Below, piece after piece: positions 1 to 64,000 of a stretch of DNA of 64,000 nucleotides (position 1 is the stretch's first letter; every line of letters begins with the position of its first letter). This stretch comes from a virus. Below the pieces are notes generated by a model. The model was not told the DNA's origin. It did no database searches and was given only the letters and a program-made list of their open reading frames with translations. The position numbers and the translations under genes were made by a program. The DNA lies in IMG/VR virus record IMGVR_UViG_3300021197_001365, positions 1-64,000 of that record; one strand, given 5' to 3'.

Positions 1-118
1 CATCATAGTCAAGAATCCTGACAAAAGTCCCTGAGTTAAATTTTACCTCTATAGTTTAAAAATTAAATTATACCGAGGTGGAGTTCGAATGTCAAGATGT
101 TTTTTTAGTTAGGAGTAA

Positions 119-143
119 TAAAAAAGGGGCCGTAGCCGACCCC
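119..143 (-). terminator. Rho-independent terminator of the TonB-receptor gene
   Basis: Read leftward, the strand shows a GGGG..CCCC hairpin (arms within 126-143, GCTA loop) followed by a run of T residues just past the receptor stop codon. This is a standard intrinsic terminator. The remaining 118 bases to the window edge hold no gene that I can see. Confidence 0.8.
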
Positions 144-148
144 TTGTA

Positions 149-2920
149 TTAGAACGTATAGTTAAATCCTATGCTGTAGTTTTTGCCATACATATCGTAC
201 TGGCTTAATTGAGATTCGTTTCCCCAGTAGTAATATTCTGGTCTATTGTTTAAGTTCACTGCCTCTGCTTTAACAGTGAAGTTATCATTAACAGCATATT
301 TGACTGTTAGGTCCCATTGTATAAAGTCACCAACAAATCTACTATTGTTAACACTTACTTCCCCAATGTCGCCATCTTCATCTGCTAACCAATCTAAGTA
401 ATCACTTCTATAGTTACCAGCAACTCTTATATCCCATGCACCTTTGTCGTAGCCAAAGTTAACGTTAGCAGCTTTATCGGCTAACTTACGGAACGAAGTT
501 GTAAATGATACATCATCTTCAAAGTTAAATGCGCTTTCACTGTCTGTTAGTGTAAAGTTAGTTGCTACATACAATCCATTTTCCCATCCGTATTGTGCAT
601 TAAGTTCTATGCCATTAATTCTGCTGTCATCTGCATTGATCCATGTTTCAACACCATCATTAAACGATATGCCGTTGAACACACCATTGCGTTGGTATGT
701 TGGATAAATTGCATTAGCAATACTCTTATGGAAGTAACCCACTGCAAAGTAAGTCATACCTTCTCCATAATATTCTAAACTTAAATCAAAGTTATCTGCT
801 TCGTATGGCTTTAGGTTTGGATTACCAATGCTACCACTTGTATCACCTGATGTGTCTACATCATAATCTGTGATAGGAGCAGTTTCTTTGAATCCTGGTC
901 TGCTTAAACCTCTCCACAATGCACCACGTACTTGCCAATTGTCTGTGAGCCAATGCTTAACAGTTACACTAGGAGCAACAAAGCCATAGTCATTCTCTGC
1001 ATAAGTTTTATTGCCGTCTTGGTCGTATGCTGTACTTTCAAAGTCAGTATGCTCATAACGTACACCTGCAATAATAGTAGTTTTTTCTAATTCAACTGTG
1101 CGTTGTGCATAAACACTATTAATTGTTTCATCAGTTATAAAATCTCTGCTGATGTCATCGCTGAAATCTACTGTCATTTGGTCAGTTAGACTTCTAAGGT
1201 TATATGTTTCCTGTGCAGTCATATGATTACCAAACACTTGATTTGGAAAGAACCAACCAGGCGCAGTTGTAAATTCAAAGTCTGCCATAGTCATATCGTC
1301 CCATTCATACGCAATAATATAATCATCTACATCCTTAGTTCTGCCTCTGTACTTGTAACCTACCTTCCATAACCCGTTGTCTGCGTTTATTTGAAATGTA
1401 GTTTCGCTATCTTTACTGACATTACTCCACATTTCAAAAGCATCAAACTCTAAGTTCTCTGAATTACGCAAAGTATCATCTACAGGTGTAACAAATGGAT
1501 GAACAGGATTGCTCCAATCAAATACTGCACCACTGTCTTTGTCGTAGTTTCTAAATGTAATGTCAGCATTATCGCTGTCATCTTCTTCAGCCCAACTATA
1601 ACTTAGTTGCGAGTCTACTGCCCAATCAGCCATATCAAATTCTGCACCAAGGTTCATAGCACCTATAGTTCTTGTTTCATATCGCTGTCTTGTTTCTGCA
1701 TCGTGTCTAACTCTGCTGGACAACATACTGTTTTCAAAAGGCTCAGCCATTTTGATTTTGCCATATTCATTTTTAAAACGAATCTCATCTTCTTCATACT
1801 GGTTGTACAAAATATTAGCAAATACCACAGCACCACTTTCTAACAATGTGTTGATGTCATAACTAAATCCGTAACGCTCTCTGGTTAAGTCATAATAGCG
1901 TAACTCAAAGTCATCATTCATGTATCCATCTTCCCAGCCAAATCCAGTTTCATTATTATAACTTTCAATGTTCTTTGAACTGTAAGTTAGTCCCATGATG
2001 TGAGCAGTGTTGTCTGTAATACTGTCGCCATATGTTACGCTAAAGTTAGGAGCTTGTTCATAGTCTGTATACTCCGCAAACTTACTGCTAACTTTTACTT
2101 TTAACAACATTTCATCTAAGTCAGTTGGCTTCTTGGTATTAAATTCAATTCTGCCGCCAATGCTGTCTGAATCCATTTCAGGTGTTAAAGTTTTTGAAAC
2201 TGTAATACTGTCCATAAGTTCAGTGGGTATGCCGTCCATTATTACTGAACGTCCGTTTTCAGGTGCAACCATACTAGCACCGTTTACTGCTACACTGTTT
2301 AAGTCTGAACTTAATCCTCTAATTGTAACATAACGTCCTTCGCCCTGATCATTTTCTACACTTATACCACTTAATCTTCTAATGGCGTCTGCGGCTGTTG
2401 TATCAGGAAAGTTGCCTAATGCATCTGAGTCTACAACACTGATAATACCATCAGCCATCATCTGTTTGTCTACTGCTCTCATAAGTGTTGCTCTGGTTCC
2501 TACAACAAGCACTTCTTCAACAGTAGGGTCGTACGTTGGAGTGTTATCTCTGTATTGTTGAAACTCTTCAACAACTTCTTCTATTGGTGCATTTACTAGA
2601 AGTACTCTTGCATTTACAATGCCCATTTCAGTTAATGCATCATATCTGTGGTGCCCATCAATAATATAATATTGCTGATCGATAACCAAAGGCCTATAAG
2701 TATTTTCTTGTGCCTTGATTAATCTCTTCTCTTGCTTCTTTAAGTTTTGAACTCGTTGAGTCTGCACAGGAATTAAACTGCTTACAGGTACTTCTGTTGC
2801 AGTAAATTCAAATTGTGATTGTTCTAGGATTTCTTGATTTAGTTGGGGGAGTTGATTTCTGTCATATTGTGCAAATACAATAGTAGGCACCAACAGCATT
2901 GCTAAAAATAAATAACGCAT
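149..2920 (-). CDS. TonB-dependent outer-membrane receptor with N-terminal ParB/Srx-like domain
   Basis: A 923-residue outer-membrane transporter. I chose the start at 2920 because it follows an AAAGGAG ribosome site and opens a signal peptide (MRYLFLAMLLVPTIVFA, cut about residue 17). An upstream in-frame ATG at 2956 would bury the signal. Residues about 45-120 look like a ParB/sulfiredoxin-fold domain with the motif DGHHRYDA at 88-95. A TonB box (EEVLVVG, 135-141), a plug domain (DAIRRLSGISVEN, RYVTIRGL) and a beta-barrel follow, ending in the C-terminal aromatic (NYTF) that BAM recognises. Family knowledge says such receptors import siderophores, haem, vitamin B12 or glycans; the ligand cannot be read here. 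A receptor in a phage genome is unusual, and so is a ParB-like domain facing the periplasm where some receptors carry an STN signalling domain. The gene is monocistronic with its own promoter and terminator. Confidence 0.9.
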   Translation of the reverse strand: MRYLFLAMLLVPTIVFAQYDRNQLPQLNQEILEQSQFEFTATEVPVSSLIPVQTQRVQNLKKQEKRLIKAQENTYRPLVIDQQYYIIDGHHRYDALTEMGIVNARVLLVNAPIEEVVEEFQQYRDNTPTYDPTVEEVLVVGTRATLMRAVDKQMMADGIISVVDSDALGNFPDTTAADAIRRLSGISVENDQGEGRYVTIRGLSSDLNSVAVNGASMVAPENGRSVIMDGIPTELMDSITVSKTLTPEMDSDSIGGRIEFNTKKPTDLDEMLLKVKVSSKFAEYTDYEQAPNFSVTYGDSITDNTAHIMGLTYSSKNIESYNNETGFGWEDGYMNDDFELRYYDLTRERYGFSYDINTLLESGAVVFANILYNQYEEDEIRFKNEYGKIKMAEPFENSMLSSRVRHDAETRQRYETRTIGAMNLGAEFDMADWAVDSQLSYSWAEEDDSDNADITFRNYDKDSGAVFDWSNPVHPFVTPVDDTLRNSENLEFDAFEMWSNVSKDSETTFQINADNGLWKVGYKYRGRTKDVDDYIIAYEWDDMTMADFEFTTAPGWFFPNQVFGNHMTAQETYNLRSLTDQMTVDFSDDISRDFITDETINSVYAQRTVELEKTTIIAGVRYEHTDFESTAYDQDGNKTYAENDYGFVAPSVTVKHWLTDNWQVRGALWRGLSRPGFKETAPITDYDVDTSGDTSGSIGNPNLKPYEADNFDLSLEYYGEGMTYFAVGYFHKSIANAIYPTYQRNGVFNGISFNDGVETWINADDSRINGIELNAQYGWENGLYVATNFTLTDSESAFNFEDDVSFTTSFRKLADKAANVNFGYDKGAWDIRVAGNYRSDYLDWLADEDGDIGEVSVNNSRFVGDFIQWDLTVKYAVNDNFTVKAEAVNLNNRPEYYYWGNESQLSQYDMYGKNYSIGFNYTF

Positions 2921-2963
2921 AATGCTCTCCTTTTGCTTTGGGTAAATTTTTACCACAGAAGAT

Positions 2964-2972
2964 ATTATACCA
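2964..2972 (-). promoter_or_regulatory. Extended -10 promoter of the receptor gene
   Basis: On the minus strand the sequence reads TGGTATAAT, an extended -10 element, about 45 bases upstream of the receptor start. No good -35 hexamer lies 17 bases further up (ATAAAA), which suits an extended -10 promoter. Confidence 0.6.
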
Positions 2973-3044
2973 CAAGATTGTTACAATTTTATGAAAACAC
3001 CGTTTAACGTTTTTGCTTTTTTTCCAAAGTGGTACGTGTGGGGG

Positions 3045-3058
3045 AGCGCGGCCGCGCT
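3045..3058. repeat. Perfect 14-bp GC palindrome
   Basis: AGCGCGGCCGCGCT is a perfect inverted repeat lying directly beside the Fur-box-like palindrome, between the leftward receptor gene and the rightward cassette. It could be a protein-binding site or the edge of the GC-rich segment; its role is unknown. Confidence 0.6.
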
Positions 3059-3059
3059 A

Positions 3060-3078
3060 AATGAGAATGAGTCTCATT
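3060..3078. promoter_or_regulatory. Fur-box-like palindrome 1
   Basis: The 19-mer AATGAGAATGAGTCTCATT is an inverted repeat with one mismatched pair. It matches the 7-1-7 form of the Fur box (TGAGAAT-N-ATTCTCA) at 14 of 15 positions. It sits between the divergent receptor promoter and the rightward promoter at 3149. It lies about 90 bp upstream of the receptor -10, farther than in classic repression, so control of the receptor is plausible but unproven. Confidence 0.5.
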
Positions 3079-3148
3079 ACCGCCCCCCCATACAGCAAAG
3101 ACCCCTGGCGGGCAAGCATTTTTTGTGACATATTACCACTTTTATTTC

Positions 3149-3177
3149 TTGCATTATGGCCCAGGATGGGGTACAAT
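3149..3177 (+). promoter_or_regulatory. Sigma70-type promoter of the GC-rich cassette
   Basis: TTGCAT and TACAAT are separated by 17 bases, about 30 bases upstream of the first small gene of the cassette. Confidence 0.6.
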
Positions 3178-3206
3178 AGGCACTTAATAAATCGAGGCGC
3201 TACGCT

Positions 3207-3311
3207 ATGACAACACTGCAAATTTTTATCATGCTCGGACTGGCATCACCCGCTCTAATTGCTGTGGCGTGGGGCATTTGGGATCAACGTCCAAGCGCGC
3301 GAAAATGGTAA
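3207..3311 (+). CDS. 34-residue membrane peptide
   Basis: ATG at 3207 opens a 34-residue peptide with one hydrophobic segment (residues about 5-23, IFIMLGLASPALIAVAWGI) and a basic tail (RPSARKW). It is the first reading frame after the promoter at 3149. No strong Shine-Dalgarno is visible (GAGGCG lies about 10 bases upstream). I do not recognise the family; it resembles the many single-pass micro-proteins of phage early regions. Confidence 0.5.
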   Translation: MTTLQIFIMLGLASPALIAVAWGIWDQRPSARKW

Positions 3312-3409
3312 TATTTCACAAAAATATATCTGGACTTCTGCGCGTCAATATGAGACAATTCATTTCAAGGTGGAGCGATGGGCGCTCGACCTCAACAAAA
3401 GGAGGCTCT

Positions 3410-3721
3410 ATGCCTTATTCAGAAAAGCAGGTTGTGGCACTGCAAAACGCCGCTACTCAATTCGGTACTCTCAACAGTGAGATTGCCGGTAAACTCGCGG
3501 CTGACCTTGGTCAGTCAAAGCGGAGCGTGATCGCTAAGATCGGCTCGCTCGGTTTGCCTTATAAGGCGGCCAAGCGTTCGGTGAAAGGCACTCGTGCCAC
3601 TAGCAAAGCGGAATATGTTGCCGCTATTGCCAAGGCGCTCGACGCTGATGCGTCGGAGCTGGCTGGCTTGGAAAAAGCCACCGCTCTCGCTCTCTCTGGC
3701 TTGCTGTCATCAATTCGATGA
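3410..3721 (+). CDS. Small HTH DNA-binding protein, paralogue A
   Basis: This 103-residue protein starts at 3410 after AAAAGGAGG. Residues about 3-50 form a helix-turn-helix (SEKQVVALQNA, then GQSKRSVIAKIGSLGLPY). Residues about 60-103 form a second helical unit (TSKAEYVAAIAKALD, LAGLEKATALALSGLL). The same two-part layout recurs at 6636, 8520 and 17083, so this is one member of a paralogous family within the phage. DNA binding is inferred from the HTH pattern; whether it regulates transcription or coats DNA is unknown. Its stop overlaps the next start (ATGA). Base composition is clearly more GC-rich than in its paralogues. Confidence 0.8.
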   Translation: MPYSEKQVVALQNAATQFGTLNSEIAGKLAADLGQSKRSVIAKIGSLGLPYKAAKRSVKGTRATSKAEYVAAIAKALDADASELAGLEKATALALSGLLSSIR

Positions 3722-3915
3722 TAGCGGTTATCGGCTGGATAGGGGCGCTCTGCATGGCAGGCGCTCCATTCATTATCGACACCGACGCGGGCAAGGTCGC
3801 CGCGATTGCTGGATTGGTATTATTAACGGTACAAGCGCTGGACATTCGGGCAATGAATCTGGTACTATTAAATCTGGCTGGAATTATAGGATATAGCTAT
3901 GCACTACTTTTTTGA
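3718..3915 (+). CDS. Small multi-pass membrane protein
   Basis: A 65-residue protein, almost entirely hydrophobic, with two or three likely membrane segments (MIAVIGWIGALCMAGAPFII; VAAIAGLVLLTVQAL; LVLLNLAGIIGYSYALL). Its ATG overlaps the preceding stop as ATGA and its end overlaps the next gene by 17 bases, so it is translationally coupled. Family not recognised; a holin or host-membrane modulator role is possible but unsupported. Confidence 0.65.
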   Translation: MIAVIGWIGALCMAGAPFIIDTDAGKVAAIAGLVLLTVQALDIRAMNLVLLNLAGIIGYSYALLF

Positions 3916-4372
3916 CCTCGACCATACGGTCATCGATTCGTCACACCGACAGATCACACGACCGGACGGCTCGCTTGACCTCGCCGCGTGGATTCACAAC
4001 AACACTCGCGCTAACATCATGGCAGACACTCTGCTACCGCTCGCCGCACAATGGCGCAAGGTAGATCGCAAGGGCGCGACTATCGTGATCTGTACCGCTC
4101 GCGTTATGGGTGAGCATGACTACGAATATCTGCGCGCAAATGGGTTGCGTTGGGACGCTTGCCTCTCGCGTCGATTGGGTGACAGCTCACCCGATGCGAA
4201 ATTAAAAGAGCGTATGATCCGCAACTATGCCGCTACATTTCCGGTATCATGGGCGCGGTTCTGCTCAACAGCCGTCTTTTTTGACGACAACAAAAATGTG
4301 CTTGAAATGCTTGATCGCATTGGCATAAAAGCGTATGATTCTATTTTACTCAACGAAAGGTTATCAGCATGA
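3899..4372 (+). CDS. HAD-superfamily phosphatase
   Basis: This 157-residue protein carries the HAD motif I DLDHT (residues 6-10), with Asp6 as predicted nucleophile and Asp8 as acid/base. A motif II-like TIVICTAR follows (about 81-88), then a downstream FFDDNKNV (about 128-135) that can supply the Mg-binding acidic residues. The layout resembles the phosphatase halves of phage polynucleotide kinase/phosphatases and small HAD phosphatases, but there is no kinase P-loop. The substrate, for example a DNA 3'-phosphate or a nucleotide, cannot be told. It overlaps both neighbours and is part of the GC-rich cassette. Confidence 0.75.
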   Translation: MHYFFDLDHTVIDSSHRQITRPDGSLDLAAWIHNNTRANIMADTLLPLAAQWRKVDRKGATIVICTARVMGEHDYEYLRANGLRWDACLSRRLGDSSPDAKLKERMIRNYAATFPVSWARFCSTAVFFDDNKNVLEMLDRIGIKAYDSILLNERLSA

Positions 4373-4869
4373 TTTTACGAAGTTACGACAAAGCACCAGA
4401 GATCACCCCGATTTCTGGCATGGCATGGCACTACGTTTGGGAATTGCTCGAATTTGGTGTTTTCAAAAATGGCTACGCTTGCCACGCATACGCCAACGGC
4501 GGGCATGGCGGTATTGAGCGCGTAACATGGTGTTTGCGAGATGTCGAGGACGCATTTGGCTACAATCGCGGAGAGCTTCACGCTCGCGTTTGGCGAATGA
4601 AGCTGGGCGAGAATGAGGAAGTTTTAGCCGCCGAGCAATTTGTCCACGCTCGCAACAAAGATGACAAGGCCATGCTGTATGACAAGCGCTGGCTGGACGT
4701 TGGCGGCAAAAGCGAATTTTACTTTTGCTCTGCCAAAACTGCGATGGCGCGGTTCACTAATTCCTATCGCAAATCCAATTTGCAGATTGGCGAGGGTGTC
4801 GTCGCTCACAAGCGAGCCAAGGGCATACACGGTTGCCCACTGCCCCGCACTTATGCGGTGACGGCGTGA
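4369..4869 (+). CDS. Conserved-looking protein of unknown function
   Basis: A 166-residue soluble protein, ATGA-coupled to the HAD phosphatase. It has several Cys and His residues (Cys48 in GYACHAYANGG, GGHGGIERVTW, FYFCSAKTAM, GIHGCPLPR) that could bind metal, but I cannot assign a family. Sharing an operon with a phosphatase hints at nucleic-acid or nucleotide processing; that is inference only. Confidence 0.65.
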   Translation: MILRSYDKAPEITPISGMAWHYVWELLEFGVFKNGYACHAYANGGHGGIERVTWCLRDVEDAFGYNRGELHARVWRMKLGENEEVLAAEQFVHARNKDDKAMLYDKRWLDVGGKSEFYFCSAKTAMARFTNSYRKSNLQIGEGVVAHKRAKGIHGCPLPRTYAVTA

Positions 4870-4958
4870 GATATCTTGCGCTGGCCTATTTGGTTTATTC
4901 TGTCACCACAGATCTAGCGATCTGGGGTGGCGCGCTTTACTACTTTTTCGGAGGATGA
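4866..4958 (+). CDS. 30-residue membrane peptide
   Basis: A GTG start overlaps the preceding stop (GTGA). The peptide MRYLALAYLVYSVTTDLAIW continues to a GGALYYFFGG end and is hydrophobic throughout, with one likely membrane pass. The tight overlap supports translation. Function unknown. Confidence 0.5.
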   Translation: MRYLALAYLVYSVTTDLAIWGGALYYFFGG

Positions 4959-4962
4959 AAAA

Positions 4963-5085
4963 ATGAGCCAACTGGAAAAAATCCAATTCACAATGGAAAT
5001 TATCCGCACGGTTTGCCCCGTCGTCATGGTGATACTGCAAATCGCCATCATCACCGGCCTTGTAATTATGGGCGATATGGGCTAG
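4963..5085 (+). CDS. 40-residue membrane peptide
   Basis: It starts at 4963 after a GGAGGATG ribosome site. An amphipathic N-terminus (MSQLEKIQFTMEIIR) leads into one hydrophobic span (VVMVILQIAIITGLVIM). It ends the rightward cassette six bases before the second Fur-box-like palindrome. Function unknown. Confidence 0.6.
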   Translation: MSQLEKIQFTMEIIRTVCPVVMVILQIAIITGLVIMGDMG

Positions 5086-5090
5086 GGCTA

Positions 5091-5109
5091 GATGAGAACC
5101 ATTCTCATT
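5091..5109. promoter_or_regulatory. Fur-box-like palindrome 2
   Basis: GATGAGAACCATTCTCATT contains TGAGAAC-C-ATTCTCA, an inverted repeat with one mismatched pair that matches the 7-1-7 Fur motif at 14 of 15 positions. It lies 40 bp upstream of the -35 element at 5149. There is no T-run, so it is not an intrinsic terminator. Confidence 0.5.
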
Positions 5110-5148
5110 TGGGCCAGGAAATAAAATAATCTTTTTTGCAAATAGGGC

Positions 5149-5178
5149 TTGACACCCCTGCATTTTTTGCGCTAAAAT
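5149..5178 (+). promoter_or_regulatory. Sigma70-type promoter
   Basis: TTGACA and TAAAAT are separated by 18 bases, about 45 bases upstream of the small acidic gene at 5222 and just downstream of Fur-box-like palindrome 2. Confidence 0.65.
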
Positions 5179-5221
5179 GTTTACATCAACTAGGGGATTG
5201 GCCCCATTTAAGGATAGAAAA

Positions 5222-5389
5222 ATGTCACACTACGTAAACGAAGCCAACGCCGAAGCCTGCTACGAAGAAGCCTGCGAAGCGGGTTACGCTTTTTTCGCCG
5301 AGGCGGACTGGGACGGCCAAGCGTTCGAGGCTTGGGTAAACTGGAAAACGGATGAGCTTCTTTCTGAGCTTCCCGACGGCTACCGTTAA
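5222..5389 (+). CDS. Small acidic protein
   Basis: A 55-residue strongly acidic, alanine- and aromatic-rich protein (EACYEEACEAGYAFFAEADW, ELLSELPDGYR). I chose the ATG at 5222, behind AAGGATAG, over an in-frame ATG at 5177, which falls on the -10 of its own promoter. Highly acidic small early proteins are often DNA mimics or inhibitors of host enzymes, but there is no direct evidence here. The stop codon is immediately followed by the parS-like 16-mer. Confidence 0.6.
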   Translation: MSHYVNEANAEACYEEACEAGYAFFAEADWDGQAFEAWVNWKTDELLSELPDGYR

Positions 5390-5405
5390 TGTTCCACATG
5401 GAACA
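5390..5405. promoter_or_regulatory. parS-like site
   Basis: TGTTCCACATGGAACA differs by one central base from the proteobacterial parS form TGTTCCACGTGGAACA. It stands in a gene-free control region. No parA or cytoplasmic parB gene is visible, so any ParB acting here would be the host's or lie outside the window. I found no second full match by eye. Confidence 0.45.
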
Positions 5406-5452
5406 CCTCGCCCAACTCCTTGATTTATCAGGGATTTCGGCGCGGGGGCGCC

Positions 5453-5472
5453 AGTAGTAGTGCGACGACGAT
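5453..5472. repeat. 20-bp direct repeat, copy 1 (operator candidate)
   Basis: AGTAGTAGTGCGACGACGAT recurs at 5590-5609 with a single G/A difference. This copy lies shortly downstream of the predicted start of the leftward promoter at 5495-5523. Confidence 0.7.
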
Positions 5473-5494
5473 TTTCTTTGGTGGTGCCTGCGCC

Positions 5495-5523
5495 ATTGTA
5501 CCAGTTCGAAAGCGATTTGTCAA
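5495..5523 (-). promoter_or_regulatory. Leftward sigma70 promoter 1
   Basis: On the minus strand TTGACA (5523-5518) and TACAAT (5500-5495) are 17 bases apart, with an A-rich stretch upstream of the -35. It points into the 3' side of the rightward cassette. Confidence 0.7.
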
Positions 5524-5584
5524 GTCTTTTTTGCGGGTGTGCCCCAAATTGTTTTAAGTTGCCCTGGTCTTAAAAATTGCGCCG

Positions 5585-5614
5585 ATTATAGTAGTAGTAC
5601 GACGACGATGTCAA
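5585..5614 (-). promoter_or_regulatory. Leftward sigma70 promoter 2
   Basis: TTGACA (5614-5609) and TATAAT (5590-5585) are 18 bases apart on the minus strand. The spacer is filled by the second copy of the 20-bp repeat, which makes that repeat a natural operator. Confidence 0.75.
5590..5609. repeat. 20-bp direct repeat, copy 2 (operator candidate)
   Basis: AGTAGTAGTACGACGACGAT occupies the spacer between the -35 and -10 of leftward promoter 2. Copy 1 is 137 bp away. Confidence 0.7.
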
Positions 5615-5685
5615 GTACTTTTTGCACATTTGCCCAAAATAATTCGACGCGCTAGTCTCTGCCAGACCCCGTGCCCAACCCTGGT

Positions 5686-5715
5686 ATTATATCATAACCC
5701 AGGCGGGGTTGTCAA
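5686..5715 (-). promoter_or_regulatory. Leftward sigma70 promoter 3
   Basis: TTGACA (5715-5710) and TATAAT (5691-5686) are 18 bases apart. The upstream block AAATAGTAC is shared with the leftward promoter at 11271-11299. Confidence 0.75.
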
Positions 5716-5740
5716 GTACTATTTAGGGTTTTCCTGCATA

Positions 5741-5770
5741 TTGACAACTTACGCGCACTTATGGTACTAT
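5741..5770 (+). promoter_or_regulatory. Weak rightward promoter
   Basis: TTGACA is followed after 18 bases by TACTAT, or after 21 bases by TATAAT. The spacing makes it weaker than the promoter at 5883. Confidence 0.4.
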
Positions 5771-5882
5771 AATTCGACAAAATTTGCTACAATTAGACAA
5801 AATAAACCTTGACACGGGAAGGTCGTGTGCGGCCCCCCGGAGTTCGTTTGCGTTATCCTGGCGACCAATTCGCAAAAAAGTG

Positions 5883-5911
5883 TTGACAACTTGCCCAAAC
5901 TTTAGTATAAT
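5883..5911 (+). promoter_or_regulatory. Rightward sigma70 promoter of the early region
   Basis: Consensus TTGACA and TATAAT with a 17-base spacer, about 30 bases upstream of the gene at 5938. Confidence 0.85.
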
Positions 5912-5937
5912 AGTTACCATAAATCGGAGGACTATGC

Positions 5938-6126
5938 ATGAACGATATTCAATTCGAAGCCTTTAGCTTGTACGCGGGTATGCGTATGGAAGGTATGCCT
6001 AAGCTGGATGCCTTTCTATATACTATACAGTGTATGCTTCCAGAGGACGACTACCCCAACGGATACGACGATGGTGCAGTAGAGCTGTACTCTTGGTTGC
6101 GTCAGAAGGTGAAGCTGGATGGCTAA
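5938..6126 (+). CDS. Small acidic protein of unknown function
   Basis: A 62-residue acidic protein starting at 5938 behind CGGAGG and a strong promoter. It contains FSLYAGMRMEGMPKLDAFLY and an acidic aromatic stretch (PEDDYPNGYDDGAVELYSWL). It overlaps the next gene by 8 bases. Family not recognised. Confidence 0.7.
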   Translation: MNDIQFEAFSLYAGMRMEGMPKLDAFLYTIQCMLPEDDYPNGYDDGAVELYSWLRQKVKLDG

Positions 6127-6553
6127 AGTTAAGTACATAACAAAAGCTAAACGCACATGGACTAAGCACAAACGACAGCTTGTGCGTAATGCGTTTAAGC
6201 ACGCTTTTTGGGAGATGAATCTGTACAAACTTGATGTACATATTGATATTCGTCTAGTGGGAACACCAAATGCCCCAGGAGCCTGCACAGATGCTGAAAC
6301 CAAGTACGTTGTGCATATTGATGGAACACAAGACCCAGAAGACATCGTTGAGACTCTGTTTCACGAACTGCAACACGTTGTTCAATACGCTCTTGGCTAT
6401 TTACAAGACGCAGAAAGTAAAGTATACTGGTTAGGTAACTGGTACACCGGCGATTATCAAGACACCGCTACCTCTGACTACTGGGATGCACCTTGGGAAG
6501 TAGAAGCTCGCCAGGTTGCATGGAATATGTCAGAAAATTACTACCAAAACTAA
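6119..6553 (+). CDS. HExxH zinc metalloprotease-like protein
   Basis: This 144-residue protein has a zinc-binding HExxH motif (ETLFHELQHVVQYALGY, HELQH about residues 79-83) and a downstream acidic segment (APWEVEARQVAW, about 124-135) whose glutamate could be the third ligand. This pattern matches small SprT- or minigluzincin-like metallopeptidases. Likely activity is cleavage of a host or phage protein in the cytoplasm; the substrate is unknown. The N-terminus is basic (KVKYITKAKRTWTKHKRQ). No signal peptide. It belongs to the operon begun at 5938. Confidence 0.75.
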   Translation: MAKVKYITKAKRTWTKHKRQLVRNAFKHAFWEMNLYKLDVHIDIRLVGTPNAPGACTDAETKYVVHIDGTQDPEDIVETLFHELQHVVQYALGYLQDAESKVYWLGNWYTGDYQDTATSDYWDAPWEVEARQVAWNMSENYYQN

Positions 6554-6561
6554 AAAAATTG

Positions 6562-6590
6562 TTGACAAAATGCTAAAACTACTCTATAAT
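6562..6590 (+). promoter_or_regulatory. Sigma70-type promoter
   Basis: TTGACA and TATAAT with a 17-base spacer, following an A-run, 45 bases upstream of the HTH gene at 6636. Confidence 0.85.
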
Positions 6591-6635
6591 ATATTTTCAA
6601 AAGTTGGAAAACAAACATTTTCGGGAGAAAAATTT

Positions 6636-6953
6636 ATGTCTGAAGCTACCAAAGTTGTAAACTACACTGACGAAATGGTTGAGACCATCGTTGCTACCTA
6701 CGAAGCTGCCCCTGAGCGCGCTACTGTTGACGCCCTTGCACAAAAATTTGGCAAGACTTCTCGTTCTATCATCGCTAAGCTGTCTACGCTTGGTATCTAT
6801 CAAGCTCCGGCTCGTGTTACCAAAACAGGTGTTCCTGTTGTCAAGAAGGAGACTTTGGTTGCTGAGATCAACAGCAAGCTCGGTGTTGAACTGCCTTCTC
6901 TGGTCAAGGCTAACAAGCAAGACCTCGAAGCACTTTTTGCGGCTCTCAGCTGA
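6636..6953 (+). CDS. Small HTH DNA-binding protein, paralogue B
   Basis: A 105-residue protein with its own promoter and terminator. I chose the ATG at 6636 because GGGAG lies just upstream and the longer frame begins inside the previous gene. It has the family layout: an N-terminal HTH (YTDEMVETIVATYEAAPE, then GKTSRSIIAKLSTLGIYQ) and a C-terminal helical unit (KKETLVAEINSKLGVELPSL, ANKQDLEALFAAL). Strong signals and separate transcription suggest an abundant product, possibly a regulator or a nucleoid-like protein. Confidence 0.85.
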   Translation: MSEATKVVNYTDEMVETIVATYEAAPERATVDALAQKFGKTSRSIIAKLSTLGIYQAPARVTKTGVPVVKKETLVAEINSKLGVELPSLVKANKQDLEALFAALS

Positions 6954-6995
6954 GAGTCGTACCCCAGGAGGTAGCCCATCTGCCTCCTTTCTTTT
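6943..6995 (+). terminator. Terminator after HTH paralogue B
   Basis: A perfect palindrome CTCTCAGCTGAGAG (6943-6956) spans the stop codon. It is followed by an AGGAGGT/GCCTCCT hairpin (6966-6988) with a T-rich tail. Confidence 0.7.
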
Positions 6996-7036
6996 GTAAG
7001 TGCATTTGCTAAGTGTGCTTTCAAAAGGAGACTACC

Positions 7037-7300
7037 ATGAAAAATAATTTTGTTGCTAAAAACGCACATAAGTTCAATCGTGCAAACGTCATGGTTGATC
7101 GTAAAAAAGAAGCCAAAAAGTCTGGGTACAAGCAAGACCAGGCCTGGCTAGGTTTGGGTAATTTTGAACGCGAAATAATTTATGAATATTATGAGCGTTC
7201 TGACCATGCTGGGTTACACTCGTATCTCATGTGTGTTCTGAATTTAACGAGCAGTCAAATCTACGAAATAAAGCAAAGCCTGAGAGACGGAGTATCCTAA
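7037..7300 (+). CDS. Small protein of unknown function
   Basis: An 87-residue protein starting at 7037 behind AAAAGGAG. The N-terminal half is basic (KNAHKFNRANVMVDRKKEAK). The second half has FEREIIYEYYERSDHAGLHS and a tail LTSSQIYEIKQSLRDG that resembles a short DNA-binding helix pair. Stop and next start overlap as TAATG. Family not recognised. Confidence 0.7.
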   Translation: MKNNFVAKNAHKFNRANVMVDRKKEAKKSGYKQDQAWLGLGNFEREIIYEYYERSDHAGLHSYLMCVLNLTSSQIYEIKQSLRDGVS

Positions 7301-7488
7301 TGGCTAAATTAAAAGAGAATGCTGATTCAGTATGTTTTCGAATACAGTCGTACATGATTGAAGCAAGTAACAACCCCGCTCCGATTCTGCATATGAATGC
7401 TGACGGTTTAGTGATTGAGTACAATGATGAAGAAACTGGACACAAGATTTTTGAGAAAATATCTGACGTTCAAAAAAATAATTCTTGA
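7300..7488 (+). CDS. Small acidic protein of unknown function
   Basis: A 62-residue protein whose ATG overlaps the previous stop. It carries DSVCFRIQSYMIEASN and VIEYNDEETGHKIFEKISD. Its stop codon lies inside the -35 of the next promoter. Family not recognised. Confidence 0.65.
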   Translation: MAKLKENADSVCFRIQSYMIEASNNPAPILHMNADGLVIEYNDEETGHKIFEKISDVQKNNS

Positions 7489-7514
7489 CTTTTTGTGGTC
7501 ACTTCAAGTATAAT
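7485..7514 (+). promoter_or_regulatory. Promoter of the 0.54-kb RNA
   Basis: TTGACT and TATAAT with an 18-base spacer. The predicted start is near 7521, with no protein gene following before a strong terminator at 8027-8059. Confidence 0.85.
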
Positions 7515-7520
7515 ATCTTT

Positions 7521-8059
7521 TGAAAAGTCGGAAATAGACCAAGTTTTGAGGAAGTCATGGACGCCAAGGTGTGCTACCCACCTGCGATAAGACAGTAAAG
7601 ATCCCGGTAAAAGTTAACTCGGCCTATCCGGAGCCTCAGCCCATTTGTTCCACCTTCGTTGACCCCGCCGTGTACAGGTTGAAAGGCATCGTCAGTGGAA
7701 CAAGTGCTAATGCGGAATGGCAAAGCACGTTAAAAAGTACCATTTCAGTGTGCGTGGCGCACTAGTTAGTCCACACGCTCTACTCCGAAGCGTCCAAATG
7801 TCGGCAGTACGTTTAGAAGGCGTATAGCTTCTATCCAGTTAAGGTTTGGTGCGATTTCTACCACTGGGATATCAAAAAGAAAAATGCGGTAAGAGTGTAA
7901 ACGCGATACATTCTTAGGTACGTGAGGAAGGCGGTGCGTATCACTATAACTATAGAAGTCTTACTGACAACAGTCTATTATTGCAAAGAGGCGTCGAAAA
8001 CCTTGACTGTGGAAGGAAGGCGGAGGAATCCCTGCATAGAAATATGTGGGGATTTTTTT
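7521..8059 (+). ncRNA. Predicted 0.54-kb structured non-coding RNA
   Basis: A transcription unit of about 540 bases, bounded by a consensus promoter and a 12-bp-stem intrinsic terminator, with no reading frame that has both a ribosome site and sensible content. Base composition is more balanced than in neighbouring genes. Local hairpins are visible, such as GGTG-tgctacc-CACC near 7570 and AGTGTGCG-tgg-CGCACT at 7747-7763, and GGAAGGCGG occurs twice (near 7925 and 8014). I could not match it to tmRNA or RNase P landmarks. Its size is in the range of large phage RNAs, but no class is claimed. Confidence 0.65.
8027..8059 (+). terminator. Strong terminator of the 0.54-kb RNA
   Basis: AATCCCTGCATA (8027-8038) pairs over 12 positions, including two G-U pairs, with TATGTGGGGATT (8043-8054) around a GAAA tetraloop, followed by a run of T. 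Confidence 0.9.
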
Positions 8060-8080
8060 ATGCGTGTTCAAAAATATTTC

Positions 8081-8109
8081 TTGACATTCTTGTTGAAATT
8101 TGAGATAAT
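8081..8109 (+). promoter_or_regulatory. Sigma70-type promoter
   Basis: TTGACA and GATAAT with a 17-base spacer, preceded by AAAAATATTTC. It drives the genes at 8141-9017. Confidence 0.8.
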
Positions 8110-8140
8110 ACATGAGTCTGAAATCTAAGGAGAAAATTCT

Positions 8141-8173
8141 ATGCTGACAATTGGAGGTACTAAGTATGGGTGA
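8141..8173 (+). CDS. 10-residue leader peptide (MLTIGGTKYG)
   Basis: An ATG behind TAAGGAG opens a ten-codon frame whose end overlaps the start of the next gene by 8 bases. The second gene's ribosome site (GGAGG) lies inside this mini-frame, so the arrangement suits translational coupling. It could also be chance. Confidence 0.35.
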   Translation: MLTIGGTKYG

Positions 8174-8519
8174 CATTATTGATTTTCGAAGTAGAAAGAA
8201 GTATCCACAAGATGCTGAGACTTCTGTAATTATGAACAGGCTTAATAACCTGCAAGAAGCTCTGCGTGACGTTTATAAGCATATCGAGGACGGTTGGAAC
8301 AGTATGCAAGTGATGGAAACTGAGTGTGAGAAAGTAGAAAAAGCATACGACTCAGTCCTCTGCGACCTTGGCGAGGTTATGGGAGCCGAAAATATCCCAG
8401 TAGAGTTCCTGGAGTACTCAAAAAATGTAAGAGTAGACTGCCAGGATGACGGAAGTTTTAAGTTGGTTTGGGAACCAGATCAGGATTTTCACATTATTTT
8501 TACACCCGAAGAGGATTAA
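8166..8519 (+). CDS. Coiled-coil small protein of unknown function
   Basis: This 117-residue protein uses the ATG at 8166 behind TTGGAGG. It begins MGDIIDFRSRKKYP, has a long helical, probably coiled-coil middle (MNRLNNLQEALRDVYKHIED to VEKAYDSVLCDLGEVMG) and an acidic beta-rich end. The opening resembles short phage proteins that start MGEIIDFKSRK, but I know no function for them. It is the first main gene of a three-gene operon with an HTH protein and a membrane protein. Confidence 0.75.
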   Translation: MGDIIDFRSRKKYPQDAETSVIMNRLNNLQEALRDVYKHIEDGWNSMQVMETECEKVEKAYDSVLCDLGEVMGAENIPVEFLEYSKNVRVDCQDDGSFKLVWEPDQDFHIIFTPEED

Positions 8520-8828
8520 ATGAACTATACAAAAGACCAAACAGAGTACATGATTGAGAAGTACAAGACAAACCCGTCTAGGGATACAGTAGAGGAGCTA
8601 GCAGATGAATTTTCGAAGAGTATTAAGTCGATTATTGGCAAGTTATCACGGGAGGGTGTATATCGCAGAGAGGTCTACAGAACCAAAACCGGAGAGAACC
8701 CCGTTACGAAAGTCGAGATTGTATCCAATATTGCTGATGCGCTTGGAATCGAAATTGACAATTTGGCTGGTCTCGAGAAAGCTCCAAAAGCAACTCTCAA
8801 AGCAATCGAAAGAGTACTATCAGAATAA
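8520..8828 (+). CDS. Small HTH DNA-binding protein, paralogue C
   Basis: A 102-residue protein starting directly at the base after the upstream stop. The N-terminal HTH (MNYTKDQTEYMIEKYKTNPS, then SKSIKSIIGKLSREGVYR) and the C-terminal unit (TKVEIVSNIADALGIEIDNL, GLEKAPKATLKAIERVL) align closely with paralogues A and B. The linker RTKTGENPVTK is also shared in type with RVTKTGVPVVKK of B. Predicted to bind DNA. Confidence 0.85.
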   Translation: MNYTKDQTEYMIEKYKTNPSRDTVEELADEFSKSIKSIIGKLSREGVYRREVYRTKTGENPVTKVEIVSNIADALGIEIDNLAGLEKAPKATLKAIERVLSE

Positions 8829-8861
8829 CCCTTGTCAGGGGTCTCAACGGGGTTAAAAAGT

Positions 8862-9017
8862 ATGAAAGATATTATGTTTGTCCTGTGGTTTCTTTATGTC
8901 TCAGTATTCACAGTAATTACTTGGTTTACAAAGATAGGCTCTCTAGCAGAATTTTTAATATCAATACTAGTCTGGGTTATACTTGTATCTCTACCATTAA
9001 TACTCTTTCCAGATTAG
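8862..9017 (+). CDS. Two-pass membrane protein
   Basis: A 51-residue protein with two hydrophobic spans (MFVLWFLYVSVFTVITWF; FLISILVWVILVSLPLILF). I chose ATG 8862; a TTG at 8832 would add ten residues. No clear Shine-Dalgarno, so it is probably coupled to the HTH gene upstream. Function unknown; holin-like size but no evidence. Confidence 0.55.
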   Translation: MKDIMFVLWFLYVSVFTVITWFTKIGSLAEFLISILVWVILVSLPLILFPD

Positions 9018-9039
9018 ACGCTTCTAGCACAAAATTTCC

Positions 9040-9389
9040 CCAAAGTAATAAAAAACTTTAGTCCAGTACCTTGTACGATGATCGCGAATTGGCGTAAGTT
9101 GAGCGTGTGAACAAAAAACGAAATTTGACTTAAGTGTGGAGGGGTTGTGGCGGGATCGTTAATGAGTTATTTGATTAACGGGGTCATTAACGATTGGTCG
9201 AAGTTTACTTTGACAGAAGCAAAGTAAGAATGGGATTATCGATAGATTCAATGCAACAACAAGCTAATTAGTGGGTACGCACTCTCTCTCGCTTACGCTT
9301 CGAGAGTGCTTATCGCACAAATAACTTTATGCACAGTATCTATCTTAGAGTTTAGTAGAATCTCGATTGACCGTATTGTTTAACAATTA
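9040..9389 (-). ncRNA. Possible leftward structured RNA
   Basis: A leftward promoter with predicted start near 9389 faces a segment lacking genes but rich in perfect stems: GCACTCTC/GAGAGTGC (9279-9286 with 9302-9309), TACTTTG/CAAAGTA (9206-9226) and ATCGTTAATGA/TCATTAACGAT (9155-9194). The left end is uncertain; only a weak hairpin (AAAGT/ACTTT near 9045) is seen before the opposing gene's 3' end. Confidence 0.4.
9155..9194. repeat. 11-bp perfect inverted repeat
   Basis: ATCGTTAATGA (9155-9165) and TCATTAACGAT (9184-9194) are perfect inverted copies around an 18-base loop that contains a further GATTAACG. It could be an RNA stem or a DNA-binding site. Confidence 0.75.
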
Positions 9390-9395
9390 GTATAT

Positions 9396-9424
9396 ATTTT
9401 ACCACACATTATGGCATAACACAA
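9396..9424 (-). promoter_or_regulatory. Leftward promoter
   Basis: TTGTGT (9424-9419) and TAAAAT (9401-9396) are 17 bases apart on the minus strand. The upstream AAAAATAGTAC block is identical to that of the leftward promoter at 11271. Confidence 0.6.
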
Positions 9425-9524
9425 GTACTATTTTTCTATGGTGTCATTGATTTCCTGGGTTGAACGTACTCCAGGAAACGTAAAAAAGTTTTAAACTAGA
9501 AGAGGGGATATGGTAAAAAACTTC

Positions 9525-9553
9525 TTGACATTTCGTTTTTTGTTTGCTATAAT
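9525..9553 (+). promoter_or_regulatory. Sigma70-type promoter
   Basis: TTGACA and TATAAT with a 17-base spacer, 21 bases upstream of the gene at 9575. Confidence 0.85.
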
Positions 9554-9574
9554 ATAAGAAAATGGAGACTTAAA

Positions 9575-9775
9575 ATGCGTAAGTACTACATCGTGTGGTT
9601 CAAAAGTGGGCTAGAAATTTACTGGCTGAACACTTGGCTAGACTACTACGATGCCTTACGAGAAGCACAAAGTTTAAATCAGCGTGACTACAAAGCATAT
9701 TATTACGTTACCTTAGGAGAAATTAAAGATGGCAAAGCAAATGATCTACGACCCCGTTCTTACTCGCAAGTTTAG
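9575..9775 (+). CDS. Small aromatic-rich protein
   Basis: A 66-residue protein starting at 9575 after ATGGAGAC, rich in Tyr and Trp (MRKYYIVWFKSGLEIYWLNT, YKAYYYVTLGEIKDG). It overlaps the next gene by 47 bases. Function unknown; first gene of a four-gene operon of micro-proteins. Confidence 0.65.
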   Translation: MRKYYIVWFKSGLEIYWLNTWLDYYDALREAQSLNQRDYKAYYYVTLGEIKDGKANDLRPRSYSQV

Positions 9776-9938
9776 AAAAGGGCGATTTTCTGGCAAGAAA
9801 GTAGTATCTCACGGTTCTTATCGAGCAAAGCGTAAGCCCAACTCACCTCTTCTTGAAAGAGCGGAGCGAGTAAAAGCTGCCTCCACCTTTGGAAAGAGTG
9901 CTGAGTTCAAGTTCGCTATCTACGGTATTTCAGCATGA
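9729..9938 (+). CDS. Small basic protein
   Basis: A 69-residue, strongly basic protein starting at 9729 behind AGGAG (RKFRKGRFSGKKVVSHGSYR, RAKRKPNSPLLERAERVK). Its charge suggests nucleic-acid binding, but no fold is recognised. The stop overlaps the next ATG. Confidence 0.6.
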   Translation: MAKQMIYDPVLTRKFRKGRFSGKKVVSHGSYRAKRKPNSPLLERAERVKAASTFGKSAEFKFAIYGISA

Positions 9939-10105
9939 CTCACATCGTACGAGAAGTCGTAAGGCCTGGACAGTACATTTTCAAAGTTTTTGACCTTCGT
10001 GGAGCATTGATGTATCACGGAGCATCCGAAAGTGTAGCAACTGCAACAGTGGAAAAATTAAAAAAACAGGAGAAAAAGCGTGAAAATCTTCCTACTAACT
10101 CTTGA
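9935..10105 (+). CDS. 56-residue protein of unknown function
   Basis: The ATG at 9935 overlaps the previous stop (ATGA) and the end overlaps the next gene by 26 bases. It opens MTHIVREVVRPGQYIFKVFD, has a beta-rich look and a lysine-rich tail (KLKKQEKKRE). Confidence 0.55.
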   Translation: MTHIVREVVRPGQYIFKVFDLRGALMYHGASESVATATVEKLKKQEKKRENLPTNS

Positions 10106-10295
10106 AAACTATATGGCTACACTTGCGAGTATAGAAGGTGCATACTCTACCGCACACAAAGCAGGAGTAGCTGCACGATGCCTTCCCAAATCAGAGGGAG
10201 GTCTTACTCCGAGAGTGAAAGTGTTAGAGGTGGATGCTCCATTAGAGGTAGACATAGAACATATAGAAGATATATTTATAAAAGCCCGCTTATAG
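10080..10295 (+). CDS. Small protein of unknown function
   Basis: A 71-residue protein with a GTG start at 10080 behind AGGAG. It carries MKIFLLTLENYMATLASIEG and an acidic end (VDAPLEVDIEHIEDIFI). Its last codons form the left arm and loop of the terminator. Confidence 0.55.
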   Translation: MKIFLLTLENYMATLASIEGAYSTAHKAGVAARCLPKSEGGLTPRVKVLEVDAPLEVDIEHIEDIFIKARL

Positions 10296-10305
10296 GGCTT
10301 TTTTT
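10282..10305 (+). terminator. Rho-independent terminator
   Basis: AAGCCC (10282-10287) and GGGCTT (10295-10300) form the stem, followed by a T-run. It overlaps the 3' end of the preceding gene and separates it from the converging leftward operon. Confidence 0.85.
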
Positions 10306-10495
10306 ATATGACGTACAAATGGAGGGCATTTCGCAAGTAGAGGAGTGTAGAAAGTATACCGAGTGTCATCCCTGCGATCGTGATAATTTTTATACACGCA
10401 AACTCCAGTGGAGACAACTTGATTACGATGGTTGTAGATTCCTGTTCCTCCTTCCAGCACGAGGTAGAGCCAAAGAACTTCCAAAGATCTCTCAC
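10304..10495 (-). CDS. Small membrane protein, last gene of the leftward operon
   Basis: A 63-residue frame whose GTG overlaps the stop of the MazG-like gene (GTGA). The N-terminus is polar (RDLWKFFGSTSCWKEEQES) and the second half hydrophobic (FACIKIITIAGMTLGILSTL). The overlap and the membrane segment favour it over the competing minus-strand frame at 10290-10484, but support is moderate. Confidence 0.4.
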   Translation of the reverse strand: MRDLWKFFGSTSCWKEEQESTTIVIKLSPLEFACIKIITIAGMTLGILSTLLYLRNALHLYVI

Positions 10496-10878
10496 TGGTT
10501 TAGAATACTCTCTAAATCTGGGGCAAAGAATCCTGGCCCTTTCATTACCTTTCCATTCTCAGCTTTAATTGGTGTACCATCTTCACCGAGCTTACTCATA
10601 TTAGAAGCATGTACCTCAGTAAAACACTCATCAAGGTCAATACCAAATGTATGACCAGCACCGTAGACAACATATAATATGTCGGTGAGAGCATCTGCAA
10701 TTTCCACCATGTCTTTATTTGTGATAGCTTCAACCAGCTCATCTACTTCTTCTTGTATTAAATCTACCCGCAGTTCTCTCACAGCCCGGTCAGGCCAAGT
10801 CGGTTCTACAAGAACATCCTGGCCAAAGGCTTCCATGAAGTCGCCTACTAATTCAAAATTTGTCCCGTTTGAGCTCAT
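10492..10878 (-). CDS. MazG/PRA-PH-like nucleotide pyrophosphohydrolase
   Basis: A 128-residue all-helical enzyme. The metal-binding helices are visible as QEEVDELVEAI and EIADALTDILYVVYGAG, with the C-terminal ASNMSKLGEDG and VMKGPGFFAPDL typical of phage phosphoribosyl-ATP-pyrophosphohydrolase-like proteins. It should hydrolyse a nucleoside triphosphate to the monophosphate and pyrophosphate. Phage members are thought to clean nucleotide pools or alter host alarmone signalling; which applies here is not shown. I chose ATG 10878 behind GAGG because the longer frame runs back through the bS21 gene, which it overlaps by 26 bases. Confidence 0.85.
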   Translation of the reverse strand: MSSNGTNFELVGDFMEAFGQDVLVEPTWPDRAVRELRVDLIQEEVDELVEAITNKDMVEIADALTDILYVVYGAGHTFGIDLDECFTEVHASNMSKLGEDGTPIKAENGKVMKGPGFFAPDLESILNQ

Positions 10879-11053
10879 TATCTTTTCGCCTCTTTTGTTC
10901 CCTCTTCTTTGCAGCTTGTTTTCCTTTATGCCGCACTGTAGAAGGTTTTTCATAATACTCTCGATTTCGATATTCAAATATAATCTCATTTGATTTCTTT
11001 TTAAATACACGAATCGCTCGTTCTACATTGTTGTTTCTTACTTTAACTCTCAT
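10853..11053 (-). CDS. rpsU: Ribosomal protein bS21 homologue
   Basis: This 66-residue basic protein matches bacterial bS21 along its length: VKVRNNNVERAIRVFKKK, EYRNREYYEKPSTVRHKGK and a lysine/arginine-rich C-terminus (AAKKREQKRRKDNELKRD). bS21 binds the 30S platform near the anti-Shine-Dalgarno and helps initiation. Phage-encoded bS21 is known from marine and very large phages and is thought to steer host ribosomes towards viral messages. ATG 11053 lies 6 bases after the preceding stop, with only a weak ribosome site, so it is likely translationally coupled. Confidence 0.92.
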   Translation of the reverse strand: MRVKVRNNNVERAIRVFKKKSNEIIFEYRNREYYEKPSTVRHKGKQAAKKREQKRRKDNELKRDKF

Positions 11054-11059
11054 ATATTC

Positions 11060-11263
11060 TTATAGGTAGCCTGAGCCTATTTGCATTTCTTCTTTCTTGA
11101 AATACCAGCCTCTCTTTTTTAAGTACGCAACTTGTTTACGAATCGCATTCGGACTTCGCCCAGGTAGCACATCTAACAGTTGTTGCATACTTAGTACGTA
11201 ATAGAAGTCACGAAGAGCATGACGCTCATCGGTTGTCCAAGGTTGCTTTTCATACTTTTTCAT
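11060..11263 (-). CDS. Myb/SANT-like DNA-binding protein, leaderless start
   Basis: A 67-residue protein with a Myb/SANT-like HTH (KQPWTTDERHALRDFYYVLS, then GRSPNAIRKQVAYLKKRGWY). It resembles the N-terminal unit of the phage's larger HTH family. The only sensible ATG, 11263, lies 7 bases after the -10 hexamer, so the message would start at or next to the start codon. The longer frame upstream would begin inside the promoter. First gene of the leftward bS21/MazG operon and a candidate autoregulator. Confidence 0.75.
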   Translation of the reverse strand: MKKYEKQPWTTDERHALRDFYYVLSMQQLLDVLPGRSPNAIRKQVAYLKKRGWYFKKEEMQIGSGYL

Positions 11264-11270
11264 ACTGTAT

Positions 11271-11299
11271 ATTATAAGGGATGCAAGTTTGAAAGTCAA
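11271..11299 (-). promoter_or_regulatory. Promoter of the bS21 operon
   Basis: TTGACT (11299-11294) and TATAAT (11276-11271) are 17 bases apart on the minus strand, behind AAAAATAGTAC. Confidence 0.85.
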
Positions 11300-11342
11300 G
11301 TACTATTTTTAACGTTGTTTGCCACACACCAAAAAATTTTTC

Positions 11343-11371
11343 TTGACTTTGATGCTGATTTTTGATACAAT
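11343..11371 (+). promoter_or_regulatory. Sigma70-type promoter
   Basis: TTGACT and TACAAT with a 17-base spacer after an A/T-rich block. Together with the leftward promoter at 11271-11299 it forms a compact divergent control region. Confidence 0.8.
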
Positions 11372-11425
11372 AGTCTCGTGTGAAAAGTTTAACCATTAAA
11401 CTAAGTTTCAAACGGAGTGGTAAGT

Positions 11426-11566
11426 TTGTCTATTGATTTAATAATTTTTATACTATGCCTTTGCGGATGCGGGTTGCACAGTTGGCATCTTGGCAAACAA
11501 CAGGGTATAGAAGGAGCGGTTCAATATCTTATTGACCAAGGCTATATCGAAGTGGAGGATGAATGA
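11426..11566 (+). CDS. 46-residue membrane-anchored peptide
   Basis: A TTG start at 11426 behind CGGAG opens a peptide with a Cys-rich hydrophobic anchor (SIDLIIFILCLCGCGLH) and a conserved-looking tail (GIEGAVQYLIDQGYIEVEDE). Peptides ending in this kind of GYIE-acidic tail are common in marine phages, with no known role. It overlaps the next gene by ATGA. Confidence 0.65.
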   Translation: MSIDLIIFILCLCGCGLHSWHLGKQQGIEGAVQYLIDQGYIEVEDE

Positions 11567-11970
11567 AAAAACTATTGGCGGGATTGGTACTTCTCGGCTT
11601 TTCAGCCGGAGTTGCTGGAGAGACCGTTATTAACTATGATGACGGATCGACATATACGCTCACGGACGGGCAAGAAATATACATTAGTAATACGCGCAGT
11701 GCGCTGTTTAAAAGACAATTAATGAAAAACAAGGACACGTTCTTTCGTGTACAAAAGCCTTGGACTAAACGTGACTACGTACCAGAACCACAGGATCCTT
11801 TTCAACCTGGGTCTCATGAATGGTGCAAAGCCTATGTTCCTTGGAGCGAAGGTTTAACCTTTGACATGATTACGTGGCAACGTTTTTGTGACACCGACAG
11901 CGACGGTAAGTACGGATGTGGTGACGACGGCTTTAATGACTCAGAAGACGGAGGAGTTTGCTCCTCTTAA
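11563..11970 (+). CDS. Secreted protein with signal peptide
   Basis: A 135-residue protein with a clear signal peptide (MKKLLAGLVLLGFSAGVAG, cut about residue 19). The mature part has paired cysteines (EWCKAYVPW, RFCDTDSDGKYGCGDDGFND, GGVCSS) and Asp-rich DTDSDGKYGCGDD that could bind calcium. Periplasmic export is expected, with disulphides likely. Similar short secreted proteins occur in marine vibrio and Alteromonas phages, without known function. A GAGGAG-tttg-CTCCTC hairpin covers the stop region. Confidence 0.75.
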   Translation: MKKLLAGLVLLGFSAGVAGETVINYDDGSTYTLTDGQEIYISNTRSALFKRQLMKNKDTFFRVQKPWTKRDYVPEPQDPFQPGSHEWCKAYVPWSEGLTFDMITWQRFCDTDSDGKYGCGDDGFNDSEDGGVCSS

Positions 11971-11995
11971 CCCCCGGGGCTACGGCCCCTTTCTA
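11951..11995 (+). terminator. Hairpins after the secreted-protein gene (weak terminator)
   Basis: A GAGGAG/CTCCTC stem (11951-11966) and a GGGGC-TACG-GCCCC stem with a stable tetraloop (11976-11989) are followed by only TTT. They may cause partial termination or message processing. Two more small hairpins (GGGC/GCCC at 12000-12016; GCGTaCC-GAAA-GGACGC at 12019-12035) follow before the heat-shock gene. Confidence 0.5.
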
Positions 11996-12056
11996 ACCCG
12001 GGCATCGAAAGAGCCCAAGCGTACCGAAAGGACGCAATTCATAAAAGGAGAACTTT

Positions 12057-12479
12057 ATGACTAATGCTAAACTAGCAGTGGCAGACCTGCATAAATTTAT
12101 GTTAGGTTTTGACCGAATGTTTCATGATACCAGTGTTTTTGCCCCCACACTCGATGGCGGGTATCCTCGATTCAATATTCTACGTGTAGGCGAGTCCGGC
12201 CATAGAGTCGAATTAGCTGTACCTGGCTGGAATAAAGATGATCTTGAGATTAGCCTTCATAAAGGCTTGTTGACAGTATCGGGCACTGTAAAGCAAACAG
12301 AATCTAGTAACGAAACTTATGTCTACAAAGGCTTAAGTGGTAAGTGCTTCTCACGCACATTCGGCGTAAGCGAGCACGTAAAGCTAGACAAAGCTTACAT
12401 GGAACGTGGACTGTTATGTATTGATTTACATGAAGAAATCCCTAATGAACTGCAACCAATAAAGGTTACAATTTCATAA
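12057..12479 (+). CDS. Small heat-shock protein (Hsp20 family)
   Basis: A 140-residue alpha-crystallin-type chaperone. It has a short N-terminal arm (KFMLGFDRMFHD), the core FNILRVGESGHRVELAVPGW, then NKDDLEISLHKGLLTVSGTV, SRTFGVSEHVKLDKAYMERG, and a C-terminal IKVTIS tail. Such proteins hold unfolding proteins in the cytoplasm; phage copies are known in T4-like cyanophages, where they are thought to support virion assembly. It starts at 12057 behind AAAAGGAG, downstream of a run of small hairpins. Confidence 0.9.
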   Translation: MTNAKLAVADLHKFMLGFDRMFHDTSVFAPTLDGGYPRFNILRVGESGHRVELAVPGWNKDDLEISLHKGLLTVSGTVKQTESSNETYVYKGLSGKCFSRTFGVSEHVKLDKAYMERGLLCIDLHEEIPNELQPIKVTIS

Positions 12480-12487
12480 GGATATAT

Positions 12488-12580
12488 ATGGACTATTTAA
12501 AAGTTGAGTGTTGTGGAGAGTGCTTGCTCTGTTTATGGGCAGCAACAGTAATAACAATGTCTCTAGCACCACTACTTTAA
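12488..12580 (+). CDS. 30-residue Cys-rich membrane peptide
   Basis: MDYLKVECCGECLLCLWAAT followed by a hydrophobic end: four Cys in CCGECLLC next to a membrane segment. The CC-x2-C-x2-C spacing could bind metal. The start follows the previous stop by 8 bases with AAGGAT as a weak ribosome site. Confidence 0.5.
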   Translation: MDYLKVECCGECLLCLWAATVITMSLAPLL

Positions 12581-12625
12581 CCTACTCGCCCGAAGGGAGA
12601 CTTTCGGGCACTTTCCGAGAGCTTA

Positions 12626-12769
12626 ATGAAATTTCCTGTCGAACAAGTAATGGTATGCTTAGCCTTTATAGTGATTTTAGTATCAATGACTACTTGCAGC
12701 CCTCAAGAAAGAAAGTGTGATATTATTCATGAGAGCGCGTCTCATCTTCAAAAATGCGAGGTATGGTAA
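12626..12769 (+). CDS. Small lipoprotein-like or membrane-anchored protein
   Basis: A 47-residue protein with a hydrophobic N-terminus (VMVCLAFIVILVSMTTC) ending in a Cys that could be a non-standard lipobox, followed by a short polar domain (SPQERKCDIIHESASHLQKC). A small outer-membrane spanin subunit would look similar, and a lysozyme lies nearby, but this is a guess. A CCCGAA/TTCGGG hairpin (12589-12609) precedes the start. Stop and next ATG overlap (TAATG). Confidence 0.5.
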   Translation: MKFPVEQVMVCLAFIVILVSMTTCSPQERKCDIIHESASHLQKCEVW

Positions 12770-12867
12770 TGGAGTTAGTAGGAATATTTTGTATAATGAT
12801 GCTGCCTATGATAGCAGGGGGCTTTACTTTTGTAATATCTCAAAAAGCAGTAGGGGGCGAATTTTGA
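12769..12867 (+). CDS. 32-residue membrane peptide
   Basis: The ATG overlaps the preceding stop. One hydrophobic span (MELVGIFCIMMLPMIAGGFT) is followed by a short tail. It is part of a chain of overlapping membrane micro-genes; function unknown. Confidence 0.5.
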   Translation: MELVGIFCIMMLPMIAGGFTFVISQKAVGGEF

Positions 12868-12968
12868 CACCAGAAGATACAGTAATATTATTCTCAATCG
12901 TAGCGGGGTTGCTAATAGCAGGAGGAATGTGGTATGGCGATAGACAATCATCTAAACGAAATAAATAA
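12864..12968 (+). CDS. 34-residue membrane peptide
   Basis: A TTG start overlaps the previous stop (TTGA). One membrane span (VILFSIVAGLLIAGGMW) is followed by a basic tail (DRQSSKRNK), giving an N-out or signal-anchor topology. Coupled by overlap on both sides. Confidence 0.5.
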   Translation: MTPEDTVILFSIVAGLLIAGGMWYGDRQSSKRNK

Positions 12969-13092
12969 AACATATTTTCAACATTTAGTAGGCGCCTGGA
13001 GAGTAGCTTTTATACTTCTTGTGCACGGACTTCTACCAAATGTATGGAAGGATAGAGCGAGTGAAGAAATATGTACTCAGAAAAGGTATTAG
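12934..13092 (+). CDS. DUF6356-like membrane protein
   Basis: A 52-residue protein with YFQHLVGAWRVAFILLVHGL followed by LPNVWKDRAS. This H-L-x-x-A ... L-x-HGLLP ... AS pattern matches my recollection of the DUF6356 family, found in proteobacteria and their phages. One membrane segment; function unknown. It overlaps the previous gene by 35 bases and IscU by 22 bases, so it is translated in a tight chain. Confidence 0.6.
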   Translation: MAIDNHLNEINKTYFQHLVGAWRVAFILLVHGLLPNVWKDRASEEICTQKRY

Positions 13093-13451
13093 ATCATTAT
13101 GAAAATCCCCGGAATGTCGGAAAACTTGACAAAAATGATGAAGATGTCGGAACGGGCCTCACAGGTGCTCCAGCATGTGGAGACGTCATGCAACTTCAAA
13201 TCCGAGTATCGACCGACGGAATTATTGAAGATGCTAAATTCAAAACTTACGGATGCGGCAGTGCTATTGCTTCTTCATCACTACTCACAGAATGGGTTAG
13301 AGGAAAGTCCCTTGACGAAGCGGGAAAGATCAGCAATGTCCAAATTGCTCAAGAATTATCACTTCCGCCAGTAAAAATACATTGTAGCGTATTAGCGGAA
13401 GATGCTATCAAAGCAGCCATCACGGACTATAGAACTAAACATGGGGCCTAA
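13071..13451 (+). CDS. iscU: IscU iron-sulphur cluster scaffold
   Basis: This 126-residue protein is a full-length IscU, recognisably close to the proteobacterial housekeeping form: MYSEKVLDHYENPRNVG at the start, GAPACGDVM (Cys36, Asp38), KTYGCGSAIASSS (Cys62) and KIHCSVLAEDAI (His104, Cys105). The LPPVK loop (98-102) that the chaperone HscA recognises is intact. IscU receives sulphur from IscS and iron, builds a 2Fe-2S cluster and passes it on with HscA/HscB. No other isc gene is seen here, so it would have to use host IscS, HscA and HscB. The gene lies between a chain of membrane micro-genes and the lysozyme, overlapping both neighbours. Likely acquired from a host and kept under selection, since every key residue is present. 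Confidence 0.95.
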   Translation: MYSEKVLDHYENPRNVGKLDKNDEDVGTGLTGAPACGDVMQLQIRVSTDGIIEDAKFKTYGCGSAIASSSLLTEWVRGKSLDEAGKISNVQIAQELSLPPVKIHCSVLAEDAIKAAITDYRTKHGA

Positions 13452-13614
13452 CACCAAACAGTGGCAAGAAAACTCTGATGAATGGTGTAGAACTATGACA
13501 AAGAGTAAAGAAAGTAAAGAATTGTACAAAAAGTACCAAAATAGAACAAAAAATCCAATGTCCTATATAAAGTGGTTGAAAGGAAAAAAATATGAATCGT
13601 CAAAGATTGTATGA
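13441..13614 (+). CDS. Small basic protein
   Basis: A 57-residue Lys-rich protein starting inside the last codons of iscU. It carries WQENSDEWCRTMTKSKESKE and KYQNRTKNPMSYIKWLKGKK. No family recognised. It overlaps the lysozyme start by 23 bases. Confidence 0.55.
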   Translation: MGPNTKQWQENSDEWCRTMTKSKESKELYKKYQNRTKNPMSYIKWLKGKKYESSKIV

Positions 13615-14035
13615 GGAAATTAAAGCAGATGAAGGAGAAATTCTGGAAATTTATAAGGATCATTTGGGATACCCTACTATTGGTATCGGACACCTGGTCA
13701 CAGAAAAAGATGAAGAGTTTGGAGAAGCAACCGGTACTCCCATTACGGCAGAACGCTCAAGAGAGCTCTTCGATAGAGACATTGAGTGTGCCATTAAGGA
13801 CTGCGAACGACTTTACGGACAGTGGCACAATTGGCCAGAAGAGGTTCAATTAATTCTAGTAAACATGGCGTTTAATCTTGGTGGCCCACGTTTAGCAAGA
13901 TTTAAAAATATGCAGAATATGCTATCTCAAGGAAAGTGGAAAGAGGCTGCGGCAGAGGGCCGGGACTCCTTATGGTATAAGCAAGTTACAAATCGAGCAG
14001 AAAGATTAATGACACGACTTGAAAATATCTCTTGA
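13592..14035 (+). CDS. T4-type lysozyme (GH24 endolysin)
   Basis: A 147-residue muramidase with the T4 lysozyme catalytic set: Glu14 in ADEGE, Asp23 in YKDHLGY and Thr29 in PTIGIGHL. The C-terminal helical lobe (LVNMAFNLGGPRLARF, LWYKQVTNRAERLM) is present. It cleaves the MurNAc-GlcNAc bond of peptidoglycan for lysis. There is no signal peptide, so a holin or pinholin must release it; several membrane micro-proteins just upstream are candidates. It starts at 13592 behind AAAGG. Confidence 0.93.
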   Translation: MNRQRLYEEIKADEGEILEIYKDHLGYPTIGIGHLVTEKDEEFGEATGTPITAERSRELFDRDIECAIKDCERLYGQWHNWPEEVQLILVNMAFNLGGPRLARFKNMQNMLSQGKWKEAAAEGRDSLWYKQVTNRAERLMTRLENIS

Positions 14036-14060
14036 CATTCATTACTAGTTAGTGTATAAT
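14032..14060 (+). promoter_or_regulatory. Sigma70-type promoter
   Basis: TTGACA and TATAAT with a 17-base spacer, overlapping the lysozyme stop codon. It drives the gene at 14125 and those after it. Confidence 0.85.
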
Positions 14061-14124
14061 AGATTTTGTGGCTGGGAGTTTTCAAAAAATTCACAGCACA
14101 AATTCACTAACTGGAGACAAGACC

Positions 14125-14847
14125 ATGGCAAACGGTGCCCAAACTCAACAATCCACCATTGAACATGCTCTTGAAGTAATGTATCAACATTTACCTGATA
14201 GATTTTACGTTAAGAGTCCCGAAACAACACGTACAATAGGAATATCTGGGGAAGTATTAAAACGACACTTAGGATGCAAAACTTGGCAGCAAGTTTATGA
14301 TGACTTTGTACTTGGGGATGCAGAAATTCCTGAGAATACTACTTTACAAAAGAGAATAAATCCTAAAACTGGAAACTTTTTTGTAAAAGGAGAAGTATGT
14401 GCAGAAACAGGTAAAGTTTTTATGCACTACAAGCTGAGAGAGGTGAATCAAGACCATCTTGGCTATTGCAAAGAGTACTGGACGACAGCAGAACAGTTTA
14501 ATAAAAAACAAGCAAATGATGTATTTACAAAATCAATGACAGCTGCTAAAACCAGAAATCTTGAATGGAATATCTCTCCTGCAAAAGAAGAAGAATTGCT
14601 TGAACAGAAACACTGCCCAGTTTGTGGTATTAGAATGAGAATGCCTTGGGAAGATTTTCCACGCAAAAAGAGAACACCTATTCCTGCTTCTTTTAGTATA
14701 GATAGACTTGATAATGAAGTAGGGTACATCGATTCTAATGTTAATTCTATATGTCATGGGTGTAATACCCTAAAGGGTGCTATGAGTAGAGAAGATATTG
14801 TACGAGTAGCACAACGTTTAGCAGAATTTGTAACAGAAGAAAAGTAG
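14125..14847 (+). CDS. HNH endonuclease-like protein
   Basis: This 240-residue protein has a C-terminal zinc-ribbon HNH module: HCPVCGIRMRM, then SIDRLDNEVGYIDSNVN and SICHGCNTLKGAMS, giving two CxxC knuckles around the nuclease core. The N-terminal 130 residues are of unknown fold. It may be a free-standing homing endonuclease or a DNA-processing nuclease; no intron is seen. ATG 14125 follows CTGGAG, so I reject the longer frame from 14068, which begins at the promoter. Confidence 0.8.
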   Translation: MANGAQTQQSTIEHALEVMYQHLPDRFYVKSPETTRTIGISGEVLKRHLGCKTWQQVYDDFVLGDAEIPENTTLQKRINPKTGNFFVKGEVCAETGKVFMHYKLREVNQDHLGYCKEYWTTAEQFNKKQANDVFTKSMTAAKTRNLEWNISPAKEEELLEQKHCPVCGIRMRMPWEDFPRKKRTPIPASFSIDRLDNEVGYIDSNVNSICHGCNTLKGAMSREDIVRVAQRLAEFVTEEK

Positions 14848-14848
14848 T

Positions 14849-15445
14849 ATGAATCTTTTTTATCTTGACGAGAACTTGGACAAGTGTGCCGAGTATCATG
14901 TCGACAAACATATTGTAAAAATGCCATTGGAAGTTGCCCAGATATGCTGTACAGCAGTTTGGGTAGATGTGCATTTGGGTTTTGTACCCCGGGCTTTGAA
15001 TAAATCAGAGTCAGATTATCTTAACTCCTTGAAGAAGGAGATTAAACACTTACCGCCTGAAAGCAGACCACTCACTCCTTACCTGCCTATGATGTACAAT
15101 CACCCTTGTACTATCTGGGCACGTAGTTCTTTGGATAACTATGAGTGGACACACTGCTATGGCAATGCGCTCGGAGAGGAGTATCGCTATCGATATGGCA
15201 AACAGCACAAATCAGTCACAGTTATCAACAAACTGCCCGACATTGTCAAAATGGAAAGACTTGGATTTACCACTTTCGGATTGGCAATGCCAGACGTGCT
15301 CAAAGACTATGACAATCCTATACAGTCTTATCGTGACTACTATCATCTCGATAAGGCTACTTTTGCCAGTTGGACTGGGAGACCTGCCCCCTCATGGTGG
15401 GATGATTCTCTCGCAGATTACGAGGCAAGGATCACGAGAAAATAA
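14849..15445 (+). CDS. Conserved phage protein with DKHxVKM motif
   Basis: A 198-residue protein opening MNLFYLDENLDKCAEYHVDK and continuing HIVKMPLEVAQICC. I recognise this opening from a family widespread in marine myo- and siphoviruses; some entries are labelled pyrimidine-dimer glycosylase-like, but I cannot confirm that. The C-terminal half is aromatic-rich (DYDNPIQSYRDYYHLDKATF, RPAPSWWDD). It directly follows the HNH gene by one base. Confidence 0.75.
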   Translation: MNLFYLDENLDKCAEYHVDKHIVKMPLEVAQICCTAVWVDVHLGFVPRALNKSESDYLNSLKKEIKHLPPESRPLTPYLPMMYNHPCTIWARSSLDNYEWTHCYGNALGEEYRYRYGKQHKSVTVINKLPDIVKMERLGFTTFGLAMPDVLKDYDNPIQSYRDYYHLDKATFASWTGRPAPSWWDDSLADYEARITRK

Positions 15446-15607
15446 ATGAAAAATAAAAAAAGTTACAACCACCTTAAACTTGTAGCTTCTCGCTCTGGTC
15501 TATCAAAAGTGGACGATCAGTATTTAGAGTTAGAAAAGCAACAAGAAGAAATCGAAGAGCAAGCAAGATTAATTGCTGAAATGTATGGAGAACCAGACGA
15601 AGAATGA
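15446..15607 (+). CDS. Small coiled-coil protein
   Basis: A 53-residue protein: a basic start (MKNKKSYNHLKLVASRSG) followed by a glutamate-rich predicted coiled coil (YLELEKQQEEIEEQARLIAE). The ATG overlaps the previous stop region and the end overlaps the next gene (ATGA). Function unknown. Confidence 0.6.
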   Translation: MKNKKSYNHLKLVASRSGLSKVDDQYLELEKQQEEIEEQARLIAEMYGEPDEE

Positions 15608-15939
15608 AAAAACTAGGCTTTTGGGTGTATGACACCTACAATTTCTTTTTTAGTCTTAAAATGAACCCTTTAAGATTTATACCAAATGCGTTTACACAGT
15701 ACATACTGATGTTTTATCTATCGGTCATGTGGACAGTTGTATTTACGCTTTGGACTGGATATAGTATTTATTTTGGCCTTGGAAGTGTCGGTGGACACCT
15801 ATTAGTAATTAGTGCTTTTTTTATCACTGCTCTTACCTTTCAAGATGCAGAAAAGAATGGGCATTTATGGGTACAGCGAGTTCAGCCTACCCCAGTACAG
15901 AACAGGAGAGGTGTGTGGAACCTGGAAAAGGAGGGATGA
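15604..15939 (+). CDS. Membrane protein of unknown function
   Basis: A 111-residue protein with two likely membrane spans (QYILMFYLSVMWTVVFTLWT and GSVGGHLLVISAFFITALTF) and a soluble tail. ATGA coupling on both sides. Family not recognised. Confidence 0.65.
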   Translation: MKKLGFWVYDTYNFFFSLKMNPLRFIPNAFTQYILMFYLSVMWTVVFTLWTGYSIYFGLGSVGGHLLVISAFFITALTFQDAEKNGHLWVQRVQPTPVQNRRGVWNLEKEG

Positions 15940-16106
15940 GTATTTTTAAAATTGTAGAAGTATTTTATGCTCAAAACGAAAGAGAGTACAGAGTAGTAGA
16001 AAAAAGACCCGACGGAAAAATACAGGACGTAGCGCGACTTACTAGTAGAGCAAAAGCTCAGTACTACATAGATGCTCGTCAACCACAGATAAAATCGGAG
16101 GAGTAA
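15936..16106 (+). CDS. Small protein of unknown function
   Basis: A 56-residue protein starting at 15936 behind GGAGGG, overlapping the previous stop. It reads MSIFKIVEVFYAQNEREYRV and then KRPDGKIQDVARLTSRAKAQ. It looks like a small beta-beta-alpha domain; no family assigned. Confidence 0.6.
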   Translation: MSIFKIVEVFYAQNEREYRVVEKRPDGKIQDVARLTSRAKAQYYIDARQPQIKSEE

Positions 16107-16109
16107 TCA

Positions 16110-16484
16110 ATGTCAGGCAAGTTTAAAAGTAAACTATTTAATGTATATCATCCTCCTCACTATAAAGCACATCCCAGCGGGGTAGAGTGTATACAGATTA
16201 CAGAGCATATGAGTTTTTGTCTCGGAAATGCTGTAAAGTATATTTGGAGAGCAGGAATAAAAACTCACGATCCTGTACATGATTTAAGCAAAGCAGTATG
16301 GTATCTAAATAGGGAGATAGCAAAAATTGAGAAGAATCAAGAAAAAAGAGTCCGAGAACTTGTCCGATACGAATATACAGAAAGTGATCGGTCTTCTGAG
16401 TGGCAACAGTCCTATAACAAAGAAGGAAGCCTGTGGTATCCTGAATATAGCATACAATACAACCAGGCTTCAGAGAATAATTGA
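16110..16484 (+). CDS. DUF3310 family protein
   Basis: The N-terminal 75 residues carry the DUF3310 pattern: PPHYKAHPSGVECIQITEH, FCLGNAVKYIWRAGIK and DLSKAVWYLNREI. The family is widespread in phages and sometimes annotated as nucleotide-kinase-associated; function unknown. The last 50 residues go beyond the usual family end and share their DNA with the next gene in another frame, so the tail may carry little selection. Confidence 0.8.
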   Translation: MSGKFKSKLFNVYHPPHYKAHPSGVECIQITEHMSFCLGNAVKYIWRAGIKTHDPVHDLSKAVWYLNREIAKIEKNQEKRVRELVRYEYTESDRSSEWQQSYNKEGSLWYPEYSIQYNQASENN

Positions 16485-17019
16485 TGACTTCGAAGAGACG
16501 CAGGCGTATCGTTCAAAAAGAAAAAGCCAGAATAAAGGGAAGGCAGCCACAAAAGATGAAGTGGCAGATGCGGTTACTCGATTCTTATCCGGCGACTCTA
16601 TCTCAGAAATCGCAGCGGGGTTATACAGGTCATCTGGATTTGTTAAGTCCATCATTGAGCGAACTGGAGTCCCACAAAAAGGAGAAGGAAAATGTGACTA
16701 TCTCCCGGATGAGTGCATTGCTGAAGATTTTGCTACTGGAGAGATAGCTTGGTCGGCTCGTTATCACGGCCCTTGTATTATAAAACAAGAACTCTCAGTA
16801 GATTATCAAGCTGAGAAAGCTGGAATGTCTGATGTAAACTATGAAAAGAAGTATGGGTGCAAAGCTTTCAATGTCTGGGTAATTCAAAAAATGGACGAAG
16901 ATTATAGTGAGCGTTGGACTACTGCACAAGGTGCAGGATTTACCGCAACAGAGCTTGCATATGATCTGGGGAAACTTAATCATTTGGAAGAATATGGGGT
17001 TGATCTATCACGTATTTAA
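16327..17019 (+). CDS. HTH protein overlapping the DUF3310 gene
   Basis: A 230-residue frame from a TTG at 16327, preceded by AGGGAG. Two HTH-like units are visible: SPITKKEACGILNIAYNTTR (about 28-47), a pattern I know from other phage proteins, and DSISEIAAGLYRSSGFVKSI (about 94-113). A soluble C-terminal domain of unknown fold follows. It shares 158 bases with the DUF3310 gene in the +1 frame. A later start is possible, but the first HTH lies inside the overlap, so the overlap appears real. Confidence 0.7.
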   Translation: MRRIKKKESENLSDTNIQKVIGLLSGNSPITKKEACGILNIAYNTTRLQRIIDDFEETQAYRSKRKSQNKGKAATKDEVADAVTRFLSGDSISEIAAGLYRSSGFVKSIIERTGVPQKGEGKCDYLPDECIAEDFATGEIAWSARYHGPCIIKQELSVDYQAEKAGMSDVNYEKKYGCKAFNVWVIQKMDEDYSERWTTAQGAGFTATELAYDLGKLNHLEEYGVDLSRI

Positions 17020-17028
17020 AAATAGTTC

Positions 17029-17058
17029 TTGACATTCTTGTTATTTTTGTACTATAAT
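17029..17058 (+). promoter_or_regulatory. Sigma70-type promoter
   Basis: AAAAATAGTTC, then TTGACA and TATAAT with an 18-base spacer, 25 bases upstream of the gene at 17083. Confidence 0.85.
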
Positions 17059-17082
17059 ATAGTCTTGAAAATGAGGAAAGAA

Positions 17083-17532
17083 ATGTCTGACCGATTTTAT
17101 TTACAACAACTACAAGTTCTGGGTGGTTGCCCAGGTTCACGAAACAAAAAGAGGAAGCGCAGAATGGCGTGGGACGACGATAAAAAAGCACAAGCAGTAT
17201 CTATGTACGAAGAGCAAGACCCTACTCCCGAGACCTCCATGGAGATTGTAAAAGCAATCGCAGAGGAGCTTGAAGAGTCACCAAATGGTGTTCGTATGAT
17301 TCTTACCAAAGCTGGAGTTTATGTAAAGAAGACCCCCGCTTCTGGTGGCAGCAAAGCTGGCACGAGTGGTGGTAGTGGTGGGGGCCGCGTATCAAAGGCT
17401 GCCGCACAAGAATCATTAGTTGCGGCTATCACAGATGCTGGTCAAGAAGTTGATGAGGATGTAATTTCAAAGTTGACGGGAAAAGCAGCTCAATACTTTA
17501 CCACTATTATTGCTAACGTAAACTCAAACTAA
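17083..17532 (+). CDS. HTH DNA-binding protein, paralogue D
   Basis: A 149-residue protein starting at 17083 behind GAGGAAAG. A short basic N-terminal extension (VLGGCPGSRNKKRKRRM) precedes the HTH (WDDDKKAQAVSMYEEQDP, then SPNGVRMILTKAGVYVKK). A glycine/serine-rich linker (17339-17391; GGSKAGTSGGSGGG) leads to the same C-terminal helical unit as in paralogues A-C (AAAQESLVAAITDAGQEVDE). A flexible linker between two folded units suggests DNA binding plus oligomerisation. It has its own promoter and a strong terminator. Confidence 0.82.
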   Translation: MSDRFYLQQLQVLGGCPGSRNKKRKRRMAWDDDKKAQAVSMYEEQDPTPETSMEIVKAIAEELEESPNGVRMILTKAGVYVKKTPASGGSKAGTSGGSGGGRVSKAAAQESLVAAITDAGQEVDEDVISKLTGKAAQYFTTIIANVNSN

Positions 17533-17545
17533 AAAACTTTAGTTA

Positions 17546-17575
17546 AACCACTCTCTTTTTGGAGAGTGGTTTTTT
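17546..17575 (+). terminator. Strong rho-independent terminator
   Basis: AACCACTCTC (17546-17555) pairs with GAGAGTGGTT (17562-17571) and is followed by T residues. Confidence 0.93.
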
Positions 17576-17647
17576 GCTAGCCACAGAAACAACCTTAGAG
17601 TTCGGCAAAGTAAAAAATTTTACTGACCTGCTACCTAAGGAGTATTT

Positions 17648-17920
17648 GTGAAAAAAGAGGAATTAGCAGACCTTGTAAATGAGTATGGTGATGCAATAAT
17701 TACTTATCGAAGTGAGAACTCAGGTAAGTTAAAATATAATGTATGTACCCTGGATTTCTCCACACCATATATTCAAAAGAAAAAGAATAGGGCAAAAGAA
17801 TCCCCAGAGACTTTATTGTTATTCTGTTGGGATACTGATTCTTATCGTCTACTAAAACCAGAGAATGTAACCAGTGTTCTTGGGCTGTCTTCGGTTTTAC
17901 AGAACGGTACTCGAAGATGA
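17648..17920 (+). CDS. Conserved phage protein of unknown function
   Basis: A 90-residue protein with a GTG start at 17648 behind AAGGAG. It reads KKEELADLVNEYGDAIITYR and then LLLFCWDTDSYRLLKPENVT, a pattern I associate with short proteins beside PC4-like genes in marine phages. The ATG of the next gene overlaps its stop. Confidence 0.72.
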   Translation: MKKEELADLVNEYGDAIITYRSENSGKLKYNVCTLDFSTPYIQKKKNRAKESPETLLLFCWDTDSYRLLKPENVTSVLGLSSVLQNGTRR

Positions 17921-18219
17921 ATCTGCACGAAGCCCCTCCAATGTATGAGCGAGTAATCCACTATAATCAAGAACATGAAGTTCAAATACGGTTAAGTGTA
18001 AATTCTTTTCGTGGGGTAGAATACCTACATCTAAGAAAGTATTATCTCGATTTTGAAGAAGAATGGAAGCCCTCCTCTGATGGAGTAGCTATGCCAATTG
18101 ATTTTAAAAATTCCAGGGAGCTTTTCATAGGACTCACAGAAATTTTATCATTGGCAGAAAGTAAAGATATTCTAGAAGAACACTTTTCTGACATTGTTCG
18201 AAACCTATACATAAAATAG
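17917..18219 (+). CDS. PC4/p15-like single-stranded DNA-binding protein
   Basis: This 100-residue protein has the PC4 (transcriptional coactivator p15) C-terminal fold signature: VQIRLSVNSFRGVEYLHLRK, YYLDFEEEWKPSSDGVAM, DFKNSRELFIGLTEIL. PC4-like proteins dimerise and bind unwound DNA. Phage copies may act at replication intermediates or promoters. It precedes the ligase genes and follows its neighbour by ATGA overlap. Confidence 0.85.
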   Translation: MNLHEAPPMYERVIHYNQEHEVQIRLSVNSFRGVEYLHLRKYYLDFEEEWKPSSDGVAMPIDFKNSRELFIGLTEILSLAESKDILEEHFSDIVRNLYIK

Positions 18220-18222
18220 TTC

Positions 18223-18251
18223 TTGACTTTTCTTTCTTCTTTCTGTATAAT
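18223..18251 (+). promoter_or_regulatory. Sigma70-type promoter of ligase part A
   Basis: AAAATAGTTC, then TTGACT and TATAAT with a 17-base spacer. Confidence 0.87.
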
Positions 18252-18274
18252 ATATGGTCTGAGTGGGAGAAATT

Positions 18275-19219
18275 ATGAAAGATTTTTTTGAAAAATGCGA
18301 AGCCGCATACTTCTCGGGCTACCCGATAATCTCGGACGAAGAGTATGATGCGCTTGTAGCAAAGTGGAATCATAAAGCACTGGGCCATACCGTCACAGAC
18401 GGTGTGCTTCATTTGTATAAAATGTATTCTTTACAAAAATACTTTGAACTTAACGACGCCCCCGATACTACAGAGTATGTTTGTACTCCAAAGTTGGACG
18501 GGGCCGCAGTGTCTTTACTGTATGTAAATGGACACTTTGCACTTGGATTGACACGAGGGGACGGTAACTTAGGCCGAGATATTACTTTAAAACTAGAAGA
18601 GCTAGTACCTGCCACTATTCCTATGAAGGGTAATGTGCAGATTACTGGTGAAGTAGTTTTACCCTCGTCCGTCACCAATGCTCGCAATGCTGCAGCGGGG
18701 TTGTTAAACGTCAAAGACATTAAAGAGTTTCGAGATCGCTCTCAAAACTTGGTCTTTGTCGCTTACGACCTCCAGTTTGAAAAAGACTACTCAGACTATA
18801 AAGCAGCAATGCATGCATTGGCCCATGAAGGTTTCAATGTAGTGACAGACTTCGACGCTACTAATTATCCTACGGATGGTTTAGTATACCGCCTGCGCTC
18901 TCAGAGAGCCTTTCAAAAAATGGGACATACAGCCCACCACCCTCGCGGCGCTTTTGCGCTCAAAGAGCAGAAGGCGGGTGTACATACAGAATTACTCGAT
19001 GTTGTGTGGCAAGTAGGTAAATCGGGCGTAGTCAGTCCAGTTGCTATACTTGATCCAGTCGAAGTAGAAGGAGCCATTGTGGGCAGGGCAACTCTACACA
19101 ATATCGAGTACATTCGCTCCCTGGAACTAGAAATTGGTTGTACTGTAGAGGTAATACGTAGTGGGGACATCATTCCGAGAATCGTTCGGAGAGCAGACAT
19201 CCCAAAAAATAGTTCTTGA
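18275..19219 (+). CDS. ligA: NAD-dependent DNA ligase, part A (adenylation and OB domains)
   Basis: A 314-residue protein with a shortened Ia region (GYPIISDEEYDALVAKW) and the nucleotidyltransferase domain: the adenylated lysine is Lys73 in TPKLDGAAV. Other LigA motifs follow: TRGDGNLGRDIT, QITGEVVLP, ARNAAAGLL, PTDGLVYRL. It ends with the OB segment (WQVGKSGVVSPVAILDPVEV, GRATLHN). It lacks the zinc finger, HhH and BRCT parts, which form the next gene. Such a split NAD ligase is known from T5. It joins DNA nicks using NAD. I chose ATG 18275 behind GGGAG. Confidence 0.93.
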   Translation: MKDFFEKCEAAYFSGYPIISDEEYDALVAKWNHKALGHTVTDGVLHLYKMYSLQKYFELNDAPDTTEYVCTPKLDGAAVSLLYVNGHFALGLTRGDGNLGRDITLKLEELVPATIPMKGNVQITGEVVLPSSVTNARNAAAGLLNVKDIKEFRDRSQNLVFVAYDLQFEKDYSDYKAAMHALAHEGFNVVTDFDATNYPTDGLVYRLRSQRAFQKMGHTAHHPRGAFALKEQKAGVHTELLDVVWQVGKSGVVSPVAILDPVEVEGAIVGRATLHNIEYIRSLELEIGCTVEVIRSGDIIPRIVRRADIPKNSS

Positions 19220-19244
19220 CTTTTACCTCAGTTTTTCGTATAAT
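19216..19244 (+). promoter_or_regulatory. Sigma70-type promoter between the two ligase genes
   Basis: AAAAAATAGTTC, then TTGACT and TATAAT with a 17-base spacer. It gives part B its own transcription start. Confidence 0.87.
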
Positions 19245-19271
19245 ATATTCTACATTTTCGGAGAAGTTTAA

Positions 19272-20060
19272 ATGCTAAGAGAAATCGTGCCACCAACGGA
19301 ATGTCCTTCCTGTGGTACTGAGCTTACTGTTGTCAATGATTTGTTCTACTGTAAAGGTGGAGACTGTTCGGCACAGGCTCAAAAGAAACTCGAGCATTTT
19401 GCAAAGACTCTGAAGATTAAGGGGCTTGGCCCCGCAACAATAGAGAAGCTGAATATTACAGACTTTGATGAAGTCTATATGTGCGACAAAGAAATACTTT
19501 GTGAGAAGTTGGGTGAAAAGCTCGGTACAAAATTGTACAATGAGATTGATAACTCTGCTTCAGCTCCTCTTGATTTAGTGTTACCTGCTTTTGGTATACA
19601 TTTAATCGGAAAAACGGCAACGAAGAAGCTGTCTGAGACTCTTACTTACTTACATGAAATAAATGCAGACACTTGTGAGCGTGCCGGATTAGGCCCAAAA
19701 GCAACCGAGAGTTTATGTACTTGGTTAAAAAAAGACTGGTATGGTTTCTATGATGGATGCCTTCCCTTCGATATGAAGTTTACACCTCCTGGCGTACTGC
19801 CAGTCCCTATGGATAGAGGCGTTGTCTGTATAACCGGAAAGCTTAAGAGTTTTAAGACTAAGGCTCAAGCAGGCACAGCACTCGTTAATCTTGGCTATGT
19901 AGTAAAGTCTAGTTTAACTAAAGATGTAACAATTCTCGTTAATGAGAGCGGCATTGAATCCGCTAAAACTAAACAGGCCAGAGATTCTGGCATTGAAATA
20001 ATCACGGATTTACAATCCTATTTGGAGAAAAAATATGGCACTTCCCAAGTGGACGGATGA
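19272..20060 (+). CDS. ligB: NAD-dependent DNA ligase, part B (zinc finger, HhH, BRCT)
   Basis: This 262-residue protein begins with the LigA zinc finger (Cys11, Cys14, Cys27, Cys32 in CPSCG and CKGGDC). Helix-hairpin-helix repeats follow (KIKGLGPATIEKL, FGIHLIGKTATKKLSETLTY, AGLGPKATESL) and then a BRCT domain (GVVCITGKLKSFKTKAQAGT, KDVTILVNESG, KQARDSGIEIIT). These normally form the C-terminal half of LigA and clamp the nicked DNA. The product must assemble with part A in trans. The 3' end overlaps the next gene by 26 bases. Confidence 0.92.
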   Translation: MLREIVPPTECPSCGTELTVVNDLFYCKGGDCSAQAQKKLEHFAKTLKIKGLGPATIEKLNITDFDEVYMCDKEILCEKLGEKLGTKLYNEIDNSASAPLDLVLPAFGIHLIGKTATKKLSETLTYLHEINADTCERAGLGPKATESLCTWLKKDWYGFYDGCLPFDMKFTPPGVLPVPMDRGVVCITGKLKSFKTKAQAGTALVNLGYVVKSSLTKDVTILVNESGIESAKTKQARDSGIEIITDLQSYLEKKYGTSQVDG

Positions 20061-20760
20061 GCGCACTGCTCAACTGACAGCTTTTGTGGGGTCTGAAAGC
20101 CCCGTGTCTCAAGATACTGTTGCTGATGCAGCAGAAGAGCTTGAGACTTCTACTCGTTCTATCTCTAGCAAGCTGCGAAAGATGGGCTACGAAGTAGAGC
20201 TCGCTTCTTCACGATCTAACCGCGCTTTCAGTGCAGATCAAGAAGCAACTCTTGCAACTTTTGTGCAAGATAACAGCGGTGAGTATACTTATGCTCAAAT
20301 CGCTGAAAACTTTGAAGGTGGAGCTTTCTCTGCCAAGTCTATCCAAGGCAAGATTTTGTCTATGGAATTGACCGATCATGTAAAACCTGCTCCTAAGGTT
20401 GAGACTGTTCGTACTTACTCTCCCGACGAGGAAGTAACTTTTATCAATATGGTAAATGATGGTGCGTTCGTTGAAGCTATTGCAGACGCTCTTGATCGCT
20501 CTGTAAACTCTGTTCGTGGTAAGGCTCTTAGCCTTCTTCGATCAGGTGAAATTGACGCTATTCCTCGTCAAGAGCACACTAAGGGCGGAGCTAAAGAAGA
20601 TCCTTTGGCTGACCTCGGTGATGTGTCAGGAATGACCGTTGAAGAGATCGCAGAAGCAATCGGCAAGACTGCTCGCGGTGTCAAGACTATGCTCACTCGT
20701 CGTGGCTTGTCAGCTTCTGACTATGACGGTGCAGCTCGAAAAGAAAAGGCCGCTTCCTAA
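20035..20760 (+). CDS. Four-repeat HTH DNA-binding protein, paralogue E
   Basis: A 241-residue protein made of about four tandem HTH units related to the phage's small HTH proteins: KWTDERTAQLTAFVG with TSTRSISSKLRKMGY; AFSADQEATLATFVQ with SAKSIQGKILSME; TYSPDEEVTFINMV with SVNSVRGKALSLL; and MTVEEIAEAIGKTARGVKTM with LTRRGLS. Several DNA contacts per chain would allow cooperative or bridging binding. It lies between the ligase and the replicative helicase and ends at a strong terminator. ATG 20035 lies inside the 3' end of the ligase part B gene. Confidence 0.82.
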   Translation: MALPKWTDERTAQLTAFVGSESPVSQDTVADAAEELETSTRSISSKLRKMGYEVELASSRSNRAFSADQEATLATFVQDNSGEYTYAQIAENFEGGAFSAKSIQGKILSMELTDHVKPAPKVETVRTYSPDEEVTFINMVNDGAFVEAIADALDRSVNSVRGKALSLLRSGEIDAIPRQEHTKGGAKEDPLADLGDVSGMTVEEIAEAIGKTARGVKTMLTRRGLSASDYDGAARKEKAAS

Positions 20761-20776
20761 GTAGTTTTTCTTTTCC

Positions 20777-20808
20777 GCAACCGTGGTATTTACTGCGGTT
20801 GCATTTTT
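20777..20808 (+). terminator. Rho-independent terminator
   Basis: GCAACCG (20777-20783) and CGGTTGC (20796-20802) form the stem, followed by ATTTTTA. Confidence 0.85.
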
Positions 20809-20824
20809 ATGTTTCGGGGAATAA

Positions 20825-22177
20825 GTGAATATATCTAGCGCATTAATCAAACAGATTATTATGCTCCAGGATGCTGATACCTGGAGTTACTTGCGCAAGC
20901 ATTATCTTCCTACTGAGTACCATACCCTCTTTTCTATAATTGATGGACATTCTCAGAAATTTCATAAAGTTCCCACGTTTGAGGATCTTAAGTTTGAAAT
21001 CCGAGACACAGCTTCGCGGGATAAACTTCTCGCCATTGAAGCACTTGATATTGAGGCAGACCCTTCGATATTGCTTCAGTATCTCAAGAATGAGTATACT
21101 CAAAAAGAGATTCTGTACTCTCTTGAAAAATATATTGACTCCTCTATTTCTTTTGAAGATGCAGAAGAGTCAGTATCCCATCTGCACCAGATTGTTCTAG
21201 ACATCGAAGAAAAAGTAGAACTAGAACAGCCGCAGGAAAGTATGCAACGTATTTCCCTGTTCCCGCCAGATGAGGAATTGGATAAGTACTTGCCCTTAGG
21301 CCTTAACACCGCCTTTGATGAGGAGTTCAAGTTTTCTCCCCGAGACTTGATTCTTGTCGGGGGTCGACGCGGGTCAGGAAAATCCATTACATGCTGTAAT
21401 ATAGCTAATAGTGTATTTGAAAGTGGAAAGTCGGCAATCTATTTCACCATTGAGATGGATAGCCGTGAGATTTTACAAAGATGTTGTGCCATTGCCACAG
21501 GTATTGCTCACGATAAACTTCGTAAGCGAACGCTCAGTGTTAAGGAGTGGGAAACTGTAGCAGCTTGGTGGACGAATCGTTTCGTCGATGCAGATGAAAA
21601 ACTGAAAGAGTATCACGATCATCGTGACTTTGAGAGACTACATTACGAACTCAAGACTAACTGTGAGCTTCTCCCGACTCAACAGTTAGACGTAGTTTAT
21701 GATGCTTCTCTTACAATTTCAAAGATTCGTGCTGAGTTGGATAAAAAAGTAAAAAGTGCAATGGATGTTGGAGTAGTTATTGTAGACTACATCAACCAAG
21801 TAAAACGTTCCAACCTACCATCTCGCGCAGGACAGTATGACTGGACTGAGCAGATAGAGGTAAGTAAAGCATTAAAGTCTATGGCCCAGGAATATGAAGT
21901 TCCAGTTTACAGTCCGTATCAAATTGATGCAACAGGTGAAGCTCGCTTTGCTAAAGGTATTCTTGATGCGGCAGATGCAGCTTTCACGATTGATACGTGG
22001 AAAACTGAAGATGCAGTTATGTCCTTTAATTGTACTAAAATGAGAAGTGGTAAAATGGGAACATTTACTTCTACAATGAACTGGGAAAGCCTAAAGATTG
22101 GGCCAGATACAGCTCTTACACCAGATGAAAGAGAACAAGAAGAACATAAAACTGGCGAAGAAATAAACGACATCTAA
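20825..22177 (+). CDS. DnaB-family replicative helicase
   Basis: This 450-residue protein has a helical N-terminal region and a RecA-like C-terminal motor. Walker A is GGRRGSGKS (residues 179-187), Walker B is in VGVVIVDYINQV, and LDAADAAFTIDTWK and FNCTKMRSGKMG fit the later DnaB/T7 gp4 motifs. It should unwind DNA 5'-3' as a hexamer at the phage fork, with the separate primase at 22772. It starts with GTG 20825 behind GGGGA. No promoter lies between the terminator and the start, so read-through is assumed. Confidence 0.9.
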   Translation: MNISSALIKQIIMLQDADTWSYLRKHYLPTEYHTLFSIIDGHSQKFHKVPTFEDLKFEIRDTASRDKLLAIEALDIEADPSILLQYLKNEYTQKEILYSLEKYIDSSISFEDAEESVSHLHQIVLDIEEKVELEQPQESMQRISLFPPDEELDKYLPLGLNTAFDEEFKFSPRDLILVGGRRGSGKSITCCNIANSVFESGKSAIYFTIEMDSREILQRCCAIATGIAHDKLRKRTLSVKEWETVAAWWTNRFVDADEKLKEYHDHRDFERLHYELKTNCELLPTQQLDVVYDASLTISKIRAELDKKVKSAMDVGVVIVDYINQVKRSNLPSRAGQYDWTEQIEVSKALKSMAQEYEVPVYSPYQIDATGEARFAKGILDAADAAFTIDTWKTEDAVMSFNCTKMRSGKMGTFTSTMNWESLKIGPDTALTPDEREQEEHKTGEEINDI

Positions 22178-22186
22178 AAATATTTC

Positions 22187-22215
22187 TTGACACTCCTGCT
22201 GATTTTTGATATAAT
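22187..22215 (+). promoter_or_regulatory. Sigma70-type promoter
   Basis: AAAAATATTTC, then TTGACA and TATAAT with a 17-base spacer, 30 bases upstream of the gene at 22246. Confidence 0.87.
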
Positions 22216-22245
22216 ATATCTTCTATTGGCAGGAGTTTTTTACGT

Positions 22246-22539
22246 ATGGGGATGATATATGGCTCACTTAGACACACCACATCTGGTAGAGTTAAGAAGA
22301 AAGTTCAAAGACGAGCTAAGACAGCTAAGCGCGTACTTTCCACAAACACTACGCAGTCTTACAGACGACCCACCCCAAAGTATCCAAGCGACTCCGGTAC
22401 AGCTGGAGTTGCCGCTCGAGTGGAACCGCCACGTTACACGGGAACCCTTGTTAAAGGTATCGGAACCATGCATAAATCCAATGCGATACCAATTATCAAC
22501 GAAGAAGAAATGAAAGATTTAGCGAGGATGAGAAGATAA
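22246..22539 (+). CDS. Conserved phage protein of unknown function
   Basis: A 97-residue basic protein starting at 22246 behind GCAGGAG. The opening GMIYGSLRHTTSGRVKKKVQ and the end GTLVKGIGTMHKSNAIPI are patterns I know from small proteins beside primase genes in marine phages. The competing frame 22259-22513 lacks a ribosome site and such similarity. Function unknown. TAATG overlap with the next gene. Confidence 0.8.
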   Translation: MGMIYGSLRHTTSGRVKKKVQRRAKTAKRVLSTNTTQSYRRPTPKYPSDSGTAGVAARVEPPRYTGTLVKGIGTMHKSNAIPIINEEEMKDLARMRR

Positions 22540-22772
22540 TGCACGACGCACTTATGGAACATTGGAATACTAGAGATACGTGCCCGAACTGTGGAGAAAC
22601 TCTTGAGGGGGATGGGTATAGTAATGGTAATCCTGTACGATGCCCTAACGCTTTAGAAGAGGACTGGTGGTATTCTGAGCCCGACAGCGGGCCTTGGTTC
22701 TGTAGTATAGATGACGACTATGATGAGCCTACCGAAATGGATGAGTGGGCTTCTTTTGATCCGGACTGTTAA
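22539..22772 (+). CDS. Small zinc-ribbon-like acidic protein
   Basis: A 77-residue acidic protein with CPNCGETLEGDGYSNGNPVR then CPN, plus later Cys residues (WFCSIDDD). It resembles a zinc ribbon with one complete CxxC pair. Tightly overlapped on both sides and placed just before the primase, so a replication role is possible. Confidence 0.7.
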   Translation: MHDALMEHWNTRDTCPNCGETLEGDGYSNGNPVRCPNALEEDWWYSEPDSGPWFCSIDDDYDEPTEMDEWASFDPDC

Positions 22773-23605
22773 TGAACGTAGAAGAGTTATTACAATCTAA
22801 ACAGGTTCCGTTTATACCGAAAGGTAAGGATTATGTAGTATCGTGCCTAAGTCCTGAGCACGATGATAGTAACCCAAGTATGCGGGTTGACCAGATTACA
22901 GGTATATTTCATTGTTTCTCTTGTGGTTACAAGGGAAATCTTTTTGTGCATTTTGGAGAAAAGGCAAGTTTTCTACACTTACGCAGAGAACTACTTAAGA
23001 AAAAAATTCGTGAAAAGAGAGCTGAAAGTGTGGGCTTGCCTTTTCCCCGAAGTGCATTACCTTATGTAGGTAATTGGAGAAATATTAAACCAGAAACCTA
23101 TCGTAAGTTTGAAGCTTTCCAAGAACATGAAAGTTTTATAGGCAGAGTTGTATTTCCTATTCGTGATATGTCTGGGCGGATAGTTGCTTTTAATGCACGA
23201 CATATGACAGGAGGTACTCCAAAGTATCTAATTAGCCCGCCTGGGGCACGAATGCCTCTCTTTCCGGCAAAGATAGATTCTATACAAGCTAGTGTTATTC
23301 TTGTAGAAGGAATCTATGATATGCTTAATTTACATGACAAAGGACTTACCAATGCGGTTTGTTGTTTTGGTACTCGCAATATCAATGAGGAAAAATTATC
23401 AATTCTTCGGCTCCAGGGTATAGAAGAAGCCATCGTATTTTTTGATGGAGATGAAGCAGGCCAAGCAGCCGCAATAAAAGTTCAAGAGATGTGTAAGAAC
23501 GTAGACCTGCTAACACGAAATATTAATATAGCAGATATAGACCCTGGTGCTCTTACCGAGAATCAAGTGGAGAAGTTAAAAAGTAAACTCTATAAAGGAG
23601 TATAG
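22772..23605 (+). CDS. DnaG-type primase
   Basis: This 277-residue protein has a zinc finger (Cys25, His30, Cys48, Cys51 in SCLSPEH and HCFSCG), followed by a TOPRIM domain (VILVEGIYDML, then IVFFDGDEAGQAAA). It synthesises RNA primers at the fork and would work with the helicase at 20825. It is shorter than bacterial DnaG and lacks a helicase-binding C-terminal domain, as is common in phages where helicase and primase are separate. Confidence 0.9.
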   Translation: MNVEELLQSKQVPFIPKGKDYVVSCLSPEHDDSNPSMRVDQITGIFHCFSCGYKGNLFVHFGEKASFLHLRRELLKKKIREKRAESVGLPFPRSALPYVGNWRNIKPETYRKFEAFQEHESFIGRVVFPIRDMSGRIVAFNARHMTGGTPKYLISPPGARMPLFPAKIDSIQASVILVEGIYDMLNLHDKGLTNAVCCFGTRNINEEKLSILRLQGIEEAIVFFDGDEAGQAAAIKVQEMCKNVDLLTRNINIADIDPGALTENQVEKLKSKLYKGV

Positions 23606-23606
23606 T

Positions 23607-25877
23607 ATGACGAGCTCAAAGGTTGCTCTAATAGAAACCAAACCAAGTAGAACGAATTTCAAACAAGAATTTGATAGTGCTTTTGATTTTGACCAGTTTC
23701 AGCTTTGTTCAGATCCAAGTATTAAAAAAGTACTCAAGCGAGACTGTGACATTGATATTGATACAGACTTATATGATTGGGTCATTCTAGTAGGATCAGA
23801 CGCACTAAAGTACTTTACTAAAATTAATTCCGTAACAGAATATTCTGGAAAGAAGGTAGAAGAAAAGTTTCTGCCTGTAATCAATCCATCAATGCTTGCT
23901 TTCAAACCAGAAGCCCGCAGTACTTGGGAATCTTCAAAAGAAAACATCATTGCATATATTCGAGGAGAAATAGAAGAGGTCATTATAGATGATTCTATCG
24001 CCTTTGGTATTCAGGATACAGAGGAAGCTATTGCATTTCTCAAGAAAGCTATCAAACACCCCAGTACCTTTATCGCACTGGACTCAGAAACTACTGGACT
24101 CTACCCTCGGGACGGTCATATGCTGGGTATTAGCCTTTGCTATGACGGGGCTACTGGGGCTTATATTGATACTGAATGTTTTGATGACAGAGTTGAACAA
24201 CTATTGGCAGAGCTATGCCGTAAAAAGACAGTAGTATTTCATAACGCAAAGTTCGATATTGCATTTTTTGAATATCACTTTGGTATAGAATTTCCAAGTT
24301 TTGAAGATACTATGCTGCTTCATTACTTGATTGATGAGAACCCTGGCACACATGGATTGAAACAACTATCGCTAAAGTATAGTCCTTATGGAGATTATGA
24401 GAAGCCCATGTATGACTGGATTGATCAGTATAGAAAAGAGCGGGGCATATTAAAAGCAGAGTTTCAGTGGGGATCTATTCCTTTTGATGTAATGAAAACT
24501 TATGCTGCAATGGATGCAGTATGTACCTCAATAATTTATGAGAAGTTTGTTAAGATCAAGCAGAACAAGAAGTTGGCATGGGTGTACGATAACATTCTTA
24601 TCCCAGGTTGCCGCTTCTTAATTGATACACAAGATAATGGAGTGCCTTTTGATGCAGGACGACTACAAAAGTCTCAGTACCTTATGCAACACGACATTGA
24701 TAATGCTATCATTTCTCTGTATGAGAACCCAAAGATTCGTCAGTTTGAGAAGTCAAATGATGGAGAGTTTAATCCAAATAGCACTGTTCAGCTTCGTAAG
24801 TTACTATTCGATTATCTAGGGTTGAGACCAACGGGTAAGAAAACAGGAACAGGCGCAGACTCAACAGATGCAGAAGTACTTAAAGCATTGGAGTCACAAT
24901 CAGAGGTACCCGGACTTATTCTGGATATTCGACAAAAGTCAAAAATCAAGAACACTTACTTAGACAAGATTATTCCACAGCTAAATAAAGATAGTCGTTT
25001 AAGAACAAATTTCAATCTACATGGCACTACTTCCGGCAGGTTGTCCAGTAGTGGTAAGTTAAATATGCAGCAGTTGCCTCGTGATAATCCTATTGTAAAA
25101 GGATGTATTAAAGCAGCTCCAGGTCATAAGATTGTAGCAATGGACTTGACCACTGCAGAAGTATATGTTGCAGCAAAACTTGCAGAAGATAATGCTCTAA
25201 TGAATGTATTTCGTAGTGGTGGTAATTTTCACAGTACAATTGCAAAAACAGTTTTCAAATTATCCTGTGAAGTAGAAGAGGTAGCAGAGTTTTATGGAAC
25301 ACAAAGACAGGCTGCAAAAGCAGTAACATTTGGTATTATGTATGGCGCAGGGCCAAAGAAGATTAGTGAGCAAGTTACTAAGGATTCGGGTACGCACTTT
25401 AGCCAACAAGAGGCAAAAGAAGTTATTGATGACTATTTTGATTCCTTCCACAAACTAAGAAAGTGGATTGACAACAATCAAAAATTTATTGAAGCAAATG
25501 GATTTATTTATAGTTTCTTTGGCCGGAAAAGGAGGTTGCCTAATGTCAAATCGTCAGACGCAGGCATCAAGAGTCATAGCATTAGGTCTGGTCTTAATTT
25601 TTTGGTGCAGTCTGCTGCTAGTGATATCAACTTGCTCGGTGCCATAGATATGGGACAGTTCATCAAGAGCCAAAGAATGAAGGCAAGAATTTTTGCTTTA
25701 GTACATGACTCGATTTTGGCAGAGGTTCCAGAGGATGAGATTGAGTTCTATTCAGAAATGTTACAGAAGTTTATACAAATGGATAGAGGTATATCTATTC
25801 CAGGAGCTCCGGTGGGTTGTGATTTTGAAGTCGGAGAAGACTATTCAATGGGTAAATACGAGAAGTTTTATCTTTGA
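23607..25877 (+). CDS. Family A DNA polymerase with 3'-5' exonuclease
   Basis: This 756-residue replicative polymerase carries exonuclease motifs ALDSETTGL (Exo I), VFHNAKFDIAFF (Exo II) and YAAMDAVCTS (Exo III). In the polymerase part motif A is MDLTTAEVYVAA (the usual DYSQIELR is changed but Asp and Glu are kept), motif B is RQAAKAVTFGIMYGAG with Phe at the Escherichia coli position 762, and motif C is VHDSILAE, Ser replacing the usual Glu. No 5'-nuclease domain; that activity is encoded at 32132. The first 140 residues are an N-terminal extension of unknown role. Confidence 0.93.
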   Translation: MTSSKVALIETKPSRTNFKQEFDSAFDFDQFQLCSDPSIKKVLKRDCDIDIDTDLYDWVILVGSDALKYFTKINSVTEYSGKKVEEKFLPVINPSMLAFKPEARSTWESSKENIIAYIRGEIEEVIIDDSIAFGIQDTEEAIAFLKKAIKHPSTFIALDSETTGLYPRDGHMLGISLCYDGATGAYIDTECFDDRVEQLLAELCRKKTVVFHNAKFDIAFFEYHFGIEFPSFEDTMLLHYLIDENPGTHGLKQLSLKYSPYGDYEKPMYDWIDQYRKERGILKAEFQWGSIPFDVMKTYAAMDAVCTSIIYEKFVKIKQNKKLAWVYDNILIPGCRFLIDTQDNGVPFDAGRLQKSQYLMQHDIDNAIISLYENPKIRQFEKSNDGEFNPNSTVQLRKLLFDYLGLRPTGKKTGTGADSTDAEVLKALESQSEVPGLILDIRQKSKIKNTYLDKIIPQLNKDSRLRTNFNLHGTTSGRLSSSGKLNMQQLPRDNPIVKGCIKAAPGHKIVAMDLTTAEVYVAAKLAEDNALMNVFRSGGNFHSTIAKTVFKLSCEVEEVAEFYGTQRQAAKAVTFGIMYGAGPKKISEQVTKDSGTHFSQQEAKEVIDDYFDSFHKLRKWIDNNQKFIEANGFIYSFFGRKRRLPNVKSSDAGIKSHSIRSGLNFLVQSAASDINLLGAIDMGQFIKSQRMKARIFALVHDSILAEVPEDEIEFYSEMLQKFIQMDRGISIPGAPVGCDFEVGEDYSMGKYEKFYL

Positions 25878-26365
25878 TAGTAAACTACAATAATTTAACA
25901 AAAATAACATTTCCTGTCTACAAGATTCCCAATAGTAACTGGGAGCTTGTAGACGGGCTCTTATTTTTAGATAATGAAGTTTTAGATGACAGAAATCAAA
26001 AAGGAAAAACTCTTGGTATAAGGCGTGCACAAACTTCATTTGATTTATTTCCGTTGAAGCATTCAATAGCCAGTCTTACAGGTATTTTAAAGCAGAATGA
26101 CAAAACTTTTATAGACACAAAGGGTACTCCTTTTATCTATCAAAAAACAAGAAATTCTGCTTTAAAGTATTATAAGATAAGAAAAGTAGAGCAGAAAGGA
26201 GTAGTTTCCATATTGTGGCTAAAAGATATTAAGTCGCCATTTACAATTCCTCGTCCCCCGCCTTTGGGAATGACTTGGGCGGGTGTTTTACATATCGAAT
26301 CTTGGCCGTGGATTTTGTACTGCTATTCTAAAACGTATCAGAAACCTTCTAGAAGAAAAATATGA
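25874..26365 (+). CDS. Conserved phage protein of unknown function
   Basis: A 163-residue protein with a TTG start overlapping the polymerase stop. Features: KITFPVYKIPNSNWELVDGL, LGIRRAQTSFDLFPLKHS, FIYQKTRNSALKYYKIRK and PFTIPRPPPLGMTWAGVL. I recall this family from marine phages, next to polymerase and helicase genes, without known function. The next gene overlaps it by ATGA, so a role in replication is likely. Confidence 0.75.
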   Translation: MIVNYNNLTKITFPVYKIPNSNWELVDGLLFLDNEVLDDRNQKGKTLGIRRAQTSFDLFPLKHSIASLTGILKQNDKTFIDTKGTPFIYQKTRNSALKYYKIRKVEQKGVVSILWLKDIKSPFTIPRPPPLGMTWAGVLHIESWPWILYCYSKTYQKPSRRKI

Positions 26366-27645
26366 AAGCAGTAATTAGTAATCGTATATATTTAGAATGC
26401 AATCGTGAGTTTAGAGAAGCGCTCTCTAAAGAACTTACATATAAAATTATGCCTAGAAATCCTAATGATCCTCCAATCATTATTAAAAATATGGCTCGAA
26501 TACGAGAAAACTTAGTAACTCTTCCAATAGGAAGAACGGATCTTATACCTAATCATTATGAAATTGTTGACAAGAGGACTCTGGTGCCTGTTGATTTTCC
26601 TGATTTTCGCTATGTACTCCGCGAATCTCAACAAGCCGTCTACGAAGAACTCGATGATAACTGTATCATCAATGCGTGGGTAAGTTGGGGAAAGACCTTT
26701 ACGGGACTAGCAATAGCTGGAAGGTTAGGACAAAAAACGTTAGTAGTCGTGCATACTGTACCATTACGAAACCAATGGGCAAAGGAAGTAGAGAAAGTCT
26801 ATGGCTTTACTCCTGGAATCATAGGAAGCGGTAAGTTTGATATTGAACCGCCTATTGTAATAGGAAATACACAGAGTCTTTATCGAAACATTCCAAAGAT
26901 TCAAAAACAATTTGGTACAATTATTCTTGATGAAATGCATCATGTAAGTAGCCCCACTTTTTCTAAAATTATCGACACAAACTATGCAAGATATAAGATA
27001 GGATTATCGGGCACTATTGAAAGAAAAGATGGTAAGCACGTAGTTTTTCGTGATTACTTTGGAAGTAAGATATTTAAACCGCCAAAAGAAAATTTTATGA
27101 CACCTAAAGTCCATATAATCAAATCAGATGTTCGTTTTATGGATGGAGCTAGAATACCTTGGGCAAATAGAGTAACAAGTCTTGCAAATGATGAGGAGTA
27201 TAAACATATGATTTCTATGTTATCTTCTTTTTATGCTGCAAAAGGACACAAAGTGTTAGTAGTTTCAGATCGAGTTAGCTTTTTAAAAAACTGCTCTGCC
27301 TTAGTTGGAGAAACTGCAATTTGTGTAACAGGAGAAGTACCCCATGAAGAACGTGAAACCCTTCTTGATGAAATTAACTACGGAAATAAAAACATACTGT
27401 TTGGTACTCAAGCGATATTTAGTGAAGGAATTTCAGTCAATTCCCTCTCTGTGCTTATACTCGGTACCCCTATCAACAACGAACCCCTTCTCACCCAGCT
27501 CATCGGAAGAGTTATCCGAGAGCAAGAAGGAAAACCCACCCCTGTAATAATAGATATTCACTTAAAAGGAAATACTGCTCGAAAGCAGGCTTCAAATAGA
27601 ATGGGTTACTATATAAAGCAGGGTTGGAAAATAACTCAAACATAG
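26362..27645 (+). CDS. UvsW-like superfamily 2 DNA helicase
   Basis: This 427-residue helicase has an atypical Walker A (AWVSWGKTFTGLAIAG, with SWGKT in place of GxGKT), DEMHH as the DEAH-type motif II, LSGTIERKDG as motif III, and QLIGRVIREQEGK as motif VI. The layout matches T4 UvsW and related RAD25/XPB-like helicases, which process replication forks and recombination intermediates. It is ATGA-coupled to the upstream gene. Confidence 0.88.
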   Translation: MKAVISNRIYLECNREFREALSKELTYKIMPRNPNDPPIIIKNMARIRENLVTLPIGRTDLIPNHYEIVDKRTLVPVDFPDFRYVLRESQQAVYEELDDNCIINAWVSWGKTFTGLAIAGRLGQKTLVVVHTVPLRNQWAKEVEKVYGFTPGIIGSGKFDIEPPIVIGNTQSLYRNIPKIQKQFGTIILDEMHHVSSPTFSKIIDTNYARYKIGLSGTIERKDGKHVVFRDYFGSKIFKPPKENFMTPKVHIIKSDVRFMDGARIPWANRVTSLANDEEYKHMISMLSSFYAAKGHKVLVVSDRVSFLKNCSALVGETAICVTGEVPHEERETLLDEINYGNKNILFGTQAIFSEGISVNSLSVLILGTPINNEPLLTQLIGRVIREQEGKPTPVIIDIHLKGNTARKQASNRMGYYIKQGWKITQT

Positions 27646-27656
27646 AAAAATAGTTC

Positions 27657-27685
27657 TTGACAATAACCTTAATTTTTAGTATAAT
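27657..27685 (+). promoter_or_regulatory. Sigma70-type promoter
   Basis: AAAAATAGTTC, then TTGACA and TATAAT with a 17-base spacer. The ATG of the next gene lies two bases past the -10. Confidence 0.85.
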
Positions 27686-27687
27686 AT

Positions 27688-28098
27688 ATGCTTCTATATG
27701 ACTGGCAAAAAATCTTTACCGCAGCATCGGGTAAACCAAGTACAATCTTCTTAATCTTTGAGATGCTTGTAAAAAAGTCTATACCGGAAAATAGGTTTGA
27801 TCCTACTTACCGTTTTTCTGACTTAAACTTTACAGGTGATTCGTTCTTGGCACATCCCGATGTTCTTTTGTATAATTCATTTAGACACCCTCGTCGTGAT
27901 GTTGCTCTGTACTTGGCCTTGGCTAGTATGAGGTCTTTAGCAGAGTTTCTTATCAACGACAAAACAACGCTAGATCTCTTGGAATGTCCACTAGATCCTT
28001 TTGAACACTTAGAAGATGATAGGCTACTTTATATCGAAGATAATGAAATACATTTTTTATATGAAGAAGTCCCAAAGGAGAAAACACAATGGCATTAA
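27688..28098 (+). CDS. Conserved phage protein of unknown function
   Basis: A 136-residue protein (DWQKIFTAASGKPSTIFLIF, DSFLAHPDVLLYNSFRHPRR, LALASMRSLAEFL). Its only early ATG, 27688, lies upstream of the expected transcription start of the promoter at 27657. It must therefore be translated from read-through messages, from a slightly earlier start, or from a later in-frame codon (Met25). The last 10 bases overlap the SSB gene. No family recognised. Confidence 0.7.
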   Translation: MLLYDWQKIFTAASGKPSTIFLIFEMLVKKSIPENRFDPTYRFSDLNFTGDSFLAHPDVLLYNSFRHPRRDVALYLALASMRSLAEFLINDKTTLDLLECPLDPFEHLEDDRLLYIEDNEIHFLYEEVPKEKTQWH

Positions 28099-28718
28099 GC
28101 TTTAACAAGTCAAAGGGCGCTGCCCAAAAATCTAACATCACCACTTTTGGTTATCAAGATGGTGATAACTCAGTACGTCTCGTAGGCGATATTCTTGCTC
28201 GATATGTATACTGGGTTACAGGCGAAAACGATAAGAATATTCCTCTGGAGTGTATGTCGTTTGATCGTAATGAAGAGCGGTTCAACAACAAAGAAAAAGA
28301 TTGGGTTCGTGAGTACTACCCCGATCTAAAGTGTGGCTGGAGCTACGCAATGCAATGCATTCACAACGGTGAAGTCAAAGTAATCAATCTAAAGAAGAAG
28401 CTGTGGGAGCAAATTCTTACTGCTGCAGAGGATCTTGGAGATCCTACTGATTCTGAGACTGGTTGGGATGTTAAGTTCAAGCGAGTTAAGACCGGCCCAC
28501 TGGCTTATAATGTAGAGTATCAGCTTCAAGTATTGAAGTGCAAGCCCCGTGCTCTGACTGATGAGGAAGCGGAACTTGTAGCATCTTTGAAGTCTATGGA
28601 TGATGTTATGCCTCGTCCTACTCCGGATGCTCAAAAAGAGCTGTTGGATCGTATTCGACAGCCCGCAACAAATGAAATTGATGAAGAAGCACTTGATGCG
28701 GAGTTTGCTATTTCATGA
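28089..28718 (+). CDS. Single-stranded DNA-binding protein
   Basis: This 209-residue protein resembles phage gp32-type SSBs: an N-terminal basic stretch (LSFNKSKGAAQKS), an OB-fold opening (NSVRLVGDILARYVYWV), a cysteine/tryptophan-containing middle and an acidic C-terminal tail (NEIDEEALDAEFAIS) of the kind that binds replication partners. It sits among helicase, nuclease and polymerase genes. Identification rests on layout and tail, so moderate to high confidence. Confidence 0.8.
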   Translation: MALSFNKSKGAAQKSNITTFGYQDGDNSVRLVGDILARYVYWVTGENDKNIPLECMSFDRNEERFNNKEKDWVREYYPDLKCGWSYAMQCIHNGEVKVINLKKKLWEQILTAAEDLGDPTDSETGWDVKFKRVKTGPLAYNVEYQLQVLKCKPRALTDEEAELVASLKSMDDVMPRPTPDAQKELLDRIRQPATNEIDEEALDAEFAIS

Positions 28719-29674
28719 TCCTTTTTACGGCAGACTGGCACTTAAAGCTAGGTCAGAAAAATGTTCCACGCGAGTGGGCACTCAACCGTTATAAATTATT
28801 TTTTGAGCAGATTCATTCTCTCGAAAAGCAATGCAATATGCATATTATAGGTGGAGACCTTTTTGACCGTCTGCCGAACATGGAAGAACTGGAACTGTAC
28901 TTTTCGTTTATTCGGAAAGTACAGATTCCGACTCTTATCTATGATGGCAATCATGAAGCTACAAAGAAGAACAAAACATTTTTTACTCAGCTAAAGCAAG
29001 TGAGTAGAGATATTAACCCTTTAGTACAAATAGTGGATATTTCGTATCATGATTCCGATTTTGGTTTTGGTGTTCTTCCTTACGCCGACTTACATAGAAA
29101 AGGAAGCATTGAGAAGTTTGTACAAACAGAACCACTCTTTACTCATGTACGAGGGGAGATACCTCCGCACGTCAAGCCAGAGGTGGACTTAGACAGATTT
29201 GAGGATTTTCCAATCGTCTTTGCAGGCGATTTACACGCACATAGTAATACACAAAAAAATATTGTATACCCTGGCTCGCCTATGACTACTTCTTTTCATA
29301 GAACAGAAGTAAAGACAGGCTGTATCTTGATTAATCCAAATGATTGGTCATGGATATGGGAACCGTTTGATCTACCACAGTTACTTCGTAAAACTGTATC
29401 TGATCCAGCTGAAATGATTCCTACAGACTTTCATCATACAATCTATGAGATAGAAGGAGATATTCAGGATCTAGCCGCTATTAAGAATAGTGAGCTGTTA
29501 GATAAAAAAGTTGTAAAGCGTAGTAGTGAAGCAACTTTAGTAATAGAAAAAGATATGAGCATCCAAGAAGAGTTGGCAGAATATCTTGCATACATCTTGG
29601 AATTAGAAGAAGATAAAATACAAAGTATAGTAGGTACTTTTAATGATTACGCTCAAAAAGTTGCAGTGGGATAA
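28715..29674 (+). CDS. gp47/SbcD-like recombination nuclease subunit
   Basis: A 319-residue calcineurin-like phosphoesterase: TADWHLKLG (motif I), GGDLFDRL (II), YDGNHEAT (III), FAGDLHAHS (later His motif). In T4, gp47 forms the Mre11-type nuclease with the gp46 ATPase and processes DNA ends for recombination-dependent replication. The next gene is the matching gp46-like ATPase, overlapping by 32 bases. Confidence 0.92.
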   Translation: MILFTADWHLKLGQKNVPREWALNRYKLFFEQIHSLEKQCNMHIIGGDLFDRLPNMEELELYFSFIRKVQIPTLIYDGNHEATKKNKTFFTQLKQVSRDINPLVQIVDISYHDSDFGFGVLPYADLHRKGSIEKFVQTEPLFTHVRGEIPPHVKPEVDLDRFEDFPIVFAGDLHAHSNTQKNIVYPGSPMTTSFHRTEVKTGCILINPNDWSWIWEPFDLPQLLRKTVSDPAEMIPTDFHHTIYEIEGDIQDLAAIKNSELLDKKVVKRSSEATLVIEKDMSIQEELAEYLAYILELEEDKIQSIVGTFNDYAQKVAVG

Positions 29675-31439
29675 TTGTTTTAGCTATGGCTCTAACAATA
29701 TATTAGACCTACAAGAAAATACAGTAACTCAAATTATTGGCACTAACGGTATGGGGAAGTCCTCTATACCGTTAATTATTGAGGAAGCCTTATTTAATAA
29801 AAACTCAAAAGGTATTAAAAAGGCAGACATTCCGAATCGTTATGTAAACAATGGCTATCACATCTATTTGGAATTTTCCAAAGATACGGATGAGTATAGT
29901 ATCGAAATTGATAGAAAGTCAAGTATAAAAGTCAAGCTAGTAGAAAATGGAGACGATATTTCTAGTCATACAGCTACAAACACTTTTAAAACAATTCAAG
30001 ATATTCTTGGTGTTGATTTCAAAACTTTCTCTCAACTAGTCTATCAAAATACAAATGCCAGTCTACAGTTTCTTACGGCTACTGACACGACTCGTAAAAA
30101 GTTTTTGATTGACTTACTACACCTGGAAGAGTATGTAGAACTATTTGAAGTATTTAAAAATACCTCAAGAGAGCTTTCAAATGAAATTGCAGGGATTCGA
30201 TCAAAGATAGCAACAGTAGAAAAATGGTTGACAGATAATAAATTAGAGGATACAACCATACTGCCAATGTTAAAAATTGAAAATGATACGGCAGAACTTG
30301 AGAAGGATTTCCGTTCTTTAACGATGGGAATTGAAAATATTTCCGAAAAAAATAAAAAAATCTCAAAAAATAATCAGTACATAAAGCTGTTGAAAGATAT
30401 TGATATTGATAAAGTTCAGAATATCGAAATTAATGAAAAACAATCCTATGATGGCTTACAAGCAGACTTAGGAACCTTAAACGGGGTCGTAACGGGGTCA
30501 CGAAAACTTATTAAAAAGTTGCACGACTTAGAAGATAAATGCCCAACTTGTGAGCAAACAGTTCCAGAAACTTTTAAACAAACACTGATTGCGGAAGAGA
30601 CGGGTAAGATTTCTTACGCACAGGAGAAAATGAGTGACATTACAACAAGAATTGAACAAATTAAGCGACAAAATGAGCAGTTTGAATACAAAACAAAAAT
30701 GCAGCGAGATTGGGAAGACCTCTACCGAAGTGTTGACCGAACTCTCCCAGTGGCCCTCGTGGATAAAGGAGAGCTCGAAAGGCGCTTGGAGAGAGTACGA
30801 GCTGACTTGGTTTCGGTGCAAGAGTGTATATCGAGCACGGCAAAGGAAAATGAAAGACGAACTCGACAGAACACACGCATCCAAGTAATTCAAGAGCAAA
30901 CAGACGAATTTATCAATCAATTAAATGAAGCAGAGAGTAGCCTTTCTAATTTAGATTCTTTGTACTCGAACTTAGAAGTGCTGAAAAAAGCATTTAGTAC
31001 AAATGGCCTCATTGCATACAAGATTGAAAATCTAGTCAAAGAGCTCGAAGAGCTTGTAAATACATACTTAGCGGAGCTATCAGATGGGCGATTCACTTTG
31101 GAGTTTGTTGTGTCAAACGATAAACTCAACGTTCAGATCACTGATAATGGCAACATTGTGGATATCCTTGCTCTTTCTTCTGGCGAGCTTGCTAGGGTAA
31201 ATACAGCTACTCTTATAGCTATTCGTAAACTTATGAGTAGCATATCGAAGTCCAGAATAAATATACTCTTTCTGGACGAAGTTATAAACGTACTCGACGA
31301 AACAGGTAGAGAAAAGCTGGTAGAAGTTTTACTTGAAGAAGACAACTTAAATACTTATGTAGTAAGTCATGGTTGGACTCATCCTCTTCTTGAAAAAATC
31401 GAAGTCGTTAAGCGAGAAAATGTGAGCGCACTAGAATGA
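29643..31439 (+). CDS. gp46/SbcC-like recombination ATPase
   Basis: This 598-residue SMC-like ATPase has an N-terminal Walker A (IIGTNGMGKSSI), a long coiled coil, a central zinc hook (DKCPTCEQTVPE), and C-terminal ABC signature and Walker B (LALSSGELARVNTATLIA, RINILFLDEVINVLDETG). It pairs with the nuclease encoded upstream to tether and process DNA ends. Confidence 0.93.
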   Translation: MITLKKLQWDNCFSYGSNNILDLQENTVTQIIGTNGMGKSSIPLIIEEALFNKNSKGIKKADIPNRYVNNGYHIYLEFSKDTDEYSIEIDRKSSIKVKLVENGDDISSHTATNTFKTIQDILGVDFKTFSQLVYQNTNASLQFLTATDTTRKKFLIDLLHLEEYVELFEVFKNTSRELSNEIAGIRSKIATVEKWLTDNKLEDTTILPMLKIENDTAELEKDFRSLTMGIENISEKNKKISKNNQYIKLLKDIDIDKVQNIEINEKQSYDGLQADLGTLNGVVTGSRKLIKKLHDLEDKCPTCEQTVPETFKQTLIAEETGKISYAQEKMSDITTRIEQIKRQNEQFEYKTKMQRDWEDLYRSVDRTLPVALVDKGELERRLERVRADLVSVQECISSTAKENERRTRQNTRIQVIQEQTDEFINQLNEAESSLSNLDSLYSNLEVLKKAFSTNGLIAYKIENLVKELEELVNTYLAELSDGRFTLEFVVSNDKLNVQITDNGNIVDILALSSGELARVNTATLIAIRKLMSSISKSRINILFLDEVINVLDETGREKLVEVLLEEDNLNTYVVSHGWTHPLLEKIEVVKRENVSALE

Positions 31440-31496
31440 GTCGACAGTCTTCAGCTAGAAGAACATGGTTACTATCAAAACAAAAGGAAGAAGAAA

Positions 31497-31703
31497 ATGA
31501 AAACACTGATACTGGAAGCCCTCCAGGCGAAGTACTTCGGGAAGATCAAGGAAGCTCAAGCAAACATCGAGATATATCTGGAAAACCCAGTTGGTATTGG
31601 AGAGCATCCCGAAATACTCGACGCCATTGATACACAAGTAGCAAAGCTCGCAGAAGCCCAAGAAAAGTTTGACGTATTAAAAGAGTTTACCGATGGTGGA
31701 TAG
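31497..31703 (+). CDS. Conserved small helical protein
   Basis: A 68-residue protein starting at 31497 behind AAAAGGAAG. Its helical sequence (LILEALQAKYFGKIKEAQAN, VGIGEHPEILDAIDTQVAKL) matches a small protein I know from many marine myo- and siphoviruses, usually beside recombination genes; function unknown. It overlaps the resolvase gene by 11 bases. Confidence 0.8.
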   Translation: MKTLILEALQAKYFGKIKEAQANIEIYLENPVGIGEHPEILDAIDTQVAKLAEAQEKFDVLKEFTDGG

Positions 31704-32142
31704 TAGAGCAAAAGGTGCGCGGGGTGAGTATTTAGTACGAGATATGTTAAGAGAGTCGACAGGGCTTCAGTTTGAAAGAGTCCCTGCTTCTGGGGCGCTA
31801 GAGTATTTGAAAGGAGACTTATATGTGCCTCACGAAAAAAACAGATTTTGTATCGAAGTAAAAAACTATTCAGAGTCGCCTCTCAATGATAAAATTTTCA
31901 CAGCAAAAAAGACAAATAATCTTATACGCTGGTGGAACAAAGTAAAGCAGCAGGCAGAGCAAGGGAATCAAGAACCACTACTATTTTTTAAATATAATAG
32001 ATCACCAGTATTTGTAGTATTTGAGGACACGCCCCAAGCAGCTACAGATCGTTGGATTCGTATAGAGTGGTTAAATTGTTTTGTAATGCTTGCAGAAGAA
32101 TGGCTAGAAAAAGAAGAGCCGAGGTTTTTAAATGGCATTTAG
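31693..32142 (+). CDS. Hjc-like Holliday junction resolvase
   Basis: This 149-residue PD-(D/E)xK nuclease shows an N-terminal helix glutamate (RAKGARGEYLVRDML), then RVPASGALEYLKGDLYV and FCIEVKNYSES, supplying the D...ExK catalytic set. This fits Hjc-type resolvases and related phage nucleases. Likely role: resolving branched recombination or replication intermediates before packaging. Confidence 0.82.
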   Translation: MVDSRAKGARGEYLVRDMLRESTGLQFERVPASGALEYLKGDLYVPHEKNRFCIEVKNYSESPLNDKIFTAKKTNNLIRWWNKVKQQAEQGNQEPLLFFKYNRSPVFVVFEDTPQAATDRWIRIEWLNCFVMLAEEWLEKEEPRFLNGI

Positions 32143-32968
32143 TTTTGAAGAAAAGTTTAATGTAGAAAATGGCACCCTAATTGTAGATGCACTCAATCTT
32201 GCTTTTAGATGGAAGCATCAAGGACGTACTGACTTTCGATACGAATATGACAGTACAGTAAAAAGCTTAAGGAAATCTTATGAATGTGAACGAGTCATAT
32301 TGGCAGCAGACTGGGGCTCTTCTACCTACCGTAAGGAGATCCACCCAGCGTATAAACAAAATAGAAAAGACAAGTTCGCTGAACAATCAGAGGAAGAAAG
32401 AATCGCTTTCGAAGAGTTCTTCGAAGAGTACGAAGCATCCCTCGAAGTCGTGGGAGATAACTTCCAGGTACTTAGATATAAGGGTGTAGAAGCAGACGAT
32501 ATTGCTGCACATTTAGTAAAACAAAAAGAAAAGTACGAATTAGGTAGTATTTGGTTAGTATCTAGTGATAGAGACTGGGATCTACTGATTCAAGAGGATG
32601 TAAGCAGATTTTCTTATGTGACGAGGAAGGAAGTCACGCTAGAAAATTGGAATACTCACTATGAATGTTCTCCAGAGGAATATATTTCTTTAAAATGCCT
32701 CACAGGAGACAAAGGTGACAATGTTCCGGGCATACCTGGAATTGGCCCCAAACGAGCTGTACAGTTAATAAAAGAATACGGAAATGCTTTTAGTATTTAT
32801 GAAGCCGCCCCTATTCCTAGTAAATACAAATTCATTCAGTCTTTAAATGAGAATGCAGAACAGATTTTACAAAACTATGAGCTTATGGATTTAATGACTT
32901 TTTGCGATGATGCAATAGGCACTGATAATTTATCAGACATTGAAAGGAGAATGACAAGTGTCATTTAA
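32132..32968 (+). CDS. 5'-3' exonuclease / flap endonuclease
   Basis: A 278-residue FEN-family nuclease with LIVDALNLAFRW, KGVEADDIAAHLV and VSSDRDWDLL, carrying the acidic metal ligands. The helix-hairpin-helix is LTGDKGDNVPGIPGIGPKRA. It supplies the 5'-nuclease activity missing from the polymerase, removing RNA primers and flaps. Confidence 0.92.
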   Translation: MAFSFEEKFNVENGTLIVDALNLAFRWKHQGRTDFRYEYDSTVKSLRKSYECERVILAADWGSSTYRKEIHPAYKQNRKDKFAEQSEEERIAFEEFFEEYEASLEVVGDNFQVLRYKGVEADDIAAHLVKQKEKYELGSIWLVSSDRDWDLLIQEDVSRFSYVTRKEVTLENWNTHYECSPEEYISLKCLTGDKGDNVPGIPGIGPKRAVQLIKEYGNAFSIYEAAPIPSKYKFIQSLNENAEQILQNYELMDLMTFCDDAIGTDNLSDIERRMTSVI

Positions 32969-34739
32969 TGTAACAGTAGATTATCGACGAGACAGATATC
33001 TGTCGGAGTTTAGCAAGAAAACTCTTGAAGATCGGTACATGATTGACGGGGAAGTATCTCCCCAAGACGCTTTTGCACGAGCGGCAAAAGCCTTTGCAAA
33101 TGATGAGGAACATGCTCAAAGACTATACGACTATGCTAGTAAACTCTGGTTTATGTTTAGTACTCCTATACTATCTAATGGTGGAACCACCCGCGGCCTT
33201 CCTATTAGCTGCTTTCTTAATTTCGTGGAAGACAGTCGAGAAGGGATTACAAATCACTACACAGAAAATGCTTTTCTCAGTAGCGTTGGTGGTGGTGTTG
33301 GTGGCTGCTGGAATAGCATACGAAGCGTAGGTAGTAAGACATCTAACGGTTCTGAAAGTACTGGCGTAATTCCTTTTATGAAAGTTGTAGACGCTGAGAT
33401 GCTTGCATTCTCTCAAGGCGTCACTCGACGAGGTAGCTATGCAGCGTACCTCGATATGTCTCACCCTGAAATTGAGGAGTTTTTAGATGTTCGCAAACCT
33501 ACTGGAGGGGATATTAACCGCAAATCTACTAATCTTCATCACGGAGTGGTTGTTTCAGATCACTTTATGGCCCTTATAGAAGGTGCCACCAGGGAAGAGG
33601 GTTTTGATGATTCCTGGGATTTGAAGGATCCTAATTCTGGTAGAGTTGTAAAGACTGTATCCGCAAAAACACTTTGGGTAAAACTTATTCAGAATCGTGT
33701 AGAAACTGGTGAGCCTTATATTATGTTTGGTGATACAGTGCAGAATGGATTGCCTGAGTGTCAGAAAGAGAAAGGATTAAAAGTAAATCATTCAAATTTG
33801 TGTAGCGAGATTACTCTTGCCACAGATGAAGATCGTACCGCAGTATGTTGTCTTTCAAGCGTAAATCTAGAAGAGTTTGATGAGTGGCAACACGATCCGA
33901 ATTTTATTCCGGATTTAGTAAATATGTTAGATAATGTGCTTAGTTACTTTATTGAGAACGCTCCGAGAGAGTTATGGAGAGCTGCATATAGTGCAATGCA
34001 AGAAAGAAGTATTGGTCTAGGTGCAATGGGGTTTCATGCATACCTTCAAAGACATCATATGCCTTTTGAGGGTGTAATGGCAAAGAGTGCAAACATGAGA
34101 ATGTTTCGGCATATAAAATCGGAGGCAGAAAATGCAACTCGTAAACTTGCTGAAGAACGCGGTGAAGCTCCTGATGCTGTCGGCTATGGAGTTCGTAATG
34201 TGCATCTCTTGGCTGTTGCTCCTAATGCTAGCTCTAGCATTATATGCGGTAATACTAGTCCCAGTATTGAGCCTTATCGGGCTAATGCATTTACTCAAAA
34301 AACTAAGTCAGGCTCTAGTTTACAAAAGAATGAGTACTTAGAGCATATTTTGCAGGAGCTAGGAGAGGATAATGATGAAGTATGGAAAGGAATTATTACG
34401 AACGGCGGCTCAATACAGCATTTGGACTTTTTGGATGATTGGACGAAAGACGTATTCAAAACCGCAGTTGAAATTGACCAAAGATGGGTTATTGATCTTG
34501 CAGCCGATAGACAAGAATATATCTGTCAAAGTCAATCCCTAAATGTCTTTTTTCCTGCAAATGTGTCAAAGCAAGAGCTTCATGCCATTCATATGATGGC
34601 TTGGAAAAAGAAAGTAAAAACTCTGTACTATTTGCGTAGTGAAGCGTATAAAAGGGCAGAAAATGTATCGGACGAAGCACTTCGTCAGTATATCTTCGAT
34701 AGTATAGAAGAAGACGCGTGTTTAGCGTGTGAAGGATAA
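32958..34739 (+). CDS. nrdA: Class Ia ribonucleotide reductase, large subunit
   Basis: This 593-residue catalytic subunit reduces ribonucleoside diphosphates. Visible: FSTPILSNGGTTRGLPISCF (first active-site Cys), VGGGVGGCWNSIRS, LCSEITLATDEDRTAVCCLS (thiyl-radical region), PNASSSIICGNTSPSIEPYR and the C-terminal redox pair CLACEG. It lacks an N-terminal ATP cone, so dATP feedback inhibition may be absent, as in other phage enzymes. It overlaps the exonuclease gene and precedes nrdB by three bases. Confidence 0.95.
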   Translation: MSFNVTVDYRRDRYLSEFSKKTLEDRYMIDGEVSPQDAFARAAKAFANDEEHAQRLYDYASKLWFMFSTPILSNGGTTRGLPISCFLNFVEDSREGITNHYTENAFLSSVGGGVGGCWNSIRSVGSKTSNGSESTGVIPFMKVVDAEMLAFSQGVTRRGSYAAYLDMSHPEIEEFLDVRKPTGGDINRKSTNLHHGVVVSDHFMALIEGATREEGFDDSWDLKDPNSGRVVKTVSAKTLWVKLIQNRVETGEPYIMFGDTVQNGLPECQKEKGLKVNHSNLCSEITLATDEDRTAVCCLSSVNLEEFDEWQHDPNFIPDLVNMLDNVLSYFIENAPRELWRAAYSAMQERSIGLGAMGFHAYLQRHHMPFEGVMAKSANMRMFRHIKSEAENATRKLAEERGEAPDAVGYGVRNVHLLAVAPNASSSIICGNTSPSIEPYRANAFTQKTKSGSSLQKNEYLEHILQELGEDNDEVWKGIITNGGSIQHLDFLDDWTKDVFKTAVEIDQRWVIDLAADRQEYICQSQSLNVFFPANVSKQELHAIHMMAWKKKVKTLYYLRSEAYKRAENVSDEALRQYIFDSIEEDACLACEG

Positions 34740-34742
34740 ATA

Positions 34743-35702
34743 ATGAATTTACTAACAGAAAGAGAATACTATAAGCCCTTTAATTATCCTTGGGCTTACG
34801 AACACTATAAGACTCAACAACATATGCACTGGTTGCCTGATGAAGTTAATCTTGCAGATGATTTACGAGACTATCGAGATAAGTTGACTCCTGAGAATCG
34901 TCGACTTATTAATCAGATTTTTAGATTCTTTACTCAAGCTGACGTAGATGTTTGTTGTGGATATGCCAAGCATTATCTTCCAACATTTAAGCAGCCTGAA
35001 GTAAGAATGATGCTGTCTGCTTTTGCAGCAATGGAAGCAGTACATCAAGAAGCCTATTCACTTTTACTAGAAACTCTTGGCTTTGGGGACGACGAGTACC
35101 AAAAGTTCTTTGAGCATAAAGCAATGATGGATAAGCATGAGCATCTATCCAATTTTGGGATGGATACTCCTATAGATATTGCAAAAACTTTAGCAATTTA
35201 TTCTGGATTTACAGAAGGAGTACAGTTGTTTAGTAGTTTTGCAATTTTATTAAACTTTCCAAGACATAACTTGATGAAGGGTATGGGACAGATAGTAACA
35301 TGGTCAGTTCGTGATGAAACATTACACGTCGAAGGCATGAGCCAACTATTCCGTACATTTATTCAAGAAAACCCGCAACTGTGGAATGATGATCTAAAGT
35401 ATGAAATTTATTGTGCAGCAGAGCGCACAGTAGAACTAGAGGATGCTTTTATCGACTTGTGTTTTGAAGGCGCAGAAGTGCCAGATCTAACAGCACAAGA
35501 AATAAAAGAATATATTCGATACATTGCAGATCGTAGACTTCTTGGTTTGGGTATGAAAAAGATTTTTGGAAGCGAAGAGAATCCTCTACCCTGGCTAGAT
35601 TATATGTTAAACGGGGTAGAGCATACTAACTTTTTTGAAAACCGTGCCACCGAGTATGCACGCGCGAGCACTACCGGAAATTGGCAAGATATATTTAAAT
35701 AG
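34743..35702 (+). CDS. nrdB: Class Ia ribonucleotide reductase, small diiron subunit
   Basis: A 319-residue radical-generating subunit. The diiron and tyrosyl motif is AAMEAVHQEAYSLLLETL (Glu, His and, four residues on, the radical Tyr), with the second half-site in VRDETLHVEGMSQLF. A C-terminal aromatic/acidic tail (TGNWQDIF) would dock in NrdA. Assembly needs iron and oxygen, which links it to the iron-related genes of this phage. Confidence 0.95.
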   Translation: MNLLTEREYYKPFNYPWAYEHYKTQQHMHWLPDEVNLADDLRDYRDKLTPENRRLINQIFRFFTQADVDVCCGYAKHYLPTFKQPEVRMMLSAFAAMEAVHQEAYSLLLETLGFGDDEYQKFFEHKAMMDKHEHLSNFGMDTPIDIAKTLAIYSGFTEGVQLFSSFAILLNFPRHNLMKGMGQIVTWSVRDETLHVEGMSQLFRTFIQENPQLWNDDLKYEIYCAAERTVELEDAFIDLCFEGAEVPDLTAQEIKEYIRYIADRRLLGLGMKKIFGSEENPLPWLDYMLNGVEHTNFFENRATEYARASTTGNWQDIFK

Positions 35703-35711
35703 GAACCTATT

Positions 35712-35879
35712 ATGGCGAACGAAAGCATTAATCTTGATCTTTCTTTAGATGAAGTAAATATTGTGCTAAATGCTTTGGGGGAACTGCCTGCAAAAGCAAG
35801 TATGGCAGTTATTTCGAAGATTCAATCACAGGCTCAACCTCAAGTTACACCTGAGCCGGTATCTGAAGGGGCTGAATAG
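35712..35879 (+). CDS. Conserved small phage protein
   Basis: A 55-residue protein (INLDLSLDEVNIVLNALGEL, PAKASMAVISKIQSQAQPQV). Short proteins with this LSVDEVN...LPA...I..QA pattern are common in marine phages at the junction of early and structural regions. Its stop codon lies inside the terminator hairpin. Confidence 0.72.
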   Translation: MANESINLDLSLDEVNIVLNALGELPAKASMAVISKIQSQAQPQVTPEPVSEGAE

Positions 35880-35890
35880 CCCCTTTTTTT
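35868..35890 (+). terminator. Rho-independent terminator at the convergence point
   Basis: GGGGCT-gaat-AGCCCC followed by seven T ends the rightward early region. The converging late operon ends at the same place; in its direction the hairpin lacks a T-run. Confidence 0.9.
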
Positions 35891-38555
35891 AAGCCTCTAA
35901 AGCTGCTGAGGGTCGAGTGAAGTTAGATGTATATCTTGCTTTACCTTTAGTAGTACGAACATCAAATTGATAACCAGTAAAAGTTTCACCCCCATTATGG
36001 CTAGCACCAATTCTGTATTGTGTATCGCTAAAGTTATTAGTCATACTGCTATTAGTAGTTCCTACTTGAGTTCCATCTAAAAACATTTTACCCGTATTAC
36101 CGGATCTAGAAAACGCCCAGTGGTACCAAGTACCGGTCGATACAGATCCTCCAACACCAACGATTTGTGAGCCCGAATAAACATATATTTGTCCAGAAGC
36201 GTTCAATCCCATTGTCCATCCGGTTGATGTGTTACCATTACGAGCGTCGACTATAGAATAAATTGTTCCGCTTCCGGGTAAACTAGTAACATAGAACCAA
36301 CCCTCTGCAGTAAAATCACCTGTGCCAAAATTAGCATGCCCCTCACCGTCCATTTTTAGATAATCGTTACCATCAAAGTGCATTGATGAAGTGAGATACT
36401 TAGCATAAGTAGTAGAAGTTACTGGGTCACCTTGCCGTATAATTTTTTCGGTTTGTTGTGCCTTATCGATGATTGCAGCATTTGTTCCGCTAAGAAGGAC
36501 AGTTGTGTTAGTAATTGCAGTAAGTGCTGTAGTTGGTACCGTACAGGTAGTTTGCGTAGGGTCGTATACAGTAGTACCATTTACAATTCGAAATTGTGAT
36601 ATAGTTCCATTAAAATATCCAGAAGCACCACTACCCCCTACACAGGCCGACCCAACATTAAAAATGTCTCTTGTTGTCGGCTGTGCATATGTTGGTGTCG
36701 TGGTGCTCTCTCTAATGCCATTTATAAACATCGCGGTTGTAGTACCATTGTGGGATATTGCAATATGATACCAACGACCAACGACCATAGTAGAAGTACT
36801 TGAGAAACCGCCGTTACTGCCCCCAGTATTCCAATACCACGACATTCCTGCAGAACCGTTAGTTTGCAAAGTATAAGCTACCCCAGCGCTACCACTCCAA
36901 GCAGAGCCGGAACCTCCCCCGCGTTGGACTATGTTATTACCCTCATTAGTAGCTTCAAGTTTGTACCACGCTTCTAAGGTCCAAGAACCAGACGTCGTTA
37001 AATCCATAGCGGTGTTGTTATTAGCAACTCGAAGAAAGTCTCCTGTACCATCAAAGTCCATTGAACCCCCATGGGTTGCTGCTGCATATTCAAGGTAGTC
37101 GTAAGGGCTGTAAGGTTCTGTAACTGGATCTCCAGCTAAAGTTATAGTATGCTTATCTGTGGAACCATCCGCAATATAAGGTAAATGACAAGTAAGTAAC
37201 TTAGTATTTGTTACTGCTGTTAAAGGCTCTGTAGGTGCGGTAAATGCAGAAGTATATACAGCGGTACCTTTTACAAATCTAACGTCTCTTATATAGCCAT
37301 TTAAATTATTACCATATTGATGTGACCCAATTCTAATTCTATTATTAGCATAATTAGTACTATTTGACGCACTATATTTTAAAGCCCCGTCAATATATAA
37401 ATATAAAGTAGAGGCATCCCTAACAAGGGCTAAATGATACCACTTATTTAAATCAATAATATCGTGATTGGTACCACTTCCTACATTTCCTGTTAACCAA
37501 TCTGAGTCGACTATACCAATACTATCATTTGTGTGGTAATAAAAAATGTTCATTACATTAGTTGAACCACTCATAAGAGCAAGAAGAGTATACTGTGTAT
37601 CTGCGTTAACTTGAAACCAACATTCTAAAGTAAACTGCCCAGTACCAACTTGAAATGATGAAATATTTGTAGGAGTTTCTAAATAGTCCCCGGTACCATC
37701 AAAATAAGTCGAATACCCCCCAGACCGGGTAGGGCTAACTGTGCGTTGAAATACGTCTCCGGAAGCGGTAACAGTATGTGTACTAGAACTAGAGTCTACA
37801 AAACTATTATTCAAGGCACTAGCATTATTACCCCCAGCAGCTGTAATTAGTGACGTAGTAAACTTACTATCAGGAATTTGCAAAATAAATTCAAGAGTAA
37901 AAGTAGATGCCGCTGTTGCGATATTAACACCATCTGAAGCACGGAATGTTAAACTAAACGAACCCGAGTTATCAGTATTTGTAGAGGGTGTAATAGTAAA
38001 TACATTTGTATTTGATCCCGTTCCCTGAGTTACAGCCGCAACATTGCCAGACGTATCTGAAGCAATACTAAAAGTAACCGGCAATCCTTCCGGATCAGTT
38101 GCAACGATTGTAACTATAGTTGCTGTACCATCCGTTGCTAGCGAATAAGCGGCATTAGCCCCACTAATAGTTGGGGTTGTATTGATTAGCGCAATATTGT
38201 ACCAACCATTGTCGCTCTGAATATATAAACGATTTGTAGAATCAACTAGAGCCATGGAGCCTTCTGATACAGAAGAGGGGGCGGGTAAGTTGTCCAGAGT
38301 AGAGTATACAGTTACACCAGCGCCTGAGCCTCCTGCATTATTATCAACATAGTCTTTAACAGCGGCAGAGGTAGGTAAAGTAGTATCATTATCATTATTT
38401 CCAATACCCTCTGATTCAGTAACTAATGAAGCAGGAGCTAGTTTTGATGAAGTAATAGTTGAATCCGCAATTTGAGATGCGGCATCTGCTAACTTACCGT
38501 CGCTATTAAGTCCTCTTAAAAATTCTGCAACTAGTCTGCCTTTTGACTTTGACAT
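35889..38555 (-). CDS. Tail fibre with cadherin-like and three LamG-like domains
   Basis: An 888-residue protein. The N-terminus (SKGRLVAEFLRGLNSDGKLA) is a typical fibre attachment start. Residues about 130-230 look like a cadherin/Ig-type domain (VATDPEGLPVTFSIASDTSG). Three concanavalin/LamG-like jelly rolls follow, each opening with a related phrase (STYFDGTGDYLETPTN, SMDFDGTGDFLRVANN, SMHFDGNDYLKMDG) and containing a W-Y/F-H-x-A strand. These folds bind glycans, so this is the likely host-recognition fibre. It is the last gene of the late operon. Confidence 0.85.
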   Translation of the reverse strand: MSKSKGRLVAEFLRGLNSDGKLADAASQIADSTITSSKLAPASLVTESEGIGNNDNDTTLPTSAAVKDYVDNNAGGSGAGVTVYSTLDNLPAPSSVSEGSMALVDSTNRLYIQSDNGWYNIALINTTPTISGANAAYSLATDGTATIVTIVATDPEGLPVTFSIASDTSGNVAAVTQGTGSNTNVFTITPSTNTDNSGSFSLTFRASDGVNIATAASTFTLEFILQIPDSKFTTSLITAAGGNNASALNNSFVDSSSSTHTVTASGDVFQRTVSPTRSGGYSTYFDGTGDYLETPTNISSFQVGTGQFTLECWFQVNADTQYTLLALMSGSTNVMNIFYYHTNDSIGIVDSDWLTGNVGSGTNHDIIDLNKWYHLALVRDASTLYLYIDGALKYSASNSTNYANNRIRIGSHQYGNNLNGYIRDVRFVKGTAVYTSAFTAPTEPLTAVTNTKLLTCHLPYIADGSTDKHTITLAGDPVTEPYSPYDYLEYAAATHGGSMDFDGTGDFLRVANNNTAMDLTTSGSWTLEAWYKLEATNEGNNIVQRGGGSGSAWSGSAGVAYTLQTNGSAGMSWYWNTGGSNGGFSSTSTMVVGRWYHIAISHNGTTTAMFINGIRESTTTPTYAQPTTRDIFNVGSACVGGSGASGYFNGTISQFRIVNGTTVYDPTQTTCTVPTTALTAITNTTVLLSGTNAAIIDKAQQTEKIIRQGDPVTSTTYAKYLTSSMHFDGNDYLKMDGEGHANFGTGDFTAEGWFYVTSLPGSGTIYSIVDARNGNTSTGWTMGLNASGQIYVYSGSQIVGVGGSVSTGTWYHWAFSRSGNTGKMFLDGTQVGTTNSSMTNNFSDTQYRIGASHNGGETFTGYQFDVRTTKGKARYTSNFTRPSAALEA

Positions 38556-38558
38556 TTA

Positions 38559-39059
38559 TTACTCCGGTTTTGTAGGCCAGGTTATGTTATTTGGAAACTC
38601 TGACTGCTGCGGCACATCTCGAAGTGCTTGTCTGTATGTTTTCATTGCATCTGCCATTGTTACGTCTGAAAGTGCAAAATGGTCTGTTTCTTTGAGTAAG
38701 TTGTCTCGTGTAGAGCGTTCTTGAATTGCTTTTTCATTGTTTATTCTAGCTGTATGCGCTGTTTGTTGTGCAGATACAGTTTGTACATTCCCTTCTTCAT
38801 CTGTGTATTCTGTAAACATTTCTCTTTCAACCCACGCATACACCCAGTTTCCGTTAGAATCTTGTACTGCCCCATTTCTGCCAACTACTTTAAATTCTCC
38901 ACTCGGGGTCGGAGCGGGTGCAGCAAGCACAGGATCAATTCCTAAAGCTTCAAATACATTTATATTCCATACTTTTGGAAAAGAAACATTTCTATTCTCA
39001 AGTCGGAGATCTGTTTTGGATTTGAGCTCTCCGCTTGCTCGTATTCTATATTCGCTCAT
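38559..39059 (-). CDS. Tail fibre assembly chaperone-like protein
   Basis: A 166-residue protein whose C-terminus (TRDNLLKETDHFALSD, YRQALRDVPQQSEFPNNITW, PTKP) matches the end found in many phage tail-fibre assembly/XkdW-like proteins. The upstream part has a coiled segment. It lies between fibre genes with short spacers, as fibre chaperones often do. Confidence 0.75.
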   Translation of the reverse strand: MSEYRIRASGELKSKTDLRLENRNVSFPKVWNINVFEALGIDPVLAAPAPTPSGEFKVVGRNGAVQDSNGNWVYAWVEREMFTEYTDEEGNVQTVSAQQTAHTARINNEKAIQERSTRDNLLKETDHFALSDVTMADAMKTYRQALRDVPQQSEFPNNITWPTKPE

Positions 39060-39069
39060 TTTTTATCTC

Positions 39070-40053
39070 CTATGCGATTGCTAAAAATAAGTAAGTTTCA
39101 CTGCTTCTGTTGCTGTCGCTATCATTTCCAAACACCTCGAACCCGCTTGATTGTGGGTTAACATCCACTGGCGAGTTTGTTGTTTCTGCCGCAGTCTGAT
39201 TAACAATCAGATAATTATCAAGACCCGATGTAATCCCTCTGGCGCTGTCCCATATAAACCAGTTAGCCGACCCGCTTGTTTGCTTAATCATTACAAACCT
39301 AGCCCCGCTACTAAAACCACAGTCTATAGTCTGAGTGGATCCACTGCCCGTATAAGTGCCAACCTTAGATATGCCATCTACCGTAGCAAAGAGATACGCA
39401 ACCTTTTTTATTTCTTCAGTACCACCACCAAAGTTACTAACAGAAGTAGACGAATAAGTGCCAAATGAAAGACCGTTTTCCAATGCGGCGGTTAAATGAA
39501 AATACCCCCTTTTGTTTATAAGAGGGACGTCCACCGACCAATTACTAGTGGTTATATAAGGGCCACCGGAACGAGTGTCATGATATGCCTTGACAATAGC
39601 TAGTTGTGGAGTGGCTCCTAAATTATGGGATATTGCTGTTGTTGAGCCGTCTTCAATCCAAGTTACTACGTCAAAGAATCCCGGCGCTTGGCGAAATGTC
39701 CAAGAAACAAAATTACCGCTTGATTCATTTACACCGGCTTCACTGCCCAGCGAAAAACCGTTTGAGTTAAAAGCAGTTACAGAATTTGCTGTAGTTTGCT
39801 CGACGGCAGTTCTGTCTGAGTTAAGGGTCTTGTTAACTCCCCGATTGGTATCTACCAAAAAATGATTTCTAATTGAGTCGCGTTGTTTAATCCAAACAAG
39901 ACCGCCTTCGCCAGAAAGATTAATGTCGTTGGTTATGCTCTGAGTGGAGCTATTGCCTGTGTAAGTTGTTGGTGAAAAAACATCAACAGCGTCAAAACTT
40001 GCGCCGGCATTGCCAGCCGCCGCCGCAAGTAGTTTTAAGGCTCCGTTACTCAT
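39070..40053 (-). CDS. DUF7483-type tail fibre protein
   Basis: This 327-residue protein shows the repeated pattern of the marine phage DUF7483 domain: GGLVWIKQRDSIRNHFLVDT, NRGVNKTLNSDRTAVEQT, AFNSNGFSLGS, FVSWTFRQAPGFFDVV, and the second half ARFVMIKQTSGSANWFIWDS. The family occurs in predicted tail fibres and may bind cell-surface ligands. Start at 40053 overlaps the next upstream stop (TAATG). Confidence 0.82.
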   Translation of the reverse strand: MSNGALKLLAAAAGNAGASFDAVDVFSPTTYTGNSSTQSITNDINLSGEGGLVWIKQRDSIRNHFLVDTNRGVNKTLNSDRTAVEQTTANSVTAFNSNGFSLGSEAGVNESSGNFVSWTFRQAPGFFDVVTWIEDGSTTAISHNLGATPQLAIVKAYHDTRSGGPYITTSNWSVDVPLINKRGYFHLTAALENGLSFGTYSSTSVSNFGGGTEEIKKVAYLFATVDGISKVGTYTGSGSTQTIDCGFSSGARFVMIKQTSGSANWFIWDSARGITSGLDNYLIVNQTAAETTNSPVDVNPQSSGFEVFGNDSDSNRSSETYLFLAIA

Positions 40054-40943
40054 TAGCCCATCGCCTGTCCAGCAGTAAAGCCGTAATAAGTTGTGCCACC
40101 ATCATAAGTTATAAATACAAATACATCTACACCAGCATTTGTAGCTGTTATAGTTGGAGCAGTCGCGGCCGCCCAGTCTACACTAGAAGGCCAAGTAATT
40201 GTTCGTGCGCTACTATCTTGAATAACTTTTAGACTAAAAATAGTAGGCTTACCTGATGCTCCTGGATTGCTAAATGTATAAGTTACATTTTCTGATAAAG
40301 TATGTGTAAAGTTATCTCCAAGTTGTAAATTTAAAGTTGCAGCATTTGAGCTTGAAGTAATCGCTGTAGACTTACTTACAGTACCTTTATCAAAATTTAC
40401 AACTCCGTTTGCATCCGCAGTTACAGCCTTAGACGCCGCCGTTAACCCAAGCGTAGCAATATCTAAGTAATTAAGCTCTGCGGTAGTAGCAGTAACACCG
40501 TCAAGAAGATTAAGTTCCGTAGCGGTTGCAGTAACCGCTACATTCTCGTTTATTTTAGGAGATGTTAAAGTTTTGTTGGTCAATGTATCTGTTGTTGCTC
40601 TACCCACTAAAGTGTCAGTGCCGGTTGGAAGCGTAAGAGTTACATTACCACTATAAGCACTATGAGCGGCAGACTGTAATTGAGTATAGTGTGCATTACT
40701 GGATTCACAATAAAATTTAATATTTGAAACGGAACCTGAATTTTTAAGTACAATTTCTCCAGATTGAATATCTACGTTACCATCGAGGCGTACAAGACCG
40801 CTACCATTTGGAGTAATTGCAATATTACCATTTGATACACTAACTAATCCATTTCCATTTACATCCAAATCGCCCCCAAGTTGAGGGGTAGTATCCTCTA
40901 CTACTGCTGGTGCTGTCCCCGGCTGTATGCCAATAAAAGCCAT
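40053..40943 (-). CDS. Tail fibre / virion decoration protein
   Basis: This 296-residue, Thr/Ser/Ala-rich protein has an LGGDLDVNGNGLVSVSNGNI repeat-like opening, then TLPTGTDTLVGRATTDTLTN and multiple TATELNLLDGV-type beta repeats (TATELNLLDGVTATTAEL), which recur in marine phage fibres. Probably a trimeric beta-structured shaft. Confidence 0.75.
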   Translation of the reverse strand: MAFIGIQPGTAPAVVEDTTPQLGGDLDVNGNGLVSVSNGNIAITPNGSGLVRLDGNVDIQSGEIVLKNSGSVSNIKFYCESSNAHYTQLQSAAHSAYSGNVTLTLPTGTDTLVGRATTDTLTNKTLTSPKINENVAVTATATELNLLDGVTATTAELNYLDIATLGLTAASKAVTADANGVVNFDKGTVSKSTAITSSSNAATLNLQLGDNFTHTLSENVTYTFSNPGASGKPTIFSLKVIQDSSARTITWPSSVDWAAATAPTITATNAGVDVFVFITYDGGTTYYGFTAGQAMG

Positions 40944-41278
40944 TATGTAATCTCCATAATACCAAGAGTTGCATCAAGTGCTGACCCGGTTCCTGCTTTT
41001 ACACGCAGAACATCTGTAGCTTCAAGAACATACTTTTGCCCGCTCAGCAATTCTAAAGACGTCCTGGCAGGTATACTAACTGTATCGATTACCTGAAAAT
41101 CTGCATTTGAAGCTGAGGTATCTTGAAACTGAACTGTTGCAGTTACAGAACTCGCTGTTTTATTGCAAAGAGTTAACCCAAGAACTATTGTAGTCGTGGA
41201 AGCAGGAACAGTATACAAATCTACAAAAGAAGAGTTGCTTACGCTTGCTGCAAAAGCATTTTTAAAAGTATTTGCCAT
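40943..41278 (-). CDS. Small virion protein
   Basis: A 111-residue beta-rich protein (FVDLYTVPASTTTIVLGLTL, SVTATVQFQDTSASNADFQV, LELLSGQKYVLEATDVLRVK). It resembles small jelly-roll virion proteins encoded among fibre genes of marine phages. Exact role unknown. It overlaps the preceding gene's end by one base. Confidence 0.68.
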   Translation of the reverse strand: MANTFKNAFAASVSNSSFVDLYTVPASTTTIVLGLTLCNKTASSVTATVQFQDTSASNADFQVIDTVSIPARTSLELLSGQKYVLEATDVLRVKAGTGSALDATLGIMEIT

Positions 41279-41282
41279 AATT

Positions 41283-41984
41283 TTATCCTAAAGCAATCGC
41301 CAATGCGGTTGCATCATCCAGTACAGAATTTACAGTTAGTTTTCTTCCTAAATCTATTATATAATCAATTACGTCGCCAGTAACAAGAGCTGGAGCAAAT
41401 GTAATTGTTGATCCAGATATAGTAAAAGAGTCTCCAGGTTCTTGTGTTATACCATTTACTGATACAATCAATGCATTTTGATGTGACGGAGTATAGGCAG
41501 CACTACTTACTGTCATAGAGTATGCCGCTTGATTATTAACAGTACTAATAGCATCCAGCTTTGTAGGAGTAACACTATCTACCGTGCTTCCAAAAGTTAA
41601 AATGCGAACTTCATCATTTGCAGCTAATGCTGTCGTAAATACTACGGAAGTTCCATTTGTAGCAGTATAGTCCACAGAATCATCTTGTAATATTCCATTA
41701 AGAAATACCATAATAGATCCAGCTGTATATATTAAACTTTGTGATCCTGTATCATTACCACTAAAAGTTGTTTGACTGCCACTGGCCGTATATTCAAATT
41801 CTTTAATAGCAACCGTAGAGCTTGATAAAAGAGCCTCAGAAGTTCCTAACTCTTTTATTGTACCAGAATCATTTATAAAAAGTTTTTGTGCAGAAGTATC
41901 TACAGCAACTTCACCACTAGCAATATTACTAGTAGTAGGAGTACTGGTACCTCTTTTTAATTTTATTACTTGATTCGTTGCCAC
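41283..41984 (-). CDS. Short tail fibre with Mtd-type N-terminal domain
   Basis: The 233-residue protein opens with the major-tropism-determinant-like N-terminal domain (VIKLKRGTSTPTTSNIASGE, VAVDTSAQKLFINDSGTIKE), followed by beta-rich units (SIMVFLNGILQDDSVDY, ALIVSVNGITQEPGDSFTIS). These are found in receptor-binding fibres of many phages. No reverse transcriptase or template repeat is seen, so it is not evidence of a diversity-generating element. Confidence 0.78.
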   Translation of the reverse strand: MATNQVIKLKRGTSTPTTSNIASGEVAVDTSAQKLFINDSGTIKELGTSEALLSSSTVAIKEFEYTASGSQTTFSGNDTGSQSLIYTAGSIMVFLNGILQDDSVDYTATNGTSVVFTTALAANDEVRILTFGSTVDSVTPTKLDAISTVNNQAAYSMTVSSAAYTPSHQNALIVSVNGITQEPGDSFTISGSTITFAPALVTGDVIDYIIDLGRKLTVNSVLDDATALAIALG

Positions 41985-41995
41985 TGTACCGCTCC

Positions 41996-43039
41996 TTAGT
42001 AGGTGCCGCCATCAATTGTATTTAGAGTGACTGCCCCTGTTGATACATCAAATTGTCCAGAATCAAAAGACGCCACGCCTTTTGTAGAAGCAGTTGCAGT
42101 TGCAACAGTTACTTGGCCGTTTGAGGCCGTAACATTCGTTCCAGAAATACTAGAAATGAAATCTACGATTGATTCTTTTGCAGAAGTACCTGAAGCACCT
42201 CCATCAAAGAAAAATAAGTAATCAGTGTTAACAGCCGCAGTTGCCTCTGTAACACTAGCAGCATCTAAACCCGCAGCATTTGCATCGAGAATACCAGTAC
42301 TACCACTAAATACTTCTGAAGAATTTGTAGCATCTGGGATAAAAGTAAACTTACCTGTGCTATCATCAAATCCAAAGAAACCTAATTTTGCACCTGATCC
42401 AGTATGATATCGAAATTCAATACCACGATCTTTATTATCGTCAGATCCAGGCGCAGAATCGCCACCAAGAGTAAATACTGGGTCATCTACAGTCGTGGTA
42501 GTAGAGTTTACAGTAGTTGTAGTCCCATTTACCGTAAGATTTCCAGTTACAGTAAGACCCCCAGCCATTGTAATAGTAACATCTGTACCATCACCAATAG
42601 TAGTGCTATCACTAATTGCAGTAAGTCGAGTACGCAAATTTGCAACACTTACGTCCACATCCGAAGTAGAAACGCTTCCAAAAGATAATGTACCACTACC
42701 ATTTGTTTGTAATACTTGAGTGTTAGAACCGTCTGAAGTCGGTAAAGTAAAAGCACTTACAAAAGAGGCTAAGTTTGCATCATGTACAAGAGTATCTACT
42801 CCAGGCTCTATATCCAGCAGTTGTTGAATCTCGCCTTTTGTAATACCTGTTGCAAGTACAGGAGCTCCCGCATTATTTTTAATTGCACCGCCTACGGCAA
42901 TTGGAGTATTTGCTGCTCCCGGGTCTCCGATATAAAATGTATCCGTTCCTTTTGTATAAGCAAGCTCACCTGAAGCCAACGTAGACGGGGCCGAAGAGCC
43001 GGTAGAACGTTTAATTTTTATGGTTTGTGTGGATGCCAT
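41996..43039 (-). CDS. Tail fibre with Mtd-type N-terminal domain
   Basis: This 347-residue protein has the same kind of N-terminal domain (TIKIKRSTGSSAPSTLASGE, LAYTKGTDTFYIGDPG) as the 41.3-kb fibre. A middle TVTGNLTVNGTTTTVNSTTT strand-rich part and a DNKDRGIEFRYHTGSGAKLG segment are common in marine phage structural proteins. Confidence 0.78.
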   Translation of the reverse strand: MASTQTIKIKRSTGSSAPSTLASGELAYTKGTDTFYIGDPGAANTPIAVGGAIKNNAGAPVLATGITKGEIQQLLDIEPGVDTLVHDANLASFVSAFTLPTSDGSNTQVLQTNGSGTLSFGSVSTSDVDVSVANLRTRLTAISDSTTIGDGTDVTITMAGGLTVTGNLTVNGTTTTVNSTTTTVDDPVFTLGGDSAPGSDDNKDRGIEFRYHTGSGAKLGFFGFDDSTGKFTFIPDATNSSEVFSGSTGILDANAAGLDAASVTEATAAVNTDYLFFFDGGASGTSAKESIVDFISSISGTNVTASNGQVTVATATASTKGVASFDSGQFDVSTGAVTLNTIDGGTY

Positions 43040-43057
43040 AATTTAAATTCCTGTGGC

Positions 43058-43468
43058 TTAGTAAAGCCCTCCATCTAATGTGTCTGAGTCTGCGGCTCCG
43101 ATTGCTATGGGTTGCCATTCAAATGTACCCGGCGAGACCTCTCTGTAGATGTATAAAGTTTCTGTATCAGTTTCGTACCAAATGTCCCCTTGCTCCACTC
43201 TATCACCGCTAGGTGCAGAAGTACCACGAAAACTTTGGTCAGCTAAAATCTTTAGTGCCTCGTCTAAGAATCCAGACGGGATTGTATTGTGTGCTTGTAC
43301 TGTTACACTGGAAGCGTCTATCACTCCAGGAACTGCCGTAGGCACTGCTAAATTATATGCTTGAATAGTAGTAACGTCGTCAGTAAGATTTATAGATATT
43401 TGGTCGCCTGTTGCAGCAATTTCTGACACACTTTCAGTTACTTCAATTACTGTAGAAACTGTGGACAT
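43058..43468 (-). CDS. Conserved virion protein of unknown function
   Basis: A 136-residue protein with a beta-rich start (TVIEVTESVSEIAATGDQIS) and the phrase RVEQGDIWYETDTETLYIYR, a small module common near phage tail fibres (QGDLWYDTDTNTLYI-type). Its end DSDTLDGGLY recurs as TIDGGTY in the neighbouring fibre. Probably a fibre-hub connector. Confidence 0.7.
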   Translation of the reverse strand: MSTVSTVIEVTESVSEIAATGDQISINLTDDVTTIQAYNLAVPTAVPGVIDASSVTVQAHNTIPSGFLDEALKILADQSFRGTSAPSGDRVEQGDIWYETDTETLYIYREVSPGTFEWQPIAIGAADSDTLDGGLY

Positions 43469-43839
43469 TATCTAGTAACCTCAGGATTTATTGTAGCATT
43501 TCCTTGAATTATTCTTTTTACTACCGCATCACTGCTTGTAAATATTTCTACATCATATACATATTGACCGGCCGGTATATCTTTTGAACCACTTCGAGTA
43601 ACGCCCGAAGAATCTGTCCAATTTCCATTGGGAAGCTCCACTTTAAGAGACCCCGTAGAAGCATTAGTTACTGTAACTTTAAGATACCCCGAAACGGCAG
43701 TCGCTGTATGAGACGAGCGCAGCTGTCCACGACCTGCGTAGTTAGATAAATTTTTAGCAGTTCCCGATTCTTTGATTACTAAATCAACCGCAAAGTCGGA
43801 TCCTTGGTCAATGAATAAGTTGTAAGTAGCTGCGCTCAT
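43468..43839 (-). CDS. BppU-N-like virion protein
   Basis: A 123-residue beta-sandwich protein (NLFIDQGSDFAVDLVIKESG, GRGQLRSSHTATAVSGYL, GQYVYDVEIFTSSDAVVKRI). The pattern matches N-terminal domains of upper-baseplate or fibre-anchor proteins. It is the first gene of the fibre sub-operon, with an own promoter and a GGAGAA ribosome site. Confidence 0.7.
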   Translation of the reverse strand: MSAATYNLFIDQGSDFAVDLVIKESGTAKNLSNYAGRGQLRSSHTATAVSGYLKVTVTNASTGSLKVELPNGNWTDSSGVTRSGSKDIPAGQYVYDVEIFTSSDAVVKRIIQGNATINPEVTR

Positions 43840-43859
43840 TTAAAGTTCTCCATGATGAA

Positions 43860-43888
43860 ATTATAACAAAAGGGACATTTTATGTCAA
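43860..43888 (-). promoter_or_regulatory. Promoter of the fibre sub-operon
   Basis: On the minus strand TTGACA (43888-43883) and TATAAT (43865-43860) are 17 bases apart, between the tail-hub gene and the fibre genes. Confidence 0.87.
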
Positions 43889-43906
43889 GTGTTATTTTTT
43901 TGGTGG

Positions 43907-46900
43907 TTATGATAATTTTCCAAGTATTACTCTTGAATTTCCGCTTCCATCTTTTATAATTATCTGTTTATTAGTAGAATCAAGATCTATTGTGCCTCCA
44001 CTACTTCCGGATTCAGTTGATAATGTAATCTTTCCTGAGGTAATTGATGTTGACGCACTAAAGGCCCCCTGTACTTGGCCCGCGGCATTGGCATTTAGAA
44101 CGTTCCCAAGCTGAATAGACCCTGCTGTAATTTCAGTATTTAAATAATTGTTTTCTGAGGTTTGATCTAAAAATAGCCCAGAAGCGCTTAGTTGTGCTTT
44201 AAATTGAGTTGTAAAGCTATTAGTACCTGCAGTACCCGAAGGGTCTCCGTTAAAAATGTCGGCTTCTAGAGCAATACCAGAAGCATTTATTGTATTTTTA
44301 AAAGCACCTACGAGTCTAGTGCTTGAATTGCTTGGGTCTCCATCAAAAATATCTGCTTCAAATACTCCTCCTGCAGCATTGAAAGCACTACTAAAAGCTG
44401 CAGAATAAGAAGTTGCTCCTGTTCCTCCTTGACTTTCGGGCAGGCTTCCAGTTAAAGAAGCGCTACCTAGTGATAAACTACTTAACTTTGCAAAAGTGCC
44501 GAGATTTAAACCATTCGAGCCTTCTAGATCAGTAACACTTAAAGTACCGTTGGAGCCAGGAGTTAGAGATCCTATAGCCAGAAGAGGAGTAGAAATAAAT
44601 CTATCTGCCTGGATAGTTCCTGTTTTAATGGCTGCTCCATTTATTTGTGTTACGCTAGCTTCGCCGGATATTGTACCATTTATATACTTAATAGGATTAT
44701 AAGTAGTACTCCCACTAATTAAGTTATCACCACTAAAAGTTACAAGTCCTGTAAACCCAATACCTTTAATACAATCACTTCCTACACTCGGTGAAGCAGT
44801 TTTATCAACATCATCCCAAGCATTACTTGTGTAATTCCCACTTTCAGAAATTGTTAAATGAAAATAGTAATAGCTTGTTTGACTTCCTGGAGTTGCTGTT
44901 GGGGGAACAGCTCCCCAGCCAGAAGCATATGTAAAAGTACCGTCAGTAAAGTTGGCACTAAAACCAGTTAGTGCTGGAACATCCGGAACATTGCTATCAG
45001 TAACTGCAGTTTGATAGTATACAACTCCAGATACTGTTCTTTGTCCTGGCTCTCCAGTTGTGCTTGTTCCCGGCAGGCCTTGTTTTGCTTTTGAAAATCC
45101 TTGAACTTTTGACGCAGTAAAATTAGTTCCATCTTCAGTCTTACCTGTAACACTAAAAGTTCTTGTAGCAGTATCTGTACTACTTCCAATAGCAGTTGCA
45201 ACTCCAAAAGATACGGAGCCTCCGCTTATATCTGTACTCCCATATGTTGTATCTGCAGTAATACCGCTTGTTGATGCTAATACTGTATATTGACCGTTAC
45301 CAGCAGATGAAGTTACGGGTGTAAGACTTGTAGCTCCTTCACGAACAGTTACAGTACATTGAGAGCCTGAAAAATCACTAACCCCTCCGTCTTTATCCGC
45401 TGTAAGAATAACATTATCATTACTTAAAGATATAGTAATTGCATCTGCTCCTGCAGCGCCATCTTCTACTACTTCAATACTTTCTATATCTGTAAACGTT
45501 GCTCCTTGATAGGAGACCGTACCTGTTACAGTAACTGAAGATGCATTTGCTGCTAAATCTGAAGCTCGAATATATACTACATCGCCTGTGGTAGTTGTAC
45601 TACCGCCAGTTTCTGCTGTATAAAATGTTGCACCACTCCAATTTACTGTTCCGGTAACATTTGTCTTTTTTGCAGTAATTTTGATAGCTGAAGGCTCTAT
45701 TGTTCCATTACTCTGTTTGACAAAAAGTTGATGTTCTGGAGATACACTAAATAAACTTGCCTCTACATATCTTGCAATAAGAACGGGAGTAGACCAGTCT
45801 TGACCATCAGCATTTACTCCACTATCAACACCATCAATTGTAGCAGTAGCTCCAGTTGAAACTGCTGCTGCACTTGTTCTCCAAACATACTGAGTGCTTA
45901 CAGTAGGGCCGGGCATTGTTTCGCTCCAGCCTCGAAGTCCCAGAGAGCCCGAAGGTGTGGATAGCCCTGGAGGATTAAAGGTATAAGTCAAATCTCCAGG
46001 AAGATTCGGTGCAGTATTTTCTGTGTTATTTGCTTGAAAAAGTTCTACAGTTGCGGTGCTAAGTCCATCATCTCCTGTGAATTGAACTGTAGTTGTCCAC
46101 TCTGTATTAACAATATAGTCAAAATTTCCTGTTCCATTTGCAGTTGCTGCAACTATCCATATAGTTCCAGAAGCTCCTGATGCTGCAAAAGCAGCATTTG
46201 CAGTGCTATACCAGCCTTCATCAGCACTGACAGAGCCTCCTGCATAAACTGCATTACTATTATCATCAGTTCCAGTTGGATCAATTAAACCTGTTGCTAA
46301 GTTAACTTTTACTTTGGGAAAACTTGAGGAAGGCTGATTTGGGGCATTAACCGATCTTTTATAAAGAAAAACTTGTCCAACTGTAGTTCCTTTTGTTCCG
46401 TCCTTTACAAGAGAAAAAGTTTGAGTAACCGACATGCTTACAGCAGTTTCTCCTGCAGACATTCCTATAGTAAGTGGATAAGTAATTGCTTCTGTGTTTT
46501 CAAATGGGTCACCTATTTTTCCTTTAAATTTATGGTCGGCTATTATAGCATGGGCTACCTCTCCGGAAGGTGTAGTAGTACTTATAGCACCCACAGTTAT
46601 TCCATTTGCAGTTGCTGAAAGAGCTGTATCTGTAGTAGTAATGCCCGAACTAGGAATAGTAAACTGGCTGCCCGTAGGAACTCCAGAAGCTATATACTGT
46701 AGCTTTGTTGCTCCTTTAAATACTTTTATCTGTGCCCCAGATAAAGGAACAGTACCATCGCTATTATTTATTACGTCTCCATCGCCGTCACACGGAACTA
46801 TATGACTATCATTAATAAAGTTTACTGTTATACCGTTATGGCCAGCACGTAAACCAAGAATATTATCAACATCTTTTGCAAATATTTGGTCTGTTGGAGG

Positions 46901-49900
46901 CTCATTTGTATTTGTACCGCTTGAAGGCGCTGCTGCTGTCCAATTATCTGGCTTCTCTGCAACTTCTACAACTACATTTTTACTGCCACCATTTTTGTTT
47001 GTCCAAGTAAATGCATTATTTGCGTATAGAGTCGTTGGAACAGGCCAGTTAACATTAGCAATATCTCCGCCCGGGTCAAACCAGTCACCATTTTGATATG
47101 CATCTGCTCTAACTACTGCGCCACCTACCTTGAATCGAAAGATAGGATCTGCGAACCCAGGAGAGGCTGTGCCTGTAAGTCGTATTTTTCCAGATCCTGA
47201 ACTAGAAGGAGTAAAAGCAGGATTTGTTCCATTTTGATCATAAAGAACATCATAATCTGAAAGCTCTATTAAGACCGAACGGCTTCCTTCCCCTGCTGCA
47301 ACATCACCAACTTTTGCCAGTGTTATTGTTTCAGTAACTGTTTTATCCCCGTCTCCTTGATCTTCTTTTTCAATTACTTGTACTCTTATTTGTATTGCGT
47401 CGGCGTCATCAAAAGGAAGTGTATTAGTTCCATTCCAAATATCTGCTTTGAATGTAAATAAGCCTGCAGTTGGATTTTGAAAAGAAGTATCTTCAGCTCG
47501 TAAAGGCATAGGAGACCCCGAAGGCTCCGTATTATTATAGTCAACTTTAAATAGAGGATCATCAAATCCAATTGCAGTAGCAATTAATTCTAACTTTGGA
47601 GGAGCTAAGATTAATTCTTCATCTGGATTATATTGTAAAAAAGACTCATTTAAATCAAGAAGAATAGCTCTATCCCCTTGAAGGCTAGGATCAATAGTTA
47701 GAAAACTTTGAAATCTAAAATTTCCTGTACCATTAGTTGTAGTATTTGCAAGTCTACCTAATATAACATCTTTTCTAAAATCCGGAGCATAGTTTTGAAC
47801 CCACAATTGAAGAGCTTCAGGATCGCCATTGTTATCCAAAGCGCCCGGAGGCAAAGTTACTTTTCTGTCCAAAAATAATTCAGTAGCATTTTTTACATAG
47901 GCAACCCTAGCTGCAGTTACTACTAAATGAATTGTTACATTTGGATTTTCAGTTACTATAGCTTCTTCTACTGTGATAGAAGTTGTACTAGGTATGCTAG
48001 CTACATGAAATCGTCCAGTATTTTTTCCCGTTGTGGAGGAGATTTCTATAACAGAACCAATTTGTAAGTCAGCTACTGTACTCGTAGCTAAACTAGAAAT
48101 AGTTTTAGTTCCAGAAGTAAAAGCAGTTGTTCCACTTTGAAGTTGTTTTGCAAAAATTATTTTATTTAAATTATTTAAATCAGTAAAAGAATAGCTACCA
48201 GAGTCACGAGTTACTTTATTACTTCCGTCTACGAATTTTATTGTTGCGGATGTATTAGTCCAGTACTTAGATAACCCAGTATTTGAACTATCCATAAAAT
48301 GTTTTATATCATACCAGTAAAAAATTGCTAAATCTGCATCATATTTTGCATGAAGTAAACGAAAAGCAGGAGTTGAAGCAGAACTATCACTAGCTGTACT
48401 GTGGTCTAGTACTACTTCAGCATATCTACTGTTAGTTGTGATAACTCCTGGCCATGTTTTACTGCGTAATATATTTACATCAAAAATAGTATTTGCGTCA
48501 AGAGTTACTGCTTCCTCTCTTCTAGAACGGCTGGGCGCGAGTACAGGATTTGTATCTTCTCTAAACTTTAGAATTCCTCCACGATAGTCTTTCCAAGTAC
48601 TAATATCCGTGGGGGTACCCTCAGTAGGTAAATAATAGTATGCACCCCCTGTTATAACAATATCTTTGACTTTGTATCCATCATCATTACTACCGGAAAC
48701 AAACCCTCCAATACTCGAGTCAAATACCCCTCTAAAGTTTCCAGTTGCTTCAGTCTCATTTGTTACAAATGGAATACTTGAAGCCAACCCTTCTGTTTGT
48801 ATTCCCTTATTTCTATTTACACTGTCATCAAAAGGGTCTTCAACTACATATCGAGAAGAAGTCCATGCAGACTTATGCTGAGATACGGAAATAGCTCGTA
48901 TTCGGAACATATATGTTCCATCGGGTACATCTCGTAAAGAAAAACGTCTTGCATTTTTCCCTAGATTGAACGTATTTTCTCTATCAGGAACTGTATGTAA
49001 AATTTCGAAACTATCTAAGAACCTGCTTATAGGATTGCCGCTTGCATCAAATTCAGGGTATTCCCACTCGATTATAATTTCTTCATTAGGTCTAGAGGCA
49101 TTAGAGTTTTGAAGAATAAATACATTTGTAGGAGCAGGAACTATTTGGGGTTCCGGAGCATAAACATCGTCAGGAATATCCAGTATTGCATCAGGATCAT
49201 CAATAAAAGCATATTTATTATTTAAATGCTCTACTGCAGAAATGCTATATACATTTTTTGCATCTTGTGCAATACCTAAAATCTTATATAGATCAGGGGA
49301 AGATTTACTTGGTAGGCCGCCATCTGTTGCCGTTTCTTCAAGCATCCAAATAGAGCTAGGATCTGGAAGTGTATCGAAAGTGCCATCAACCGTTATTTGT
49401 GTTTTTCCAGCGGTTACAGTAAAACTACTTACTGTTTTTGTTTCTACAAAAGAGTCTTTCTTCCAGTTAAGTTCAATTAACTGACCGCCTGTTTCTTCTG
49501 TATATGCATTTGCAGCTTTTTCTTTAGTGTCTATTACTCCAAGAGTTCTGCTTCCTGAAGAAGTATCTCTTACCCATGCTTTTAGTATTCTCTCCCCTCT
49601 TGTTAAAATTTGGTTATCACTACTGCTTCCTGAGCCATGATCAACAGTAATACTATCTTCACCAAGATAGTAAGCAGCAGGTTCTGTTATAAGAATATTT
49701 AATTTATAATCAAAAGTTGTAGTATCTAGAGTAACTTCTCGATCTAAAGTAACAACATGATTTCCAGAAGTAGTAGTTGCTGAAGAAGTACGACCACTTA
49801 AAGATTTACCATAACGTGCGGCATCCTGTACTTCAATTATATCTCCGGGCTTTAGAAATAAACCTTCAAAAGAAGTTTTAAATGAGACAATTTCAGTTTG

Positions 49901-52384
49901 TCCTTGGGCAGTAAATAGTTTCCATTTTCCATATCTTCGTGCCTGCCCTTCTGAAGTAACTCCAAAAGCAACAGCATTTTCTTTTATAATTCTTCCAGAA
50001 GATACAATAGCGTCTCTATCTTCTACAATAAGAGGCACTTTTTCATACCCAATTTCTGGATTGTTCCAAGTGACTACAACTTGATTTGTTCTTGTTTTTT
50101 GACCGGTGCTCTCATACACAAACTGTCCATCGACAACATTTGCCTGAGAAAAACTGTAAACAGGGTCGCCAGGAGCATCCATTATTGTAGTTAACTGTCC
50201 ATCCATCCAATAAACTAAAGAAGTAAAAACTGTTGCCATATCTTTTACAACTTTGTAAACATCAGTAGCTTTTGAAAGGTATAAGTTAGCTGTAAAACGA
50301 GGTTCAAAGCCCCCTTTTCCATCGGGTACTAGCTCATCACAATATTTTGATACTCGATATAGAGAATATATATCTATATCTGATGTTTTTACCCAGTCTC
50401 CTGCCCCGAATCGATCATTTGTAATAATATCTAAAAAGATCCATACAGGGTTATTTGTATAATAAAGTTCTTCAGTTAAATTACCGTTCCAAAATTCCGG
50501 ATAGGTAGGCACACTATAACTTGCACTAGTTCCTGCATCATTTGTTTTAGATTCTGTAATTCCTGAGTGCTCTCGAGGTTTGTATCCTTGAGGAACTTTT
50601 ACTTTCATTCCTCTCATTTCATAGCTTCTTTTTGGAACACTAGAGTACTCACGAGAGTCTAAAAATAGACCAGCATGTGCCGTATAAGGGTAAGAAAACT
50701 TATCTTTATTTATCGCAACTAAGTTTGAAATTTGGGAAGTTGTATCGCCTTGATCTGAATCATAATCAGGAAAGTGATCCCCCCCTCCTTCCATTATGCC
50801 TCGACCTTTATGACGAGTCAAGCGAAAAATTTGTATTTTAAAGTCTACAAAAGGTTTAATAAAAGATAAATCAATATAGTGCTCGAAAGAAACTGCACTT
50901 TTATCTTTTCCTCGATGCTCGATAGTAGGTTGTCCAGCACCTTGGGGCGTTTTAAAAACAGCTTTATAGTTTTCAAATGAAGTGGCTCCAGGAGCTTTTC
51001 TTGCAATTCGAAATAAATAAACTGCATGATTCTGAATTTCATCTCCATTCTGCTTTTTAATTGCTTGAAACTGTCCGTATTGTATAGAAATACGAACTTC
51101 ATCAAGAGTTGGAACTACACTATCTAGACTTCCGAACATGCTGGCATTAATTTCAATAGGAGTAACTGCACCTTCCGTATCTATCGTTTGGCCTTCTGGG
51201 TAGTCTGAGGTAGAAAATCCATAAAGGTTGGAACCGTCCGGTTTAGTACGTAACTTATCATTTGGATTAGCCGTATCCCAAGAGGTATAATTTATCTGTT
51301 TTAATAAATTTGTAGGTAAAGCACCGGTATTTGCAGTATATGAAGCACCCCCTCCCACGCCATTTAATTCTGTGATTGCATCTTGATATGCATAACCGCC
51401 TCGAAACTGCGCTACAAAATTATTTGATTGTGGCGGATTATCGACCTCAACATCGTCAGCACTGCCTGGCTTAGACCCAGACAGAGTAAAGCAGTAAGTG
51501 CCGGCGCCTGCAGTAGGTCCATGTTCAATAGTAATTTTATTAGTAACAACATTAAAACTACTAATTTTTATAGCTTCTAATACTTGTACTTTATAGGGGC
51601 GTGCAGCTAAGTTATTATTCCAAGGATTATACGCATTTAAATCGGTGGGACTAAACTTAAGAGTAGTGCCAGAAATCCAGTGACCGTCTCCTACATACAT
51701 TATATCATTTGTAACAGGGTGAGCAAGTACAATAAAACGATCTTCAATTAAAGGCGGAGAGCTTATTTCAAACGCAAAAGTACCCGATAATCCACTATTT
51801 CCTGAAGGGGAAACAGAAATTGAAGTTACTGAACCTCCTGTGAGTGCGGCTGTTGCAGTAACGTTTTCAACAACGGTACTTACACCTGCTGTAACTTTAA
51901 GAACTTTCACACTTGGAGCAGTTGTATATCCAGTGCCTCCATTTGTTATGCTTGGAGTTTCTAAACTTCCCACTATAACTTGATTACCTGCAGTTGCCGT
52001 TTGATTAAATGTTCGATAAACTTCACTAAAATTGCTTGCGCCTGTAATTTCTAATGTTTTAGTTGAATAGTCATAAGTTGCTGAAGACTTTGTAATACCT
52101 TCATTTCTTATAAGTAAAAAATTATCATTTTTTGGAATACCCGCATTCTCAGAAAAAGAAAGGGGTAAAGCAGGAGTTATACTATCACCCTCAGTATCGC
52201 TACTACCAGCAAAATTTATTTTAGCATTTATAGGAGTCCAAGGAGCATCAGGATCTAAATCTTGTACACGTTGACCATTAAGAAATATGGAAGAATCTCC
52301 GTAAACAAGACCCTCAACGGGGCCTTCACAAATTGCATCGTGAATAAAAATATGTTGTTGATTACTTTTTATGGGCGTAGCCAT
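43907..52384 (-). CDS. Giant central tail hub / tip attachment protein (gpJ-like)
   Basis: This 2,825-residue protein is more than twice the size of lambda gpJ (about 1,130). The N-terminal third carries the gpJ hub features (HDAICEGPVEGLVYGD, KTRTNQVVVTWNNPEIGYEK, EGLFLKPGDIIEVQDAARYG). Fibronectin III-like units follow (EEIIIEWEYPEFDASGNPIS, GTYMFRIRAISVSQHKSAWT), then a very long region of Ig-like and beta repeats and a C-terminal segment with repeated GDPSNSSTRLVG/NGDPSGTAGT phrases and AIKTGTIQADRFIS. It caps the tail and likely binds the receptor. A Shine-Dalgarno AGGAAG precedes the start. Confidence 0.9.
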   Translation of the reverse strand: MATPIKSNQQHIFIHDAICEGPVEGLVYGDSSIFLNGQRVQDLDPDAPWTPINAKINFAGSSDTEGDSITPALPLSFSENAGIPKNDNFLLIRNEGITKSSATYDYSTKTLEITGASNFSEVYRTFNQTATAGNQVIVGSLETPSITNGGTGYTTAPSVKVLKVTAGVSTVVENVTATAALTGGSVTSISVSPSGNSGLSGTFAFEISSPPLIEDRFIVLAHPVTNDIMYVGDGHWISGTTLKFSPTDLNAYNPWNNNLAARPYKVQVLEAIKISSFNVVTNKITIEHGPTAGAGTYCFTLSGSKPGSADDVEVDNPPQSNNFVAQFRGGYAYQDAITELNGVGGGASYTANTGALPTNLLKQINYTSWDTANPNDKLRTKPDGSNLYGFSTSDYPEGQTIDTEGAVTPIEINASMFGSLDSVVPTLDEVRISIQYGQFQAIKKQNGDEIQNHAVYLFRIARKAPGATSFENYKAVFKTPQGAGQPTIEHRGKDKSAVSFEHYIDLSFIKPFVDFKIQIFRLTRHKGRGIMEGGGDHFPDYDSDQGDTTSQISNLVAINKDKFSYPYTAHAGLFLDSREYSSVPKRSYEMRGMKVKVPQGYKPREHSGITESKTNDAGTSASYSVPTYPEFWNGNLTEELYYTNNPVWIFLDIITNDRFGAGDWVKTSDIDIYSLYRVSKYCDELVPDGKGGFEPRFTANLYLSKATDVYKVVKDMATVFTSLVYWMDGQLTTIMDAPGDPVYSFSQANVVDGQFVYESTGQKTRTNQVVVTWNNPEIGYEKVPLIVEDRDAIVSSGRIIKENAVAFGVTSEGQARRYGKWKLFTAQGQTEIVSFKTSFEGLFLKPGDIIEVQDAARYGKSLSGRTSSATTTSGNHVVTLDREVTLDTTTFDYKLNILITEPAAYYLGEDSITVDHGSGSSSDNQILTRGERILKAWVRDTSSGSRTLGVIDTKEKAANAYTEETGGQLIELNWKKDSFVETKTVSSFTVTAGKTQITVDGTFDTLPDPSSIWMLEETATDGGLPSKSSPDLYKILGIAQDAKNVYSISAVEHLNNKYAFIDDPDAILDIPDDVYAPEPQIVPAPTNVFILQNSNASRPNEEIIIEWEYPEFDASGNPISRFLDSFEILHTVPDRENTFNLGKNARRFSLRDVPDGTYMFRIRAISVSQHKSAWTSSRYVVEDPFDDSVNRNKGIQTEGLASSIPFVTNETEATGNFRGVFDSSIGGFVSGSNDDGYKVKDIVITGGAYYYLPTEGTPTDISTWKDYRGGILKFREDTNPVLAPSRSRREEAVTLDANTIFDVNILRSKTWPGVITTNSRYAEVVLDHSTASDSSASTPAFRLLHAKYDADLAIFYWYDIKHFMDSSNTGLSKYWTNTSATIKFVDGSNKVTRDSGSYSFTDLNNLNKIIFAKQLQSGTTAFTSGTKTISSLATSTVADLQIGSVIEISSTTGKNTGRFHVASIPSTTSITVEEAIVTENPNVTIHLVVTAARVAYVKNATELFLDRKVTLPPGALDNNGDPEALQLWVQNYAPDFRKDVILGRLANTTTNGTGNFRFQSFLTIDPSLQGDRAILLDLNESFLQYNPDEELILAPPKLELIATAIGFDDPLFKVDYNNTEPSGSPMPLRAEDTSFQNPTAGLFTFKADIWNGTNTLPFDDADAIQIRVQVIEKEDQGDGDKTVTETITLAKVGDVAAGEGSRSVLIELSDYDVLYDQNGTNPAFTPSSSGSGKIRLTGTASPGFADPIFRFKVGGAVVRADAYQNGDWFDPGGDIANVNWPVPTTLYANNAFTWTNKNGGSKNVVVEVAEKPDNWTAAAPSSGTNTNEPPTDQIFAKDVDNILGLRAGHNGITVNFINDSHIVPCDGDGDVINNSDGTVPLSGAQIKVFKGATKLQYIASGVPTGSQFTIPSSGITTTDTALSATANGITVGAISTTTPSGEVAHAIIADHKFKGKIGDPFENTEAITYPLTIGMSAGETAVSMSVTQTFSLVKDGTKGTTVGQVFLYKRSVNAPNQPSSSFPKVKVNLATGLIDPTGTDDNSNAVYAGGSVSADEGWYSTANAAFAASGASGTIWIVAATANGTGNFDYIVNTEWTTTVQFTGDDGLSTATVELFQANNTENTAPNLPGDLTYTFNPPGLSTPSGSLGLRGWSETMPGPTVSTQYVWRTSAAAVSTGATATIDGVDSGVNADGQDWSTPVLIARYVEASLFSVSPEHQLFVKQSNGTIEPSAIKITAKKTNVTGTVNWSGATFYTAETGGSTTTTGDVVYIRASDLAANASSVTVTGTVSYQGATFTDIESIEVVEDGAAGADAITISLSNDNVILTADKDGGVSDFSGSQCTVTVREGATSLTPVTSSAGNGQYTVLASTSGITADTTYGSTDISGGSVSFGVATAIGSSTDTATRTFSVTGKTEDGTNFTASKVQGFSKAKQGLPGTSTTGEPGQRTVSGVVYYQTAVTDSNVPDVPALTGFSANFTDGTFTYASGWGAVPPTATPGSQTSYYYFHLTISESGNYTSNAWDDVDKTASPSVGSDCIKGIGFTGLVTFSGDNLISGSTTYNPIKYINGTISGEASVTQINGAAIKTGTIQADRFISTPLLAIGSLTPGSNGTLSVTDLEGSNGLNLGTFAKLSSLSLGSASLTGSLPESQGGTGATSYSAAFSSAFNAAGGVFEADIFDGDPSNSSTRLVGAFKNTINASGIALEADIFNGDPSGTAGTNSFTTQFKAQLSASGLFLDQTSENNYLNTEITAGSIQLGNVLNANAAGQVQGAFSASTSITSGKITLSTESGSSGGTIDLDSTNKQIIIKDGSGNSRVILGKLS

Positions 52385-52397
52385 TTATATCTTCCTA

Positions 52398-53132
52398 TTA
52401 AAAGTGGAACGTTTGATTGTAATACGGACCTCGTCCTCCCCAATATGGTGAATATCCCCCATTTGAGTAATAGTTACTGTAAACATTGTTTTTATTTCTT
52501 AGTTCAAATCCAATTGGTCTACCTGGTACTCGTAGCTCTCCATAAACAACCGGAACAGGATCCCCCTCTAAAATTGTTTGCTCAGATCCTTTAAATAAGT
52601 AAGTGCTTTCGGGAGTGTTTTCGGGTATATCCATTGAAGGGTCGGGAGCCATTAACTGTTGAATACCTGTTAGTGCTAAATTTACTGCGACGCCTAGTGC
52701 CATCAATCCGAAAGTACCAGTTGCCAACATGGCGCTTCCGAATGTGACCGCCGTAGGCGCCATGCCCAAGCTGACCGCCGCCGCATTTTGTAAAGCTAAA
52801 ATTTGTCCTCCTGTAAAATAAATTGCAGCTACAATTAGAACCGCAGCTAAAATTTTACCAAAAGCACTTTTTGAGCCTGCAGGTTGAGGAGATATAAATA
52901 CATCTCCTTCTCCTATTTTTAAAAGTAACTCTTCATCCTTTTCTAAAGACTTTTCTCCGACTTTGCAAATAAAACCCACATCTTTTTCATGACAGTTAAT
53001 TAAAAACTTATGAAGTTCTGGAAAGTTAGCATTTAAGCATCTCCAAACATCTGCAACGGATTCTGCATAAATAGTAAACTCTGAACCAAACTTTTCTGCA
53101 AGTGATCCTTGTAAATATACTTTACGCTCCAT
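52398..53132 (-). CDS. Tail assembly protein (gpI-like)
   Basis: This 244-residue protein has an N-terminal ubiquitin-like part (VYLQGSLAEKFGSEFTIYAE, SVADVWRCLNANFPELHKFL), a hydrophobic middle (AFGKILAAVLIVAAIYFTGG; SAMLATGTFGLMALGVAVNL) and a short segment that recurs before gpJ in lambda-type tails (ILEGDPVPVVYGELRVPGRP). In lambda, gpI helps initiate the tail tip and is not in the mature virion. It overlaps gpK by 11 bases. Confidence 0.88.
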   Translation of the reverse strand: MERKVYLQGSLAEKFGSEFTIYAESVADVWRCLNANFPELHKFLINCHEKDVGFICKVGEKSLEKDEELLLKIGEGDVFISPQPAGSKSAFGKILAAVLIVAAIYFTGGQILALQNAAAVSLGMAPTAVTFGSAMLATGTFGLMALGVAVNLALTGIQQLMAPDPSMDIPENTPESTYLFKGSEQTILEGDPVPVVYGELRVPGRPIGFELRNKNNVYSNYYSNGGYSPYWGGRGPYYNQTFHF

Positions 53133-53814
53133 ATCTATAAACTCCTACTAATGCTTTCATCCAAAATCTATTTAAAGGCTCTCTACAAGATAATCTGTTT
53201 TCTGCATGATGAAAAAAATTGTTATCACCAATATACACTCCACAATGATCCGGCACATCATGTTTTACTTTAAAAATTAAAACATCGTTTTTTTGAACAT
53301 CTTCCATAGAAACTTTTTTACCACCCCACTTTTCTATAATTTGATCTGAAAAATAATCAATATTCTTATCCCACCAATTATCTTCAAAAGGAACTCTAGG
53401 GGGTATTTCTATATTTTTTGATTTTAAGTAATCTCTCATAGCTTCGAAACAGTCTCTTACACCAAATTCATATTCACGACCAATTAAAGGATAACTTTTC
53501 TGTTCTGGCTCTAAAATACATAAATCCATTTCAGGATAGCTAAAAATCCAGTAAGGTATTCCTAATGCATTACAATTATTTATATCTGCTTGACTTGGTT
53601 CATTACTTGCATCTGGATGATTATGTACAACTGCAAATATGTCACACTGCTTTACTATTTCAAAATATTCATCTGATGATAGTATAAAGTCATCTTCATT
53701 TTCTGCTACATTTGTACAAGGAAACCATTTCTTCTCTCCTCTTATAATTCCAATAATGCCACAGGCTTCCCTGGGATATGATGCTTCAAAATGTTGTTGT
53801 ATTTCTTCAATCAT
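53122..53814 (-). CDS. Tail tip assembly peptidase (gpK-like: JAMM + NlpC/P60)
   Basis: A 230-residue two-domain protein. The N-terminal JAB/MPN domain has the zinc motif HNHPDASNEPSQAD (His64, His66, Ser74, Asp77). The C-terminal NlpC/P60 domain has the catalytic Cys in FGVRDCFEAM and His in PDHCGVYIGDNNFFHHAENR. In lambda, gpK acts in tail tip assembly and may cut peptidoglycan on entry. Confidence 0.92.
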   Translation of the reverse strand: MIEEIQQHFEASYPREACGIIGIIRGEKKWFPCTNVAENEDDFILSSDEYFEIVKQCDIFAVVHNHPDASNEPSQADINNCNALGIPYWIFSYPEMDLCILEPEQKSYPLIGREYEFGVRDCFEAMRDYLKSKNIEIPPRVPFEDNWWDKNIDYFSDQIIEKWGGKKVSMEDVQKNDVLIFKVKHDVPDHCGVYIGDNNFFHHAENRLSCREPLNRFWMKALVGVYRYGA

Positions 53815-55130
53815 TATTTAAACTTACGACTTCCAGGAAATCCTCCAAAAGGTAATGAACGATCTGTATTTTGATGAACCGCATTCGAACTTGCAGAAGT
53901 TTTAGGATGAAATCTACACTTACAAGATTGTATAGTTTTTCCACAAACATCGTTTGCTTGTGTAGTAGGACTATTATCTATATCAAACCAAGGACCTAAT
54001 CCCCAAGTTCCGGGATGCGCTATATTGTCGTCTGCAACAGAAGCCCCTGCTCCCGCATTTATCGGATCTCCAGTAACATAATATGTTTGTCCTCCGCTTG
54101 TAACTACGTCATTCGCGGCATATGGAATACTTGGGGTTTGGTCAAAAGCTCCTCGAATTGTATACCCCTTCCAGTCTTCCCATGTTCCGGGATGTGCGTT
54201 ATTATCTGCTGTTATAGAGCTTTCATCTCCCGCATTTGCCGGGTCTCCAACAAGGCGATATCTATTGCGACTAAAGTACCCTGCAAATCCACCCCCGCCT
54301 TGTCTAACTATAGCATTAGCAGAATAAGTAGTTCCTTGAGTAAAATTCCCTACAAAATCATACCCTTGAGAGACCCAAGGACACCCCGATTTTACAGAAC
54401 CTGCTGCAGCTCCTTTGTATTCCCAAGGACAATATTTTCCTATAACATATCGATTCGGAATTTGCAAACCCTGAACATCCAAAGGATTTGCTAATTCAAA
54501 TTCTACTAATATGCTAGTTTCTCCAGCTACTCTATCAAGCACAAATTTTTGTTCTGGGAACTCTATTGGAGCAGGAGCATTAAGTACATGATAACTTCCC
54601 GAAGTACCCGTTTTCGTAGCATGATCATATGGGTACCATCTTACTGTCCCTAGATCATTAGCCCGTATAAAAGTATTTTTTAATAGAGTTTTTCTATATG
54701 TTACTAAAGAGCCTAAAACATCTTCATTTTTTGAAATATTTAACCCTTGAAGAATGGCATCAATATTTGTTTCATCTTCTTTAGCGTCCCCTGTCGAAGG
54801 TGTTAAAGTACTATCATAGTCAGATACTCTTGCAATCGAAGCAACATTTGCAACACTTAAACTAGGTCGAGAAGCTGCCCCTGCATTATCAACTGAAATT
54901 CCATCTATTTGTATAGGACAAGCTAAATATTGTGCCCAAATTGTTGATCCCCCGGTTTCATAAGGCATCCAGAGATTAAACTCATTGGGATCTTCTAATC
55001 CATTCGTTAAATGAAGTATCTCTGTTTGAGTAGCTCCATTTGAATCTTTATATTTTAGTTCTACATCAAACAACTCAATAAACGCATCGTCTAAAGCTGT
55101 TTTTTGTACTGTGTCAATTAAGTCTACCAT
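53814..55130 (-). CDS. Tail tip protein with Fe-S cysteine set (gpL-like)
   Basis: This 438-residue protein (lambda gpL has 232) has the gpL core (VELKYKDSNGATQTEILHLT, NISKNEDVLGSLVTYRKTLL, LVEFELANPLDVQGLQIPNR) and the C-terminal cysteines that bind a 4Fe-4S cluster in lambda gpL: Cys234 (GKYCPWEYKG), Cys250 (SGCPW), Cys396 (DVCGK), Cys403 and Cys405 (SCKCRF). Between Cys250 and Cys396 about 145 residues are inserted, holding two similar modules (VGDPANAGDESSITADNNAH and TGDPINAGAGASVADDNIAH, each followed by PGTW) that look like small surface-binding domains. It lies in the standard M-L-K-I-J order. Confidence 0.9.
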   Translation of the reverse strand: MVDLIDTVQKTALDDAFIELFDVELKYKDSNGATQTEILHLTNGLEDPNEFNLWMPYETGGSTIWAQYLACPIQIDGISVDNAGAASRPSLSVANVASIARVSDYDSTLTPSTGDAKEDETNIDAILQGLNISKNEDVLGSLVTYRKTLLKNTFIRANDLGTVRWYPYDHATKTGTSGSYHVLNAPAPIEFPEQKFVLDRVAGETSILVEFELANPLDVQGLQIPNRYVIGKYCPWEYKGAAAGSVKSGCPWVSQGYDFVGNFTQGTTYSANAIVRQGGGGFAGYFSRNRYRLVGDPANAGDESSITADNNAHPGTWEDWKGYTIRGAFDQTPSIPYAANDVVTSGGQTYYVTGDPINAGAGASVADDNIAHPGTWGLGPWFDIDNSPTTQANDVCGKTIQSCKCRFHPKTSASSNAVHQNTDRSLPFGGFPGSRKFK

Positions 55131-55135
55131 CTTAT

Positions 55136-55588
55136 TTAAGGCTCGTATACTCTTCGTAATTGTGAAGTAACAGTGGCCACTGTATCCGTAACATATGTTA
55201 AAGTATAGCTATCACAAGCTACTTTTATAGTTTCGTGAACATCTGTCGCATTTGCGCTTTCTACATCTTTTGTATTAGTAATTTCTAAGTTAAAATTCAA
55301 ACCTTTTTTAGAATCAAAAAATGCAGCAATTAAATTTGCTTCTTTATAATCTCTATTCTTAAAAGTTAATCCAAAATTCTCTTGTTTACTGTTGATTCCG
55401 TCAATAGCCCTCTGTTCATACCCATCACCAAACTTTGCTGTAAGAAGAGAAAAGCTAGTTTGTCGGGATAATCCTCTATCTCCAGTTATAATATAAGTAT
55501 CGTTAGTACCACGAGCGGGAGTAGCAGCACCCAAAAGAGTATCTAAGTCTGTATGGGCTATCGTGAATTGATATTTTGTGGTTGACAT
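55136..55588 (-). CDS. Minor tail protein (gpM-like)
   Basis: This 150-residue protein has the gpM pattern: LTAKFGDGYEQRAIDGINSK, FGLTFKNRDYKEANLIAAFF and a beta-rich end (SYTLTYVTDTVATVTSQLRR). In lambda, gpM joins the tail tip after gpI, L and K. It starts one base into the stop of the tape-measure gene. Confidence 0.88.
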   Translation of the reverse strand: MSTTKYQFTIAHTDLDTLLGAATPARGTNDTYIITGDRGLSRQTSFSLLTAKFGDGYEQRAIDGINSKQENFGLTFKNRDYKEANLIAAFFDSKKGLNFNLEITNTKDVESANATDVHETIKVACDSYTLTYVTDTVATVTSQLRRVYEP

Positions 55589-58500
55589 TATGCTACCCCA
55601 TAAGGACTAAGAATCCCACCAGAGCGTTTCTGATTTTGAAGTTCTTTTTGTACTGCTATAGCTATAGCATTTCCTAAGTTTGTACCCTGCTGGGAGTCTC
55701 CAGAAGTATTTTTACTACCTCCTCCACCTCCTTCTGCCATAGTTACATTTACAGTTACATTATTTGTTCCGCCTGCATTTCCTTGCAAGTCTACAGGTAT
55801 TGAACGATTATTTGGAAGTGGGACTACTGCTTCTGTTCCGTGTAGAATTGCAGGATAACCTCCATCCGGGCCTTTTGCAACTCCTCCAACACCATAGCCT
55901 CTGGGATCTTTCATTACTCCGCCATATCGAGCTTCTTCTTGAACCCCTCCATAACGACTTTTGGGTATGCCAAGAAAGTTTCCAAAACCTGAGCCTCCAA
56001 GTGCTGCTGTAAGAAGTTTTGCAACAAGAAGTTCCGTAATAATTTTAGCAATCATACTTAGTATGCTTTTTGCCATACTTGCAAAAGCTTGTTTTGCTGT
56101 CATTGTGCCTTCAACTAAGCTCTGAAAAGCTGATTGAAAACTGCTTTGAAGAGTATTTCCAATTCTTAAACCTGCAGATTCAAAATCACTTGCATTTCTT
56201 TGTGCATTTTCAACTAAAGTATTTTGATTTGCTATTTGCTGTTCTACCGTATCTCTTTCGGCTTCTTTATCGGAACGAGGTATGCCTGTTAGAGCCCCCT
56301 CTCCTGTTATATCTAAAGCATTATTTATTGATTTTAATTGATTTTGTAGCTGTAGTAATTCATTCTGTGCCTGTAGAACTGCAATATCTTTTAATCTTTC
56401 TTCTCTAAATCTGCCACTCAATGCTTCTGCTTCGGCTCTTTGTCCTTGTAATTCAAGGGCCTGTAAAGCTAATTTATCTGCTGTTTCTCGTAGTGTAGTA
56501 AATTCTTCTCTAATAGCTTTTAATCTTCCGCCTAAAGTGTCTGCTAGTATTTCTCCTGCTTCAGAACTTTCATTAAGATTTTCTGCAAGCTCGTTTGCCT
56601 TAGATGCCGCAAGCTCTATTTCCACTAATCCTCTTTCTATTGCTTTTGAATCCCCTGTGAAAAGTCCCGGCAAATCTCCTACTTTTGACTTTAGTTCAGT
56701 TATTGTTCCAATATAAGTAGAAGCAAATAGCTCTATTTTTTCAACTGCTTCAGTGCTGCCCGCCATTGCAGCATCGAACATCTCTTTACTTATATCATTT
56801 AGCCCTGCTTTTTGAATTTGCTCTCTAAAAGTCTCCACTGCTGCTCGTCCTGCCTCAGGATCAAGAAAAGATAAAGCATCTGCTTTTCGCATCGCACTGC
56901 CTATACCTAAGGTGGCCATTCCTTGTACTCGAGCACGTGAACGTTCTTGACCAGATTTATTGAAAGCGGACTTACCTGCGGCAGCTTCTGCGCTTAAATT
57001 AATTGCATCTCCCAACTCCCCATATTGGGCTATAAGATCATCTAAAGCTTCCTGTCTTCTAGATATTCTTGCTTGCTCATTTTCAAAAGTCTGTAGCTTA
57101 TCCATTACTCCAGGAAATGTTTCATTTATAAGAGTAGTAAACTTCTCATCAAAATTGTCGGCAAAGGTTAAAGGCTGAATCACAACTTCCCCCTCTTCAA
57201 GACCTAACATTTTTTTAAGTCTATCTGGAAGTTTATTAACCAAACCATTTATTAACTCCACAACTAAATTTGCAAAAAATTGAATACCCTTTGCCATGGT
57301 ACCAATCATTCCAATGATTCCGCGAGCAAGAGTGGCAGGAGCATTAAAAAGAGCTTCAAAGGCTTGTACTATACTAGAAATAATTCCAAGAATAACTGTT
57401 ACCTTCATGGCGGCATTTATAGCTTTACCTGCAAGTTTTGCAGTTGCTGCAACGCCTTTCCAAGCAGCTTTAAGACTAATCACTGCAGGCGTCGAGAATG
57501 CTCGTATAAAGAGTCCAGTTTTTTTAGAAAGATTTTTTACTCTTTGACCAAATTTTAAGTGCTCTCTTTCCATATCATCAAGAGCACCTTTTAAGTGGCG
57601 AAGTCTTTTTATATCTTCACCTTCAAAAATACCGCTTACAATTTCGCCGTGTCTTTGATATTCTTTCTCTGCTCTTTTTAGAGCTTTCTTAAGAATAGTA
57701 ATATCTCTTTTATTAGCTGTGCCTTCAGCGACCTTTTGCACAGTTTTACTGCGAGTGCCGTCTGCTACCATTTGCCCTGCGACACCTTTTGCTTTTTTAC
57801 CCGCTTTTCTTTGTAGCTCTTCTACACTAATTACACTTCTATCTACACTATCTTGAAACGCTTTATAATCATCTATAGCATCTGTAATTGCTTTTTTACT
57901 CTCTCTTCCAAATTCTGCTACGGCAGCTCCCATATTTTTAAAGCCACCTACTGCTCCGGCTAAAGGATTTAAAGATACAAAAAAGCTCTTCATGAAGCCT
58001 GTCAAAGAACTCATGCCTGGAATAGTTTTAACAATAGATAATATTAGTAATCCAAAAAATAAAGCTGCAGCTTTAGCATTTTTATTTAATATATCTGCAA
58101 CAAACTCAAAGGCTGGAAGAACCCCTTTTGTTATATCTCTTGTAATATCTGAAAAGGTTTTAGATAGCTCTATAAAAGCATTTTTATCAGGATCTACATT
58201 TCCAAATTGTTGATCTATCTGTCTTTGTACTTCTAAAAGCACTGCTTGACTTCTTTCTGTGTCTGTTAATGCTTTTACATTTTTACCTAAAGCAGCAGAA
58301 TATCTATTAGTAGCATTTTCAAGACGAAGCGTAATACCTAATTCATCCAAAAGTTCTGGTTCCGCTTTTGATACGCCACGAACTAAACGATCGAACGCAT
58401 CTTCAAAGTCTCGTCCTAAAGCTGTGGATGCTTTTCGTGCACCTTCTGCTAATTGTTCCATTTGTGAGGCAGAAAAGCCTTTTGCAACACCAATTGCAGT

Positions 58501-58917
58501 TGCTTGGGCAGCTTCTTTAAAGCCCAGCATACCTCCAGAAGCCTCTCTAAGTCTGGAAGTCATTGCTCCGAGAGCTGTACCTGTACGCTCTGCAAAAGAA
58601 ACTTGTTGTTCTTCTAAGTTTCTTACATCTGCTGCTCGTTTAAAGAAATCGAAAGCGGCAGTAATAGCAAATACTTGTGCAGCAAGAGTTGCATAGGCAG
58701 GAACAAGACCTCCTGTAATACCTTGCGCCATTTTAGTAAAGTTTTTAGTGCCATTTGCAGAAGTTTGTGCAGCACCTTTAAGATTGCGATCTGCAGTGCG
58801 CGCAGATTTGCCCGTTCGCTCTAATGATAGACCGAGCTTATCGGCATCCACCGCAAGTCTTTTTGTAGTTCCTTTATCATCAACAACTACATCAATAAAA
58901 ACTTTATTTTTTGCCAT
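55588..58917 (-). CDS. Tail tape measure protein
   Basis: This 1,109-residue protein has a helical N-terminus (DADKLGLSLERTGKSARTAD), hydrophobic spans (AAALFFGLLILSIVKTIPGM; ILGIISSIVQAFEALF), long coiled-coil stretches, and the typical end of phage tape measures (QSSFQSAFQSLVEGTMTAKQ, then PAILHGTEAVVPLPNNRSIP). By tape-measure scaling at about 1.5 Angstrom per residue it predicts a tail of roughly 160 nm. Its start overlaps the stop of the frameshifted chaperone (TAATG). Confidence 0.93.
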   Translation of the reverse strand: MAKNKVFIDVVVDDKGTTKRLAVDADKLGLSLERTGKSARTADRNLKGAAQTSANGTKNFTKMAQGITGGLVPAYATLAAQVFAITAAFDFFKRAADVRNLEEQQVSFAERTGTALGAMTSRLREASGGMLGFKEAAQATAIGVAKGFSASQMEQLAEGARKASTALGRDFEDAFDRLVRGVSKAEPELLDELGITLRLENATNRYSAALGKNVKALTDTERSQAVLLEVQRQIDQQFGNVDPDKNAFIELSKTFSDITRDITKGVLPAFEFVADILNKNAKAAALFFGLLILSIVKTIPGMSSLTGFMKSFFVSLNPLAGAVGGFKNMGAAVAEFGRESKKAITDAIDDYKAFQDSVDRSVISVEELQRKAGKKAKGVAGQMVADGTRSKTVQKVAEGTANKRDITILKKALKRAEKEYQRHGEIVSGIFEGEDIKRLRHLKGALDDMEREHLKFGQRVKNLSKKTGLFIRAFSTPAVISLKAAWKGVAATAKLAGKAINAAMKVTVILGIISSIVQAFEALFNAPATLARGIIGMIGTMAKGIQFFANLVVELINGLVNKLPDRLKKMLGLEEGEVVIQPLTFADNFDEKFTTLINETFPGVMDKLQTFENEQARISRRQEALDDLIAQYGELGDAINLSAEAAAGKSAFNKSGQERSRARVQGMATLGIGSAMRKADALSFLDPEAGRAAVETFREQIQKAGLNDISKEMFDAAMAGSTEAVEKIELFASTYIGTITELKSKVGDLPGLFTGDSKAIERGLVEIELAASKANELAENLNESSEAGEILADTLGGRLKAIREEFTTLRETADKLALQALELQGQRAEAEALSGRFREERLKDIAVLQAQNELLQLQNQLKSINNALDITGEGALTGIPRSDKEAERDTVEQQIANQNTLVENAQRNASDFESAGLRIGNTLQSSFQSAFQSLVEGTMTAKQAFASMAKSILSMIAKIITELLVAKLLTAALGGSGFGNFLGIPKSRYGGVQEEARYGGVMKDPRGYGVGGVAKGPDGGYPAILHGTEAVVPLPNNRSIPVDLQGNAGGTNNVTVNVTMAEGGGGGSKNTSGDSQQGTNLGNAIAIAVQKELQNQKRSGGILSPYGVA

Positions 58918-59761
58918 TAGCGCCGCACATTATGGGTATAGGTTTTACTACCCCCTGCAGATTTTGCTTTTCGCTCCTCTGCTTTCTGTTTATTCTCTGA
59001 TTCTTTCATTTTATATTCTATCAGGTATCGTTCATATACTTTTGCAAAATATAAAATAATTTTTGGTTCTGTGGGATAGTCATAAACTCTTACTATCGTA
59101 TCAAAATCTGACCAATTCTTACCAAGATAAGTTCCCGACATACCTTCCCATCTATCAGACAGGAAACTAAATATAAAAAATGCCACTTGAACTTCTTCTG
59201 GAAATGCAGAAGGCTCGAGCGGCATTTTGGTGGGATCAGGTACTTGCCCTAGTTGTTCGCACATCAATAAATATTTTTCAATATCTAATTGATGACGCTC
59301 TGTTACATATCGTTCAAGTAGCTTTTCGATTTCTGCTACTTGTTGCTCGTAAAATTTTCAAGGTCACCTACTGTCTCCGTTAGCCAACTGTCAAAGTCGG
59401 AGGCATTTTTCATGAGAAGTTCGGCGTTTTCTTGAGTATAGGGAAGTTCATCATCTGGATCAAGTTCTGAAATATCCACCAAAAGAAGCTCTTCCAGGTA
59501 TCGATATTTAAGACCTTTCCATCCTTTGATTACTGCTTTACAATACTCTACTAAAAACTTATCTTCATCTAAGTGTTCTTCCGGTTGTCGAGTTTTTCTA
59601 TCAAACTTTGTGCTAACGCATTTTTTTCGTAGCTTGAGTAGTTCTTCTCGTGCAAGATAGCATAAATCTACGCTCATTCCGGCACATCCGGGAAAATCAA
59701 TTGCAACTGTCTTACTTGGAGTCATAAGACTCGCGAGAGAAACAGGAGTTTTATCAGTCAT
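58917..59761 (-). CDS. Tail assembly chaperones G and GT, joined by a predicted -1 frameshift
   Basis: The first frame (59761-59336, 141 residues, MTDKTPVSLASLMTPS to ENFTSNK) is the G-type chaperone. Near its end the message reads GAA AAT TTT ACG, containing the slippery heptamer A-AAT-TTT (59357-59351). A -1 slip there continues in an open frame, YEQQVAEIEKLLERYVTERH and then QLDIEKYLLMCEQLGQVPDP, into the T-type domain that ends at 58917. G and GT coat the tape measure before tube assembly in lambda-type tails. The gene pair lies directly upstream of the tape measure, as expected. Confidence 0.88.
59351..59357 (-). promoter_or_regulatory. Slippery site for -1 ribosomal frameshift
   Basis: The minus strand heptamer A-AAT-TTT fits the X-XXY-YYZ rule in the frame of the G chaperone. 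The zero-frame stop is five codons downstream; the -1 frame is open for another 144 or so codons. Confidence 0.85.
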
Positions 59762-59801
59762 GTTTTGTTCCTTAAAAAGTTATTGGGTATTTATAACACA
59801 T

Positions 59802-59830
59802 ATTATAGCGAAGGTAAGCTGATATGTCAA
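59802..59830 (-). promoter_or_regulatory. Promoter of the chaperone-to-hub operon
   Basis: TTGACA (59830-59825) and TATAAT (59807-59802) are 17 bases apart on the minus strand, behind AAAAATAATTC. It restarts transcription right after the tail-tube terminator. Confidence 0.87.
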
Positions 59831-59856
59831 GAATTATTTTTATGACCTGAAAAGAA

Positions 59857-59878
59857 AAAACCCGCCGAAGCGGGTTTT
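59857..59878 (-). terminator. Terminator after the tail-tube gene
   Basis: In the leftward direction AAAACCCGC-TTCG-GCGGGTTTT forms a 9-bp stem with a UUCG tetraloop and a T-run. It lies between the tail-tube gene and the chaperone promoter. Confidence 0.92.
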
Positions 59879-59897
59879 AGTAGAAATGTTGATGTTA

Positions 59898-61511
59898 TTA
59901 TGCGCTAACTCCAAATACCTCGATTTGAAACTCATCAGCAGTATCAAAGTCTTCGGTATACGCACCGAAGTTTGTTTCTAATGAAATAACATCTTCAATA
60001 CTATGACTCGGCACATCGATGTGTACTTTCGGAAAGTTAAAGTGAACGCGAGGTTCTGTAGAGCCCGTACCCCCAACCTTAAATGTAACATCAAAGTCGT
60101 TTACAACTTTTGTAAGACCTTTAGTTGGGTCTACAAGATCTGCAAAGAAGTCTGCTGAAGCACCTGTATTTCCTGTAGCGTCATCAAATACAAGATAGCA
60201 AGTAAAGCTTCCACCAATTGCACGTGCTCCAGTTACGCCTTCGATTGGCTTGTTAATAGTACCAATTTCTTCTGGAACCAAGTAGGTAACATTATTTCCA
60301 ATAGTAATGTTTCCACCTGTTAGAGTAAAGTTATAAATGCCAGTATCAACTACTCCAGAATTTCCTGTATGAGTACCTGTGCCGGCGAGTGCACTGCCTC
60401 CATCAGTAGCTGAAACTGTAAAAGTCGTGGTACTAGGCACAGTTTTTACAAAAAGTGTAGTATTCCAACTACTAGCATTTGTAAGTCCTGCAACGCTAGA
60501 TAGTTTAATTGTATCTCCTACTTTTAGACCATGAGCAGTTGTTCCTGTTGTTACAACTCCTGGACTAGCAGTAGTAATCGCACTAATAGATACTCTTTTT
60601 CCTTCCATTACATCGGGATTTTGACCTCTAACTTCAAGTTGAGTCAAACGATTACGAATAAAGTTATTCGTGGAAGTTACACCTGTTGTAATCGCAGTTC
60701 TAAACTCGTCATGAACCGCAGGGCTCGCATTACTTGCATCAATAGGAACAGATAGTCTAAAGTCATTTCCACTATCTAAGAACAGCAGATTCTGAGCTAT
60801 TGAAGGAGCTGAAGTGCCTACATTTACTTTTCCTGCTGTTTGCATATCTGTTACTTCTTTTGCGAAACCAGACCAGTTAGCAGTAGCAATTCCATCAATA
60901 TCAAAATCAATAGAGCACTCATTTACAATCGAATTTGTAAGTTTATATACCATTGGATTCGTTGTGTCTGTTTCAAATACAAAGTATAAAGTCATTTTTG
61001 GTAGAGTTGCACGATTTGAGTTTTTAAAGTCTAAAAGACCTCCTACTGCGGTACTATCCGAAGGAAGAGTTGCGCCCTCTTCATCATGAACTACACCACT
61101 TACTGTACCTACTCCAGCTACTGGATTCGTACTACGAGTATAGTTTCCGGTTAACGCAGGCCCTGTTGCTGTAACTCCGGTTCCAGCAAAGTTATCTGCA
61201 CCTGCCATTGCTGCCCAAAGAACTTGGTCAACAAGATGCATTTTATTTGACCCATGATTAGTAGGCCTCATATAAGTGCTAAAAGACCATTCCGCAGGAG
61301 ACAGAGAGTCAGTAAAAAGACGACGACCCCTTCTACTAGTACCTGCGGTACTTTCCATTTCATTTAGTCCAATCTCAGTTTGATTTGTAGCCTGAGAAAA
61401 GCTGAAGCCATCCAATACAGGAATTTCCCACAGTCCTTGGAAAGAACCATTGATTCCCGTAAGCTCGACATAAAGTTTCGAGTCGCGGCTAAAATAAAGT
61501 TTATCTGCCAT
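59898..61511 (-). CDS. Major tail tube protein
   Basis: This 537-residue protein is placed as the gpV-type tube subunit. It opens LYFSRDSKLYVELTGINGSF and contains LFTDSLSPAEWSFSTYMRPT, HLVDQVLWAAMAGADNF and NECSIDFDIDGIATANWSGF. An inserted domain has the phrase VTTGTTAHGLKVGDTIKLSS, frequent in phage structural proteins. It is followed by a strong terminator, so its message can be made in excess of the downstream tail-tip genes. Confidence 0.82.
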   Translation of the reverse strand: MADKLYFSRDSKLYVELTGINGSFQGLWEIPVLDGFSFSQATNQTEIGLNEMESTAGTSRRGRRLFTDSLSPAEWSFSTYMRPTNHGSNKMHLVDQVLWAAMAGADNFAGTGVTATGPALTGNYTRSTNPVAGVGTVSGVVHDEEGATLPSDSTAVGGLLDFKNSNRATLPKMTLYFVFETDTTNPMVYKLTNSIVNECSIDFDIDGIATANWSGFAKEVTDMQTAGKVNVGTSAPSIAQNLLFLDSGNDFRLSVPIDASNASPAVHDEFRTAITTGVTSTNNFIRNRLTQLEVRGQNPDVMEGKRVSISAITTASPGVVTTGTTAHGLKVGDTIKLSSVAGLTNASSWNTTLFVKTVPSTTTFTVSATDGGSALAGTGTHTGNSGVVDTGIYNFTLTGGNITIGNNVTYLVPEEIGTINKPIEGVTGARAIGGSFTCYLVFDDATGNTGASADFFADLVDPTKGLTKVVNDFDVTFKVGGTGSTEPRVHFNFPKVHIDVPSHSIEDVISLETNFGAYTEDFDTADEFQIEVFGVSA

Positions 61512-61571
61512 AGATTATCTCCTATGTCTTGAAAAGGCATGGACGTGAACGTTTGTTCGTGCCAGCATTTT

Positions 61572-62033
61572 CTAGTATCGAACCTCTACAAGTATTTCGC
61601 CTACTCCCAGAGGATCTAACACACCTTCATCAGTATCTATACTGAGAACTGTGATTTGTTGAGTAAACTGCTCTAGTCCCATACGATCATAGTAGCGCAG
61701 TCTACTATTTTCTTCAATAACTGTCTCTACATCTTCTAAAAGTTCGTCAAGAGCATCTGTAGAGTCTTCTTGATTTACATAACATCGAATAGTTACATTT
61801 AAAAAGCGGTCTTTATATGCTCCGCCTTGGTATTCTCTACTTTCAGAGCCTGCATTTAAATGAATTGCAGGAAACTCTTCTACTTCATCCCAAAACTTAA
61901 GGCGAGGACTAACTTCAGCAACTGCTGTATGATAAATACCTCTTCCATCTATAAGAGCAAGTTTATCCGCAAGTCCTTTTGTTATAGCAGACCTACGGCT
62001 TGTATACTGTCTGTGTGCCGGTTTTTCTGCCAC
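61572..62033 (-). CDS. Tail terminator/completion protein (gpU-like)
   Basis: This 153-residue protein follows the pattern of tail terminators: FWDEVEEFPAIHLNAGSESR, RFLNVTIRCYVNQEDSTDAL, ELLEDVETVIEENSRLRY and a beta end (LDPLGVGEILVEVRY). It caps the tail tube and joins it to the head. It lies between the connector genes and the tube gene, as in other siphoviruses. About 60 untranslated bases separate it from the tube gene. Confidence 0.75.
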   Translation of the reverse strand: MAEKPAHRQYTSRRSAITKGLADKLALIDGRGIYHTAVAEVSPRLKFWDEVEEFPAIHLNAGSESREYQGGAYKDRFLNVTIRCYVNQEDSTDALDELLEDVETVIEENSRLRYYDRMGLEQFTQQITVLSIDTDEGVLDPLGVGEILVEVRY

Positions 62034-63451
62034 TATACTCTCCTAGTATAAAATCTGCCCAATGCTAGTTCTGCTGCTATTTCTCGAATAGAAGAATCAA
62101 TCAATACGCGAGGATCTCTATCTGAGTTTGCCCAAGGACTTCTTCCTTTTCCTGGCTCATACACTTGGTATGGATTTTTCTGATAAGTATAGCCAAAACT
62201 TGGAAATCCTTGAGGAGTTGTTAAAACCTCTGTTAATTTTACACTATTTGCAAATGTTCCTGTTCTATTTTCTAGTCTAGGATTCCTCATGTTCTTTCTA
62301 ACCGTTTGTGGCAACTTTTGATTTATTAGGGCCATCATAGAAAACATACTTCGTTGTGTATCTGATTGCTTATTAGAGGTTGAACGTGCTTTTGGTCGAG
62401 CAGCTAGTGCTCCACCTCTAGAAATCTTTTTAGCTGAGTATCCTTTCCCTCTTTTTCCTTTCTCTGTAACTTTTGTTCTGGTCTTTGTTTTTACTTTTTT
62501 TGAACCTAACTTTACTTTTACGTTTTTTCCTTTCTTAAGATTTTTTACTAAATGATCATGAACAATTGTTTTTTCAATCTTCTCAAAAAGAGTGCTAGAA
62601 CCTTCTAAGTTTTCATACTCTATATTTCTGAAAGTCATCTCAAAAGCGTTTAGAAAAGCTTCTTGAATTTGTTTCTCTTCTGTTGAGCCTCTTTTTATAT
62701 TAACCTCTGCTAATACAGGTGTTAAAAGCATTGATAGTCCAGCTTTTAAATCTCCACCCTTTGAAATAATTTGCTCTGCATCAATAACTAACTTCATCAC
62801 AATGCCGTGCATTTTTCCTTTTTGTCCTTTTGTAAGATCATTTAAAGAGCGATCAAGAACTGCTGTTAAGTTACTTGCAAAAGTCTTTCGAAAACCTTTT
62901 GGTAATTCTCCTTGTTCTGCTGCTACCTCAAAAGACCCGACTACAGAACCTACAAGACCAGAAGCAGTACCATCGGCTCCATGGTCTAAATTTACAGTTT
63001 GACCAAACTCTTTTCTACTATAACTATTTTGGCTTATTTTTTCTGCGTACCCTTCATTAAAATCATTTATATTATCTCGTATAGTTTCAAATGATTTTGC
63101 TACATAAAAGATATTTTTACCAAAAGTTAATCCCTGCTTTTTTACAATTTGCATAAAAAATCGAGTTTGAGGATTTTTATCCTTTGGAAAAGGTTTATGC
63201 TGTCCTCTAATATACTTTTTAAATGCTGCTCTGTACTTTGTACCTTCTTCCTTAGTTAAAGGTCTACCAATTGCTGCTTCATACCCAATTTGTATTGCCC
63301 TTGTTTCTCTATTTTTTATAACTAAGCATTGTCTTACATCAGCAGATTGAAGTAAAATACGAGCAGCATCCCCAACTGTTTTTTCACTTTTACGATTATA
63401 GTTTTCAATCAGCTTTGCAGCAATTTGCTTTCTAAATACTGATTTACTCAT
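62033..63451 (-). CDS. Putative head-tail joining / virion protein
   Basis: This 472-residue basic protein lies between the adaptor and tail terminator genes. A helical N-terminal part (IAAKLIENYNRKSEKTVGDA, YRAAFKKYIRGQHKPFPKDK), a Lys-rich central stretch (KKGKNVKVKLGSKKVKTKTR) and a C-terminal domain with FANSVKLTEVLTTPQGFPSF and YQKNPYQVYEPGKG are visible. The C-terminal part resembles HK97 gp10-type tail completion proteins with a long N-terminal extension. Role inferred mainly from position. Confidence 0.6.
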   Translation of the reverse strand: MSKSVFRKQIAAKLIENYNRKSEKTVGDAARILLQSADVRQCLVIKNRETRAIQIGYEAAIGRPLTKEEGTKYRAAFKKYIRGQHKPFPKDKNPQTRFFMQIVKKQGLTFGKNIFYVAKSFETIRDNINDFNEGYAEKISQNSYSRKEFGQTVNLDHGADGTASGLVGSVVGSFEVAAEQGELPKGFRKTFASNLTAVLDRSLNDLTKGQKGKMHGIVMKLVIDAEQIISKGGDLKAGLSMLLTPVLAEVNIKRGSTEEKQIQEAFLNAFEMTFRNIEYENLEGSSTLFEKIEKTIVHDHLVKNLKKGKNVKVKLGSKKVKTKTRTKVTEKGKRGKGYSAKKISRGGALAARPKARSTSNKQSDTQRSMFSMMALINQKLPQTVRKNMRNPRLENRTGTFANSVKLTEVLTTPQGFPSFGYTYQKNPYQVYEPGKGRSPWANSDRDPRVLIDSSIREIAAELALGRFYTRRV

Positions 63452-64000
63452 TAAAAATTCTTATATAAATCAAGTACGCGTTTTATGTGATCTGGAAATG
63501 CCACATTATTACGCTGACTTGAGCTTGCTTGATTCTGAATACTAGCGCCTGCAATTGAGCGTCGCTCTTTGTGTTCATCTTTCAAGTAGTATGTAATCAA
63601 ATCAAAAACTGCAAGTTGTAAATCTGCGGGTAAAACAGCGTATCCTGCTTTATATATTACACGAACAGATGCGGGGCCACGAGCCCAATTCTTATACCCC
63701 TGTCCTGTTGTTCGATACAAACAATCTGTAGTCTCATCAAGATAATATTCATGAGCTCCTGTAGTAAGAGTACTATAAGTTTGACTATAGTTATTTCTTT
63801 CTTCTACGGAAACTATACTAACAATAGGACTTTCTGTCAATTGTATGAGATATGTATCCCAGTTCACAGTGACAGTTTCAGTTTTATTTGTTGAGTAGAA
63901 ATCTACAAAACTATTTGCACAATAAGTTTTTACGAGTTGACTCACGGAGGGAATGATAAAGTTTAGACGGCTATCATCTTTAGGGCTGCTGATGCCCTCT
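63451..64000 (-). CDS. Head-tail adaptor (gp6-like), cut by the window edge
   Basis: The frame stays open to the right edge: upstream of the GTG at 63945 it reads SSPKDDSRLNFIIPSV and then SQLVKTYC, typical of the first helices of DNA-packaging adaptors. I therefore treat 63945 as internal and the start as off-window. Other marks: AHEYYLDETTDCLYR, VRVIYKAGYAVLPADLQLAV and FDLITYYLKDEHKERRSIAG. Adaptors of this family form a ring under the portal. Confidence 0.8.
   Translation of the reverse strand, partial: EGISSPKDDSRLNFIIPSVSQLVKTYCANSFVDFYSTNKTETVTVNWDTYLIQLTESPIVSIVSVEERNNYSQTYSTLTTGAHEYYLDETTDCLYRTTGQGYKNWARGPASVRVIYKAGYAVLPADLQLAVFDLITYYLKDEHKERRSIAGASIQNQASSSQRNNVAFPDHIKRVLDLYKNF

Follow-up and report, generated by a model that had tools for sequence, protein, structure and literature searches.

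A Phage-Encoded TonB-Dependent Receptor with a ParB/Srx-Fold Module, Carried as a Putative Phosphate-Controlled Uptake Cassette

RESULTS

The window, the whole 64,000-nucleotide stretch analyzed here, corresponds to bases 1 to 64000 of a 77,735-bp IMG/VR record and encodes near its start a 923-aa TonB-dependent receptor (TBDR) of the TIGR01782 class (positions 149 to 2920, minus strand, as are all parts and signals of the gene given below). The product scores 441.9 bits against NCBIfam TIGR01782 (cutoff, 310) over residues 134 to 923, and Pfam recognizes a plug (PF07715, E = 8e-15; residues 154 to 256, positions 2153 to 2461) and a TonB barrel (PF00593, E = 4e-36; Pfam span 443 to 890, positions 251 to 1594). 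Plug and barrel are taken from these profile matches because a full-length AlphaFold2 model built with 8 sequences reached a pLDDT of only 46. By sequence, the protein also has a signal peptide of 17 residues (2870 to 2920), with a hydrophobic core and an A-x-A type site that place cleavage, by eye, at VFA/QYD, a pattern found in most homologues; a TonB box, EEVLVVG (residues 135 to 141, positions 2498 to 2518), preceded by a linker; and an aromatic C terminus (...NYTF). The open reading frame and profiles thus agree with the complete outer-membrane receptor, from signal peptide to terminal Phe, that an earlier note on this DNA had described.

The gene carries its own expression signals. The ribosome-binding site AAAGGAGA (2926 to 2933) points to the ATG at 2920 as the start, making a longer GTG start at 2956 less likely. 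Upstream lie a perfect -10 element, TATAAT (2964 to 2969), and, 10 bp before it, the last half-site of a Pho-box-like tandem repeat, TTTTCATAAAA TTGTAACAATC (2976 to 2997), recognized by its matrix score and by comparison with relatives. Directly 3' of the stop codon is a predicted intrinsic terminator (120 to 145; fold of -17.3 kcal/mol, z = -4.2).

Between the signal peptide and the TonB box, residues 18 to 125 (2546 to 2869) form a predicted periplasmic module of the ParB/Srx fold. The N-terminal 146 aa alone pass the cutoff for PF08857 (ParBc_2; 25.3 versus 23.6), AlphaFold2 modeled residues 18 to 134 with a pLDDT of 87.2 and a pTM of 0.80, and the best PDB matches of this model in Foldseek are pNOB8-type ParB-N, human sulfiredoxin, Noc, CTP-ParB, and SerK (5k5d, E = 2.8e-6, TM = 0.60; Srx 1xw4, E = 6e-5). 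These results uphold the ParB/sulfiredoxin-like domain proposed in the earlier note, as opposed to an ordinary STN or unrelated fold at residues 45 to 120. No STN profile matches the receptor, and the architecture is unusual in that a ParB/Srx fold sits where an STN domain would be.

The module is not a ParB partition protein: helix-turn-helix and centromere-binding parts are absent, and its approximately 108 aa lead into the TonB box and receptor. Sulfiredoxins have a catalytic Cys within the motif G-C-H-R; this Cys is absent, and all members of alignment A2 have D-G-H-H-R, which is invariant in the six TBDR-fused modules (DGHHRYDA in the window, 2636 to 2659). Because the corresponding loop contacts nucleotide phosphates in Srx and SerK, this invariance makes a role with a phosphorylated ligand attractive; a kinase role is unlikely, given the lack of an ATP supply in the periplasm. 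Ligand binding or processing by the module is a tentative and rather doubtful assignment, and at least one phage homologue, L003, does without the module.

The surrounding genome encodes T5-like replication proteins (DNA polymerase, split NAD ligase, SbcCD, and RNR) together with a tape measure protein, a portal, and TerL. TerL is 49 to 50% identical to those of Pectobacterium phage My1 and Vibrio phage VspSw_1, and the DNA polymerase is 43% identical to those of phages such as VspSw_1 and VEc33. The proteins scanned included no recognized lysogeny gene, in keeping with the earlier description of the phage as lytic looking. The ends of the record do not overlap, but relatives join homologues of its right-end genes to the receptor locus, so that the record appears to represent the greater part of a single genome, cut open close to that locus. 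Positions 3000 to 6000 are GC rich (0.44 to 0.57, against 0.39), and the phage genes there also occur in relatives L158 to L163. Four small proteins (3407 to 3721, 6516 to 6953, 8520 to 8828, and 17029 to 17532) look alike by eye and apparently represent a repeated gene family; the first matches phrog_1725, a DNA binding protein.

An IscU-type Fe-S scaffold gene (13071 to 13451; TIGR01999 above cutoff) of the T5-like window phage recurs, 82 to 85% alike, in receptor-bearing phages of the T4-like type (L008:16158-16541 and L096:16302-16691). By eye, secreted, Hsp20-like, and lysozyme-like proteins and IscU are common to the T5-like window phage (11563 to 14035) and the T4-like G115 (L096:11276-16691), suggesting that phages of one host group draw on a common gene pool.

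Relatives of the receptor occur in about 17 other IMG/VR records (ten from the first viral scan and further ones from later scans), within T4-like and T5-like gene orders of unrelated ocean phages. The gene comes after gp23, the T4-like major capsid gene, in L004 to L009 and lies in a T4-like neighborhood in L002; in L003 and L010 it sits between helicase and SbcD homologues, adjoining SbcD/SbcC genes whose DNA is 71% identical to window positions 28.0 to 30.4 kb. The earlier note had proposed looking for the same domain order in phages and marine bacteria: most phage relatives have the ParB-fused receptor, the bacterial relatives seen all lack the module, and sequence searches of the bacteria examined did not turn up the combination. 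A gene for a putative lipoprotein carrying a metallopeptidase domain of the reprolysin-like kind (PF13582; L007:12781-14472 and L006:6222-7871, both minus strand, and L096:548-2215) immediately follows the receptor in L005 to L008 and shares the T4-like contig with it in L096.

Comparison of the flanks with L158 to L163 shows one locus in three states: this receptor, another receptor, or none. L158 and L159 span both flanks (window 88 to 137 at 94% and 2927 to 3138 at 80%) and hold between them a nonhomologous receptor of 730 aa (PF00593, E = 7e-30; L158:5010-7202, minus strand, and also in L159), a second phage-encoded TBDR behind the same promoter block; L160 to L163 have no receptor there. 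Porticoccaceae relatives of the L158 receptor are only 30 to 39% identical, and most of its relatives lie near sigma/anti-sigma-like genes (by eye), without clear phosphorus genes. A PPK2 gene (PF03976) is located a few genes from the locus in T5-like relatives (L158:9278-9880 and L162:9078-9677). Phosphorus genes in these lineages comprise PPK2 in three related phage records and PhoH in G115; phytase, PstS, and PPK2 were sought in the window phage, and none was found.

The receptor DNAs of the T5-like window phage and the T4-like L002 are 94.8% identical from the terminator to residue 18, without a single mismatch over approximately the opening 110 bp of the mature coding sequence. This identity ends at the signal-peptide cleavage site, a breakpoint showing that the gene body is exchanged whereas each phage retains its own signal peptide and promoter.

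PhoB sites consist of 11-bp units repeated in tandem. Within 160 bp upstream of the receptors, repeats at a lag of 11 reach a z of 6.9 in 8 phage and 9.1 in 10 bacterial sequences, with all other lags from 7 to 16 within 2.6; this lag was selected after the repeats had been seen by eye, and the phage promoters are related and not fully independent. A Pho matrix made from bacterial units and the familiar E. coli consensus, with no phage sequence in it, gives combined P values for the receptor upstream regions of 1e-11 against random windows and 3e-9 against upstream regions of other phage open reading frames (Fisher). The sites in the window rank second and third best in 77.7 kb on both strands, with the layout TTTCAT-N5-TGTAAC-N10-TATAAT. 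The 10-bp spacing to the -10 element is clear only in the window and L003, and most phage Pho boxes are degenerate, with those of G115, L003, and L004 scoring weakly. The promoter block TTTTCATAAAATTG-AACAAT ... TATAAT is kept in L158 and L159, which have another receptor, and is missing in L160, L162, and L163, which have none; this comparison of receptor-bearing and receptor-less relatives is the cleanest evidence on the predicted regulation. Phage Pho boxes predicted without binding assays are unreliable, and cyanophage pstS is controlled by the host PhoBR (PMC10976474).

Two further elements were noted. A palindrome, AATGAGACTCATTCTCATT (window 3060 to 3078), in a GC-rich intergenic block varies hardly at all among six related phages, whether they have a receptor or not. 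It resembled a Fur box, but control by Fur and iron was rejected, as conservation in receptor-less relatives assigns the palindrome to the phage core; nor does it occur upstream of other phage receptors. Beside the G115 receptor, a gene for a 92-aa secreted protein (L096:10797-11075, minus strand) has the third-best Pho-box score in 160 kb just upstream.

The closest cellular receptors, from SAR92-type (Porticoccaceae) metagenome-assembled genomes, are 58 to 68% identical over residues 134 to 923 only, and all lack the ParB module. A maximum-likelihood tree unites all eight phage receptors with L089 (support, 84/95), which branches from within the phage group at an unresolved fork, so that the phage copies do not strictly form a clade. 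L003 is nested with the window and L002 receptors (support, 100/100), suggesting that it lost the module.

Receptor matches occur in 15 of 112 Porticoccaceae genomes. A phytase homologue lies directly after the receptor on the same strand in 12 of the 12 Porticoccaceae loci with full context (ten close homologues, L090 to L092 and L122 to L128, and two at 35 to 39%, L129 and L130), and Pfam confirmed PF02333 for two of these phytases (E = 1e-47 and better). The closest homologue, L089 (68%), is near an alkaline phosphatase gene (PF00245, E = 2e-129) and not a phytase gene, so that the ligand could be another phosphate ester; the more distant L131 (30%) is beside phnW/phnX-like genes, by eye. 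Glycoside hydrolases were not noticed among the neighbors of the cellular relatives. Judged by synteny with phytase and alkaline phosphatase, the cellular homologue serves phosphorus acquisition. The phytase linkage belongs to the cellular homologues and not to the phage gene: neither phytase nor PstS finds a match in the phage records, and phosphate release would rely on host enzymes. Phytate has been proposed, by the same reasoning, as the substrate of a marine TBDT beside a phytase (PMC3400609). For the phage receptor, an inositol phosphate is a candidate ligand with slightly less than an even chance.

The nearest nonreceptor relatives of the ParB/Srx module are phage proteins that lack signal peptides: L025 to L029, of 107 aa, and a broad group sharing the motif DGHHRW. 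A scan of genome contigs with two narrow patterns found no bacterial source, and a search of 112 Porticoccaceae genomes gave only 2 weak matches; a bacterial origin was discounted on these results. Given the phage relatives of the module and the near absence of such domains from the Porticoccaceae genomes, its fusion to the receptor probably arose in phages, with the caveat that the contig patterns were narrow.

DISCUSSION

The receptor is real and unusual and presents a testable mechanism. From sequence comparisons, we consider it probable that the gene is a moron cassette for phosphate-starvation-controlled uptake of organic phosphate under host PhoB. As in phage morons, it has its own promoter (by sequence only) and terminator, and at the corresponding site some relatives have a receptor and others do not. 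With this cassette, the infected cell would build an outer-membrane transporter for phosphorylated organics, most likely inositol phosphates (phytate) or similar esters.

Based on the tree and synteny, an ancestral phage probably took the receptor from the phytase operon of SAR92-type bacteria, and a module, of phage type to judge from its relatives, was inserted between the signal peptide and TonB box. The breakpoints in DNA identity show the mature gene passing in one piece among T4-like and T5-like phages, each retaining its local promoter and signal peptide. Host PhoB, as the Pho boxes imply, would turn the cassette on when phosphate is short. The receptor, powered by host TonB, could then import phosphate esters to the periplasm, where host phytase or phosphatase would free phosphate for phage DNA synthesis; active transport is favored by the intactness of the receptor, from signal peptide through TonB box and plug to barrel. 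More speculatively, and with low probability, the periplasmic module might bind the phosphorylated ligand or tune transport. It is unlikely that this phage domain binds or chemically processes the incoming ester in place of the phytase of the host operon, the whole being switched by host PhoB. Among the three functions that the earlier note had offered, feeding of the infected cell is favored by the phytase and phosphatase neighbors and the Pho-box promoters, but no positive evidence emerged for replacement of a host receptor or for a block to superinfection through TonB.

Other substrates would make the phosphate context of the relatives incidental. Import of iron, vitamins, or glycans is improbable, although several observations point that way. 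The Fur-like palindrome, the IscU Fe-S genes of the window, L008, and G115, and the ability of phytate to chelate iron (PMC3400609) would suit iron import, but the palindrome is shared with receptor-less relatives and is not found upstream of other phage receptors. TIGR01782 receptors include many carbohydrate transporters, which would suit glycans; the cellular relatives, however, have phytase or phosphatase genes as neighbors and no glycoside hydrolase that was noticed. The receptor might instead exclude or mask against superinfecting phages by competing for TonB or covering the surface, or the ParB/Srx module might trap incoming DNA in the periplasm or act on it there as a nuclease. T5-type phages use TonB-dependent receptors, a T5 lipoprotein blocks the phage's own receptor, and some ParB-like proteins are DNases. 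Nevertheless, exclusion is quite improbable: the promoter is of a kind expected for nutrient control, the receptor retains a full TonB box, plug, and barrel, and L158 has a nonhomologous receptor behind the same promoter, while a nuclease or trap is at odds with the lack of the module in L003.

The earlier note had also raised the prospect of a host fragment misjoined to the phage contig. The gene does lie at the contig end (position 149 of 77,735), and near 3 kb the GC content rises from 0.34 to at least 0.47. This reading is hardly credible and was dismissed, because L158 and L159 hold both receptor flanks at one locus and because homologues adjoin the T4-like major capsid gene, other T4-like genes, or helicase and SbcD homologues. 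Codon usage of the receptor also resembles that of the phage (cosine, 0.90 to 0.91), although SAR92 codon usage is equally close.

The phage phosphate genes described to date (such as pstS, phoA, and phoH) have their sites of action at the inner membrane, in the periplasm, or in the cytoplasm. If the phosphate-uptake cassette is correct, phages also reprogram, at the outer membrane, which organic matter the infected cell takes in, here phosphorus in SAR92-type bacteria of the surface ocean. Two more ideas can be tested: that outer-membrane proteins are interchangeable cassettes behind one phosphate-responsive phage promoter, and that a ParB/Srx domain has a function outside the cytoplasm.

A literature search for ParB-TBDR fusions or phage TonB receptors, with subscription literature and preprints outside its scope, returned only reports of megaphage SusC, and, by text search, TonB is named neither in a catalogue of AMGs from the global ocean (PMC11360552) nor in a study of phosphorus and soil phages (PMC10987575). 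Phage TBDRs were thus known from megaphages, and the ParB architecture, regulation, and swap pattern appear to be new. The megaphage SusC-type TBDRs (Mar_Mega_1, LR745206) are likewise receptors in a phage genome, but the LR745206 TBDR gives only a 22.5% match to the window receptor, and the passages on these receptors mention no ParB module, Pho box, or swap locus (PMC9723777). Among cellular systems, the receptors of SAR92 phytase operons (TIGR01782, TonB-Xanth-Caul) share the plug, barrel, and TonB box, with up to 68% identity over residues 134 to 923; those seen lack the ParB/Srx module, whereas the phage copies lack the phytase gene. STN-bearing transducers of the FecA type similarly place an extra periplasmic domain before the TonB box, but its fold differs, and no sigma/anti-sigma genes were noticed beside the window receptor. 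Members of the ParB/Srx superfamily (ParB-N, sulfiredoxin, SerK, and SbnI) share with the module their fold and a G-x-H-R type motif; unlike them, it is secreted, receptor fused, and without a helix-turn-helix, with His, by motif, at the position of the catalytic Cys of Srx. The cyanophage pstS, phoA, and phoH genes under host PhoBR (PMC10976474) are also phage phosphorus-supply genes with Pho-box promoters, but the window receptor would act at the outer membrane, probably on organic esters, and likely in gammaproteobacterial hosts.
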